DNA of 36,735 nucleotides. Source: a virus. This document shows positions 1 to 36,735 of this stretch, piece after piece; the first letter of the stretch is position 1; every line of letters starts with the position of its first letter. The notes beneath the pieces were generated by a model that saw only the letters and a program-made list of their open reading frames with translations, was not told the origin of the DNA and made no database searches. The stretch lies in IMG/VR virus record IMGVR_UViG_3300031951_000571, positions 1 to 36,735 of that record; one strand, written 5' to 3'. Made by a program: the position numbers and the translations under genes.

Positions 1-83
1 GATAGCACCACGACGAATGCGGTAATCGAGCACACGGCGACGATGGAGTAAAAAACCAACACAAGTTTTTCTGCGGATGTCAT
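1..83 (-). CDS. Small membrane protein, 3' end cut by the window edge
   Basis: An ATG at 83 on the minus strand overlaps the stop of the nuclease gene (ATGA), and the frame stays open to base 1. The 27 visible residues start MTSAEKLVLVFYSIVAV and are almost entirely hydrophobic after residue 6, so this is an N-terminal membrane anchor. Stop/start overlap suggests translational coupling to the nuclease as the last visible gene of the left operon. The rest lies outside the window. If the two window ends are adjacent in a circular genome, the frame continues from 36735 down to a stop at 36660, giving 52 residues with a basic stretch after the membrane segment. Function is unknown. Confidence 0.5.
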   Translation of the reverse strand, partial: MTSAEKLVLVFYSIVAVCSITAFVVVL

Positions 84-1177
84 GCGCTCTCCAATTTCTC
101 GCCACCCACCATGCGCGCGCCAAAAGTTTCTCGGATCTCTAAAGTAAATTTGTCCGACAGTTGTGAGCGCGGCACGTGCTGCAGCTCGGCGCTGTCAAAG
201 CAAGCCACAATGTCGGTGCCCATGTTTTCTTCGCTCTTGTCTGCGTCCTCGGTGCAGTTGGCAAAGATGGTCCCGTCGTCTTTGTGCTGGTACTTGATGA
301 AGTCAGGGCCCGCGTCGATCGCCTCGGCATAAGCCACCAGCGGTGGCAGCACCAAGTGGGACCGGCAGCCGATACGCTGCTCGGCCACGGACAGGTTGCG
401 CTTGTGTGCTGCGCAATGCCACAGTGCGTCGTGTGCTGGGCTTGCATGCACGCAGGTGCGGCAGTTTTTTATCGCAGCAAACTCGCCGTGGCATACATTC
501 TGGTGGTCGCACATCTTGCACTGCCACCAAGCCGGGTCGGTGCTGATGCCTGGCGGCGGCTCGTCGGCGCGGATGATCTTCTCGGCACGCTCAAGCAGCG
601 CTGCGAATGCAGCCTTGTCGAAGTGGATCCATTCACTGTGCAGCTCGTCGGTGTCTTTGTTCACCGCCAGGTACAAAGCGCGCTCGAGCTCAGCTAATCC
701 CATGTAGACCTGCATCTGTGCGTAGTGCTCGGGCTTGGATTCTTCAACGCCCTTGGCCACCAGGTCGGTGAATGACTTGTTGCCGTGGGTTTTGAATTCC
801 ACAATGCACCAGCTCTTAGGCGCCTCGGGCAGGTTGCGTGCGACGCCGTCACAGCTGCCGCCGAAGTGGCCATCGATCGCCTCAAAGCGGTGCTGCAAGC
901 CGGTCACCGGGTCGCGGTCATAAACCTCGGCACCGATCCCCTTGAGCTCGCGCATGAAGACTTCTTCTTCACGGTTGCCGCGATCGAACAGGCGCTTGAT
1001 GCGGCCTGGGAATTTCTTCTTCGTGGCCCAGCGGAAGCTGTACCAGATAGCGCGGTCGCACGGCCGGCCAATCTCACTTGCGCCCAAGTGTGGGCGCGGC
1101 TCGTCAGGTTGCTTGTCCCACCACTGCACGATTGCGTCTGCCGTAGTGTGGGTGTGAACAGGTTCAGGTAGTCTCAT
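80..1177 (-). CDS. PD-(D/E)XK nuclease, Cas4/RecB-like, with Cys cluster
   Basis: This 365-residue protein is a likely recombination exonuclease of the PD-(D/E)XK superfamily. The visible core is a Glu in an early helix (E71 in RGNREEEVF), D110 in GGSCDGVA, E127-F-K129 in IVEFKTHGNKSF and a downstream QMQVYMG helix (Q154), as in RecB/Cas4-type nucleases. C40 together with C220, C223 and C229 (CX2CX5C) forms the layout expected for a Cas4/AddB-like iron-sulphur cluster. A second Cys group (C239, C242, C255, C271) in a C-terminal extension may bind zinc or another cluster. It sits in an operon with a DUF669 ssDNA-binding protein and a Sak4-like ATPase, so its likely job is end resection for single-strand annealing recombination. 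A leader with a GAGAG Shine-Dalgarno supports the start. Fold class is well supported; the exact substrate is inferred. Confidence 0.85.
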   Translation of the reverse strand: MRLPEPVHTHTTADAIVQWWDKQPDEPRPHLGASEIGRPCDRAIWYSFRWATKKKFPGRIKRLFDRGNREEEVFMRELKGIGAEVYDRDPVTGLQHRFEAIDGHFGGSCDGVARNLPEAPKSWCIVEFKTHGNKSFTDLVAKGVEESKPEHYAQMQVYMGLAELERALYLAVNKDTDELHSEWIHFDKAAFAALLERAEKIIRADEPPPGISTDPAWWQCKMCDHQNVCHGEFAAIKNCRTCVHASPAHDALWHCAAHKRNLSVAEQRIGCRSHLVLPPLVAYAEAIDAGPDFIKYQHKDDGTIFANCTEDADKSEENMGTDIVACFDSAELQHVPRSQLSDKFTLEIRETFGARMVGGEKLESA

Positions 1178-1200
1178 GTTCAGCTCTCAGTTGAAGGTGG
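1178..1200 (-). promoter_or_regulatory. Repeated translation-initiation leader, copy 1
   Basis: Read on the minus strand, the nuclease ATG is preceded by AACTGAGAGCTGAAC. This closely matches the leaders in front of the genes starting at 1796, 3333 and 3539. The GAGAG core acts as the ribosome binding site. Confidence 0.55.
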
Positions 1201-1286
1201 GGTACTCGCTGCACCTTGGCCCCGGACGGTTGCCCTCCGGTCATTACCTACATGCGCCATCAGCATCCGCTTTCCCCCGTGATTGA

Positions 1287-1796
1287 CTAGGCCGCGGCCT
1301 TTCTGGTTTTCCACACGGGCGGCGCCGATGCAGCGGGTGCTGCCTGCGGGGTTGGGGCCGGTGCCGACTGGCGCAGGGCAGGGCTACTTGGTACCGGCGC
1401 GCTGTTGCTGCTAGGGCTGTAACCCTTGACGCGGTTTTGCGGGCCGTAGCCTTCGCGCTGCTCGATGTCGATGTCAAGCACCACCGGCAGGTTGTGCAGC
1501 TGGTTGCTGTCTTGCAGGTTCAGCACGCCGACTGCGCGGCACAGAGCAGACAGCTGGCGCTGGCTGATCTCTTCTGCCTTCTTGTTGGCATTGCGAATGT
1601 TCAAGCGCTCCCAGATCTTGCGACTCTTGCCCTGGCCATCGAGCACCTCGAAGGTAATCTCCAGGTACTCGCCCGTGCCGTTCTTGGTGGGCTTGATTTC
1701 AGAGGCGACAGCCATGCAGAGATACTTGCCCTTGGGCAGAACATCAAAGGTGTCTGCGGGCTCGACGTTGTTTGCATCGAAGTTCAGTTGTGCCAT
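1287..1796 (-). CDS. DUF669-type ssDNA-binding protein
   Basis: The 169-residue product begins MAQLNFDANNVEP and has the compact N-terminal domain of the phage DUF669 family (about residues 1-115, with PKGKYLCMAVASEIKPTKNGTG and YLEITFEVLDG), thought to be T7 gp2.5-like or SSB-like single-stranded DNA-binding proteins. Residues after about 118 form a low-complexity Ala/Pro/Ser tail ending in a basic stretch (WKTRKAAA) rather than the acidic tip common in SSBs, which is worth noting. It lies between the nuclease and the Sak4-like ATPase genes, a usual setting for a recombination cassette. The leader AACTGAAAGGAAATTGAACC gives a good AAAGGA ribosome binding site and contains the stop codon of the upstream ATPase gene. 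Family assignment is from pattern recognition; DNA binding is inferred. Confidence 0.75.
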   Translation of the reverse strand: MAQLNFDANNVEPADTFDVLPKGKYLCMAVASEIKPTKNGTGEYLEITFEVLDGQGKSRKIWERLNIRNANKKAEEISQRQLSALCRAVGVLNLQDSNQLHNLPVVLDIDIEQREGYGPQNRVKGYSPSSNSAPVPSSPALRQSAPAPTPQAAPAASAPPVWKTRKAAA

Positions 1797-1818
1797 GGTT
1801 CAATTTCCTTTCAGTTGG
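1797..1818 (-). promoter_or_regulatory. Repeated translation-initiation leader, copy 2
   Basis: The minus-strand sequence before the DUF669 start reads AACTGAAAGGAAATTGAACC then ATG. It is a lengthened variant of the AACTGGAGAACTGAAC leader seen before other genes of this operon. The TGA inside AACTGA is the stop codon of the upstream ATPase gene, so termination and re-initiation are close together. Confidence 0.45.
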
Positions 1819-2542
1819 CGATGGATGTTGCAAAGCTCTCCCAAGACAGCGGGAGGGAATCGGGCAGGCCGTAGCGGTTCTTGGCCAGGTAGGCGGGTTT
1901 CTCGGTCGTGTACATCAGGCGCTCGCCGGTGGTCACACCGCGGCGCACTTCCTTGTTGAAGCCGACCTCAGTTTCTTTGGTGATGACGCGGTAGTTGCAA
2001 AAGAGCACGGCGTCGCACCACTCTTGAATCAGCGCGCTGCTGCGCTCCTGGAGCTTGGGGCGGTAGCGGTCATAGGGCTCCGTCTCAGGCGAGTCAAAGC
2101 GTTTGATCTCGGTGTGGGCGATTAAGACCACGGCCATGCCGCGCTCGTCACGCAGCGCGTTTAAGCCTTCTAAGATCTGGCGCCAGTAGCCAGCGGCGAT
2201 CACCGCACCCTTGCCGTAGGCAAGATCTTTCTCCTGGTGCGTGGCGTGAATGTCAGACCAGATGAGGTTGTCGAGCCAGTCGAGCGAGTCGATGACGACG
2301 GTACCGAAATTGTGATCATCAGAATACAGTGTGCCAATCGCATCAAGCACTTCCTGAAAAGCCGTGGCTAGGGGGAAGTGATCGACCTCGAGGCGGCCCA
2401 GGCCATCCTCGGTGATGATGAAAATCGGGTTCGGTGCGCCGGCGCCGAAGGTGGTTTTGCCCAGGCCGTGTGGTCCATAGATCATCACGCGAGGGGCTTT
2501 GATGCCAGTTGAGCGTTTGATTGAGTTCAGATTGAATGCCAT
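1811..2542 (-). CDS. RecA-fold ATPase, Sak4-like single-strand annealing protein
   Basis: A 243-residue P-loop ATPase with Walker A GPHGLGKTT (G23-T31) and Walker B TVVIDSLDWLD (D85), then AVVLIAHTEIKRFDSPE, a sensor-like strand. Length and motif order fit the phage AAA_24/Sak4 group, short RecA-related proteins that assist annealing of single strands. Its neighbours, a Cas4-like exonuclease and a DUF669 ssDNA-binding protein, complete a typical phage recombination set: resection, coating and annealing. The start is supported by AGCTGAAAG upstream. The conserved hydrophobic strand IFIITEDGLG follows the P-loop as expected. A general phage nucleotide-binding protein without annealing activity cannot be excluded. 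Confidence 0.75.
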   Translation of the reverse strand: MAFNLNSIKRSTGIKAPRVMIYGPHGLGKTTFGAGAPNPIFIITEDGLGRLEVDHFPLATAFQEVLDAIGTLYSDDHNFGTVVIDSLDWLDNLIWSDIHATHQEKDLAYGKGAVIAAGYWRQILEGLNALRDERGMAVVLIAHTEIKRFDSPETEPYDRYRPKLQERSSALIQEWCDAVLFCNYRVITKETEVGFNKEVRRGVTTGERLMYTTEKPAYLAKNRYGLPDSLPLSWESFATSIAN

Positions 2543-2561
2543 GGTTTGCTTTCAGCTAGGT

Positions 2562-2648
2562 TTAAGGGCGCCAGACCAGCAGATCCAGCAGGCCGACGAC
2601 GATGGCAGTTGCGTAGACCACCATCGTGAGGACTTGCAAGCGGTTCAT
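2562..2648 (-). CDS. 28-residue single-pass membrane peptide
   Basis: The ATG at 2648 overlaps the stop of the upstream 95-residue gene as ATGA, the same coupling seen elsewhere in this operon. The product starts MNRLQVLTMVVYATAIVVG and ends LLDLLVWRP, so a short basic N-terminus is followed by one hydrophobic helix spanning nearly the whole peptide. It ends 19 bp before the ATPase start. I do not recognise it. Coupling, membrane character and a tight fit between two genes argue that it is real, but it is short enough for chance. Confidence 0.45.
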   Translation of the reverse strand: MNRLQVLTMVVYATAIVVGLLDLLVWRP

Positions 2649-2932
2649 GTTTCGTCCCACGTTGCTTTGGCGATGGCGGCAGCCACTGTTGCAAGTGTGC
2701 CGCCGTCGATTGTGTACAGGTCAGATCTGACTCGAAGGAGAGCGGCGTCATTCATCACCATTTCCAGTGCTTTCAACAGATCAGGCGCAGCGGCCATCAG
2801 TTGAGCGTTGCCTACTGCCTGTTCGGTATTTGGGGGGCCGACACGCGCCAAGAACGAATCGTATGACACTACAGACATTGCTCCGGCGTAGTCCTCGCGG
2901 ACCTTCCAGGGTCCCGGTGTGTGCGCGCTCAT
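2645..2932 (-). CDS. Conserved phage protein of the HTPGPW type, unknown function
   Basis: The 95-residue product begins MSAHTPGPWKV and contains NAQLMAAAPDLLKALEMV. This signature (HTPGPW start, then an ANA-LIAAAPDLL-ALE helix) is very common in hypothetical proteins of phages of proteobacteria, where no function is established. The middle is likely a small beta unit and the C-terminal half is helical. It is coupled by ATGA overlaps at both ends, to the 134-residue gene upstream and to the 28-residue membrane peptide downstream, so it is part of the left operon. No catalytic motif is visible. Confidence 0.75.
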   Translation of the reverse strand: MSAHTPGPWKVREDYAGAMSVVSYDSFLARVGPPNTEQAVGNAQLMAAAPDLLKALEMVMNDAALLRVRSDLYTIDGGTLATVAAAIAKATWDET

Positions 2933-3333
2933 GCTTTCACCTCGACGCTGGTTTTGGCAGCCTTGACGGTAATTGCCTTGGCGAGCTTGGCCCAGATTGC
3001 CGGCTCGTTGGCGCGCAGGTACTTGGCGCCGGTCTGATCGAGCTCGACCTTGGTTTTAATGGGGCGAAATTCCTGCGGGAGCTTCGCGCAAATGTCTTGC
3101 AGCGCAGCCATGTCGGCGGTGTAGGTTTGCTTGCCAGTGATGGTGAGCTTGAATCCGTTGGCGAGCTCGTGCGTCTCAGCACCTTCGTCGCGCTTGCCAA
3201 GCAGCGCGATCATCTGCTCCTCGATGGCAACGCGGCGCTTGGTCGCAGCAGCTTCAGCTGCCTTGGCGCCGATGAATTGATCGACCAGCTCTTCGATGGT
3301 GGTGGTGGTTTGGGTTGCGAGTGCGAGTGACAT
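2929..3333 (-). CDS. Hypothetical protein in recombination operon
   Basis: A 134-residue protein with a helical, charged N-terminal half (residues 10-55, EELVDQFIGAKAAEAAATKR then IEEQMIALLG, possibly coiled coil), a short beta-rich centre (FKLTITGKQTYTADMAAL) and a lysine-rich end. Similar small proteins with an Ala-rich helix plus a GFKLTI-type strand accompany phage recombination genes, but I cannot name a function. It overlaps the 95-residue gene by ATGA. Its leader AACAGGAGAACTGACC gives a strong AGGAG ribosome binding site. A helper of the neighbouring ssDNA-handling proteins is only a guess from position. Confidence 0.65.
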   Translation of the reverse strand: MSLALATQTTTTIEELVDQFIGAKAAEAAATKRRVAIEEQMIALLGKRDEGAETHELANGFKLTITGKQTYTADMAALQDICAKLPQEFRPIKTKVELDQTGAKYLRANEPAIWAKLAKAITVKAAKTSVEVKA

Positions 3334-3356
3334 GGTCAGTTCTCCTGTTAGTTAGC
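3334..3356 (-). promoter_or_regulatory. Repeated translation-initiation leader, copy 3
   Basis: Minus strand AACAGGAGAACTGACC precedes the ATG of the 134-residue gene. It differs by only two bases from the leader at 3540-3556 and contains AGGAG at a suitable distance. Confidence 0.6.
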
Positions 3357-3539
3357 AAATTCAAGCTCGATGTCTGATGGATTGATCCAGTCGGCGATCT
3401 GTACGGCGCGCTGGCCATTGCGCTGTTGAACGAAGCGGGTGGTGCTGGCGAGGTGGCAGTACTGCAAGCCGTCGTCGCGGACAACGCCGTGGCCGATAAC
3501 AGCCCAGATGTCGCCGTCGTGGTGAATGAGTTCGAGCAT
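3348..3539 (-). CDS. Small hypothetical protein, first gene of left operon
   Basis: The 63-residue product starts MLELIHHDGDIWAVIGHGVV and appears to be mainly beta strands, with no recognisable motif. It is the promoter-proximal gene of the minus-strand operon, just downstream of the candidate repressor operators. A GGAGAAC ribosome binding site in the leader at 3540-3556 supports this start. The gap to the next gene is 14 bp. Function is unknown. Confidence 0.6.
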   Translation of the reverse strand: MLELIHHDGDIWAVIGHGVVRDDGLQYCHLASTTRFVQQRNGQRAVQIADWINPSDIELEFAN

Positions 3540-3563
3540 GTTCAGTTCTCCAGTTGGTTTCAG
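3540..3563 (-). promoter_or_regulatory. Repeated translation-initiation leader, copy 4
   Basis: Minus strand AACTGGAGAACTGAAC lies directly before the ATG at 3539. It is the best-formed copy of the operon leader and carries GGAGA as Shine-Dalgarno. Confidence 0.6.
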
Positions 3564-3584
3564 TTGCTGGCGCAGTGCCAGTGA

Positions 3585-3619
3585 TTGAGATTCTGCCCCA
3601 ACGTTGAGGAAATCTCAAC
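3585..3619. promoter_or_regulatory. Candidate repressor operators before the left operon
   Basis: TTGAGATT at 3585-3592 is the perfect inverse of AATCTCAA at 3611-3618, and a second TTGAG arm at 3604 pairs with the same right arm to give the palindrome TTGAGGAAATCTCAA (3604-3618). This nested symmetry lies between the repressor gene and the first gene of the left operon, where an operator should be. Related half-sites TTGAGGC (4302) and TTGAGAT (4408) occur in the other control region. That they bind the CI-like protein is inference. The AT-rich stretch 3620-3667 probably holds the leftward promoter, but no convincing -35/-10 pair is visible. Confidence 0.45.
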
Positions 3620-3667
3620 ACTCAAACGAAAACAATACGTGAAAAATATTCACCAATTATCAATATG

Positions 3668-4270
3668 TTACAGCGGCTGAATCCACAGGACCCGTGCGGC
3701 CCAGGCAATCTTCTGGTTTTCCAGTACCGGGCCGCTATCAGGTGAGAGCACCAGGTTGTAGAGCTCGCGCTTGTAGCCGCGGCGCACGATGCCTTGCAGC
3801 AGCCGGCCGTCTTCCACGGCGACCAAGCAGAGTCGGTCCATGGATTGGTCTGGGGGCTCTTGTACGCCTGAGACGAAGTATAACCAGCCGTCGAAGGTGG
3901 TTTGGACCATGCGCACCTGGATGGCAAACGAGCCCGAGGGCACGTCGGGCGGGGCGATGGCGGTGTCGTGGGTGCCTTTGGGCAGCAGGGTGACGATCGA
4001 TCCTGGGCCGATGTAGCCGGCAATCGGCACTTTGCGCACGTCGTCCAAGACCTCGATGCCGGCCTGGCGCATGACTTCGGTGACAGGTAAGAGCAATTGA
4101 CCGGCAATGGCCTTGGCTTCGTCCATAGACATGGCTCGCTTGCCAGCGAACATGTAACTGATGGCTGCAGGGTCCAAGTCAATGCGCTTGGCGAGCTGGC
4201 GCTGCGATAGACCAATGCGCGCGAGCTGTTCTTGGAACCAGGCTTTGTTAACGGCGGAGGAATTGCCCAT
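3668..4270 (-). CDS. CI-like transcriptional repressor, S24-like C-terminal domain without catalytic dyad
   Basis: With the start at 4270 this is a 200-residue two-domain repressor. Residues 10-60 form an HTH of the lambda-CI/XRE type (LSQRQLAKRIDLDPAAISYMF, then KRAMSMDEAKAIAGQL). The C-terminal half (VPIAGYIGPG, WLYFVS, DRLCLVAVEDGRLLQGIVRR) follows the LexA/CI S24 fold. The usual cleavage-site Ala-Gly is replaced by GPG and no DSM serine motif is visible, so RecA-stimulated self-cleavage seems unlikely. It is divergent from a Cro-like gene, with candidate operators on both sides. An upstream in-frame ATG at 4318 would add 16 residues; neither start has a clear ribosome binding site, so a leaderless or longer form is possible. 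The open frame reaching 4636 antisense to the Cro-like gene is not used here. Confidence 0.8.
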   Translation of the reverse strand: MGNSSAVNKAWFQEQLARIGLSQRQLAKRIDLDPAAISYMFAGKRAMSMDEAKAIAGQLLLPVTEVMRQAGIEVLDDVRKVPIAGYIGPGSIVTLLPKGTHDTAIAPPDVPSGSFAIQVRMVQTTFDGWLYFVSGVQEPPDQSMDRLCLVAVEDGRLLQGIVRRGYKRELYNLVLSPDSGPVLENQKIAWAARVLWIQPL

Positions 4271-4419
4271 TGAGCTTATATCGGGATTGGGCTCTAGATA
4301 TTGAGGCAAACGCAACATGGAGTCAACGGCAGTTATAATCATTCTTGTGGGCAACAAAGTATTGAAGGGGCGAAGGATTTTATTGAATCTGTAAGTGTTG
4401 GTTTTTTTTGAGATAAGCG
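4271..4419. promoter_or_regulatory. Divergent switch region between repressor and Cro-like genes
   Basis: This 149-bp AT-rich stretch must hold promoters for both directions. TATAAT at 4334-4339 is a perfect -10 box for the rightward strand, and its complement offers TTATAA to the left. TATTGA occurs at 4299, 4360 and 4381 (the last two 21 bp apart), and TTGAGAT at 4408 resembles the candidate operators near 3604. No clear -35 boxes are visible. Operator assignment is inferred from the similarity and the position. Confidence 0.5.
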
Positions 4420-4668
4420 ATGAGTAAAACAAAACACGATGCGCAGCCCGCAATGTCGGTGGTGATGCGATTGGGCGGTTGTCGGGCAGTGGCGCGATTG
4501 GTGGGCGTGAGTCCGTCAGCGGTGTCTCGCTGGTGTACGCCGGCGCCATTAGGTGGTACGGGTGGCCGGATTCCGCAGCGACATTGGGGCAGCTTGATTG
4601 CGCAAGCGGCCAAGCGTGGTGTGGTGCTGGACGCACAAACGCTGGCCGGATTGCCTCGGCCTAGTTGA
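4420..4668 (+). CDS. Cro-like helix-turn-helix protein
   Basis: An 82-residue DNA-binding protein with an HTH at about residues 17-40 (LGGCRAVARLVGVSPSAVSRW) followed by GGRIPQRHWGSLIAQAAKRG. The combination of an HTH with a RIP-xHW segment is typical of small Cro/YdaS-type phage regulators encoded opposite a CI-like repressor. A GAGATAAGCG ribosome binding site precedes the ATG. It is likely the first rightward gene, competing with the repressor for the switch operators and allowing early expression of the primase operon. Its stop lies close to the extended -10 promoter that follows. Confidence 0.8.
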   Translation: MSKTKHDAQPAMSVVMRLGGCRAVARLVGVSPSAVSRWCTPAPLGGTGGRIPQRHWGSLIAQAAKRGVVLDAQTLAGLPRPS

Positions 4669-4685
4669 TGAGAATAACCCAACAC

Positions 4686-4697
4686 GGTGCGATAATC
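4686..4697 (+). promoter_or_regulatory. Extended -10 promoter for the primase operon
   Basis: GGTGCGATAATC contains TGC-GATAAT, an extended -10 box. The identical 12-mer recurs at 9322-9333 before the late genes. TTGATG lies upstream at 4665 but with a 20-bp spacer, so the TG extension probably matters more. Transcription would start near 4703. Confidence 0.6.
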
Positions 4698-4702
4698 TAA
4701 CC

Positions 4703-4773
4703 GCCAGCGCCGATGCCCTTGTCTAGCTAACGAGGGTTTCATCGACTCCCCTGTCCCGAATATCGGCGCTGGC
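4703..4773 (+). promoter_or_regulatory. Structured leader of the primase gene (12-bp inverted repeat)
   Basis: GCCAGCGCCGAT at 4703-4714 is the exact inverse of ATCGGCGCTGGC at 4762-4773, enclosing 47 nt with a smaller CCCTTG/CGAGGG hairpin. The left arm starts about where the promoter should begin transcription, so the mRNA would carry a long GC-rich stem at its 5' end. It does not fit a tRNA cloverleaf. It could stabilise the mRNA, bind a regulator, or be a DNA-level site. Confidence 0.45.
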
Positions 4774-4813
4774 ATCTTTAAGGACAGGGCAAAAAAACAA
4801 CAATGGGACGGGG

Positions 4814-6682
4814 ATGCAGTTAACTTCGGAATCTATAGCACGCCATCTAGGCGGCGCATCAAAATCTGGCGACAACTGGTCGTGCCGCTGTCCAGCGCAC
4901 GAAGACCAGCGCGCGTCGCTATCTATCAAAGAAGAGTCCAACGGCAAGCTTCTAGTCCACTGTCATGCAGGCTGCGCACAGGCGGACGTGGTGGCAGAAC
5001 TCAAGGCGCGCGGTCTTTGGAACACACCTAAAACAGTCATTTCACCGGATCCATTACCGGTGCAAATCAATCTGGGGCAAGGAAAAGGCCAGGTCATTGC
5101 CGAGTACAGCTACACCGACGAGCATGGCCAGCTGCTCTACCAGGCACTGAGGTATGTGCCGAAGGATTTTAGGCAGCGCGCACCAATCAATGGCAGCGGG
5201 TGGACCTGGTCAATCAAGGGTGTGCGCCGGGTGCTGTATCGGCTACCCGAAGTTCTTGCCGCCATCGCAGAGGGCAAAACGGTTTATGTCTGCGAGGGCG
5301 AGAAGGACGTTGAGGTAGCGCGGTCCTTGGGTCTGGTTGCGACCTGCAATGCGATGGGTGCGGACAACGGGTCCGGCAACAAGTGGCTGCCGGAGTTCGG
5401 GGAACTCTTGCGGGGCGCAGATGTCGTGGTCGTGCCGGACCAGGACGAGCCTGGCGGGCGTCACGCTGAATGGGTAATTAGTACCCTGCGAGACAAGGCG
5501 CGCAGCGTCAGAGTCGTCAATCCTACGTCAGGTAAAGACTTGGCCGACTGGATCGAAGCGGGCGCTACTGTTGATGACATTGTCAACAATACAGTCGATG
5601 CGTTTGATGTAGATCAATCCAGTAACGACAATCCCGGCAACTTCCCATTTTTTGATGTGTCAGATTTGATCGCTGACATTAAGCCCATTGACTGGCTGGT
5701 GCGCGATGCGTTTGAGGCGGATTCCCTGGCGCTGATCTACGGGCAACCGGGCGGCGGCAAATCTTTTTTTGCAGTCGACATTGCTTGCGCAATTGCCACC
5801 GGCAACGCGTTCTTTGAGCGCCAGGTCAAGCAGGGGCCGGTGTTCTATATCGCCGGCGAAGGCCACAACGGTCTGGCCAGGCGATTCAAAGCCTGGGAAG
5901 TGTCCCACGGTGTCCCGATTGTCCCAGGGACACTGTTCAAGTCGGGCGGCGCCATGGCGGCGCTTGATGAGGACAGCATCCGCGCGGTGTATGAGCAGAT
6001 CGCACGCACGTGCGACGCCAGTGGTCAGGCACCGGCCTTCATTTGCATCGATACCTTGGCCCGTAACTTTGGCGCCGGCGACGAAAACTCCACTGAAGAC
6101 ATGTCGGTCTTCATCTCCCACCTGGACAAATGGCTGCGCCGGCCGTTTGGCTGCTGCGTGGCGACCGTCCATCACGCCGGGCACAACATGGAGCGGGCGC
6201 GCGGATCCTCGGCATTAAAAGCCGCGGTGGACGCGGAGTGCGAAGTCTCGCGGGATGACTCGGGCCTGGTCCGGGTGCGCTTTACAAAGATGAAAGACGC
6301 CGAGATTCCGCCCGAGATGATGCTGAAGTTAAAGGGCGTCGAGCTGCCCGGTTTGTTGGATGAAGACGGCAACCCGGTGACCTCCGCGGTGCTGGACGTG
6401 GCCGGCGACATGATCCATTCGCAGCTGGCCAAGCGCACCGACGGCACCCAGATCACGGCCATCGACGTGTTGAAGATCCTTGACCAGAAGTGGCACACGG
6501 CTCGCCAGCTGGAGGATCCGCTGATGGTATCGAAGTCCACTGCTGGGCGCGTCATGGGCGCATTGAAGCGCTTGGGATTTATAGGCGAGCAGGGCATCAC
6601 GCAGGCTGGATTGGATGAGCTCTCGCGCGCCGGGCACGAGATTTTGGGGCACGGCAAACCTGTTTGGAAGAGATCAAAGTGA
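4814..6682 (+). CDS. Primase-helicase (zinc ribbon, Toprim, RecA-fold ATPase)
   Basis: The 622-residue replication protein has three parts. Residues 24-54 form a zinc ribbon (CRCPAH, then HCHAGC; C24/C26, H29, C50, C54) like the CHC2 primase finger. Residues 155-250 form a Toprim domain with CEGEKD (E161) and VVVPDQDEPG (D209, D211), as in DnaG/T7 gp4-type primases. Residues 300-480 form a RepA/AAA_25-type ATPase with Walker A GQPGGGKS (310-317), the strand FICIDTLARNFG and TVHHAGH. The last 100 residues contain a winged-helix-like segment (STAGRVMGALKRLGFIGEQG). It probably primes and unwinds at the phage origin. ACGGGG before the ATG is the ribosome binding site. TGTCCCA-type elements lie before the gene, inside it near 5901 and in an array just after it, suggesting that it may bind them. 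No polymerase is present, so host polymerase is likely recruited. Confidence 0.9.
   Translation: MQLTSESIARHLGGASKSGDNWSCRCPAHEDQRASLSIKEESNGKLLVHCHAGCAQADVVAELKARGLWNTPKTVISPDPLPVQINLGQGKGQVIAEYSYTDEHGQLLYQALRYVPKDFRQRAPINGSGWTWSIKGVRRVLYRLPEVLAAIAEGKTVYVCEGEKDVEVARSLGLVATCNAMGADNGSGNKWLPEFGELLRGADVVVVPDQDEPGGRHAEWVISTLRDKARSVRVVNPTSGKDLADWIEAGATVDDIVNNTVDAFDVDQSSNDNPGNFPFFDVSDLIADIKPIDWLVRDAFEADSLALIYGQPGGGKSFFAVDIACAIATGNAFFERQVKQGPVFYIAGEGHNGLARRFKAWEVSHGVPIVPGTLFKSGGAMAALDEDSIRAVYEQIARTCDASGQAPAFICIDTLARNFGAGDENSTEDMSVFISHLDKWLRRPFGCCVATVHHAGHNMERARGSSALKAAVDAECEVSRDDSGLVRVRFTKMKDAEIPPEMMLKLKGVELPGLLDEDGNPVTSAVLDVAGDMIHSQLAKRTDGTQITAIDVLKILDQKWHTARQLEDPLMVSKSTAGRVMGALKRLGFIGEQGITQAGLDELSRAGHEILGHGKPVWKRSK
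5901..5932. repeat. Phased TGTCCC cluster inside the primase-helicase gene
   Basis: TGTCCCA (5901), TGTCCCG (5911) and TGTCCCA (5920) start 10 and 9 bp apart. The last runs into GGGACA to make a 13-bp near-palindrome, TGTCCCAGGGACA. This is the same heptamer as in the array at 6713-6908. Helical phasing inside a coding region suggests a protein-binding site rather than chance. Confidence 0.6.
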
Positions 6683-6712
6683 CAAGTGTTTTGTCAGGAT
6701 TTTGTAAGAAAA

Positions 6713-6908
6713 GTGTCCCAGAAACGCCTGGGACACCTTGTGATTGGACTGTCCCAGACTTGCTGGGACAAGAGTGGACACTAACCGTAAAACGTAGCAA
6801 ACGTGCGGTAGTTTTGTCCCAAAACGATCTGGGACACCTTGGGACGGTCAGTGTCCCATGTCCCACCACCTTATATAAGGTGGGACAGTATGGGACACCC
6901 CTGGGACA
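6713..6908. repeat. Array of TGTCCCA/TGGGACA elements, candidate origin or regulator-binding site
   Basis: This noncoding stretch holds eleven exact heptamers: TGTCCCA at 6714, 6750, 6815, 6852 and 6859, and TGGGACA at 6729, 6764, 6830, 6881, 6891 and 6902. They form perfect hairpins (9-bp stem 6713-6721/6728-6736; 8-bp stem 6750-6757/6763-6770; 7-bp stem 6815-6821/6830-6836) and a larger one around the 18-bp palindrome CCACCTTATATAAGGTGG (6866-6883). Three direct copies end the array at 10-11 bp spacing. CTGGGACACCTTG occurs twice, 101 bp apart. The AT-rich TTATATAA centre could be an unwinding site. Likely roles are iterons for the primase-helicase or an operator for the operon; neither is shown by sequence alone. 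Confidence 0.8.
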
Positions 6909-6930
6909 GGCTTAAAAAAGGAGAGCAAAA

Positions 6931-7158
6931 ATGACAATTTTTATCCCGGTGCTTTTCTTGTGCATCGCTGGCAATTGCGAGTTCATGCAGCAGACGCGCT
7001 ACTTCACGAGCGAGGCGCTGTGCCAGGAAGTCCTGGTTGAGCAAAAGCAAAAAATGCACAACATGGCAACAGCATTGAACGAGGTGATTACGCAGATGGA
7101 AGGCACCTGCATTGACGCAACCATCCAAAGCACCATGATGGTCAAGGGGAAGCGATGA
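6931..7158 (+). CDS. Small Cys-containing hypothetical protein, possibly exported
   Basis: A 75-residue protein beginning MTIFIPVLFLCIAGNCEFMQ, a hydrophobic N-terminus that could act as a signal or anchor segment. It is followed by TRYFTSEALCQEVLVEQKQK and GTCIDATI, giving four cysteines (C11, C16, C31, and one near C59). The YFTSEALC element with a later GTCI resembles small phage proteins of unknown function that may be disulphide-bonded in the periplasm. A strong AAAAAAGGAGAG ribosome binding site precedes it, right after the repeat array. It overlaps rusA by ATGA, so it is in the same transcription unit. Confidence 0.65.
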   Translation: MTIFIPVLFLCIAGNCEFMQQTRYFTSEALCQEVLVEQKQKMHNMATALNEVITQMEGTCIDATIQSTMMVKGKR

Positions 7159-7520
7159 TCAACCTCACCTTACCGTACCCACCTTCGGGCAACACGATGT
7201 GGCGCAAAGGGCAAGGCAGGACTTATCTGGGCGAGAAGGCCAAAGGGTTCTATCGCGACGTGCAGTACGCCGTCATGCAGCAGGGCAAGATGGTTAACCT
7301 GGATGTGCCCGTTATAGTCGAGTGCCGGCTGTATCCGCCAGACAATCGCCGACGCGATTTGGATAATGCCTGGAAGGTTTTGGCCGACAGTCTGACTCGA
7401 GCGCGAGTGTGGCAGGATGATCACCAGGTGCGCAGCTTGCATTTGGTCTGGCAGGATCCCGAGCCAGGCGGAAAGGTCGAGATCACAATTGCCTTGCATG
7501 GTGAGAGAATCGCATCATGA
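7155..7520 (+). CDS. rusA: RusA-family Holliday junction resolvase
   Basis: The 121-residue product matches the RusA family along its length: N-terminal LPYPPSGNTMWR, the central PDNRRRDLDN (D68 and D70, the DxD of the active site), WQDD (D88/D89, third acidic position) and a terminal strand GGKVEITI. RusA enzymes are homodimeric nucleases that cut four-way DNA junctions, here probably resolving recombination or replication intermediates before packaging. The gene is coupled to its neighbours by ATGA overlaps on both sides, and precedes the terminase genes, as often seen in phages where branched DNA must be trimmed for packaging. Confidence 0.92.
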   Translation: MINLTLPYPPSGNTMWRKGQGRTYLGEKAKGFYRDVQYAVMQQGKMVNLDVPVIVECRLYPPDNRRRDLDNAWKVLADSLTRARVWQDDHQVRSLHLVWQDPEPGGKVEITIALHGERIAS

Positions 7521-7843
7521 TCAGAAAATTACCGATACTTACCGACATGGCAACTGAAGAATTGACAGGCCGCGATCGATCGGAGGCAAACCTACGCAAG
7601 GGCGGAGGCCGACCGAAGGGAAAGCCGAACAAAGTTAACGGCGATGTGAAGGCTATGGTACTGGGCGCGCTGGAACAAGTCGGCGGCCAGCAGTACTTGG
7701 CCGAGCAGGCCGAGGCTAACCCGACGGCGTTCATGTCCCTGGTGGGCAAGGTGCTACCGCGTGAGATGAAGGCCGAGGTATCCGGCGCGATTGAGTTGGT
7801 GCTGGCAGAGAAGCTCAAGCAGGCACGCGAACGTGTCTACTGA
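7517..7843 (+). CDS. Putative terminase small subunit
   Basis: A 108-residue protein directly before the large terminase. Residues 25-45 are basic with KGGGRPKGKPNK, a DNA-binding tail seen in DUF5681-like phage proteins; residues 45-100 are helical (VKAMVLGALEQVGGQQYLAEQ, NPTAFMSLVGKVLPREMKAE). Size, position, helical nature and overlap with the large subunit gene favour the DNA-recognition subunit of the packaging motor. No classical HTH can be picked out with confidence, so the name rests largely on context. Confidence 0.65.
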   Translation: MIRKLPILTDMATEELTGRDRSEANLRKGGGRPKGKPNKVNGDVKAMVLGALEQVGGQQYLAEQAEANPTAFMSLVGKVLPREMKAEVSGAIELVLAEKLKQARERVY

Positions 7844-9305
7844 CGTTCAGCACGAGCTGATCGACTTCATTGCCGGGTTCACGCACAACCCGCTCGGGTT
7901 TGTGCTGGCTGCGTTTGAGTGGGGCCAGGGCGAGCTGGTCGGCTTTGATGGACCTGACGAGTGGCAGCGTGATGCACTGATTGAGATCGGCAAGCGGCTG
8001 CAGGCCGGCATGTCGGCTGATGAGGCGATCCAGCTGGCGATTGCGTCTGGCCACGGCATCGGCAAGTCAGCGCTGGTGTCCTGGCTGATCTTGTGGGCGA
8101 TCGCCACCCACGAGGACACCAAGGGCGTGGTGACTGCCAACACCGAGAACCAGCTCAAAACCAAAACCTGGGCGGAGCTGGCCAAGTGGCACCGCATCTG
8201 CCTGGTGCGCCACTGGTTTGAGCTGACCGCCACGGCGCTGTTTTCCAAGGATCCAGCGCACGAGAAGACCTGGCGCATCGACATGGTGGCCTGGTCCGAG
8301 CGCAACACCGAAGCGTTTGCCGGCTTGCACAACAAGGGCAAGCGCATCTTGCTGGTGTTCGATGAGGCGTCCGCCATCCCTGACCTGATCTGGGAAGTCT
8401 CGGAGGGTGCGCTGACTGACGCCAACACCGAGATCATCTGGTGCTGCTTTGGTAACCCGACCTTAAACACCGGGCGGTTTCGTGAATGCTTTGGGCGCTT
8501 TCGCCACCGGTGGATCACCCGGCAGATCGATAGCCGCACCGTGGCCATGACGAACAAGGCCCAGCTGCAGAAGTGGGTCGACGATTACGGCGAGGACTCC
8601 GACTTTGTGCGCGTGCGTGTGCGCGGCGTGTTCCCGTCGAGCTCGGCCAATGCGCTGATTGGACCCGAGGACGTCGAGCGCGCTATGTCGCGCCACTACG
8701 ATGTGACACAGTACGAGTTTGCCGCCAAGATCCTGGGCGTGGACGTGGCTAGGCAGGGCGACGACAGCTCGGTGATCTACCCGCGCCAGGGCAGAGTGGC
8801 ATTTAAGCCACGCCTTTTGCGCATCCCGGACACCATGTTGGTCGCCCAGCAGGTGGCCCTGTCGATGGACAAGTGGAAGCCGGACGCTGTGTTTGTTGAC
8901 TCGACCGGCGGCTATGGCGTTGGGGTCGTGGATGCGCTGCGCCAGATCAACAAGACGCCGATCGAGGTGTACTTCAGCGGCAAGCCGCTCGATGGCCGGT
9001 ACTTCAACAAGCGAAGCGAGATGTGGTTTGAGATGGCCAAGTGGATCAAGGATGGCGGTGCGCTGCCGCGGGATAGGGAGCTGGCCGAGGAGCTGATCGC
9101 GGCCACCTACACTTTCCAGGGCGACAAGTTCAGATTGTGCGACAAGGACGACATCAAGGATTTGATTGGGCGAAGCCCGGACAAGGCTGACGCACTGGCA
9201 TTGACCTTTGCTTACCCGGTGTCGCCGAGCCTGGCGCACATTCATCCGAGTCTGGGGCAGATGGCAGCAGCGGTGACTGAATACGATCCGCTGCAAAGCG
9301 CTTGA
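7833..9305 (+). CDS. terL: Terminase large subunit
   Basis: The DNA-packaging ATPase/nuclease. From the GTG start at 7833 it has 490 residues. Walker A is SGHGIGKSA (residues 72-80), Walker B LLVFDEAS (D177, E178). The RNase H-like nuclease shows GVDVARQGDD (D304), FVDSTGG (D356) and DKADALAL (D453), the three acidic metal-binding positions. The GTG start gives the sequence MSTDVQHELIDF and overlaps the small subunit gene by 11 bp; an ATG at 7791 would add a spurious-looking Trp/Ser-rich stretch, so I prefer GTG. It works at the portal to translocate DNA and cut concatemers. Whether it packages by headful or at fixed sites cannot be told here. Confidence 0.93.
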   Translation: MSTDVQHELIDFIAGFTHNPLGFVLAAFEWGQGELVGFDGPDEWQRDALIEIGKRLQAGMSADEAIQLAIASGHGIGKSALVSWLILWAIATHEDTKGVVTANTENQLKTKTWAELAKWHRICLVRHWFELTATALFSKDPAHEKTWRIDMVAWSERNTEAFAGLHNKGKRILLVFDEASAIPDLIWEVSEGALTDANTEIIWCCFGNPTLNTGRFRECFGRFRHRWITRQIDSRTVAMTNKAQLQKWVDDYGEDSDFVRVRVRGVFPSSSANALIGPEDVERAMSRHYDVTQYEFAAKILGVDVARQGDDSSVIYPRQGRVAFKPRLLRIPDTMLVAQQVALSMDKWKPDAVFVDSTGGYGVGVVDALRQINKTPIEVYFSGKPLDGRYFNKRSEMWFEMAKWIKDGGALPRDRELAEELIAATYTFQGDKFRLCDKDDIKDLIGRSPDKADALALTFAYPVSPSLAHIHPSLGQMAAAVTEYDPLQSA

Positions 9306-9321
9306 TTATTCTGGGCAAATT

Positions 9322-9333
9322 GGTGCGATAATC
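9322..9333 (+). promoter_or_regulatory. Extended -10 promoter for late genes
   Basis: GGTGCGATAATC is identical to the 12-mer at 4686-4697, again with a TG-extended GATAAT box, with TTGATT at 9302 (19-bp spacer). It lies in the only real gap in the rightward block, 34 bp before the first structural gene, so it is likely a late or structural promoter. Confidence 0.55.
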
Positions 9334-9366
9334 CGTGCACGTTGTGATATTCACATGAGGTGATCT

Positions 9367-9576
9367 ATGTGCTTTGGTGGCAGCTCAAAACCCCCACCGC
9401 CTCCGCCTCCGCCACCGGTAGCGCCGGTCGAGCAGGAGCAGGCTGTTCAGGATTCTATGGACCGTGAGCGCCGCCGTCAGGCAGCTGCCATGGGTCAGCA
9501 ATCAACGATTCTGACAAGCGGCATGGGCGTGCAGGCGCCTGCGGCGACGACTCAAAAAACTTTGCTAGGAGCATGA
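9367..9576 (+). CDS. Small proline-rich MCF-type protein (copy 1)
   Basis: A 69-residue protein starting MCFGGS, followed by a run of nine prolines, a charged helix (EQAVQDSMDRERRRQAAAMG) and a conserved-looking end, TQKTLLGA. Small proteins with an MCF start and a T-LLG end occur upstream of portal genes in podovirus-like phages, but I know of no established role. The next gene encodes a clear paralogue. The N-terminal Met-Cys is not preceded by a signal peptide, so it is not a lipoprotein. ATGAGGTGATCT gives a reasonable ribosome binding site. A structural or assembly role is inferred from position. Confidence 0.65.
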   Translation: MCFGGSSKPPPPPPPPPVAPVEQEQAVQDSMDRERRRQAAAMGQQSTILTSGMGVQAPAATTQKTLLGA

Positions 9577-9577
9577 C

Positions 9578-9772
9578 ATGTGTTTTTTTGGACGTAGCAG
9601 ATCGCAGCCAGCACCAGTGCCAGCACCTGTTGCGCAGCCTGCAGCCACGCCTGCGGTAGACGTAAACGCGGAGCAGGATGAGCAACGCCGGCGCATGGCT
9701 GCAATGGACGCTAACACCCAGGACAGTATGGCCGCAGCCACTGCAGCACCTAAGACCGTGCTGGGTGGCTGA
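9578..9772 (+). CDS. Small MCF-type protein (copy 2, paralogue)
   Basis: The 64-residue product starts MCFFGRSRSQP and ends PKTVLGG. It shares with the previous gene an MCF-G start, a Pro/Ala-rich linker, a helix with EQDEQRRRMAAMDANTQDSM and a TLLGA/TVLGG end, so the two are diverged tandem duplicates. TAGGAG lies 7 bp before the ATG, inside the end of copy 1, and the genes are separated by one base. The function is unknown; tandem copies in the head operon suggest a virion or assembly component. Confidence 0.65.
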   Translation: MCFFGRSRSQPAPVPAPVAQPAATPAVDVNAEQDEQRRRMAAMDANTQDSMAAATAAPKTVLGG

Positions 9773-9774
9773 TT

Positions 9775-10107
9775 GTGTGTTTGCCTGGCATGCAGCGATC
9801 AGCGCCGCCAGCGCAAGCAGCGCAGCAGGTATTCAATGCCGAGAGCTCTGGGTATGACTACAAAACCGCAACGGCTGCTGGCATGGGTCCAGCAGCCAGC
9901 GGCGAGAACCAAGGCCACTGGGGATCGGTCACGATGGCCAGTGATGCGGACAAGAAGAAGTACGGCTTGCCAGACGAGAGCTACCTGCTGTTGAAAGGCA
10001 AGTCACACAAGACCTGGGACTTAGCAGTCAAGGGCGAGGAAGAACGCGGGTTTGAGGTAAAGAAATACGGTAACCGCTACTACTCCGTGCCAAAGGGAAC
10101 GAAGTGA
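9775..10107 (+). CDS. Small protein with MC start, upstream of portal
   Basis: A 110-residue protein. The GTG at 9775 gives MCLPGMQRSAPP, which echoes the MCF-G starts of the two genes before it and is the reason for choosing this start; an ATG at 9790 is the alternative. A Pro/Ala segment is followed by residues 35-110 with AESSGYDYKTA, ESYLLLKGKSHKTWDLAVKGEEERGFEV and KKYGNRYYSVPKG, likely a small alpha/beta domain. It overlaps the portal start by one base. It is not recognised; it may be a virion component or modify head assembly. Confidence 0.6.
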   Translation: MCLPGMQRSAPPAQAAQQVFNAESSGYDYKTATAAGMGPAASGENQGHWGSVTMASDADKKKYGLPDESYLLLKGKSHKTWDLAVKGEEERGFEVKKYGNRYYSVPKGTK

Positions 10108-11771
10108 TGGAAACAAAGCGCGAACAGTTTAACCGCCGCCTCGGCTCATTAAAGACCGAGCGATCGTCGTTTATCGAGCACTGGCGAGAGCTGTCTGACT
10201 ACATCCTGCCGCGCCAATCCCGTTTTGTTGTCACCGATCGCAACCGGGGCGACCGCAAGAATTCCAAGATCGTCGATAACACCGCAACACTGGCGGTGCG
10301 CACACTGGCCTCCGGCATGATGTCGGGCATCACGTCACCTGCGCGCCCGTGGTTCTCGCTGCGCACGCCCGATCCTGGCTTAAACGAATTCAAGCCGGTC
10401 AAGATGTGGCTGGACCTGGTGCGCACGCGCATGACTGAAGTCTTCCTGCGCAGCAATCTGTACACCACGCTGCCCATTACCTACGGTGACTTAGGTGTTT
10501 TTGGCACCAATGCGTTTGCGGTGCTCGAGGACCAAGAGGATGTGATCCGCTGCTACCCATATCCGATTGGCAGCTACATGCTGGGCGTGTCGTACCGCGG
10601 CAATGTCGACACGTGCTACCGTGAGTTTCAAATGTCGGTGTCGCAGGTGGTGGGCCAGTTCGGCATCGATCAAGTATCGGAAACAGTCAAGAACCTCTAC
10701 GAGCGCGGCAACAAGGACGCCTGGATCGATGTGATCCACGTGGTTGAGCCCAATCAAGAGTACGACCAGCGCCGGCCAGCATCGAAGTACAAGCGTTTTC
10801 GTAGCGTTTACTACGAGGCAGGCAACAACCAGGACAAGTTTCTGCGCGAGTCTGGCTTTGATGACTTCCCGCTGATGGCGCCTCGCTGGGCGCTGACGGG
10901 CGAGGACATCTACGGCTATTCGCCAGCGATGGATGCGTTAGGCGACATCAAAGCGCTGCAGCTCGAGCAGCGACGCAAGGCCCAGGCAATCGACAAGCTA
11001 GTCAACCCACCGATGACGGCGCCTTCATCGCTGCGCAACCAGCGCGCCAGCCTTCTGCCAGGGGATGTGACCTACGTGGATGTGCAGCAAGGCGGCCAGG
11101 GATTTGCGCCTGCCTACCAAATCAACCCGCGTATCAACGAGCTGATGATGGACATTCAGGAGAACCAGGGCCGCATTCGCCGTGCGTTCTTCGAGGATTT
11201 GTTCCTGATGATTGCCAACGATTCGCGCAGCAACATCACCGCCCGCGAGATCCAAGAGCGCCACGAAGAGAAGCTTTTGATGCTCGGTCCCGTGCTTGAG
11301 CGTCTAAACGATGAGCTGCTGGACCCGCTGATTGATCGCGCATTTAACATCATGATGAAGGTCGGCATGATCCCGCCGCCGCCCAAAGAGCTGCAGGGCA
11401 TAGATCTGTCGGTCGAGTACATCAGCGTGATGGCCCAGGCCATGAAGATGGTGGGCATCTCATCGATTGAGCGCACGATGCAGTTTGCCGGCCAGATGGC
11501 GCAAGCCAACCCGCAGGTGCTCGACAAAATCGATTTTGACCAAGCGCTTGACGAGTACAGCTCAATGCTTGGCGTGCCACCGTCGATCATCAAAGACGAC
11601 GCCGAAGTGGCAGAGGTGCGAGCCCAGCGTGCCCAGCAGCAGAACTCGATGATGGCCATGCAAATGGCGCAGCAGGGCGCGCAAAGCGCGAAGACCCTTT
11701 CCGAGACAGAAGTCACTGATGAGAATGCGCTGACCAACATGATCAACAACCTGCGCGGCGCGCCCGCGTGA
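10107..11771 (+). CDS. Portal protein (T7-like head-tail connector)
   Basis: The 554-residue protein is a portal of the T7/podovirus connector type, which forms the dodecameric ring at one vertex through which DNA enters and leaves. The N-terminal part with FNRRLGSLKTERSSFIEHWR, then LPRQSRF, ASGMMSGITSPARPWFSL and YGDLGVFGTNAF, is typical of this family. The C-terminal region (NITAREIQERHEEKLLMLGPV) is the long helix of the crown/stem, and the last 50 residues are Met/Gln-rich. Length is usual for T7 gp8-like portals. I chose the ATG at 10107, which overlaps the preceding TGA; a GTG one codon earlier is possible. Confidence 0.92.
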   Translation: METKREQFNRRLGSLKTERSSFIEHWRELSDYILPRQSRFVVTDRNRGDRKNSKIVDNTATLAVRTLASGMMSGITSPARPWFSLRTPDPGLNEFKPVKMWLDLVRTRMTEVFLRSNLYTTLPITYGDLGVFGTNAFAVLEDQEDVIRCYPYPIGSYMLGVSYRGNVDTCYREFQMSVSQVVGQFGIDQVSETVKNLYERGNKDAWIDVIHVVEPNQEYDQRRPASKYKRFRSVYYEAGNNQDKFLRESGFDDFPLMAPRWALTGEDIYGYSPAMDALGDIKALQLEQRRKAQAIDKLVNPPMTAPSSLRNQRASLLPGDVTYVDVQQGGQGFAPAYQINPRINELMMDIQENQGRIRRAFFEDLFLMIANDSRSNITAREIQERHEEKLLMLGPVLERLNDELLDPLIDRAFNIMMKVGMIPPPPKELQGIDLSVEYISVMAQAMKMVGISSIERTMQFAGQMAQANPQVLDKIDFDQALDEYSSMLGVPPSIIKDDAEVAEVRAQRAQQQNSMMAMQMAQQGAQSAKTLSETEVTDENALTNMINNLRGAPA

Positions 11772-11784
11772 TAAAGGAGATGCC

Positions 11785-11823
11785 ATGAAGAAGGGCTACG
11801 GCAAGAAGCCGCCAAAGAAATGA
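11785..11823 (+). CDS. 12-residue lysine-rich peptide
   Basis: AAAGGAGATGCC is an excellent ribosome binding site before an ATG whose frame encodes MKKGYGKKPPKK and ends in ATGA overlapping the next gene. Either it is a real basic micropeptide or a translational coupler that brings ribosomes to the Bbp19-like gene. The strong signal has no other use, because the next ATG is 35 bp further on. Short basic GYGKKP-type peptides also occur as N-termini of phage head proteins, so a decayed N-terminus is another option. Confidence 0.45.
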   Translation: MKKGYGKKPPKK

Positions 11824-12143
11824 GCGACAAGGACAAAAGTTTCAACGCGGCTGAAGAGTCGCAGGTCAAGGATCGCAAGCGCAAAGATGAGCGCTTGCGC
11901 GACATCGAGCTGGCGGACATGAAGAAGATGATGTCCACCCGCGAAGGTCGCCGATTTGTGTGGCGTTTGCTCGACCGGGCTGGTGTGTTTCGCACATCGT
12001 TTACGGGAAACAGCACCACGTTTTTTAATGAAGGCCAGCGCAACATCGGCCTCATTGTTTTGGCGGACGTGATGGCAGCAGCTGCTGACCAGTACGTCGT
12101 GATGATGAACGAATCCAAAGAGGATGACAGAACCAATGGCTGA
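11820..12143 (+). CDS. Bbp19-like phage protein
   Basis: A 107-residue protein whose second half, RFVWRLLDRAGVFRTSFTGN then TTFFNEGQRNIGL, is the hallmark of a small family found between portal and scaffold genes of BPP-1-like and other podoviruses (Bbp19 type). The first 45 residues are highly charged and helical. The family role is not settled; position suggests head assembly. It is coupled to the 12-residue peptide by ATGA and overlaps the scaffold gene by 8 bp. Confidence 0.75.
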   Translation: MSDKDKSFNAAEESQVKDRKRKDERLRDIELADMKKMMSTREGRRFVWRLLDRAGVFRTSFTGNSTTFFNEGQRNIGLIVLADVMAAAADQYVVMMNESKEDDRTNG

Positions 12144-12807
12144 CGCAGATACCAACGCCGTGCAGGACAACACCGCAAACACGGCACAAGGTGGCGACGC
12201 AGCTGGTGCTGGTTCCGTACTGACCACTGAGCCGACGGGCAACGTGAACCAGGCGAAACCAGATCAAGCGTCTGGCGATACCACTGATGCAGGCACCGGA
12301 GATACGGGTGACAAGCAGACCGATAACAAGGATGCGAAACCCGAAGGTCCACCGGAAAAGTACGAGTTTCAATTGCCCGATGGCATGGAGCTCGACCAGG
12401 AAGCCCTAGCTGAGTTTGATCCGATTGCGCGAGAGCTCAATCTGAACAACGAGCAAGCGCAGAAGCTGGCGAGCATATATGCCAACCGGATGCAGAAGTC
12501 CGTACAGCAGCAGCAGGAGAGCTGGAACCAGACGATTGCAAAGTGGGTATCCGACATGAAATCGGACAAGGAGATCGGTGGCGACAGTTTCACGCCCAGC
12601 GTGAAGCATGCTCAAAACGCGATCAACAAGTTCGGCACGCCGGAGCTCAAATCAGCGCTCGACTCATACGGCATGGGAAACCACCCGGAGCTTGTGCGAG
12701 TGTTTGCGCGCATTGGCAAAGCGATGGCCGAGGACACGCATGTTGGCGGTAACGCCGGCGGCGCTGAAGCCGACCAAAGCAAACGTATGTTCCCCAACAT
12801 GAAATGA
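12136..12807 (+). CDS. Capsid scaffolding protein
   Basis: About 223 residues, with an acidic, disordered first third rich in Asp, Thr and Gly, then KYEFQLPDGMELDQEALAEF, a long helical region (NNEQAQKLASIYANRMQKSV) and a basic end (RMFPNMK). This plan, directly upstream of the major capsid gene, is typical of T7-like and BPP-1-like scaffolds, which guide shell assembly and leave before or during packaging. An in-frame ATG at 12124 is an alternative start, but its AGAGG lies too close, whereas the ATG at 12136 is at the end of the overlap with the upstream gene. Confidence 0.8.
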   Translation: MADADTNAVQDNTANTAQGGDAAGAGSVLTTEPTGNVNQAKPDQASGDTTDAGTGDTGDKQTDNKDAKPEGPPEKYEFQLPDGMELDQEALAEFDPIARELNLNNEQAQKLASIYANRMQKSVQQQQESWNQTIAKWVSDMKSDKEIGGDSFTPSVKHAQNAINKFGTPELKSALDSYGMGNHPELVRVFARIGKAMAEDTHVGGNAGGAEADQSKRMFPNMK

Positions 12808-12818
12808 AAGGAAGTTAA

Positions 12819-13817
12819 ATGGCAACCCTTGCAACTACCCACCCAACCCTGCTGGACGTGACAAAGCGTCTGGACCCCCAGGGCAAGATCGACACGATCG
12901 CAGAGATCATGAACCAGACCAACGAGATCTTGGACGACATGGTCTGGCTTGAAGGTAACCTGCCGACCGGCCACCGCACCACCATTCGCACCGGTCTGCC
13001 CACCCCAACGTGGCGCAAACTGTACGGCGGCGTGCAGCCTGGCAAATCGCGTACCGTGCAAGTGACCGATGCGACCGGTATGCTCGAAGCGTATGCCGAA
13101 GTCGACAAGGCATTGGCTGATTTGAACGGCAACACCGCGGCATTTCGTCTCTCGGAAGATCGTGCGCACATCGAAGGCATGAACCAGGAGTTTGCCTCGA
13201 CGCTGTTCTACGGTAACGAAGCCACTGAGCCTGAAGCCTTCACAGGTTTTGGTGCGCGCTTTAATGATCAGTCGGCAGAAAATGGCGACAACATCATCAC
13301 CAGCGCAGCGACACCTGACAGCACCGACAACACCTCGATCTGGCTGGTGGTCTGGGGTCCAAACACTGTCCACGGCATCTACCCCAAGGGCAGCAAGGCG
13401 GGCTTAAACATGGAAGACAAAGGCCAGGTCACCATCGAGAACGTGGACGGCAACGGCGGCCGCATGGAAGCCTACCGCACGCACTATCGCTGGGACTGCG
13501 GTCTGTCGGTTCGTGACTGGCGCTATGTGGTTCGCGTCAACCTCGATCAGGAAGACCTGGTCAAGAATGCCGCGTCCGGTCCTGACCTGATCGATTTGAT
13601 GACTCAGGCTGTGGAGCTGATCCCTTCGCTGTCGATGGGCCGTCCTGCGTTCTACATGAACCGCACGCTGCGTTCGTTCCTGCGTCGCCAGATCGCCAAC
13701 AAGGTCGCGGCTTCCACCCTGACTATCGAACAGGTAGCAGGCAAGCACGTCACCATGTTTGACGGTATCCCTGTGCGCCGCTGCGACGCCATCACCAACA
13801 CCGAGTCCGGCATCTAA
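12819..13817 (+). CDS. Major capsid protein (BPP-1-like)
   Basis: The 332-residue shell protein starts MATLATTHPTLLDVTKRLDP after a strong AAAGGAAG site. LLDVTKRLDPQGKIDTIAEI, LPTGHRTTIRTGLPTPTWR and RDWRYVVRVN resemble capsid proteins of the BPP-1 type, which have an HK97-like fold with a permuted topology. Its size matches that group. It is followed by a cement protein gene as in BPP-1, and preceded by the scaffold. The C-terminus VTMFDGIPVRRCDAI is the usual closing strand region of HK97-like capsids. Confidence 0.88.
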   Translation: MATLATTHPTLLDVTKRLDPQGKIDTIAEIMNQTNEILDDMVWLEGNLPTGHRTTIRTGLPTPTWRKLYGGVQPGKSRTVQVTDATGMLEAYAEVDKALADLNGNTAAFRLSEDRAHIEGMNQEFASTLFYGNEATEPEAFTGFGARFNDQSAENGDNIITSAATPDSTDNTSIWLVVWGPNTVHGIYPKGSKAGLNMEDKGQVTIENVDGNGGRMEAYRTHYRWDCGLSVRDWRYVVRVNLDQEDLVKNAASGPDLIDLMTQAVELIPSLSMGRPAFYMNRTLRSFLRRQIANKVAASTLTIEQVAGKHVTMFDGIPVRRCDAITNTESGI

Positions 13818-13845
13818 TCGGCTCAATCAAAGAAAGGAAAGCATC

Positions 13846-14313
13846 ATGATTCTCGACGAGCGTAATGAATTTGCCGATGCAGTCTCGGTCGCCGGTTCTG
13901 CCGGCACCGCGCTGATCGGTGACGTGATTGACCTGGGCGCCACGTCCAGCGACATCGGCAACGGCCAGCCTCTGTACCTGGTCATCCAGACTGACACGGA
14001 GATCATCACCGGCGGCTCTGCCGGCACGATCCAGTTCCAGCTGGCGTCCGACGCTGCAGCAGCTATTGCCACCGATGGCTCTGCCAGCGTGCATTACACC
14101 TCTGCATCTTTGGTGACCGACGACGCTGCGGCGAACTCGGCTGCCTTGAATGCGGGTGGTGTGATCGCTGCAGTAGCGCTGCCTAATGGCACCTATGAGC
14201 GCTATCTCGGCATCTTGGCCACCATTGGCACCACCACTGTGACGGCAGGCAAGATCAACGCCTTCCTGACCACTGATGTGGCCAAGTGGGTCGCCACGGC
14301 TGACGCCATCTGA
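13846..14313 (+). CDS. Capsid cement protein (Bbp16-like)
   Basis: With the ATG at 13846 (AAAGGAAA upstream) this is a 155-residue, beta-rich, Gly/Ala/Thr-rich protein: MILDERNEFADAVSV, then GDVIDLGATSSDIGNGQPLY, QLASDAAAAI and a final strand. The start and the DIGNG-PLYL element resemble the BPP-1 cement protein Bbp16, a jelly-roll that decorates and stabilises the shell at places of symmetry. Position right after the capsid gene is the same as in BPP-1. The frame extends upstream to 13759, but that part overlaps the capsid gene and has no good start signal. Confidence 0.8.
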   Translation: MILDERNEFADAVSVAGSAGTALIGDVIDLGATSSDIGNGQPLYLVIQTDTEIITGGSAGTIQFQLASDAAAAIATDGSASVHYTSASLVTDDAAANSAALNAGGVIAAVALPNGTYERYLGILATIGTTTVTAGKINAFLTTDVAKWVATADAI

Positions 14314-14328
14314 TAAGGGCGCACCGAC

Positions 14329-14547
14329 ATGAAAGTCAAAGCAATCACTGACGGCTTTTATGGCGGTGTGCGTCAGCGCGCTGGCGCTGTGTTTGAGATC
14401 AAACCAGGCGCCAAGGGCAAGTGGTTTGAGCCAGTCGCTGACGATACACCTGTCGAAAAACCCAAGGCCAGGGCAAAGAAGCAAGAGCCCATTGCCTTGA
14501 GCGAGCTGCAGGCTGATGTGCCTGTGAGCGAGCGCGAAGTTATTTGA
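14329..14547 (+). CDS. Small head-region protein, unknown
   Basis: A 72-residue protein. Residues 1-38 (MKVKAITDGFYGGVRQRAG, then GAKGKWFEP) look like a small SH3-like beta unit found in many phage head genes; residues 40-72 are charged and probably disordered. Located between the cement and staple-like genes, it may be a minor head component. No function is established. Confidence 0.6.
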   Translation: MKVKAITDGFYGGVRQRAGAVFEIKPGAKGKWFEPVADDTPVEKPKARAKKQEPIALSELQADVPVSEREVI

Positions 14548-14600
14548 AACACCGCAGGGGCTACGTGCCCCTGCCTTACGAATTCACAGCGGAGCCCGAC

Positions 14601-14909
14601 ATGGTCGATATGAAACGCAGCCCGGACGCCAAGTCTACCGAGATGGCAACTGATTACGAGGAGCCGCAATACCCGTATGGCCTGTGCCTGACCTTGGGTA
14701 AGGACGAGCTCGAAAAACTCGGCATGACGACGCTGCCCGACGTGGGCGCAAAGATGAACGTCATGGCCATGGGCTACGTCAAAAGCACCAGCGCCTACGA
14801 GACGCAAGACGACGGCAAGTCGATGAGTGTGGAGATCCAGCTCACTGACCTGGAGCTCTCGCCAGGTGAGCGCAAGGATCCAGCCGAAGTCATGTACGGG
14901 CAGGGCTAA
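14601..14909 (+). CDS. Capsid staple-like protein
   Basis: From the ATG at 14601 this is a 102-residue protein: MVDMKRSPDAKSTEM, then YPYGLCLTLGKDELEKLGM and a closing MSVEIQLTDLEL strand. The start MxDMKR with a YPYGL-L-L--EELEKLG motif is shared by small capsid-associated (staple-type) proteins of epsilon15-like and related podoviruses. GGAG lies 7 bp before this ATG, better than the TTG at 14544 that would extend the frame. The product probably sits on or in the shell and stabilises it; virion location is inferred from family memory and position. Confidence 0.6.
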   Translation: MVDMKRSPDAKSTEMATDYEEPQYPYGLCLTLGKDELEKLGMTTLPDVGAKMNVMAMGYVKSTSAYETQDDGKSMSVEIQLTDLELSPGERKDPAEVMYGQG

Positions 14910-14912
14910 TCC

Positions 14913-15557
14913 ATGGCAGCGTCCGTCATCTCCATCTGCAACATGGCCTTGGCACGAGTTGGCGTGTCCAGTTTCATTTCTTCGCTGACTGAGCCCAGCA
15001 ACGAAGCACGCGTCTGCGCGCTGTTCTACGAGCAGATGCGCGACTACGCGCTGCGCGACTATCCGTGGAATTTTGCGAACACCCGCGTGGCATTGTCTGA
15101 GGCGGGCGACGCGCCAACCAATTGGGAGTACATGTACGTCTATCCCAGTGACTGCCTAAAGGCCCGCGCTATCGTTCCGCCGGGCCTGCGCGCACCGCGC
15201 AGCGACCAGCGTATTCCGTTTGAGACGGGTTACTACAACGGCCAGCGCGTTATCTACAGCAACCTGGATCAGGCCGAGCTGATTTACACCAAGCGCATTG
15301 AAGACCCCACCATCTTCGACCCCATGTTTGCCTCGGCGCTGTCTTATTTGATTGCCGCTGAAATTGCCATGCCGCTGGCTGTACAGCCCAAGGTGGCCGA
15401 GCAGGCGCGCAGCGCTTACATGATGGTGGCCTCATCGGCAGCGGCAAGCAATTTGACTGAAAGCACCGAACAATCGGCGCCAGATTCCGAATTTATCGCA
15501 ATACGGGGAGTGCTCGATGGGCAGCAGCCTAATACAGGCGTCGTTTACGGGGGGTGA
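14913..15557 (+). CDS. Tail tubular protein A (T7 gp11-like)
   Basis: The 214-residue protein starts MAASVISICNMALARVGVSS and contains EARVCALFYEQMRDYALRDY with PWNFANTR. This is the pattern of T7 gp11-type tail tubular A/head-tail adaptor proteins (early ALxRxG helix, then a DxxLRxYPWxFA segment). It forms the upper ring of the short tail under the portal. The gene overlaps the start of tail tubular B by 41 bp in another frame. Confidence 0.88.
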   Translation: MAASVISICNMALARVGVSSFISSLTEPSNEARVCALFYEQMRDYALRDYPWNFANTRVALSEAGDAPTNWEYMYVYPSDCLKARAIVPPGLRAPRSDQRIPFETGYYNGQRVIYSNLDQAELIYTKRIEDPTIFDPMFASALSYLIAAEIAMPLAVQPKVAEQARSAYMMVASSAAASNLTESTEQSAPDSEFIAIRGVLDGQQPNTGVVYGG

Positions 15558-17940
15558 GCTCTCGCCGTCGCTGTACGGTCGCGTCGACCTGGCACGCTAC
15601 GGCACGAGCTTAAAGACCTGCCGCAATTTTATTGTGCAAGCCTATGGCGGCGTGCGCAATCGCGCCGGCACAAAGTTTTTGGCCGAGGTCGCCAGCAGCA
15701 GCCGGCGCCATCGATTGATCCCGTTCGCGTTTTCGACGACGCAAACCTATGTGCTGGAGTTTGGCCACCAGACCATGCGCGTCTACAAGGACGGCGGCCA
15801 GGTGGTCTACAGCTCGGGCGGCTCGGCGGGCTCGCCGGTCAACGTGGCCACACCCTGGTCGGAATCCGATCTTCCGTTACTCAACTTTACGCAGTCGGCC
15901 GACGTGCTGTACGTGTGCCACCCAAGTTACCAGCCGCGCACCATCAGCAGAACCGCGCACGACGCTTGGACCGTGGCTGAGTTCGACAACATCAAAGGCC
16001 CGTTTCAAGACATTAACACCAACACGTCGTTGATTGTCCAATCCAGTGCAACGACCGGCACTGTTACGCTCACAGTCAGTGGCGGTTCGCTGTTTCAGTC
16101 TTATCACGTGGGGCAACTGTTTTACCTGGAACAAAAGAACTTTGGCCAGCCCTGGGAGGCCGGCAAAGCGGTGGCGTTAAATGACATCCGGCGCTCTGAC
16201 GGCAAGTATTACCAAGCAACCAATGCGGCAACCACCGGTTCGTTGCGCCCAACGCACGAGGCCGACGACTGGTCCGACGGCGCGGTGACCTGGCGCTTCT
16301 TGCACCCAGGCTTTGGTATTTGTCGCATCACCGCTGTGGCCAGCGGCACGAGCGCAACGGCGACGGTCATCTTGCGCATACCGGACGAGACAACCGCCAC
16401 GGCCAGCTACAAGTGGGCGTTTGAAGCCTGGGGCGGCAATCAAGGCTATCCGGCCAGCGTCGCATTTCACCAACAGCGCCTGTGTTTTGCGAACACGACT
16501 GCGCAGCCACAGACGGTGTGGATGTCGCGCACCAATGCCTACGTGGATTTTGGCAAGAGCAATCCGATTGCTGATGATGACGCGGTCAACTTTACGATCG
16601 CCTCGCGCCAGGTCAATGCGATTAGGCACATGCTGACCTTAGACAAGCTGGTGCTGCTGACATCGGGCGGTGAGTGGATTGTCGCCGGCGCTGAGAATGA
16701 CACGATCTCGCCGTCGTCGATCAACATCAAGCAGCAAGGCTACCGCGGCAGCTCAACGGTGCCACCGCAGGTAATTGGTAACACGGCGCTGTACTTGCAG
16801 GACAAGGGATCGACGGTGCGGGATCTGGGCTATGAGTTCGCCTCCGATTCCTACACCGGCAACGATCTGACGATTCTGTCTTCGCACCTGGTGCAGGGCT
16901 ACACAATTGAGGAATGGGCGTATCAGCAGGTGCCCTTTACGTGCCTGTGGTGCGTGCGTGACGATGGTGTACTGCTGTCGATGACGTACATGCGCGAGCA
17001 GCAGGTCATTGGCTGGCACCGGCACGACACTGACGGCGAGGTTGAGAGCGTGTGCGTGATCTCTGAAGGCACAGAAGACGCGCTCTACATTGCAGTCAAG
17101 CGCACCATCGGCGGTGTCACCAAGCGGTATGTGGAGCGTATGAACACGCGCTACATCACTGACATCAAGAACGCCTTCTTTGTCGATTCTGGCTTGTCTT
17201 ACGATGGCAGAAATACAGGTGCTACCACCATGACGCTCACCTCCAGCGGTGCGTGGACTTACGGCAGCGCGGCCACGTTTACGCTAACAGCCAGCGCCAG
17301 CTACTTTGTGGCGGGCGATGTGGGTAGCGAGATTCATTTGACCGCCGACGACGACAGAATCCTGCGCTTGGCTATCACGGCACGCACCAGCGGCACGGTA
17401 GTCACGGTGACGATCAACCGCGACGTGGCCACCGAGCTGCGCAGCACAGCCACTACCCATTGGGCGCATGCCCGCAAGAGTTTTTCTGGGTTGTCGCACT
17501 TAGAGGGCAAGACTGTCAACGTGCTGGCCGATGGCCATGTTGCACCCCAAGCGTTAGTGGCCAGCGGCGCAGTGGCGCTGGCGCAGGCGGCAACTGTCGT
17601 GCATATCGGCCTGCCGATCGAGGCCGACTTTGAGACGTTGGACATCAGCGCGCCCACGGGTGAGACGATCCGCGACAAGCAAAAGATTGTGCAAGCGGTG
17701 CGCTTGCTAGTCGAAGACTCTCGCGGCATCTTTGCGGGACGGGATGAGAGCAACCTGCTGGAGTACAAGCAGCGTGCCCAGGAAGGCTATGACGCTCCGG
17801 TGGCGCTGCTAACCGGTGTGGCCGACATTCTAATTGGTGCGACCTGGAGCAAAGAAGGTCGGGTGTTTGTTCGCCAGTCTGACCCGTTGCCGCTGTCGAT
17901 CTTAGCAGCCATTCCGGAGGTCACTGTTGGCGGCGCATGA
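15517..17940 (+). CDS. Tail tubular protein B (T7 gp12-like nozzle)
   Basis: An 807-residue protein with the signature N-terminus SFTGGELSPSLYGRVDLARY, then GGVRNRAGTKFLAEV and FSTTQTYVLEFG, found in T7 gp12-like and related tail tube proteins. The long beta-rich body forms the tail nozzle that closes the particle and contacts the fibres. The AREQQV-type segment in its last third (SMTYMREQQVIGWHRHDTDG) is also family-typical. It lies between tail tubular A and the internal core genes, as in T7. The start is within the end of tail tubular A. Confidence 0.88.
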   Translation: MGSSLIQASFTGGELSPSLYGRVDLARYGTSLKTCRNFIVQAYGGVRNRAGTKFLAEVASSSRRHRLIPFAFSTTQTYVLEFGHQTMRVYKDGGQVVYSSGGSAGSPVNVATPWSESDLPLLNFTQSADVLYVCHPSYQPRTISRTAHDAWTVAEFDNIKGPFQDINTNTSLIVQSSATTGTVTLTVSGGSLFQSYHVGQLFYLEQKNFGQPWEAGKAVALNDIRRSDGKYYQATNAATTGSLRPTHEADDWSDGAVTWRFLHPGFGICRITAVASGTSATATVILRIPDETTATASYKWAFEAWGGNQGYPASVAFHQQRLCFANTTAQPQTVWMSRTNAYVDFGKSNPIADDDAVNFTIASRQVNAIRHMLTLDKLVLLTSGGEWIVAGAENDTISPSSINIKQQGYRGSSTVPPQVIGNTALYLQDKGSTVRDLGYEFASDSYTGNDLTILSSHLVQGYTIEEWAYQQVPFTCLWCVRDDGVLLSMTYMREQQVIGWHRHDTDGEVESVCVISEGTEDALYIAVKRTIGGVTKRYVERMNTRYITDIKNAFFVDSGLSYDGRNTGATTMTLTSSGAWTYGSAATFTLTASASYFVAGDVGSEIHLTADDDRILRLAITARTSGTVVTVTINRDVATELRSTATTHWAHARKSFSGLSHLEGKTVNVLADGHVAPQALVASGAVALAQAATVVHIGLPIEADFETLDISAPTGETIRDKQKIVQAVRLLVEDSRGIFAGRDESNLLEYKQRAQEGYDAPVALLTGVADILIGATWSKEGRVFVRQSDPLPLSILAAIPEVTVGGA

Positions 17941-18403
17941 GTACGCTGTAATCGAGGCGCTGCCAGAGCACGTGGCGCCCATGCTGCCCATCATCCGGCC
18001 AGAAGATGTGGAGGAATTATGGGCGGCCAATCGCGTGAGCCCGGAGTACGCGCTCAAGCACGGGATCGCCTGTTCGACGGCGAGCTGGACCGGCACGGTC
18101 GACGGGCGGCCGGTGTGCATGTTTGGTGTGGCGCCAGCCTCGATGTTGGGTTCGGTGGGTGTGCCGTGGATGATCGGAACGGTGGAGATCGATCGACACG
18201 CAAAAGCCTTTTTGAAACGCAACAAGGCGTATGTAGCTCGCATGGCCACACTGTACAATTATCTAGTGAACTACGTGGATTCCCGCAACACGCGAGCCAT
18301 TGGCTGGCTAAAGTGGCTGGGCTTTACGATACACGATGCACAACCGCACGGGCCTGATGGCGTGCCGTTTCATCGTTTCGATATGAGAGCGAATCATGTG
18401 TGA
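17927..18403 (+). CDS. GNAT-like small virion protein (T7 gp13-like)
   Basis: The 158-residue product has a TTG start at 17927 supported by CCGGAGG seven bases upstream. The fold is acetyltransferase-like: EDVEELWAANRVSPEYAL, then CMFGVAP, PWMIGTVEID and a final ARAIGWLKWLGFTIHD, typical of GNAT-like phage proteins in the position of T7 gp13 (internal virion protein A). In T7 this protein is needed for core assembly although not part of the mature core. Whether acetyltransferase activity remains is unknown. It overlaps the end of tail tubular B by 14 bp. Confidence 0.75.
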   Translation: MAAHEYAVIEALPEHVAPMLPIIRPEDVEELWAANRVSPEYALKHGIACSTASWTGTVDGRPVCMFGVAPASMLGSVGVPWMIGTVEIDRHAKAFLKRNKAYVARMATLYNYLVNYVDSRNTRAIGWLKWLGFTIHDAQPHGPDGVPFHRFDMRANHV

Positions 18404-18866
18404 CATTATGACCGCGCTGGCTGTAGCAGGATCTGCTGTAAGCGCATCTGCAAGTATGCAGCAGGCCGAAGACGCTCGAAACATGGCGGCGTACAACAAG
18501 CAGGTGCGCGATTATCAAGCGCAAGACACGCTTGCACGCGGCGCCGTGGAAGAGCAAAAGCAGCGCGAACAAGGTCGCCAACTCATGGGACGTCAGCGCG
18601 CCGCCATGGGTGCATCGGGCGTCATGGCAGACTCCGGCTCATTTGGTGACGTGCTGGTGCAGTCGTCCGAGATGAGCGAGCGCGATGCGCTGACCATTCG
18701 CAACAACGCGATGCGCGCTGCGTGGGGTTACGAAACACAAGGTGCTGCTGAAGAGTTTGAGGGGCGTGCTAGGTCGCGGGCATACCAGGGCCAGGCACTG
18801 GGTTCTGTGCTGACGGGCGCTGGCAACGTCTACGCGGCCGGTATCAAGAAACAGTGGTGGGAGTAA
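18396..18866 (+). CDS. Internal virion/ejection protein (T7 gp14-like)
   Basis: A 156-residue Ala-rich, mainly helical protein. It begins MCDIMTALAVAGSAVSASAS, an N-terminal amphipathic or membrane-active helix, then a coiled-coil-like charged region (QKQREQGRQLMGRQRAAMGA) and SGVMADSGSFGDVL. This layout is typical of the T7 gp14 group, ejected into the outer membrane to form the first part of the DNA channel. Gene order supports this. It overlaps the previous gene by 8 bp. Confidence 0.75.
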   Translation: MCDIMTALAVAGSAVSASASMQQAEDARNMAAYNKQVRDYQAQDTLARGAVEEQKQREQGRQLMGRQRAAMGASGVMADSGSFGDVLVQSSEMSERDALTIRNNAMRAAWGYETQGAAEEFEGRARSRAYQGQALGSVLTGAGNVYAAGIKKQWWE

Positions 18867-18869
18867 GCG

Positions 18870-21284
18870 ATGCCGCGCATTCCAGTCTATGAGCAAACGC
18901 AGGAGCAGGTTACTAACCTGCCCAGTCCGTCAATCAATCCGGTCATGCCCAACGCCGGCGAGGCAATTTCCTCTGCGGTAAGCGGTGTCATGAACGCGAT
19001 CAATAGAGCGCGGGAGGAAGCCGATCAGTTTCGCGCACAGGATGCAATCAACAAGCTCAACCTGGCTGACAACGAGCTGCTGTTTGGCAATGGCACGTCA
19101 TCGGATGCGCCGGCATCCAACATGCAAGGTGTGGCATCTCAAGTCAACAATGCTCTGCAGGGCGGCCAGCGTGAAATGGGCGCACTGAACTACAAAGGCG
19201 AGGCGGCGCTTAATCGCGGCGAAGGCAACAAGCCGCTCTCGGAAGAGTACAGCGCCAAATACCAGGCCAGGATTAGTGAGATTGCCGGCACGCTGGGCAA
19301 TGACAATCAGCGTCGGCAGTTTTTGCTCAACGCCGAGCGCATGCGTGCCGGGTTCGACGAGCGCGTGCGCAATCACGAGATGCAGCAGGGAGACGTCTAC
19401 AAAGAGAGCGTCTACAAAGGCTCCGTGGCCGTCGAGAATCAGCGCGCAGCGCGCTACTACGACAACCCAACCGAATTGCAGAGCGCCATGGGTCGCATCG
19501 TTGAAGAGACGACCCGCTACGCGATGAGCAAGGGCATGAGCAAAGACGCGACCAAAGCCCTGGTACTTGAAGCCCAGAGCAACATGCACTCGATCGTGAT
19601 TAACCGACTATTGGAAGAGCAAAAGCCACTGGCGGCTAAAGCGTATTTTGATTTGCACCGCGACGCGATCGATGCCAAAGACACGAGCGCAGCGATCAAA
19701 GCGGTCGGCGTGGTCGGCATTGACGCCGAGGTGTCGGACTTTGTCGACAAATTAGTAAACGGCGATTTTGGCCCCGGAGGCGATGACCGCAAGCCATTTC
19801 AAATCGACAAGATGGCCAACGAAATTCGCAGCAAGTACAAGAACAACCCACAAGCGCGTGACGTGGCGATTAAGCAACTGGTTGAGCGCAAGCAATTGCA
19901 CGACGCTGGCGTCGCTGAGCGGCTGCAAAACGACAACGGTCAGACAGTGAATGTGGCTGTTTCGTTAGTTCAAAACGCAAATAAGCCAACCAGTGATGAC
20001 GGCATCTACGATTTAGAGAAGGCAATTAAAAGTCTGCGCGAGGATCTAACTTTAAAGGATAAGCCAGATCTTTTGGCTAAAGCGGAAGCGAGACTGACGC
20101 AGGATTACAACGTGTGGTTGGCTGCGTCGACCAAACGCAATGAGGAGCGTGTAGGCAAGCTTTGGGGATTGGTGGCGGACGGTGTGACGCTAGAGGCTAT
20201 TCAAAAGTCTGACCCCTATAAACAACTGGGCCCGGTGCAGCGCAAAAAATTTGAGGACGATCTCCGCAGAGATGAAGACCAGCGCGCAGCAGCACGCGAT
20301 GCGCGTGAGAGTCGTGACTGGGCACGAGAGCAGCGCTCAAACAGCAAGAACGAAGATGCGGTCTGGACCGCTGCAGGCCGCGGTGAAACGCTTGATGCGA
20401 TCACAAAGAAGCCCGAGTGGGCCAACTTGCCTGGCAGCATCCAAGAAAGACTGCGCCAGCAGATTTCCTCTGCGCGCAATACAGAAGAATTGCGCAAGCT
20501 GCAAGAGAAGCAGCGCACTGAGAACACCAACCGCGACGCTGTCTGGAATGCGGTGCTGGCTAAGCAGCCAATGGCCAAGATCCGCGGTATGCCCGAGTGG
20601 AAAGCCCTGGGCGGCACTGATCGGGCGCAGCTTGAGAACCAGATTGAGAATTTCCGAAAACCAGAAGGAATGAGCGCAGGCAGCAGAGAAGAAATGCGCA
20701 TCAATCAGGACGCCAATTATCAGATGCTGACAGAAGATCCAGACAGACTAGCCCGTATGTCAGAGGACGAAATTCGGGCGCTTGTACCAGATCTTGGTCG
20801 AGGTAATGTAAGCAAGGCTATTACCTACAAGCGCAAACTTCAGACAGACGCAGCCACCGTCAAGTTCGACAAAGACTTGCTGGATTCGCGTGCCTTTAAG
20901 GCAGGCATTGCGGTGTATGACGCGGACGGCAAAACTGACAAAGGCAAAAGAATTAAGGCCACAATGGCGCAGCTCAACGATCGTGTTGAAGAAGTCATTT
21001 TAGCCAAGCAGAAGAACCTGGGCCGACCACTGCGTGAAGATGAAAAGACGCAAGTTATCGACACTTTGTTGATGGTGGGCCCCGTCAGAATGCAGCAAAA
21101 AGGCGGCTTGTTTGGCAGTGGCTCCATTAGCTACGAGGACAAGCGCGTCTTTGAGGTGCGTGATATGAGCAATTTTGGCCGGCCAGGCGATCGCGAAAAG
21201 GTCATCAATGCCTACACAGCCAAGGGCGTGCAGCCGACAGAAGAACAGATTCTGCGTGGCATCGCTGCGCTCAACAAGAAATAG
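18870..21284 (+). CDS. Internal virion/ejection protein (T7 gp15-like)
   Basis: An 804-residue, almost entirely helical, highly charged protein close in length to T7 gp15 (747). It starts MPRIPVYEQTQEQVTNLP, then has long helices (AKYQARISEIAGTLGNDNQR, KDATKALVLEAQSNMHSIV). Residues 430-600 carry two similar units (ARDARESRDWAREQ-, AVWTAAGRGETLDAITKKPEW and AVWNAVLAKQPMAKIRGMPEW). The repeated AVW-A-x-G/K motif suggests internal duplication. It likely forms the inner core and periplasmic tunnel during DNA ejection together with its neighbours. No enzymatic motif is visible. Confidence 0.72.
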   Translation: MPRIPVYEQTQEQVTNLPSPSINPVMPNAGEAISSAVSGVMNAINRAREEADQFRAQDAINKLNLADNELLFGNGTSSDAPASNMQGVASQVNNALQGGQREMGALNYKGEAALNRGEGNKPLSEEYSAKYQARISEIAGTLGNDNQRRQFLLNAERMRAGFDERVRNHEMQQGDVYKESVYKGSVAVENQRAARYYDNPTELQSAMGRIVEETTRYAMSKGMSKDATKALVLEAQSNMHSIVINRLLEEQKPLAAKAYFDLHRDAIDAKDTSAAIKAVGVVGIDAEVSDFVDKLVNGDFGPGGDDRKPFQIDKMANEIRSKYKNNPQARDVAIKQLVERKQLHDAGVAERLQNDNGQTVNVAVSLVQNANKPTSDDGIYDLEKAIKSLREDLTLKDKPDLLAKAEARLTQDYNVWLAASTKRNEERVGKLWGLVADGVTLEAIQKSDPYKQLGPVQRKKFEDDLRRDEDQRAAARDARESRDWAREQRSNSKNEDAVWTAAGRGETLDAITKKPEWANLPGSIQERLRQQISSARNTEELRKLQEKQRTENTNRDAVWNAVLAKQPMAKIRGMPEWKALGGTDRAQLENQIENFRKPEGMSAGSREEMRINQDANYQMLTEDPDRLARMSEDEIRALVPDLGRGNVSKAITYKRKLQTDAATVKFDKDLLDSRAFKAGIAVYDADGKTDKGKRIKATMAQLNDRVEEVILAKQKNLGRPLREDEKTQVIDTLLMVGPVRMQQKGGLFGSGSISYEDKRVFEVRDMSNFGRPGDREKVINAYTAKGVQPTEEQILRGIAALNKK

Positions 21285-21293
21285 GACAACGAC

Positions 21294-24200
21294 ATGGGGC
21301 AGCGCGACCTTGAAACTCTGATTGGCAACGAGCTGCTGCTGGAAGAGAAGTCCCAGCGCACCAGGCAGTCGTTGTCATTTGGTTTTCAGCAAAACCCAGA
21401 TGATTACGCCAAGAACTTAAAGCTTGGCAACAAGAGTGGCGTGTCGGCCGAGTTTGCTGCCGACAACAAGTTTGATCTCGAGCGCATCAACCGCATGCGC
21501 AATTTGCCGATCGATCAGATCCAGCGGCAAACACCCAAAACCTCGGAGTACTTTTCCAACCGGGACAACGCTGCGGTATCGCACGACGATCTGGATCTGT
21601 TTGGCACGATCGAGAACACACTGCGCTCTGTACCCGCGGGCCTCGAGCAAGGCTGGGACAAGCAGCGCCAAATGTTTCTCAACTTCAAGGAAGTCATGGG
21701 GACCATTACCCCGTCCGAGAAGGTGCAGCTCAAGCGCCTGGAAACGCTGGCCCAGCAGCGCAGCAAAGAGTTTAAAGACGGTCTACCCAGCTGGACCAAG
21801 GCGGCCAGCGATGTGATTGGCATGAGCGCCTACTCGGTGCTCGATGCGTTGAAGTACGAAGGCGCAATCGGCATGGGCACAGGTGCGGCCACAGGCGCAG
21901 CCATGGGCTTGATTGGCGGCCCTGGCGCGCCAGTGACATCAACGGCCGGCGGCGCTACCTTTGGTTTGATTGGCTTAAAGACCGGCACCACGGCAGGCGT
22001 GGTGCTCAACACCTACGAGTCAAGCGTGGGTGAGGTCTACGACGACTTGAAGCAATTTAAGTTTGCCGACGGCACGCAGCTCGATCCCACCGTGGCACGC
22101 TATGCCTCGATCATTGCTGGTGTGCCCAACACGGCACTGGAGACGTTTTCCCTGGGCAAGAGCTTGCGCCTGGTGCCAGGCGCGGACAAGTTAATTGGCA
22201 CGCTTAGCACCCAGCAGATCAAGACCGTGCTCGCACGCCCAACCATGCGCGCAGCCATGAAAGAGATCGGCAAGAAGTATGCCGTGGCTGTAGGCACCGA
22301 GACATTCACCGAAGGCCTGCAAAAGTTCATCTCGATTCTTTCTCGCGAAGCGGCAGCAGAATTTGAAGGCAAGCGCGAGAAGCAGCCCTACAACGCCACA
22401 CAGCTTGCGCAAGACGTCGACGACATCTTGGCTGAGTCTACCGAAGCATTCAAGGCAACCGTTGTTCTAGGCGGCATTGGTGGGGGCACGAAGGCCTACT
22501 CTGCACGTCAGCAGGTTAAGAAAGCAGAACAGTCGCAAGCCGTGTTCGAGGCCCTGGGCGAAACAGCCAGCCAGTCCAACACATTAAAGCGCATGCCGGA
22601 GAAGTTCCGCGAGTTTGTCGCAACCGTCACAGCCGACGGCCCCGTGCAAAACGTCTACATCGATGCGCAGCGCTTTAGCACGTACTTCCAAAGCCAGAGC
22701 ATTGATCCTGCCGCAGCCGCCCAGGAAGCTGGTGTGCGCAACTTTGAAGAGGCTGTGGCCACCGGCACCGACCTGGTAATTCCGATCGACCAATTTGCTG
22801 AGCGCATTGCGCCTACCGAACACCTGGCGGGCCTGCAGCCTGACATGCGACTGCGCCAGGGCGACATTAGCCTGCGCGAAGCCAACGAGTACTTGGCCGA
22901 GCAAGAGGCCATCGACGAAGAAGTGATTGCCCAGGCGCAGGCTTCGGTGGGTGAGATTGACACGCCGGCGACCACCAAGATCCGCGACGACATGACCGGG
23001 CAGCTGATCGCCTCGGGCAGTGATCGCACCACGGCAGAAGCTTATGCCACGCAGTACGCCAAGGTGATCAACAGCCTTGCCACACGCGCAGGCATTGACC
23101 CAGTAGCGCTGCACGAGCAGTACAGCCTGGGCGTATCTCGCCCGCTGCCTGAGATCTTGACGCGTGATACGCGAGCTGACATCAACCTGGATCCTTTGCT
23201 TGACACATTGCGCAGCGGCACGACTCCTACCGACATGGACATCTTTGGCCCGTCGCTAGTGGAGTTTGTGCGTGCGCAGGGCGGCATTTTGCCCACGGGC
23301 GAGCTGGTTGATGCGGACATGAACAACCGGCCATTTCAGCGCAACCTGGTGCAGCTCGCAGGCCTGTCGCCCGATCAGATCGGCGAGCGGGCAGTGGAGG
23401 CTGGATACTTCCCTGGGCGAGACGTGGGCAGCATCACAGAAGCAGACATTTTTGACGCGCTCGATGAAGAGCTGCGCGGTGGCAATCAGCAGTTTGCAGC
23501 GCCGAATTTCAACGAGCAGCTGCTGCAGCAGCGCGACACGATCAACCAGCTGGCCGACTACTTGGACGCGCTGGGCATTGATGTGGGTGCGATTACCGAC
23601 AACGCCCAGGTGCGCCAGCTGATCGACGCGGCGACCCAGCAGGCGGGGCTGGGCGACCAGATCAATGAGCTGTATCAGCGCGTAAGGGCGCAGGCCGAAG
23701 GCAGGAGCGTTCCGAACGAGATCGATGCCGTATCCAATGTGGAGTCGGCATTTGAGTTTGCGGGCAGCCAGTCGTTTCCAACAAACAGGGATTTCAAGCT
23801 TGCGATCCAGGAGCGCGTCAACAACGCTGCCAAGGCGGCCGGCGTAAACCTGGACGAGTTTAGCCAGGGCACCGAAGAGTACCTGGTGCGCATTGCCATG
23901 GCAGACGGCATCACTGCCTTGCGTACCAACGCCAACGCGGTGGGCTGGTACAACGAGAAGGTGACCAAGGCACTGCGCCTGGTGTCGTTGATTCACCCGG
24001 AAGTGTCCACGGATCCGCAGGCCAAGTTTGCTTTTGTGTGGGCAATGGCCGTCACGTCCAACGGCCTGAAGGTCGACAAGAATTTTGAGCTGGCCGAGAT
24101 GGCCTACGAGCAGTGGAAGGCCTCCGGCGGCAAGATGCCTACCGACATCGGCATTGGCACTGCGGCCGGCGCGATCAACAAAGCCATGGGCATGTACAAC

Positions 24201-27200
24201 ACGCTGATCGAAAAGCACGGCTTTGAAGTGGTCGAACGGTTCATGACCACCATGCAGCCCGCTGGTGAGGTGCAGAAGTTCACCGGCCAGAAAATCAGCG
24301 GCGAGAACCTGACGACCATGGTGTACGGCGCCGCAGCGCTAGGTCCGAAGATTGGCAACGGGTTCTTCATGAACCTGTACGGGCGCTTCGAGCAGCTCAC
24401 CATGGACCGCTGGTTGATGCGCACATGGGGCCGCTGGACCGGCACGCTGGTTGAAATCAACCAGGCGCAGATCAAGGCCAAGCGCGCCCAGTTGAAGGAC
24501 GTGATCAAGGCCCTGTCGCCCGCGGACAAAAAGGCCTTTGAAGCCATCATCAAGCGCAAGCTGTCTGTGAGCGATTTGGACGCTGTTGGCGTGGCCATCT
24601 GGAAAGCCAGCCAGAAGCCGGCCAATCGCCTGGAGATGGCCAAGATCGGTGTGTTTGACGAAGCCGGTGCGGCCAAGATCGTCGAGATTATGGGCGAGGC
24701 CAAGAAGGGCACCGAGCGCGTGTCTTTTGGTGACGAGCTGCGCAAGGTTGGCAACGCGCTGACGAAGTACTTGGACGGCCAGAAGGAAGCGCCAAGCGGC
24801 CCGCCGGAGCGCGGCAACATCAGAAAAGTGTTTAGCCGTGTGTTGTCTGAGCTGCAACAGACCTATCCGGCGCTTACAATGTCGGACTATCAGGCACTGC
24901 TTTGGTATCCGGAGAAACGCCTGTATGATGCTGCAAAGACCGCCGAAGAGGCGACCGAGAGCTACGAAGACGACGAGGCACCCGACTATGCCAACGCAGC
25001 AGCCAAACTTGCCAGAGCAAAAGGAATCAGCGACGCCGACATCGCAGACGCCGTCGCAGCCGTCGATGCCGAACTACAGGCCGCAAACGGAGCAGCAGGA
25101 GTTCGACCAGGAGAACGAGGACCTGGAGATCGCGCAGCTGGTCAAGGGAACGTCCTCTACCAAAGCCTAGATCAAGGCGACCCGCTTTCCGACAAGCGCG
25201 GCTTTATCCAGTTTGGCCCGAATCGCAAGTTCAACATTGCGCTGCTTGAAAAAGCAAACCTCTCCACATTCCTGCACGAGACTGGCCACTTCTACCTGGA
25301 AGTGATGGGCGACCTGGCCGAGCGGCCAGACGCCACCCAGCAGATCAAAGACGACTACGCTGCGGTGCTCAAGTATTTGGGCTTGACCTCGCGCGCTGAG
25401 TTGACGCTTGATGGCAAGACGGTCGGCAGCGCAGAGTACAACCGCGCAGTGCAAGCGCACGAGCGCTTTGCCAGATCCAATGAAGCCTACCTGATGGAAG
25501 GCAACGCGCCCAGCGAAGAGCTGCGCCCGCTGTTCCAAAAGTTCAAGGCCTGGCTGGGCTTGATCTACAAGTCCATCACGTCGCTGGACGTCAAGCTCAC
25601 CAACGAGATCCGCGAAGTGTTTGACCGGATCTACGCCACCGACGAGGAAATTGCGGCCGCCAAAGAGCAGGTCAGCAGCGTGCAGATGTTTACCACCGCC
25701 ACTGATATGGGCGTGACGCTGGCGGAATTTGATGCCTACAAAAAGTCCGTCGAGCAGACCGTGGAGTCGGGCAAAGAAGCGCTGCAAGCCAAGCTCATGA
25801 AGCAGATGCAGCGCGAGCGCGAAGCCTGGTGGAAAGAGCGCAAGGCTGAGATGCGCGCCGAGGTCGAGGTCGAAACAGATCTCACGCCTGTGTACGCAGC
25901 CTTCAAAACGCTGACCGAGGGCAAGCTCGAGGACGGCACACCCATTCGCCTGAACAAGCAGGCGCTGGTTGAGCGCTACGGCGAGGATTACTTGAAGCGC
26001 TTGCCGCGCAGCTTTGGCCGCATCTACACTCGCCAAGGCGGCATGGATCCCGAATCGGCGGCCGAGTTCCTGGGTTTTGAGTCCGGCGACAAGCTGATCG
26101 AAGCGCTGGCTGGCATGAAGCCGCGCAACGAGTACATCGCCGCCGAGGTCGACGTGCGCATGCGCGAGGCTTACGGCGACATAATGACCGATGGGACGAT
26201 CGCAGACGAAGCCATCGCAGCGTTGCACAACACGCACCGCGAAGATCTGCTGATGATCGAGCTGAAAGCTTTGCGTCGCAAGCAGCGCGAGGTGGCGCCG
26301 TTTGTGCGCGTGGAGCGCCAACGCCAGGCTGGCGAGCGCCGGCAGGCCAGAGCAGCCATCGAGACGCCGCCCGCCAAAGCTTTCCGGGCAGCCGCGCAAG
26401 GCCTAGTCGGCCAGACCGCCCTGCGCGACTTGGATCCTTACAAGCATCTGCAGGCCTCACGCAAAGCAGCCCGCGAGGCGTCAAACGCTCTGGTGTCGGG
26501 TGACTTCCAGCTGGCAGCAGATGCCAAGCAGCGCGAGCTCCTAAATCACTTCATGTACCTGGAGGCCACCAAAGCCAGGGAAGAAGCAGAGTCAATTCTG
26601 AAGTACGCGCAGCGCTTCGAGAAAGGCACCACGCGCGAGCAAATGGGCAAGGCAGGTGATACCTACCTCGAGCAGATTGACGCCATCCTGGACCGCTACG
26701 AGTTCCGCAGGGTGCCGCTTTCCAGGATTGACCGGCGCCAGTCGCTCGAGCAGTGGATCACTGACCAGGAAGCACAGGGGTTGGAGCCCGCCATCGATGC
26801 GCGCCTGCTCAATGAAGCGCGCCTGGTCAACTATCGCCAGGTGTCCATTGACGAGCTGCGCGCTGTGCGCGACGCGGTCAAGAACATCGAGCACCTGGCG
26901 CGCCTGAAAAACAAGATCGTCACCAAGAACAAAGAGTTTGCATTCCAAGAGGCGATCGCCGAGTTGGTGGCAATTGCTGAAAACAATGGCCAGCGCCGCA
27001 TGCTGCCGCCCGATCTGTCTGCTCTGACCATGCGCGAGAAGGCCGGCGACACGGTGAGTCGGCTTGACTCGCAGCTGCTCAAGATGGAGCAGCTCATCGA
27101 GTGGCTCGACGGCGGTCGCGTCGACGGGCCCTGGCACACCTACTTGTGGAACCCGATCTCCCAGGCACAAAGCGATGAGAACGACCTGCACCGCGATCTG

Positions 27201-28994
27201 ACCGAGAAGATCGTCGCATCGCTTGAGCAAATGCCCAAAGAGCAGCGCAAGTCGATGCTGGACACTTACGACATCCCTGGCATTGGGCGCGTGACGCGCA
27301 AGTACATCATCTCGATGGCGCTTAACCGCGGCAACGAAGAGAACCTGGGCAAGATGCTGCGGGGCCACAACTGGAACATGGACATGGTCGAGGCGGCGTT
27401 TGCCAAGCTCTCGGCAGCAGACTGGCAGTTTGTGCAAGCAACCTGGGACAACATCAATACACTCTGGCCGCAGATCGTCGAGCTTGAGAAGCGCGTCACT
27501 GGCTTGGCACCCAAGAAGGTCGAAGCGCAGGCTTTTGTGGTCACCGTGAACGGGCAAGACATTCAGATGCAAGGCGGCTACTTCCCGCTGGTCTACGACC
27601 CGCGCTTTTCTGAAATGGGCGCCAGGCAAGAATCCGGCAACCTGGGTCAGCTCTTCGAGGAAGGCTATGTGCGTGCGACCACGTCCAAGGGCCACACAGA
27701 AGCGCGCAACCAGGGATTTGCAGCGCCGCTGCAGCTTGATTTTGAGCAGGTCATCACACAGCACACCGGCAAGGTCATCAAAGATTTGACGCACCGCGAA
27801 GCTATCGTGGCGGCCAACAAAATCTTGACCAACAGCGAGATCCGCAACGTGCTGCAAGAAACCTTGGGTCCCGCCTACGAGAAGCAGATGCTGCCTTGGC
27901 TGCGATCGGTGGTGAACGATCGCAACGGCGGCAGCACACAAGGCCTAGCGGACTTCTCGCGCTGGATGATGAGTCTGCGCGCTAACACGGTGGCAGCCGT
28001 CATGGGCTTTAAAGCAACAACCGCAATCATGCAGATCACCGGTTTGTCGGCCTCGCTGGATAAAGTCAGCGCCAAGTACTTGGGCGTCGAGTTTGCGCGC
28101 TTTTTGCGCCATCCGTTACAGATGACCGAGGAGGTGCGCGCGCTTTCGGGCGAAATGCGTAACCGGCCGGCCAACCTGGATCGAGACATCCGCGGCCAGC
28201 TGCGCCAGATGACGGGCCAGAACAGCCTGCTCACCCAAGCGCAGCGCTTTGCCTTTCACGGCATTGCGATCGCCGACACAATGGTCACTGTGCCCACCTG
28301 GATGGCGGCCTACCGCAAGGCTTTGGATGACGGCAAGAGCGAGGACGTGGCGCGCTTGGAGGGTGATGCGGCGGTGCGTCTGACCCAGGGCGCAGGCGGT
28401 CCAAAGGACCTGGCGGCGGTCCAGCGCAACAATGAGCTCATGAAGGCGCTGACGATGTTTTACAGCTACTTCAACGTCTTATACAATCGCATGCGAGACA
28501 TGGGGCGCGATGTCCAGTCCATCACCGATATGCCGCGCTTCCTGGCCAGAGCACTTTTCACCATCGCCATCCCGGCGTTTGCAGCCGACATTATTGTGGG
28601 CCGCGGGCCGGACGACGAGGATGACTATCCGCAATGGCTCGCTCGCAAAATCGCTTTGTATCCACTGATGAGTATTCCGCTACTACGTGACGTTGCCTCA
28701 TCACTGGATTCGGGTTTTGACTACAAGTTCACACCGCTGGCCAGCGGCCTTGAGAAGCTGGCGAAACTGGGTAAAGCCACTGCCAAAGCAGTAACCGACG
28801 AAGACGAGATGCAGTGGGGCGGCTTTGCAGTCAAGGCTGCCGAGACAATCGGTTACCTGGCAGGCGTACCTGGCACAGCGCAGGTGAGCGCTACGGGCAA
28901 GTACCTGTGGCGCGTGAACGAGGGCGAAGAGGAAGCAGACAATTTTGCCGAGCTGTTGTTTTACGCGGCAATGGGTAAACGGAAGGAAAATTAA
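21294..28994 (+). CDS. Giant internal virion/ejection protein with multiple domains
   Basis: At 2566 residues this is about twice T7 gp16 and takes its place as the last core gene. Visible parts: residues 1-190 helical N-terminus; about 190-240 a Gly/Ala-rich hydrophobic stretch (GMGTGAATGAAMGLIGGPG), probably membrane-inserting; about 840-1120 a domain with VYGAAALGPKIGNGFFMNLY (1012 onward) and TMDRWLMRTWGR (D1038), resembling HhH-GPD DNA glycosylases in outline; HETGH at 1328-1332, a zincin metalloprotease motif; long coiled-coil segments to about 2000; a C-terminal region with FYSYFNVLYNRMRDMGR and hydrophobic helices. Such mosaic giants resemble the polyvalent proteins injected with phage DNA. 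Likely roles are DNA ejection plus early host modification. I see no lytic transglycosylase motif, unlike T7 gp16. Three long antisense frames are not genes. Confidence 0.8.
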   Translation: MGQRDLETLIGNELLLEEKSQRTRQSLSFGFQQNPDDYAKNLKLGNKSGVSAEFAADNKFDLERINRMRNLPIDQIQRQTPKTSEYFSNRDNAAVSHDDLDLFGTIENTLRSVPAGLEQGWDKQRQMFLNFKEVMGTITPSEKVQLKRLETLAQQRSKEFKDGLPSWTKAASDVIGMSAYSVLDALKYEGAIGMGTGAATGAAMGLIGGPGAPVTSTAGGATFGLIGLKTGTTAGVVLNTYESSVGEVYDDLKQFKFADGTQLDPTVARYASIIAGVPNTALETFSLGKSLRLVPGADKLIGTLSTQQIKTVLARPTMRAAMKEIGKKYAVAVGTETFTEGLQKFISILSREAAAEFEGKREKQPYNATQLAQDVDDILAESTEAFKATVVLGGIGGGTKAYSARQQVKKAEQSQAVFEALGETASQSNTLKRMPEKFREFVATVTADGPVQNVYIDAQRFSTYFQSQSIDPAAAAQEAGVRNFEEAVATGTDLVIPIDQFAERIAPTEHLAGLQPDMRLRQGDISLREANEYLAEQEAIDEEVIAQAQASVGEIDTPATTKIRDDMTGQLIASGSDRTTAEAYATQYAKVINSLATRAGIDPVALHEQYSLGVSRPLPEILTRDTRADINLDPLLDTLRSGTTPTDMDIFGPSLVEFVRAQGGILPTGELVDADMNNRPFQRNLVQLAGLSPDQIGERAVEAGYFPGRDVGSITEADIFDALDEELRGGNQQFAAPNFNEQLLQQRDTINQLADYLDALGIDVGAITDNAQVRQLIDAATQQAGLGDQINELYQRVRAQAEGRSVPNEIDAVSNVESAFEFAGSQSFPTNRDFKLAIQERVNNAAKAAGVNLDEFSQGTEEYLVRIAMADGITALRTNANAVGWYNEKVTKALRLVSLIHPEVSTDPQAKFAFVWAMAVTSNGLKVDKNFELAEMAYEQWKASGGKMPTDIGIGTAAGAINKAMGMYNTLIEKHGFEVVERFMTTMQPAGEVQKFTGQKISGENLTTMVYGAAALGPKIGNGFFMNLYGRFEQLTMDRWLMRTWGRWTGTLVEINQAQIKAKRAQLKDVIKALSPADKKAFEAIIKRKLSVSDLDAVGVAIWKASQKPANRLEMAKIGVFDEAGAAKIVEIMGEAKKGTERVSFGDELRKVGNALTKYLDGQKEAPSGPPERGNIRKVFSRVLSELQQTYPALTMSDYQALLWYPEKRLYDAAKTAEEATESYEDDEAPDYANAAAKLARAKGISDADIADAVAAVDAELQAANGAAGVRPGERGPGDRAAGQGNVLYQSLDQGDPLSDKRGFIQFGPNRKFNIALLEKANLSTFLHETGHFYLEVMGDLAERPDATQQIKDDYAAVLKYLGLTSRAELTLDGKTVGSAEYNRAVQAHERFARSNEAYLMEGNAPSEELRPLFQKFKAWLGLIYKSITSLDVKLTNEIREVFDRIYATDEEIAAAKEQVSSVQMFTTATDMGVTLAEFDAYKKSVEQTVESGKEALQAKLMKQMQREREAWWKERKAEMRAEVEVETDLTPVYAAFKTLTEGKLEDGTPIRLNKQALVERYGEDYLKRLPRSFGRIYTRQGGMDPESAAEFLGFESGDKLIEALAGMKPRNEYIAAEVDVRMREAYGDIMTDGTIADEAIAALHNTHREDLLMIELKALRRKQREVAPFVRVERQRQAGERRQARAAIETPPAKAFRAAAQGLVGQTALRDLDPYKHLQASRKAAREASNALVSGDFQLAADAKQRELLNHFMYLEATKAREEAESILKYAQRFEKGTTREQMGKAGDTYLEQIDAILDRYEFRRVPLSRIDRRQSLEQWITDQEAQGLEPAIDARLLNEARLVNYRQVSIDELRAVRDAVKNIEHLARLKNKIVTKNKEFAFQEAIAELVAIAENNGQRRMLPPDLSALTMREKAGDTVSRLDSQLLKMEQLIEWLDGGRVDGPWHTYLWNPISQAQSDENDLHRDLTEKIVASLEQMPKEQRKSMLDTYDIPGIGRVTRKYIISMALNRGNEENLGKMLRGHNWNMDMVEAAFAKLSAADWQFVQATWDNINTLWPQIVELEKRVTGLAPKKVEAQAFVVTVNGQDIQMQGGYFPLVYDPRFSEMGARQESGNLGQLFEEGYVRATTSKGHTEARNQGFAAPLQLDFEQVITQHTGKVIKDLTHREAIVAANKILTNSEIRNVLQETLGPAYEKQMLPWLRSVVNDRNGGSTQGLADFSRWMMSLRANTVAAVMGFKATTAIMQITGLSASLDKVSAKYLGVEFARFLRHPLQMTEEVRALSGEMRNRPANLDRDIRGQLRQMTGQNSLLTQAQRFAFHGIAIADTMVTVPTWMAAYRKALDDGKSEDVARLEGDAAVRLTQGAGGPKDLAAVQRNNELMKALTMFYSYFNVLYNRMRDMGRDVQSITDMPRFLARALFTIAIPAFAADIIVGRGPDDEDDYPQWLARKIALYPLMSIPLLRDVASSLDSGFDYKFTPLASGLEKLAKLGKATAKAVTDEDEMQWGGFAVKAAETIGYLAGVPGTAQVSATGKYLWRVNEGEEEADNFAELLFYAAMGKRKEN

Positions 28995-30533
28995 ATGACA
29001 GTCTCCACCAGCTCGAACCGCGCCGACCATACCGGCAACGGCAGCGCCAGCACCTTTAGCTTCACCTTCAGGATCTTTGCGAACACGGATCTGCTGGTCA
29101 CCAAAGCCGACGCTGATGGCGTCGAGACAGTGCTCACGCTGACGACCGATTACACGGTGTCTGGCGCCGGGTCCTACAACGGCGGCAGCATCACGCTGGT
29201 AGCAGGCGCGCTGCCCAACGGCCACACGCTGACCATCCTGCGCGAGCTCGACATCACGCAAGAGACTGACCTGCGCAACCAGGGCAGCTTCTTTGCCGAG
29301 ACGCACGAGGATGTGTTTGACCGGCACACCATGGTCATGCAGCAGCTGCAAGAGCAGATTGATCGCTCGGCCAAGCTGCCGGTGACAAGCTCAGAAGATA
29401 CTGAAGCGCTGATCGCAGACATCGTCTTGCTGGCCGACAACATCAACGAGCTCGACACAATTGTCGCAAACCTTGCCGACATCACGACAGTGGCTGATGA
29501 TCTAAATGAGCCCACCAGCGAGATCGAGACAGTCGCGGGTTCGATCGCTAATGTCAACACGGTCGGCACCAACATTGCCGCGGTGCAGACAGTCGCGTCT
29601 AACATCGTCGATATTCAGAATGCTGAAGAGAATGCCGACGTTGCGGCTGCATCTGCTGCACTGGCAAACGACTGGGCAACGAAGACATCGAGCGCGGTGG
29701 CAGGCGGGGAATTCTCTGCCAAGTACCATGCACAGGCTGCGGCTACATCAGCGAGCAATGCTTCGACATCTGCCAGTAACGCAGCATCAGCACAGACAGC
29801 AGCAGAGGCAGCACGAGATCAGACGCTGGCATCCTTCGATTCGTTCGATGACCGCTATCTTGGCGCTAAGTCTTCTGACCCATCCGTAGATAATGACGGC
29901 AATGCACTAGTAGCTGGTGCGCTGTACTTCAACAGCACTAGCGGCGTGATGAAGGTCTACACCGGCAGCACATGGGTAGCAGCCTATGTCTCTGGCACAG
30001 ACTTCCTAGCCAAGGCAAGCAACTTGTCTGACCTGCAAAGCGCATCCACTGCTAGAACAAACCTTGGTGGTACGACAGTCGGTATCGGCGTGTTCACTGC
30101 GGCGACAGTAGCAGCAGCACAGCAAGCAATGGACGTTGAGGTAGGCGTAGATGTACAGGCGTATGACGTTGACACAGCTAAGACGGATGTAGTGCAGACG
30201 TACACCAAGGCACAGCGTGGCACACCTGTATCGCTGACAAGCACAAGCGCATCCATTGCGGTTGATGCCAGCTTGGGTAACAACTTCACGCATACGTTTA
30301 CTGAGAACACGACGCTGGCTAATCCTACTAACTTGGTAGCAGGTCAGTCTGGTGTGATCGTATTTACCCAACACGCAAGCTCACCAAAGACATTGGCTTA
30401 TGGCAGCTATTGGAAGTTCGCTAATGGTACGGCACCATCCGTCACAGCGAGTAACAGTGCGGTGGATGTACTAGCTTACTATGTGGAAAGTTCTACCAGA
30501 ATCACAGCACGTTTGATAGGTGACGTAAAGTGA
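28995..30533 (+). CDS. Tail fibre protein with T7 gp17-like N-terminus
   Basis: A 512-residue fibre protein. Residues 1-115 (ADHTGNGSASTFSFTFRIFA, LTTDYTVSG, LTILRELDITQETDLRN) match the virion-binding domain of T7 tail fibres. Residues 120-290 are a heptad-rich Asn/Ala/Ser shaft with repeated IANVNTVGTNIAAVQ-type units and an SASNASTSASNAASAQTAAE collagen-like linker, expected to trimerise. The C-terminal part (SSDPSVDNDGNALVAGALYF, then FTHTFTENTTLANPTNLVAG) has a common phage-fibre beta unit. Codon use becomes more AT-rich from about 29480, suggesting a recombined shaft and tip. It overlaps the next gene by ATGA-like GTGA. Confidence 0.88.
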   Translation: MTVSTSSNRADHTGNGSASTFSFTFRIFANTDLLVTKADADGVETVLTLTTDYTVSGAGSYNGGSITLVAGALPNGHTLTILRELDITQETDLRNQGSFFAETHEDVFDRHTMVMQQLQEQIDRSAKLPVTSSEDTEALIADIVLLADNINELDTIVANLADITTVADDLNEPTSEIETVAGSIANVNTVGTNIAAVQTVASNIVDIQNAEENADVAAASAALANDWATKTSSAVAGGEFSAKYHAQAAATSASNASTSASNAASAQTAAEAARDQTLASFDSFDDRYLGAKSSDPSVDNDGNALVAGALYFNSTSGVMKVYTGSTWVAAYVSGTDFLAKASNLSDLQSASTARTNLGGTTVGIGVFTAATVAAAQQAMDVEVGVDVQAYDVDTAKTDVVQTYTKAQRGTPVSLTSTSASIAVDASLGNNFTHTFTENTTLANPTNLVAGQSGVIVFTQHASSPKTLAYGSYWKFANGTAPSVTASNSAVDVLAYYVESSTRITARLIGDVK

Positions 30534-32911
30534 GCGTCATTCAGAACTTCCTGTTGGCGACCCCCGAGGGCTACCAGATCAGCCGCAGCGTTCGTCTGCG
30601 GTCGAGTGCGTCTGCTTATTTGAACAGGACGCTGACAACACCTACTAGCGGTTCAATCTGGACTTATTCGGTATGGGTAAAACGTGGTTCGCTTAATAGC
30701 AACCAGCAGTTGTTGTCTGCTGGCGCGGCTGTGTCTGACCAGATTTATTTTCAAGGCGGCGGTACAGATAAGTTGATTGTGTACCTTGGAGCTTCACAAA
30801 CAACGACACAAGTATTCCGCGATCCGTCGGCGTGGTACCACTTCGTATTTGCGGTCGATACGACGCAAGCGACAGCATCAAACCGTCTAAAGATTTATCT
30901 GAATGGTACGCAGATCACTGCGTTTGACGTTACCGGCTATCCGACTCAGAACTCCACAACTAAGATAAACAGTGCTGTCGCTCATTACATTGGTCGCTAC
31001 GCTGCATCTGCTTCTGATTATGTTGATGGCTACCTAACCGAAGTCAACTTCATCGATGGTCGCACACCGGACACAACCACAAGAGTCGTCAATGGCGTAA
31101 CGCAAACTATCCTGACGGAGCTTGGTGAGTTCAACCCAGTTACTGATGTATGGCAACCAAAGAAGTACACAGGCACATACGGCACAAACGGCTTCTACCT
31201 GAACTTCTCCGACAACAGTGCGGCTACTGCTGCGGCTATCGGCAAGGACAGCTCAGGCAACGGCAACAACTGGACACCGAACAACATCACGCTTAGTCCA
31301 ACTACTAGTGTGTCTTACGACTCCATGCTGGATGTGCCGACGCAGTGGGCTGATGGCGGCAATGGGCGGGGGAATTATGCGGTAGCTAATCCGTTGGATA
31401 GAAATTCATCGGGTACGGTGGCAGATGGAAATTTGAAATGGTCTGCTGGTGCGGCGCAGGTTTGTGTTAGAGGAACATTTGCAATCCCTTCGTCAGGCAA
31501 ATGGTATATGGAATGCGTTGTCGGTTCTGCTTCAAGTTCTGTAGTCGGCGTTTCTTTTGGGCTTGCTACTGCTAACGTAGATCTATCGTCATCGTCGGGT
31601 GCAACTGGGTTGTACCAATTATACGCATCAGCAAATCGGCAAATAAATCTTAATAACTCAACTACTGGTTCGGTTTCTGGTGGGTTTTCTGCCAATGATG
31701 TTTTGCAGATTGCTGTTGATGTTGACAATAGCAAGATGTGGTTGGGTGTGAATAACACTTGGTATAACTCAACATACACAGCAAACGGTGACCCTGCTAC
31801 TGGCGCAAACGCGACATCAACAACATCAATGGTTGGTCTGTTCCCATTTTCTAATGTGTACAGCAACAGCGTAAATTGGAACTTCGGCCAGCGCCCCTTC
31901 ACCTACACACCACCAACAGGCTTCAAAGCACTGAACACGCTGAACCTGCCAACGCCGACCATCCTGAAGGGCAATCAGTATTTTGATGCGACGACCTATA
32001 CGGGTAATGGCTCGACACAAAGCATCGTTAATGCTGGCGGCTTTCAGCCTGATCTTGTGTGGACAAAGATGCGCGGTCTATCTGCCGGCCACAATCTTGT
32101 CGATGCAGTTCGTGGCGCAACGAAGGCTCTGTACTCCAATCTTACAAATGCAGAAACCACAGATACGAATGGAGTCACCGCATTCAATGCAAACGGTTTT
32201 GCGCTAGGTTCTGCAAGTGGCTATAACAACAACGGCGTGGCTGCTGTCGGCTGGCAGTGGAAAGAAGGCGCAACGCAGGGCTTCGACATTGTGACGTATA
32301 CCGGCACTGGTGCGAACAGGACGGTGGCGCACTCGCTGGGTGTTGCGCCGAGCATGATGATTTTTAAGCCTCGCAATGCAGCAGACAACTGGCCTGTGTG
32401 GCACAAGTCATTTGCTGTAAACGAGTATGTCTATTTAAATTTGACTAACGCAAAAGCATCGCTGTCCACGTTTATGAACAGCACTTTGCCTAACTCGTCT
32501 GATATTACGCTTGGCACTTGGGCAAACACAAATGCAAACACGCAGACGATGGTCTGCTATGCCTTCTCCGAAGTCGCAGGCTTTAGTAAGTTCGGCAGCT
32601 ACACGGGTAACGGGTCAGCGGATGGGCCTATGATTTTTACAGGATTCTTGCCACGGTGGGTGCTGATTAAGTGTTCTTCTGCGGCTGGCACAGGGTGGTA
32701 TGTCTATGACACAGTGCGAAACACATACAACGTCATGGATTTGTATTTGCGTCCAGATGTAAGTGACGCAGAAACAACGTTTACTGCTATCGACTGTCTT
32801 TCAAACGGATTCAAACTGCGAACCAGCAACTCACAATTTAACGGGTCTGGATCAACATATGTGTACGCTGCGTTTGCTTCCAGTCCATTCAAGAACAGCT
32901 TGGCTCGATGA
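30530..32911 (+). CDS. Receptor-binding/tail spike protein with lectin-like domains
   Basis: The 793-residue product starts with a GTG. Residues 25-190 form a LamG/concanavalin A-like fold (SIWTYSVWVKRG, WYHFVFAVDTTQ, RLKIYLNGTQIT, VDGYLTEVNFIDG). Residues 310-460 look SPRY-like (GKWYMECVVGSA, VGVSFGLAT, LQIAVDVDNSKMWLGVNNTW). Residues 480-793 contain two beta units starting FDATTYTGNGSTQSI and FDIVTYTGTGANRTVAHSLG, common in environmental phages. The carbohydrate-binding domains suggest host glycan recognition. The middle, 31380-31870, is markedly AT-rich. It follows the fibre gene, and an HNH gene lies one base after its stop, so this is a likely host-range exchange locus. Confidence 0.8.
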   Translation: MSVIQNFLLATPEGYQISRSVRLRSSASAYLNRTLTTPTSGSIWTYSVWVKRGSLNSNQQLLSAGAAVSDQIYFQGGGTDKLIVYLGASQTTTQVFRDPSAWYHFVFAVDTTQATASNRLKIYLNGTQITAFDVTGYPTQNSTTKINSAVAHYIGRYAASASDYVDGYLTEVNFIDGRTPDTTTRVVNGVTQTILTELGEFNPVTDVWQPKKYTGTYGTNGFYLNFSDNSAATAAAIGKDSSGNGNNWTPNNITLSPTTSVSYDSMLDVPTQWADGGNGRGNYAVANPLDRNSSGTVADGNLKWSAGAAQVCVRGTFAIPSSGKWYMECVVGSASSSVVGVSFGLATANVDLSSSSGATGLYQLYASANRQINLNNSTTGSVSGGFSANDVLQIAVDVDNSKMWLGVNNTWYNSTYTANGDPATGANATSTTSMVGLFPFSNVYSNSVNWNFGQRPFTYTPPTGFKALNTLNLPTPTILKGNQYFDATTYTGNGSTQSIVNAGGFQPDLVWTKMRGLSAGHNLVDAVRGATKALYSNLTNAETTDTNGVTAFNANGFALGSASGYNNNGVAAVGWQWKEGATQGFDIVTYTGTGANRTVAHSLGVAPSMMIFKPRNAADNWPVWHKSFAVNEYVYLNLTNAKASLSTFMNSTLPNSSDITLGTWANTNANTQTMVCYAFSEVAGFSKFGSYTGNGSADGPMIFTGFLPRWVLIKCSSAAGTGWYVYDTVRNTYNVMDLYLRPDVSDAETTFTAIDCLSNGFKLRTSNSQFNGSGSTYVYAAFASSPFKNSLAR

Positions 32912-32912
32912 C

Positions 32913-33389
32913 ATGGGTAAGTTAATTGACATGATTGGCAGACGCTTCACACGGCTTACCGTCATCGCTCGCGTCGAGAACTCTGGCACTCGCGCTGCAT
33001 GGCGGTGTGCTTGCGACTGCGGAAACTTTATCGTTGTCGATGGCAAGAAACTACGCACAGAACACACTCGCTCATGCGGATGTTACCGATCAGAAGTGAC
33101 AGCGCCAAAGCAAGGACGAGAAAATTTAAAGCATGGGCAATCACGAACTAAAGGGTATGCAAGGTTTCAAAGTAGGCTGCGTGAAATTGCTGAAATAAGG
33201 CAGAGACCAAAATGGGCAGACATGAATAAGATTCGTGAAATTTATGTCAATCGTCCTGAAGGTTATCACGTTGACCATATTGTTCCTTTGCGTGGCAAAT
33301 ATGTTTGTGGGTTTCATGTAGAGAACAACCTTCAATATTTGCCAGCAAAAGAGAACATGAGAAAACACAACACTTACGAGGTGCAATAA
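32913..33389 (+). CDS. Free-standing HNH homing endonuclease
   Basis: The ATG at 32913 gives 158 residues. Residues 8-57 have the N-terminal zinc-binding DNA module of phage HNH proteins (MIGRRFTRLTVIARVENSGT, then CACDCG at 32-37 and SCGC at 54-57). Residues 118-153 carry the HNH nuclease: YHVDHIVPLRGK (D121, H122), HVENNLQYL (N139) and ENMRKHN (N148, H152). Such enzymes cut phage DNA lacking the gene and spread it by repair. It is squeezed between the receptor-binding gene (one base gap) and the next gene (TAATG overlap), and is distinctly AT-rich, all signs of invasion. An alternative start is the ATG at 32931. Confidence 0.88.
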   Translation: MGKLIDMIGRRFTRLTVIARVENSGTRAAWRCACDCGNFIVVDGKKLRTEHTRSCGCYRSEVTAPKQGRENLKHGQSRTKGYARFQSRLREIAEIRQRPKWADMNKIREIYVNRPEGYHVDHIVPLRGKYVCGFHVENNLQYLPAKENMRKHNTYEVQ

Positions 33390-33589
33390 TGTTTCTACTC
33401 AACGGAGTCCCCTTGCCTTTGGACACCCCATTTAAAACGGAGGATGGCACATCCTTCCCGGCCAACTGGCTGCGGCTTACCACGATCCACGAGAAGAATG
33501 CCATCGGTATCACTGAGGTGCCTGACCCGGAGCCTGTTGTCATCGCTCCTGCTGAACCAGATACAGAGCCAGAGGTGCCAAGTGAATGA
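33389..33589 (+). CDS. Small tail-region protein with YPANWLR-like motif
   Basis: The ATG at 33389 overlaps the HNH stop (TAATG) and is served by ACGAGG inside the HNH gene, giving 66 residues. The sequence (MFLLNGVPLPLDTPFKTEDG, then FPANWLRLTTIHEKNAIGIT, EVPDPEPV) matches the N-terminal part of common phage tail-fibre-associated proteins with a Y/F-PANWLR motif, usually of unknown function. It ends in an acidic/Pro-rich tail. It may be a shortened member or a fibre-assembly helper. Confidence 0.7.
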   Translation: MFLLNGVPLPLDTPFKTEDGTSFPANWLRLTTIHEKNAIGITEVPDPEPVVIAPAEPDTEPEVPSE

Positions 33590-33860
33590 TTGGCTGACTA
33601 ATCTCGGTGTAGGTATCGCTGCTGCTGGCGCTGGTGCTTACGGTATGTACCAAAAGATCATGGCTGACAGCCGCAGCAACAAGGCCGCTGATGTTACTGA
33701 CGCTGCATGGCAGCAGGTCATAACTACTCTGCGTGAGGAAGTCACACGCCTGTCAGAGAGATTGGCTAATGTTGAGGAGCAGAACCGTAAGTGCGAGGAA
33801 GCGAACGATGCCTTGCGCGACGAGATCATTGCAATGAAAAAGCAGTTGCACCTGTTCTAA
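33582..33860 (+). CDS. Small membrane-anchored coiled-coil protein
   Basis: The GTG at 33582 with AGAGG upstream gives 92 residues: an N-terminal hydrophobic Gly/Ala segment (NLGVGIAAAGAGAYGMYQK), then a coiled coil (TLREEVTRLSERLANVEEQN) ending in MKKQLHLF. The layout suggests a membrane-associated protein with a cytoplasmic or periplasmic helix bundle. It overlaps the gene before by 8 bp. Its place between fibre genes and the lysis cassette would fit either a lysis accessory or a minor tail protein. I do not recognise a family. Confidence 0.6.
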   Translation: MNDWLTNLGVGIAAAGAGAYGMYQKIMADSRSNKAADVTDAAWQQVITTLREEVTRLSERLANVEEQNRKCEEANDALRDEIIAMKKQLHLF

Positions 33861-33863
33861 TAT

Positions 33864-34556
33864 GTGGACCCACTAACCCTACTTGCTGCTGCCAATGCTG
33901 CTGTTGCTGCCGTCAAGAAAGGATGCCAGTTATACAAGGACATCAAGGGCGCAGCGGGTGAGGTTAAGGATGTACTGGATGACCTGAAGTCGCAGTTCGG
34001 GAAGATACCGAATCCGAGTAACGCGCAAAAGATTCAGTACAACGAGGAGGTTGCAAGGGTACAAGAGATTGCCAAGGCTGATCCGAACGATGTGTTCTTG
34101 CGGATCGGTAATGACCTTGGTGGATTGATGGATGCTTACGATGCTATTGGCAAAGCATTCATTCAGCAGGAAGCAGAAGCAAAAGAGGTTTACACAGGTA
34201 GCGATTCAATAGGTAAACGTGCGCTGAACCGGGTAATCATCAGGGCAAGGCTGGATGCCATGATCGTTGAGCTGCGTGAGACGATGGTCTACAAAGCGCC
34301 GCCTGAGTTGGGTGACTTGTGGACGAAGTACGAGAAGATGTGGAAGCAGATCATTGTCGAGCAGGACGAGGCACACAAGCGTGAGACATCACGTTTGCAG
34401 CAGGAAAGATTGAACAGACGTAGGTTACTGAGGAAGCGGAAGGAATATGCAACATGGTTTGGCGCAATCCTTTTCGTCGTAGTGTGGCTCCTCGCCGTGC
34501 TTCTTCTAATTCGGGAGAGTCAGACGTATCGTTCGCTCTCGTACTATGTGTATTAG
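33864..34556 (+). CDS. Membrane protein with C-terminal transmembrane helix
   Basis: A 230-residue protein with a GTG start at 33864. Residues 1-25 are Ala-rich (MDPLTLLAAANAAVAAVKKG), the middle is helical and charged (KDIKGAAGEVKDVLDDLKSQ; EQDEAHKRETSRLQQERLNR), then a very basic stretch, and a transmembrane helix at about 199-219 (FGAILFVVVWLLAVLLLI). Proteins of this plan (MDPxTxLAAA start, C-terminal anchor) occur in marine and freshwater podoviruses near fibre and lysis genes, without assigned function. It overlaps the next membrane gene by 103 bp in another frame. Confidence 0.65.
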   Translation: MDPLTLLAAANAAVAAVKKGCQLYKDIKGAAGEVKDVLDDLKSQFGKIPNPSNAQKIQYNEEVARVQEIAKADPNDVFLRIGNDLGGLMDAYDAIGKAFIQQEAEAKEVYTGSDSIGKRALNRVIIRARLDAMIVELRETMVYKAPPELGDLWTKYEKMWKQIIVEQDEAHKRETSRLQQERLNRRRLLRKRKEYATWFGAILFVVVWLLAVLLLIRESQTYRSLSYYVY

Positions 34557-34705
34557 TTATGGCTTTGACGTTTGTTATTGTCATACCGCTGCTAGGCATC
34601 ATGTACATGGACATGAACAATGCTATGAATGCGGCGGTCTATGAGGCCAGAAAACTGCGCGAGCTGCGCAAGCAGATTATCAACGAGCGAATGAGAGGTG
34701 AGTAA
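34454..34705 (+). CDS. Small single-pass membrane protein overlapping upstream gene
   Basis: An 83-residue protein: basic N-terminus (MVWRNPFRRSVAPRRASSN), one long hydrophobic helix (SFALVLCVLVMALTFVIVIP), then a basic tail (EARKLRELRKQIINERMRGE). GGAAGGA lies nine bases before the ATG, favouring this start despite the 103-bp overlap with the previous gene. A start at 34559 would remove the basic part and has no ribosome binding site. It abuts the endolysin gene (TAATG). A holin, antiholin or lysis accessory is possible, but the two-helix protein at 35518 is the better holin candidate. Confidence 0.55.
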   Translation: MVWRNPFRRSVAPRRASSNSGESDVSFALVLCVLVMALTFVIVIPLLGIMYMDMNNAMNAAVYEARKLRELRKQIINERMRGE

Positions 34706-35328
34706 TGTTGACCGAGCAACAACTGCGGCAGATGCTGCCCAAGAATCCCTACGTTGCCAACTGGCACAGCGCACTAAGCAAGCTGTTCCCTGACTACGAC
34801 ATCAACACACCCAAGCGTGTCGCGGCCTTCGTGGCGCAGTGCGCGCACGAGAGCGGCGGGTTCATGGTGCTCAAAGAGAACCTCAACTACAAGCCCGCGA
34901 CGCTGCGCCGGATCTTCAACAAGTACTTCCAAAGTGATGCGATTGCCGCAGAGTATTGTTCTAGGCTCAACAAGCAGATGCACATTGCCAACCGTGCCTA
35001 TGCCAATCGCATGGGCAATGGCGATGAGGCCAGCGGAGATGGCTGGCGCTTTTGTGGTCGCGGCCTGATCCAGCTCACCGGCCGCACCAACTACCAGGCC
35101 TTTGCCGATTCGCTGGAGATGGACATCAACGACGTGCCCGAGTACCTGGCGACCTTTGAGGGTGCCGCGCAGTCGGCCTGCTGGTACTGGGAAACCAACA
35201 ACCTGAACCGCTACGCCGATGCCGGCGACATCAAGGGTCTGACCAAAGCGATCAACGGCGGCTACATCGGGCTCGAAGATCGGCAGAAGCACTACGAGCA
35301 CGCACTGCATGTGATGGGGGCGCACTGA
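34705..35328 (+). CDS. Endolysin, GH19 chitinase/lysozyme-like
   Basis: The 207-residue protein is a glycoside hydrolase family 19-type endolysin. CAHESGGF (E49, general acid) and KENLNYKP (E58) give the two catalytic glutamates, followed by GRGLIQLTGRTNY and a closing NGGYIGLEDRQKHYE motif, all typical. It hydrolyses peptidoglycan glycan strands to release progeny. There is no signal peptide or membrane anchor, so a holin is required for export. It starts within the stop of the upstream membrane gene and overlaps the lipoprotein gene by one base, forming a compact lysis operon. Confidence 0.93.
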   Translation: MLTEQQLRQMLPKNPYVANWHSALSKLFPDYDINTPKRVAAFVAQCAHESGGFMVLKENLNYKPATLRRIFNKYFQSDAIAAEYCSRLNKQMHIANRAYANRMGNGDEASGDGWRFCGRGLIQLTGRTNYQAFADSLEMDINDVPEYLATFEGAAQSACWYWETNNLNRYADAGDIKGLTKAINGGYIGLEDRQKHYEHALHVMGAH

Positions 35329-35534
35329 TGCGCGCGCTTTTGATCGTGCTGCTGCTGGCCGGGTGTGAGCAGTACTACCGCTACCCGTGCCAAGACCCGG
35401 CCAACTGGGAAACCGCGCGCTGCCAGAAGCCCGTGTGCGAAGTCAATCAGGAATGCCCGGAGCATGTGTTCAACGGGCAGAAGAACATGGAACCCGAAGT
35501 CAAGAAGGAGGGCAAGAATGAGTGTGCTAGATAA
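35328..35534 (+). CDS. Small lipoprotein of lysis cassette
   Basis: A 68-residue protein whose start MRALLIVLLLAGCEQYYRYP is a lipoprotein signal with lipobox LAGC (C13). The mature part has several cysteines (PCQDP, ARCQKPVCEVNQECPE), so it may be disulphide-bonded in the periplasm. It lies directly after the endolysin (TGATG) and before the holin candidate. It is too rich in Cys and too poor in Pro for a standard Rz1, and a separate Rz/Rz1 pair is present, so the role in lysis or exclusion is unclear. Confidence 0.7.
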   Translation: MRALLIVLLLAGCEQYYRYPCQDPANWETARCQKPVCEVNQECPEHVFNGQKNMEPEVKKEGKNECAR

Positions 35535-36024
35535 AGTGGCTGCAAGTTTTTTTGATCCGAACTGTCGGTACAGCACGGATGAGCTGATGGCGCGCCTGAA
35601 GTTCATCATCGGCATCTGCCTGACGCTGACCTTGATGGGCATCATCTTCACGATTCTCTACAGCGTCATCTTTGTGACGCAGCCCTTGAAGGCGATCAGT
35701 CCGATTGATCAGAAGTTTTTCGAGGTGATCATTCCGGTGGCATCGTTTCTGTGCGGGATCTTGTCCGGGATCATGTTGAACGGTACCGACCAGGGCCAAA
35801 TGGATGCCATGAAAACCACCATGGCAGGGTTTAAGGACCAGTCTGCTCAAGCGGCCAAGCCGGCGGCCATTGCGCCCGAGCAGCCGGTCGCGCCTGCGCC
35901 CGTGGCCACGCGCGCGACGCCGCCCGCACCGGTGTTCACCGGCGAGCCCGTCGCCCAGCTCGCACCTACTACAGGATATGCCGGCAAGCCGGCACCACCC
36001 CCCGCCCACGAACCGGAGATCTGA
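35518..36024 (+). CDS. Putative holin with two transmembrane helices
   Basis: The ATG at 35518 follows a strong AAGGAGG site and gives 168 residues. Helices at about 30-52 (IIGICLTLTLMGIIFTILYS) and 66-90 (FFEVIIPVASFLCGILSGIM) span the membrane. They are preceded by a conserved-looking N-terminus (DPNCRYSTDELMARLKF) and followed by a long Ala/Pro-rich tail after residue 110 (APEQPVAPAPVATRATPPAP). Two helices in a lysis cassette support a class II-like holin, although the long tail is unusual. It overlaps the lipoprotein gene by 17 bp. No motif proves holin function. Confidence 0.6.
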   Translation: MSVLDKVAASFFDPNCRYSTDELMARLKFIIGICLTLTLMGIIFTILYSVIFVTQPLKAISPIDQKFFEVIIPVASFLCGILSGIMLNGTDQGQMDAMKTTMAGFKDQSAQAAKPAAIAPEQPVAPAPVATRATPPAPVFTGEPVAQLAPTTGYAGKPAPPPAHEPEI

Positions 36025-36026
36025 CC

Positions 36027-36200
36027 ATGAAGAAACTATTTGTCATGCTGTGCCTGTTGCCTGGACTTGCCTTTGCCGGCGGCGAGATCAAGAAGGTGTG
36101 CCACATGGAGCGTAACAAGCAGGGCAAGGAAGTTCCTGTTTGTAAGACCATCAAAGTCCATAAGAAATTGGAAGGCAAGAAAGTACCGGGGCAGAAATGA
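36027..36200 (+). CDS. 57-residue exported basic protein
   Basis: The small frame starts MKKLFVMLCLLPGLAFAGGE, a clear Sec signal peptide with a predicted cut after AFA. The mature part of about 40 residues is strongly basic with two cysteines (VCHMERNKQGKEVPVCKTIK, then KLEGKKVPGQK), likely joined in a disulphide. GGAGA lies upstream and the stop overlaps the Rz start (ATGA). I do not recognise it. A cationic periplasmic peptide in the lysis operon may help disrupt the envelope, but this is a guess. Confidence 0.65.
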   Translation: MKKLFVMLCLLPGLAFAGGEIKKVCHMERNKQGKEVPVCKTIKVHKKLEGKKVPGQK

Positions 36201-36685
36201 ACCCGTGGCTGATCCTTGGTTTTGTGCTGGCGGTTGCTGCTGCTGGTGGTGCTGGCCTATACCAAGGGCATGAGATGGGCGTGGCTGAAGTCCAGCAGAA
36301 GTGGGACAAGGAGAGGGCAGCACAGGAGGCTGAGTATGCTGCGGCACAGGCTGCTGCCCGTCAGAAAGAACAATCCTTGCAGTCTCGTGCTGACCATCTA
36401 AGACAGGAGAAGGATCGTGAGATCAGGAATCTTAATGCTCGTGCTACCGCTTTGTCTAACAGCTTGCGGGAGCGTCCGAACCGCCCCACCACCGAAGCCA
36501 GTGCCGTGTCCAGTACCGCCGAGGTTAGACCCGCTGCCACCGGATGTACTGGAGAAAAACTTTACCGCCCGGATGGAGAGTTTCTTGCAAGGGAAGCTGC
36601 CCGAGGAGACGAAACCCGAGCCCTCCTCAAGCAGTGCCGCGACCAATACGACACCGTGATCAAGATGATGATGGATAGCAACTGA
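36197..36685 (+). CDS. Rz-like inner membrane spanin
   Basis: A 162-residue type II membrane protein: N-terminal anchor (MNPWLILGFVLAVAAAGGAG) followed by a long Ala/Gln/Glu-rich periplasmic coiled coil (AEYAAAQAAARQKEQSLQSR, HLRQEKDREIRNLNARATAL) and a C-terminal globular part with two Cys (TGC, KQCRDQ). This is the classic i-spanin plan. A complete o-spanin is embedded in another frame, confirming the assignment. The pair fuses inner and outer membranes in the last lysis step. Confidence 0.88.
   Translation: MNPWLILGFVLAVAAAGGAGLYQGHEMGVAEVQQKWDKERAAQEAEYAAAQAAARQKEQSLQSRADHLRQEKDREIRNLNARATALSNSLRERPNRPTTEASAVSSTAEVRPAATGCTGEKLYRPDGEFLAREAARGDETRALLKQCRDQYDTVIKMMMDSN
36417..36659 (+). CDS. 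Rz1-like outer membrane lipoprotein spanin, nested in Rz
   Basis: The GTG at 36417 with GGAGA upstream gives 80 residues: signal MRSGILMLVLPLCLTACGS with lipobox LTAC (Cys 17), then a Pro-rich mature part (APPPKPVPCPVPPRLDPLPP) ending in a Ser/Thr tail. Lipobox, proline content and complete nesting in the +1 frame of Rz are the standard features of an o-spanin. An ATG at 36435 would shorten the signal. It pairs with Rz across the periplasm. Confidence 0.88.
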   Translation: MRSGILMLVLPLCLTACGSVRTAPPPKPVPCPVPPRLDPLPPDVLEKNFTARMESFLQGKLPEETKPEPSSSSAATNTTP

Positions 36686-36735
36686 CGGCAACGCCTGCCT
36701 TGGCGCGGACCCCTCCATCCGCCAACTTAGCCTTG
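36686..36735. other. Right window end, imperfect hairpin
   Basis: No forward gene follows Rz. TTGGCGCGGA (36700-36709) can pair with TCCGCCAA (36718-36725) with a two-base bulge, and could be a weak terminator between rightward lysis genes and the leftward operon if the ends join. No T-run is present, so support is low. On the minus strand a frame continuing the truncated gene at 1-83 would run through here to a stop at 36660. Confidence 0.25.

What the first reader, a model, noticed from the sequence alone, without database searches (positions are those of the whole stretch)
25275..25289. HETGH zincin motif in the giant ejected protein
STFLHETGHFYLEVMGD at residues 1324-1340 fits a metalloprotease active site. 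If active it may process the virion core or cut host proteins on entry. The combination of protease-like, glycosylase-like and membrane segments in a 2566-residue core protein, twice the size of T7 gp16, suggests a polyvalent entry effector.
Basis: partly seen in the sequence, partly recalled or inferred. Interest (0 to 1): 0.55.

Follow-up and report, generated by a model that had tools for sequence, protein, structure and literature searches.

The report
Phage injection protein with swappable effectors
A giant protein that a virus of bacteria probably injects with its DNA carries an invariant protease-like site right beside a slot whose enzyme contents are swapped between otherwise near-identical viruses, which suggests, without yet proving, that the protease cuts the delivered enzymes loose inside the cell.

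Summary
The HETGH motif is real and is a conserved zincin-type site, not chance. It lies at 25275-25289, residues 1328-1332 of a 2566-aa late-operon protein. In a scan that used only the C-terminal part of the family, 72 of 72 copies with the site visible keep HExxH. E1390 and E1397 in the next helix are invariant in 102 of 102 domains. The domain is in print: homologue Bbp10 of phage BPP-1 is a seed of the CLCA_X zincin family, and Iyer 2017 describes zincins in phage polyvalent proteins. What I did not find described is the anatomy. The zincin stands between an exchangeable cassette (0-1346 aa; ADP-ribosyltransferase, RNase-like, RadC, GNAT, zeta, GGDEF) and a C-module of near-constant length. 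Backbones up to 97-98% identical in DNA hold different cassettes, the right border 28-36 codons before HExxH in 7 of 7 chosen pairs. The window's own cassette models as an HhH-GPD DNA-glycosylase fold. Most likely the zincin cuts in cis to free the delivered cassette. Cleavage is not shown, and 18 of 78 members nearly lack a cassette yet keep the motif.

The parts
21294..28994 (+). Giant protein (2566 aa), homologue of BPP-1 Bbp10, PHROG 9880
21294..23624 (+). Conserved N-module, about residues 1-777 (border set by profile, approximate)
21366..21644 (+). LPD22 domain (PF18834), over its cut-off
23625..25142 (+). Exchangeable cassette as cut by script, residues 778-1283
23841..24989 (+). HhH-GPD DNA-glycosylase-like fold inside the cassette (residues 850-1232, span of the best structure alignments)
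   Evidence: model pLDDT 87.6; VIA-align Z 10.9, 8.4, 6.9 to DNA glycosylases
24348..24350 (+). K1019, candidate catalytic Lys
24405..24407 (+). D1038, candidate catalytic Asp, 19 residues after K1019
25158..25799 (+). Zincin domain and adjoining helices, profile match residues 1289-1502
25275..25289 (+). HETGH, residues 1328-1332
25461..25463 (+). E1390, invariant, candidate third zinc ligand
25482..25484 (+). E1397, invariant, candidate third zinc ligand
25800..28994 (+). Helical C-module of near-constant length; weak T7 gp16 likeness
18396..18866 (+). T7 gp14-like internal virion protein
18870..21284 (+). 804-aa protein in the gp15 position

Best explanation
HETGH is the active-site helix of a CLCA_X / polyvalent-type zincin built into a virion ejection protein made of a conserved N-module, an exchangeable effector cassette, the zincin and a T7 gp16-like C-module. 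During or after ejection with the phage DNA, the zincin most likely cuts its own polypeptide next to the cassette, so that the cassette (here a DNA-glycosylase-like domain) is set free from the ejection backbone. Shown here: motif, conservation, constant spacing, cassette exchange with a border beside the zincin, cassette domain types and, by model, the fold of the window's cassette. Inferred: zinc binding, proteolysis, action in cis, timing, and ejection itself.
For: Catalytic residues invariant (102 of 102; 72 of 72 in the unbiased scan). Distance from HExxH to the C-terminus 1150-1330 aa in 76 of 82 full ORFs, while the upstream part varies from 445 to 2201 aa. Right border of the exchanged segment 28-36 codons before HExxH in 7 of 7 pairs chosen from 11 loci. 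22 of 30 cassettes scanned hold Pfam domains above cut-off, mostly effector enzymes, against none in 11 C-modules. Gene order as in T7 and BPP-1. Iyer 2017 proposed autoproteolytic release by such domains.
Against: No cleavage was observed by anyone in what I read. N4 vRNAP, with a like domain, is packaged unprocessed and its 2025 study reports no evidence of degradation. 18 of 78 ORFs carry under 60 aa of cassette yet keep the motif. The sheet before the HExxH helix is not confidently modelled. 16 of 80 cassette relatives stand in another backbone with no HExxH in the stretch held.
Confidence: 0.45

Rival explanations
1. Maturation: the zincin processes the protein before or during packaging, so that pieces fit into the head, as proposed for P1 DdrB.
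For: P1 DdrB is processed before packaging and has such a domain (Iyer 2017, passage). Members without a cassette keep the motif.
Against: N4 vRNAP with a like domain is packaged unprocessed. The exchange border beside the zincin is not explained by it.
Confidence: 0.2
2. Host-directed effector: the zincin cuts host proteins after entry, and the cassette is simply a second effector.
For: Zincins act as effectors in polymorphic toxin systems (Iyer 2017, passage). The other enzymes in the protein are effector types.
Against: Unlike the cassettes it is not exchanged or lost: 72 of 72 complete cases keep it. A host-directed protease would be expected to vary with the host.
Confidence: 0.17
3. Non-cutting zinc domain: the site holds zinc for folding, packaging or regulation of the upstream part.
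For: In N4 vRNAP the region with the domain is needed for packaging and the protein stays whole; the C-terminal domain autoinhibits the polymerase.
Against: The Glu that would be the general base is invariant in 102 of 102. Homology to N4 beyond the motif was not established here.
Confidence: 0.15

Closest known systems
CLCA_X zincin family (Lenart 2013, PMC3650047; passages and section 8 read), seed Bbp10 of phage BPP-1 residues 700-1000
   Same: The window domain is homologous to that seed: profile A1 hits the BPP-1 ORF with 244 bits; HExxH in the seed region.
   Different: The paper calls the proteins long with almost no known domains; the cassette slot is not in the passages read. Consensus there HExxHxxxD; here E in 94 of 102, and E also in BPP-1.
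Polyvalent proteins with zincin-like MPTase (Iyer 2017, PMC5512222; passages read)
   Same: Large multidomain phage proteins with zincin, ART, PBECR, RadC, GNAT, GGDEF, LPD domains; proposed autoproteolysis.
   Different: Fixed slot with sharp exchange border beside the zincin, near-identical backbones with different cassettes, DNA-glycosylase-like cassette (word 'glycosylase' absent from the main text).
T7 gp16 internal core protein
   Same: Gene position after gp14- and gp15-place genes; two best VIA-align rows for the C-module, Z 7.0 and 6.6.
   Different: Twice as long; no N-terminal transglycosylase; T7 gp16 has no HExxH in the sequence.
N4 virion RNA polymerase C-terminal domain
   Same: HExxH 1273 aa from the end, close to the window's 1239; ejected giant protein.
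   Different: hhalign finds only the zincins, weakly; upstream part is a polymerase.
MuF polymorphic toxins of temperate phages (Jamet 2017, PMC5576092; outline and abstract read)
   Same: Phage-encoded, variable toxin domains on a virion-module protein.
   Different: MuF is another backbone domain, in the packaging module; no MuF hit here.
HhH-GPD DNA glycosylases (8-oxoguanine glycosylase, endonuclease III, MutY)
   Same: Fold of the window's cassette: Z 10.9, 8.4, 6.9, next row 4.7; Lys and Asp 19 apart. That human OGG1 has the same spacing is recalled, from no call.
   Different: 4-9% identity; no HhH-GPD Pfam hit among those shown, DUF7178 in 8 of 31 members.

Membership tests
CLCA_X zincins | Sequence homology to a family seed (Bbp10 700-1000) | tested here: met
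   Profile A1 hits the BPP-1 ORF at 244 bits, E 3e-74
CLCA_X zincins | Consensus HExxHxxxD | tested here: inconclusive
   HExxH met; the fourth position holds E in 94 of 102 and D in 2; the seed protein itself has E
Polyvalent MPTase (Iyer 2017) | HExxH helix followed by a helix with a conserved Glu | tested here: met
   Model helices 40-60 and 97-119; E1390 and E1397 invariant
Polyvalent MPTase (Iyer 2017) | Three-stranded sheet before the HExxH helix | tested here: inconclusive
   Two short strands, pLDDT under 60 there
Polyvalent proteins (Iyer 2017) | Several unrelated effector or LPD domains in one phage protein | tested here: met
   LPD22 in the window protein; effector domains in 22 of 30 cassettes of relatives
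Any zinc protease | Zinc binding and peptide-bond cleavage | not testable with these tools
   Needs protein
T7 gp16 | N-terminal lytic transglycosylase domain | tested here: not met
   No such Pfam hit in the window protein; T7 gp16 matches lytic transglycosylases at its N-terminus
T7 gp16 | Homologous C-terminal ejection part | tested here: inconclusive
   VIA-align Z 7.0 and 6.6; hhalign E 0.014 in nearly the same register
N4 vRNAP C-terminal domain | Homology of C1 and C2 | tested here: inconclusive
   hhalign E 0.16 whole, 0.0043 zincins alone, 0.24 for the rest; long N4 chains were not aligned
HhH-GPD DNA glycosylases (cassette) | HhH-GPD fold | tested here: met
   Three best rows Z 10.9, 8.4, 6.9, well above the next at 4.7; Foldseek itself not significant
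HhH-GPD DNA glycosylases (cassette) | Base excision activity | not testable with these tools
   Needs protein; Lys and Asp are conserved
MuF polymorphic toxins | MuF domain | tested here: not met
   No MuF hit in the window protein

The most novel reading that the evidence does not exclude
Tailed phages run a polymorphic delivery system in their ejection proteins: effector cassettes are exchanged by recombination into a fixed slot beside a self-cutting zincin, ride on a gp16-like module through the envelope and are cut free inside the cell; one common cassette is a DNA glycosylase that reaches the host together with the phage genome.
Probability: 0.38. Interest if true: 0.85.

Novelty: new variant of a known kind. 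Interest (0 to 1): 0.62.

Why it matters
If the zincin frees exchanged cassettes, one conserved backbone tells where a phage keeps its first-minute effectors, so that unknown anti-host or anti-defence enzymes can be read off many phage genomes by slot position alone. It makes two open questions testable with one active-site change: what giant ejection proteins do, and whether they are processed. An ejected DNA glycosylase would be an unexpected early act on DNA.

Tried and rejected
Pfam LPD38 in the own record: no match, and its control rang nowhere, so uninformative. A peptidoglycan hydrolase in the giant protein: none. A curated Pfam zincin family: none above cut-off. NCBIfam: none. Sequence search of solved structures: nothing for the window protein, only weak rows of no evident relation with profile A1. 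Near DNA match of window 1-25000 to named phages: none. Homology of the N4 vRNAP C2 part to the C-module, suggested by the equal spacing: not supported by hhalign. Foldseek against PDB gave no row at E 0.001 for either model. No known zincin protease stood among the listed VIA rows, which is no evidence against that fold. BFVD gave 76 matches at E 0.001, among them phage proteins named ART-PolyVal-like, nuclease, MuF C-terminal and N-acetyltransferase; I did not inspect them.

Results against my reading: 18 of 78 full ORFs carry under 60 aa of cassette and keep the motif. Of 174 pairs with a cassette match of 100 aa or more, the cassette is more alike than the C-module by 10 points or more in 13, but less alike by 10 or more in 48; most cassettes simply diverge faster, and the exchange argument rests on the extreme pairs and on seven close backbones. 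Those seven pairs were chosen by me from 11 related loci; by protein alignment their right border lies 36-73 residues before HExxH, by DNA 28-36. 16 of 80 loci found with the cassette profile sit in giant ORFs without the N-module, zincin or C-module profiles (phrog_3003 and phrog_684 in the two scanned) and show no HExxH in the stretch held, which ends about 3 kb after the match, so a zincin further on is not excluded. Assembly chimeras cannot be excluded for single cases, but the 445-, 1346- and 138-aa cassettes each occur in two or more contigs. Rows dropped: 4 of 82 full ORFs have no recognised N-module and were left out of the cassette counts (L075, L099, L132, L133); two of these (L075, L099) look like split or shortened ORFs.

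Full report
Observation. The ORF 21294-28994 (2566 aa) carries HETGH at 25275-25289, residues 1328-1332. It is the only HExxH of the protein, where composition predicts 0.013. The window is a podovirus-type virus record: terminase, head-tail adaptor, protease, major head protein, two tail proteins, a T7 gp14-like internal virion protein, an 804-aa protein in the gp15 place, the giant protein, then tail fibre genes. Bordetella phage BPP-1 has the same order, with bbp10 as the giant protein.

Conservation. tblastn of the domain finds 42 of 50,697 phage records. In 102 aligned non-redundant domains H1328, E1329, H1332, E1390, A1393, E1397, Y1399, G1403, P1406 and F1414 are invariant. Because the patterns contain the motif, I repeated the search with a profile of window residues 1584-2480 only. 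From 80 loci 77 non-redundant C-modules remain; 74 overlap the zincin and 72 of 72 with the site visible have HExxH; the other five are cut by a contig start or lie in a split ORF. All 11 named-phage homologues fetched keep it too.

Fold. AlphaFold on residues 1284-2480 with 60 sequences gave mean pLDDT 82.3. HExxH lies in helix 40-60 and E1390/E1397 in helix 97-119 of the model, the order that Iyer 2017 gives for this zincin type (passage); the strands before it are uncertain. The domain is homologous to a seed of the CLCA_X zincin family, residues 700-1000 of Bbp10 (Lenart 2013; passages and section 8 read; profile match). Pfam showed no zincin model above cut-off for it.

Anatomy. In 82 full-length ORFs the distance from HExxH to the end is 1150-1330 aa in 76 (median 1241), while the part before it varies from 445 to 2201 aa. 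The variation lies in one slot between an N-module (LPD22 and on, about residues 1-777) and the zincin. Cassette length is 0-1346 aa; of 78 ORFs with an N-module, 58 have 120 aa or more, 2 have 60-119 and 18 under 60. Of 30 cassettes scanned (from 44 of 200 aa or more), 22 hold a Pfam domain above cut-off: ART-PolyVal 12, PBECR3/5 5, GNAT 4 (one at the cut-off), RadC 3, LPD3 2, DUF7178 2, LPD23, zeta toxin and GGDEF 1 each. In 11 C-modules scanned no effector domain was found.

Exchange. Related loci have C-modules 85-97% identical whose cassettes do not match (first 20 such pairs printed). In seven pairs that I chose from 11 loci, DNA identity is 82-98% on both sides and stops at codons about 800-830 of the ORF on the left and 28-36 codons before HExxH on the right. 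The clearest pair, L013 and L058, is 97.9% identical over 2452 nt and 97.5% over 3822 nt, with cassettes of 445 and 1346 aa that share only a 27%-identical piece. The window's own cassette is 97.4% identical to that of L005 (C-module 84.8%), which has a further ART domain between it and the zincin, and 65.7% identical to that of MW202722, whose C-module is only 27% identical.

The window's cassette. It has no Pfam hit at E 0.01 but 247 relatives in IMG/VR, of which the best 80 were kept; 55 of the 80 stand in an ORF with this zincin in the stretch held, 9 more show the N-module only, 16 none of the three modules. AlphaFold gave pLDDT 87.6. VIA-align's first three rows are DNA glycosylases (8-oxoguanine glycosylase Z 10.9 over 193 residues of a 205-residue chain, endonuclease III 8.4, MutY homologue 6.9), then 4.7; Foldseek alone was not significant. 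GPK stands 19 residues before an Asp in 76 of 76 distinct ORFs; the Asp-Trp part was in a search pattern, the Lys was not. I had written this fold down from the motif before the search (note). Substrate and activity are unknown. A search for DUF7178 in the paper library found no paper, and one for DNA glycosylase with polyvalent protein and phage found one, whose passage concerns T4 endonuclease V.

C-module. The two best VIA-align rows are T7 gp16 chains (Z 7.0 and 6.6), in nearly the same register as a weak hhalign match around GGYFPLVYD / KGTYVPHVYD (E 0.014). Both are below firm significance. Together with gene order I take an ejection role as likely, not shown. For N4 vRNAP, whose HExxH lies 1273 aa from its end, relation beyond the zincin was not found.

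Mechanism. The slot border at the zincin, the invariance of the catalytic residues and the mixture of enzyme types fit a protease that frees what stands upstream of it. Members without a cassette keep the motif, so the cut may mainly part N- and C-module, the cassette being set free as a consequence. Rivals are maturation cutting, a host-directed protease and a non-cutting zinc domain; N4 vRNAP, packaged whole, speaks for the last. No experiment was available.

Verdict.

Noticed in passing
L312:1015-6747, L309:1177-6747: The glycosylase-like cassette also sits in giant virion proteins with another backbone (phrog_3003 at the N-terminal side, phrog_684 at the C-terminal side) and no HExxH in the stretch held.
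   Followed up: partly
named homologues of window 21294-28994: Records call this family 'lysin' or 'crystallin beta/gamma motif-containing protein', names that seem to follow the BPP-1 annotation and are not supported by anything found here.
   Followed up: no
L133:2598-8699: A virus record assigned to a methanogen host (BK063671) encodes a family member with HExxH.
   Followed up: no
L026:4351: The cassette of L026 holds a second HExxH (HEIQH) near LPD23 and GNAT domains.
   Followed up: no
window:18870-21284: The gp15-position protein matches families named endolysin over residues 103-298 only, and Pfam finds no lysozyme or transglycosylase domain in it.
   Followed up: no
window:80-1177 and 1811-2542, minus strand: Early genes on the other strand encode a Cas4-domain exonuclease and a Sak4-like annealing protein.
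   Followed up: no
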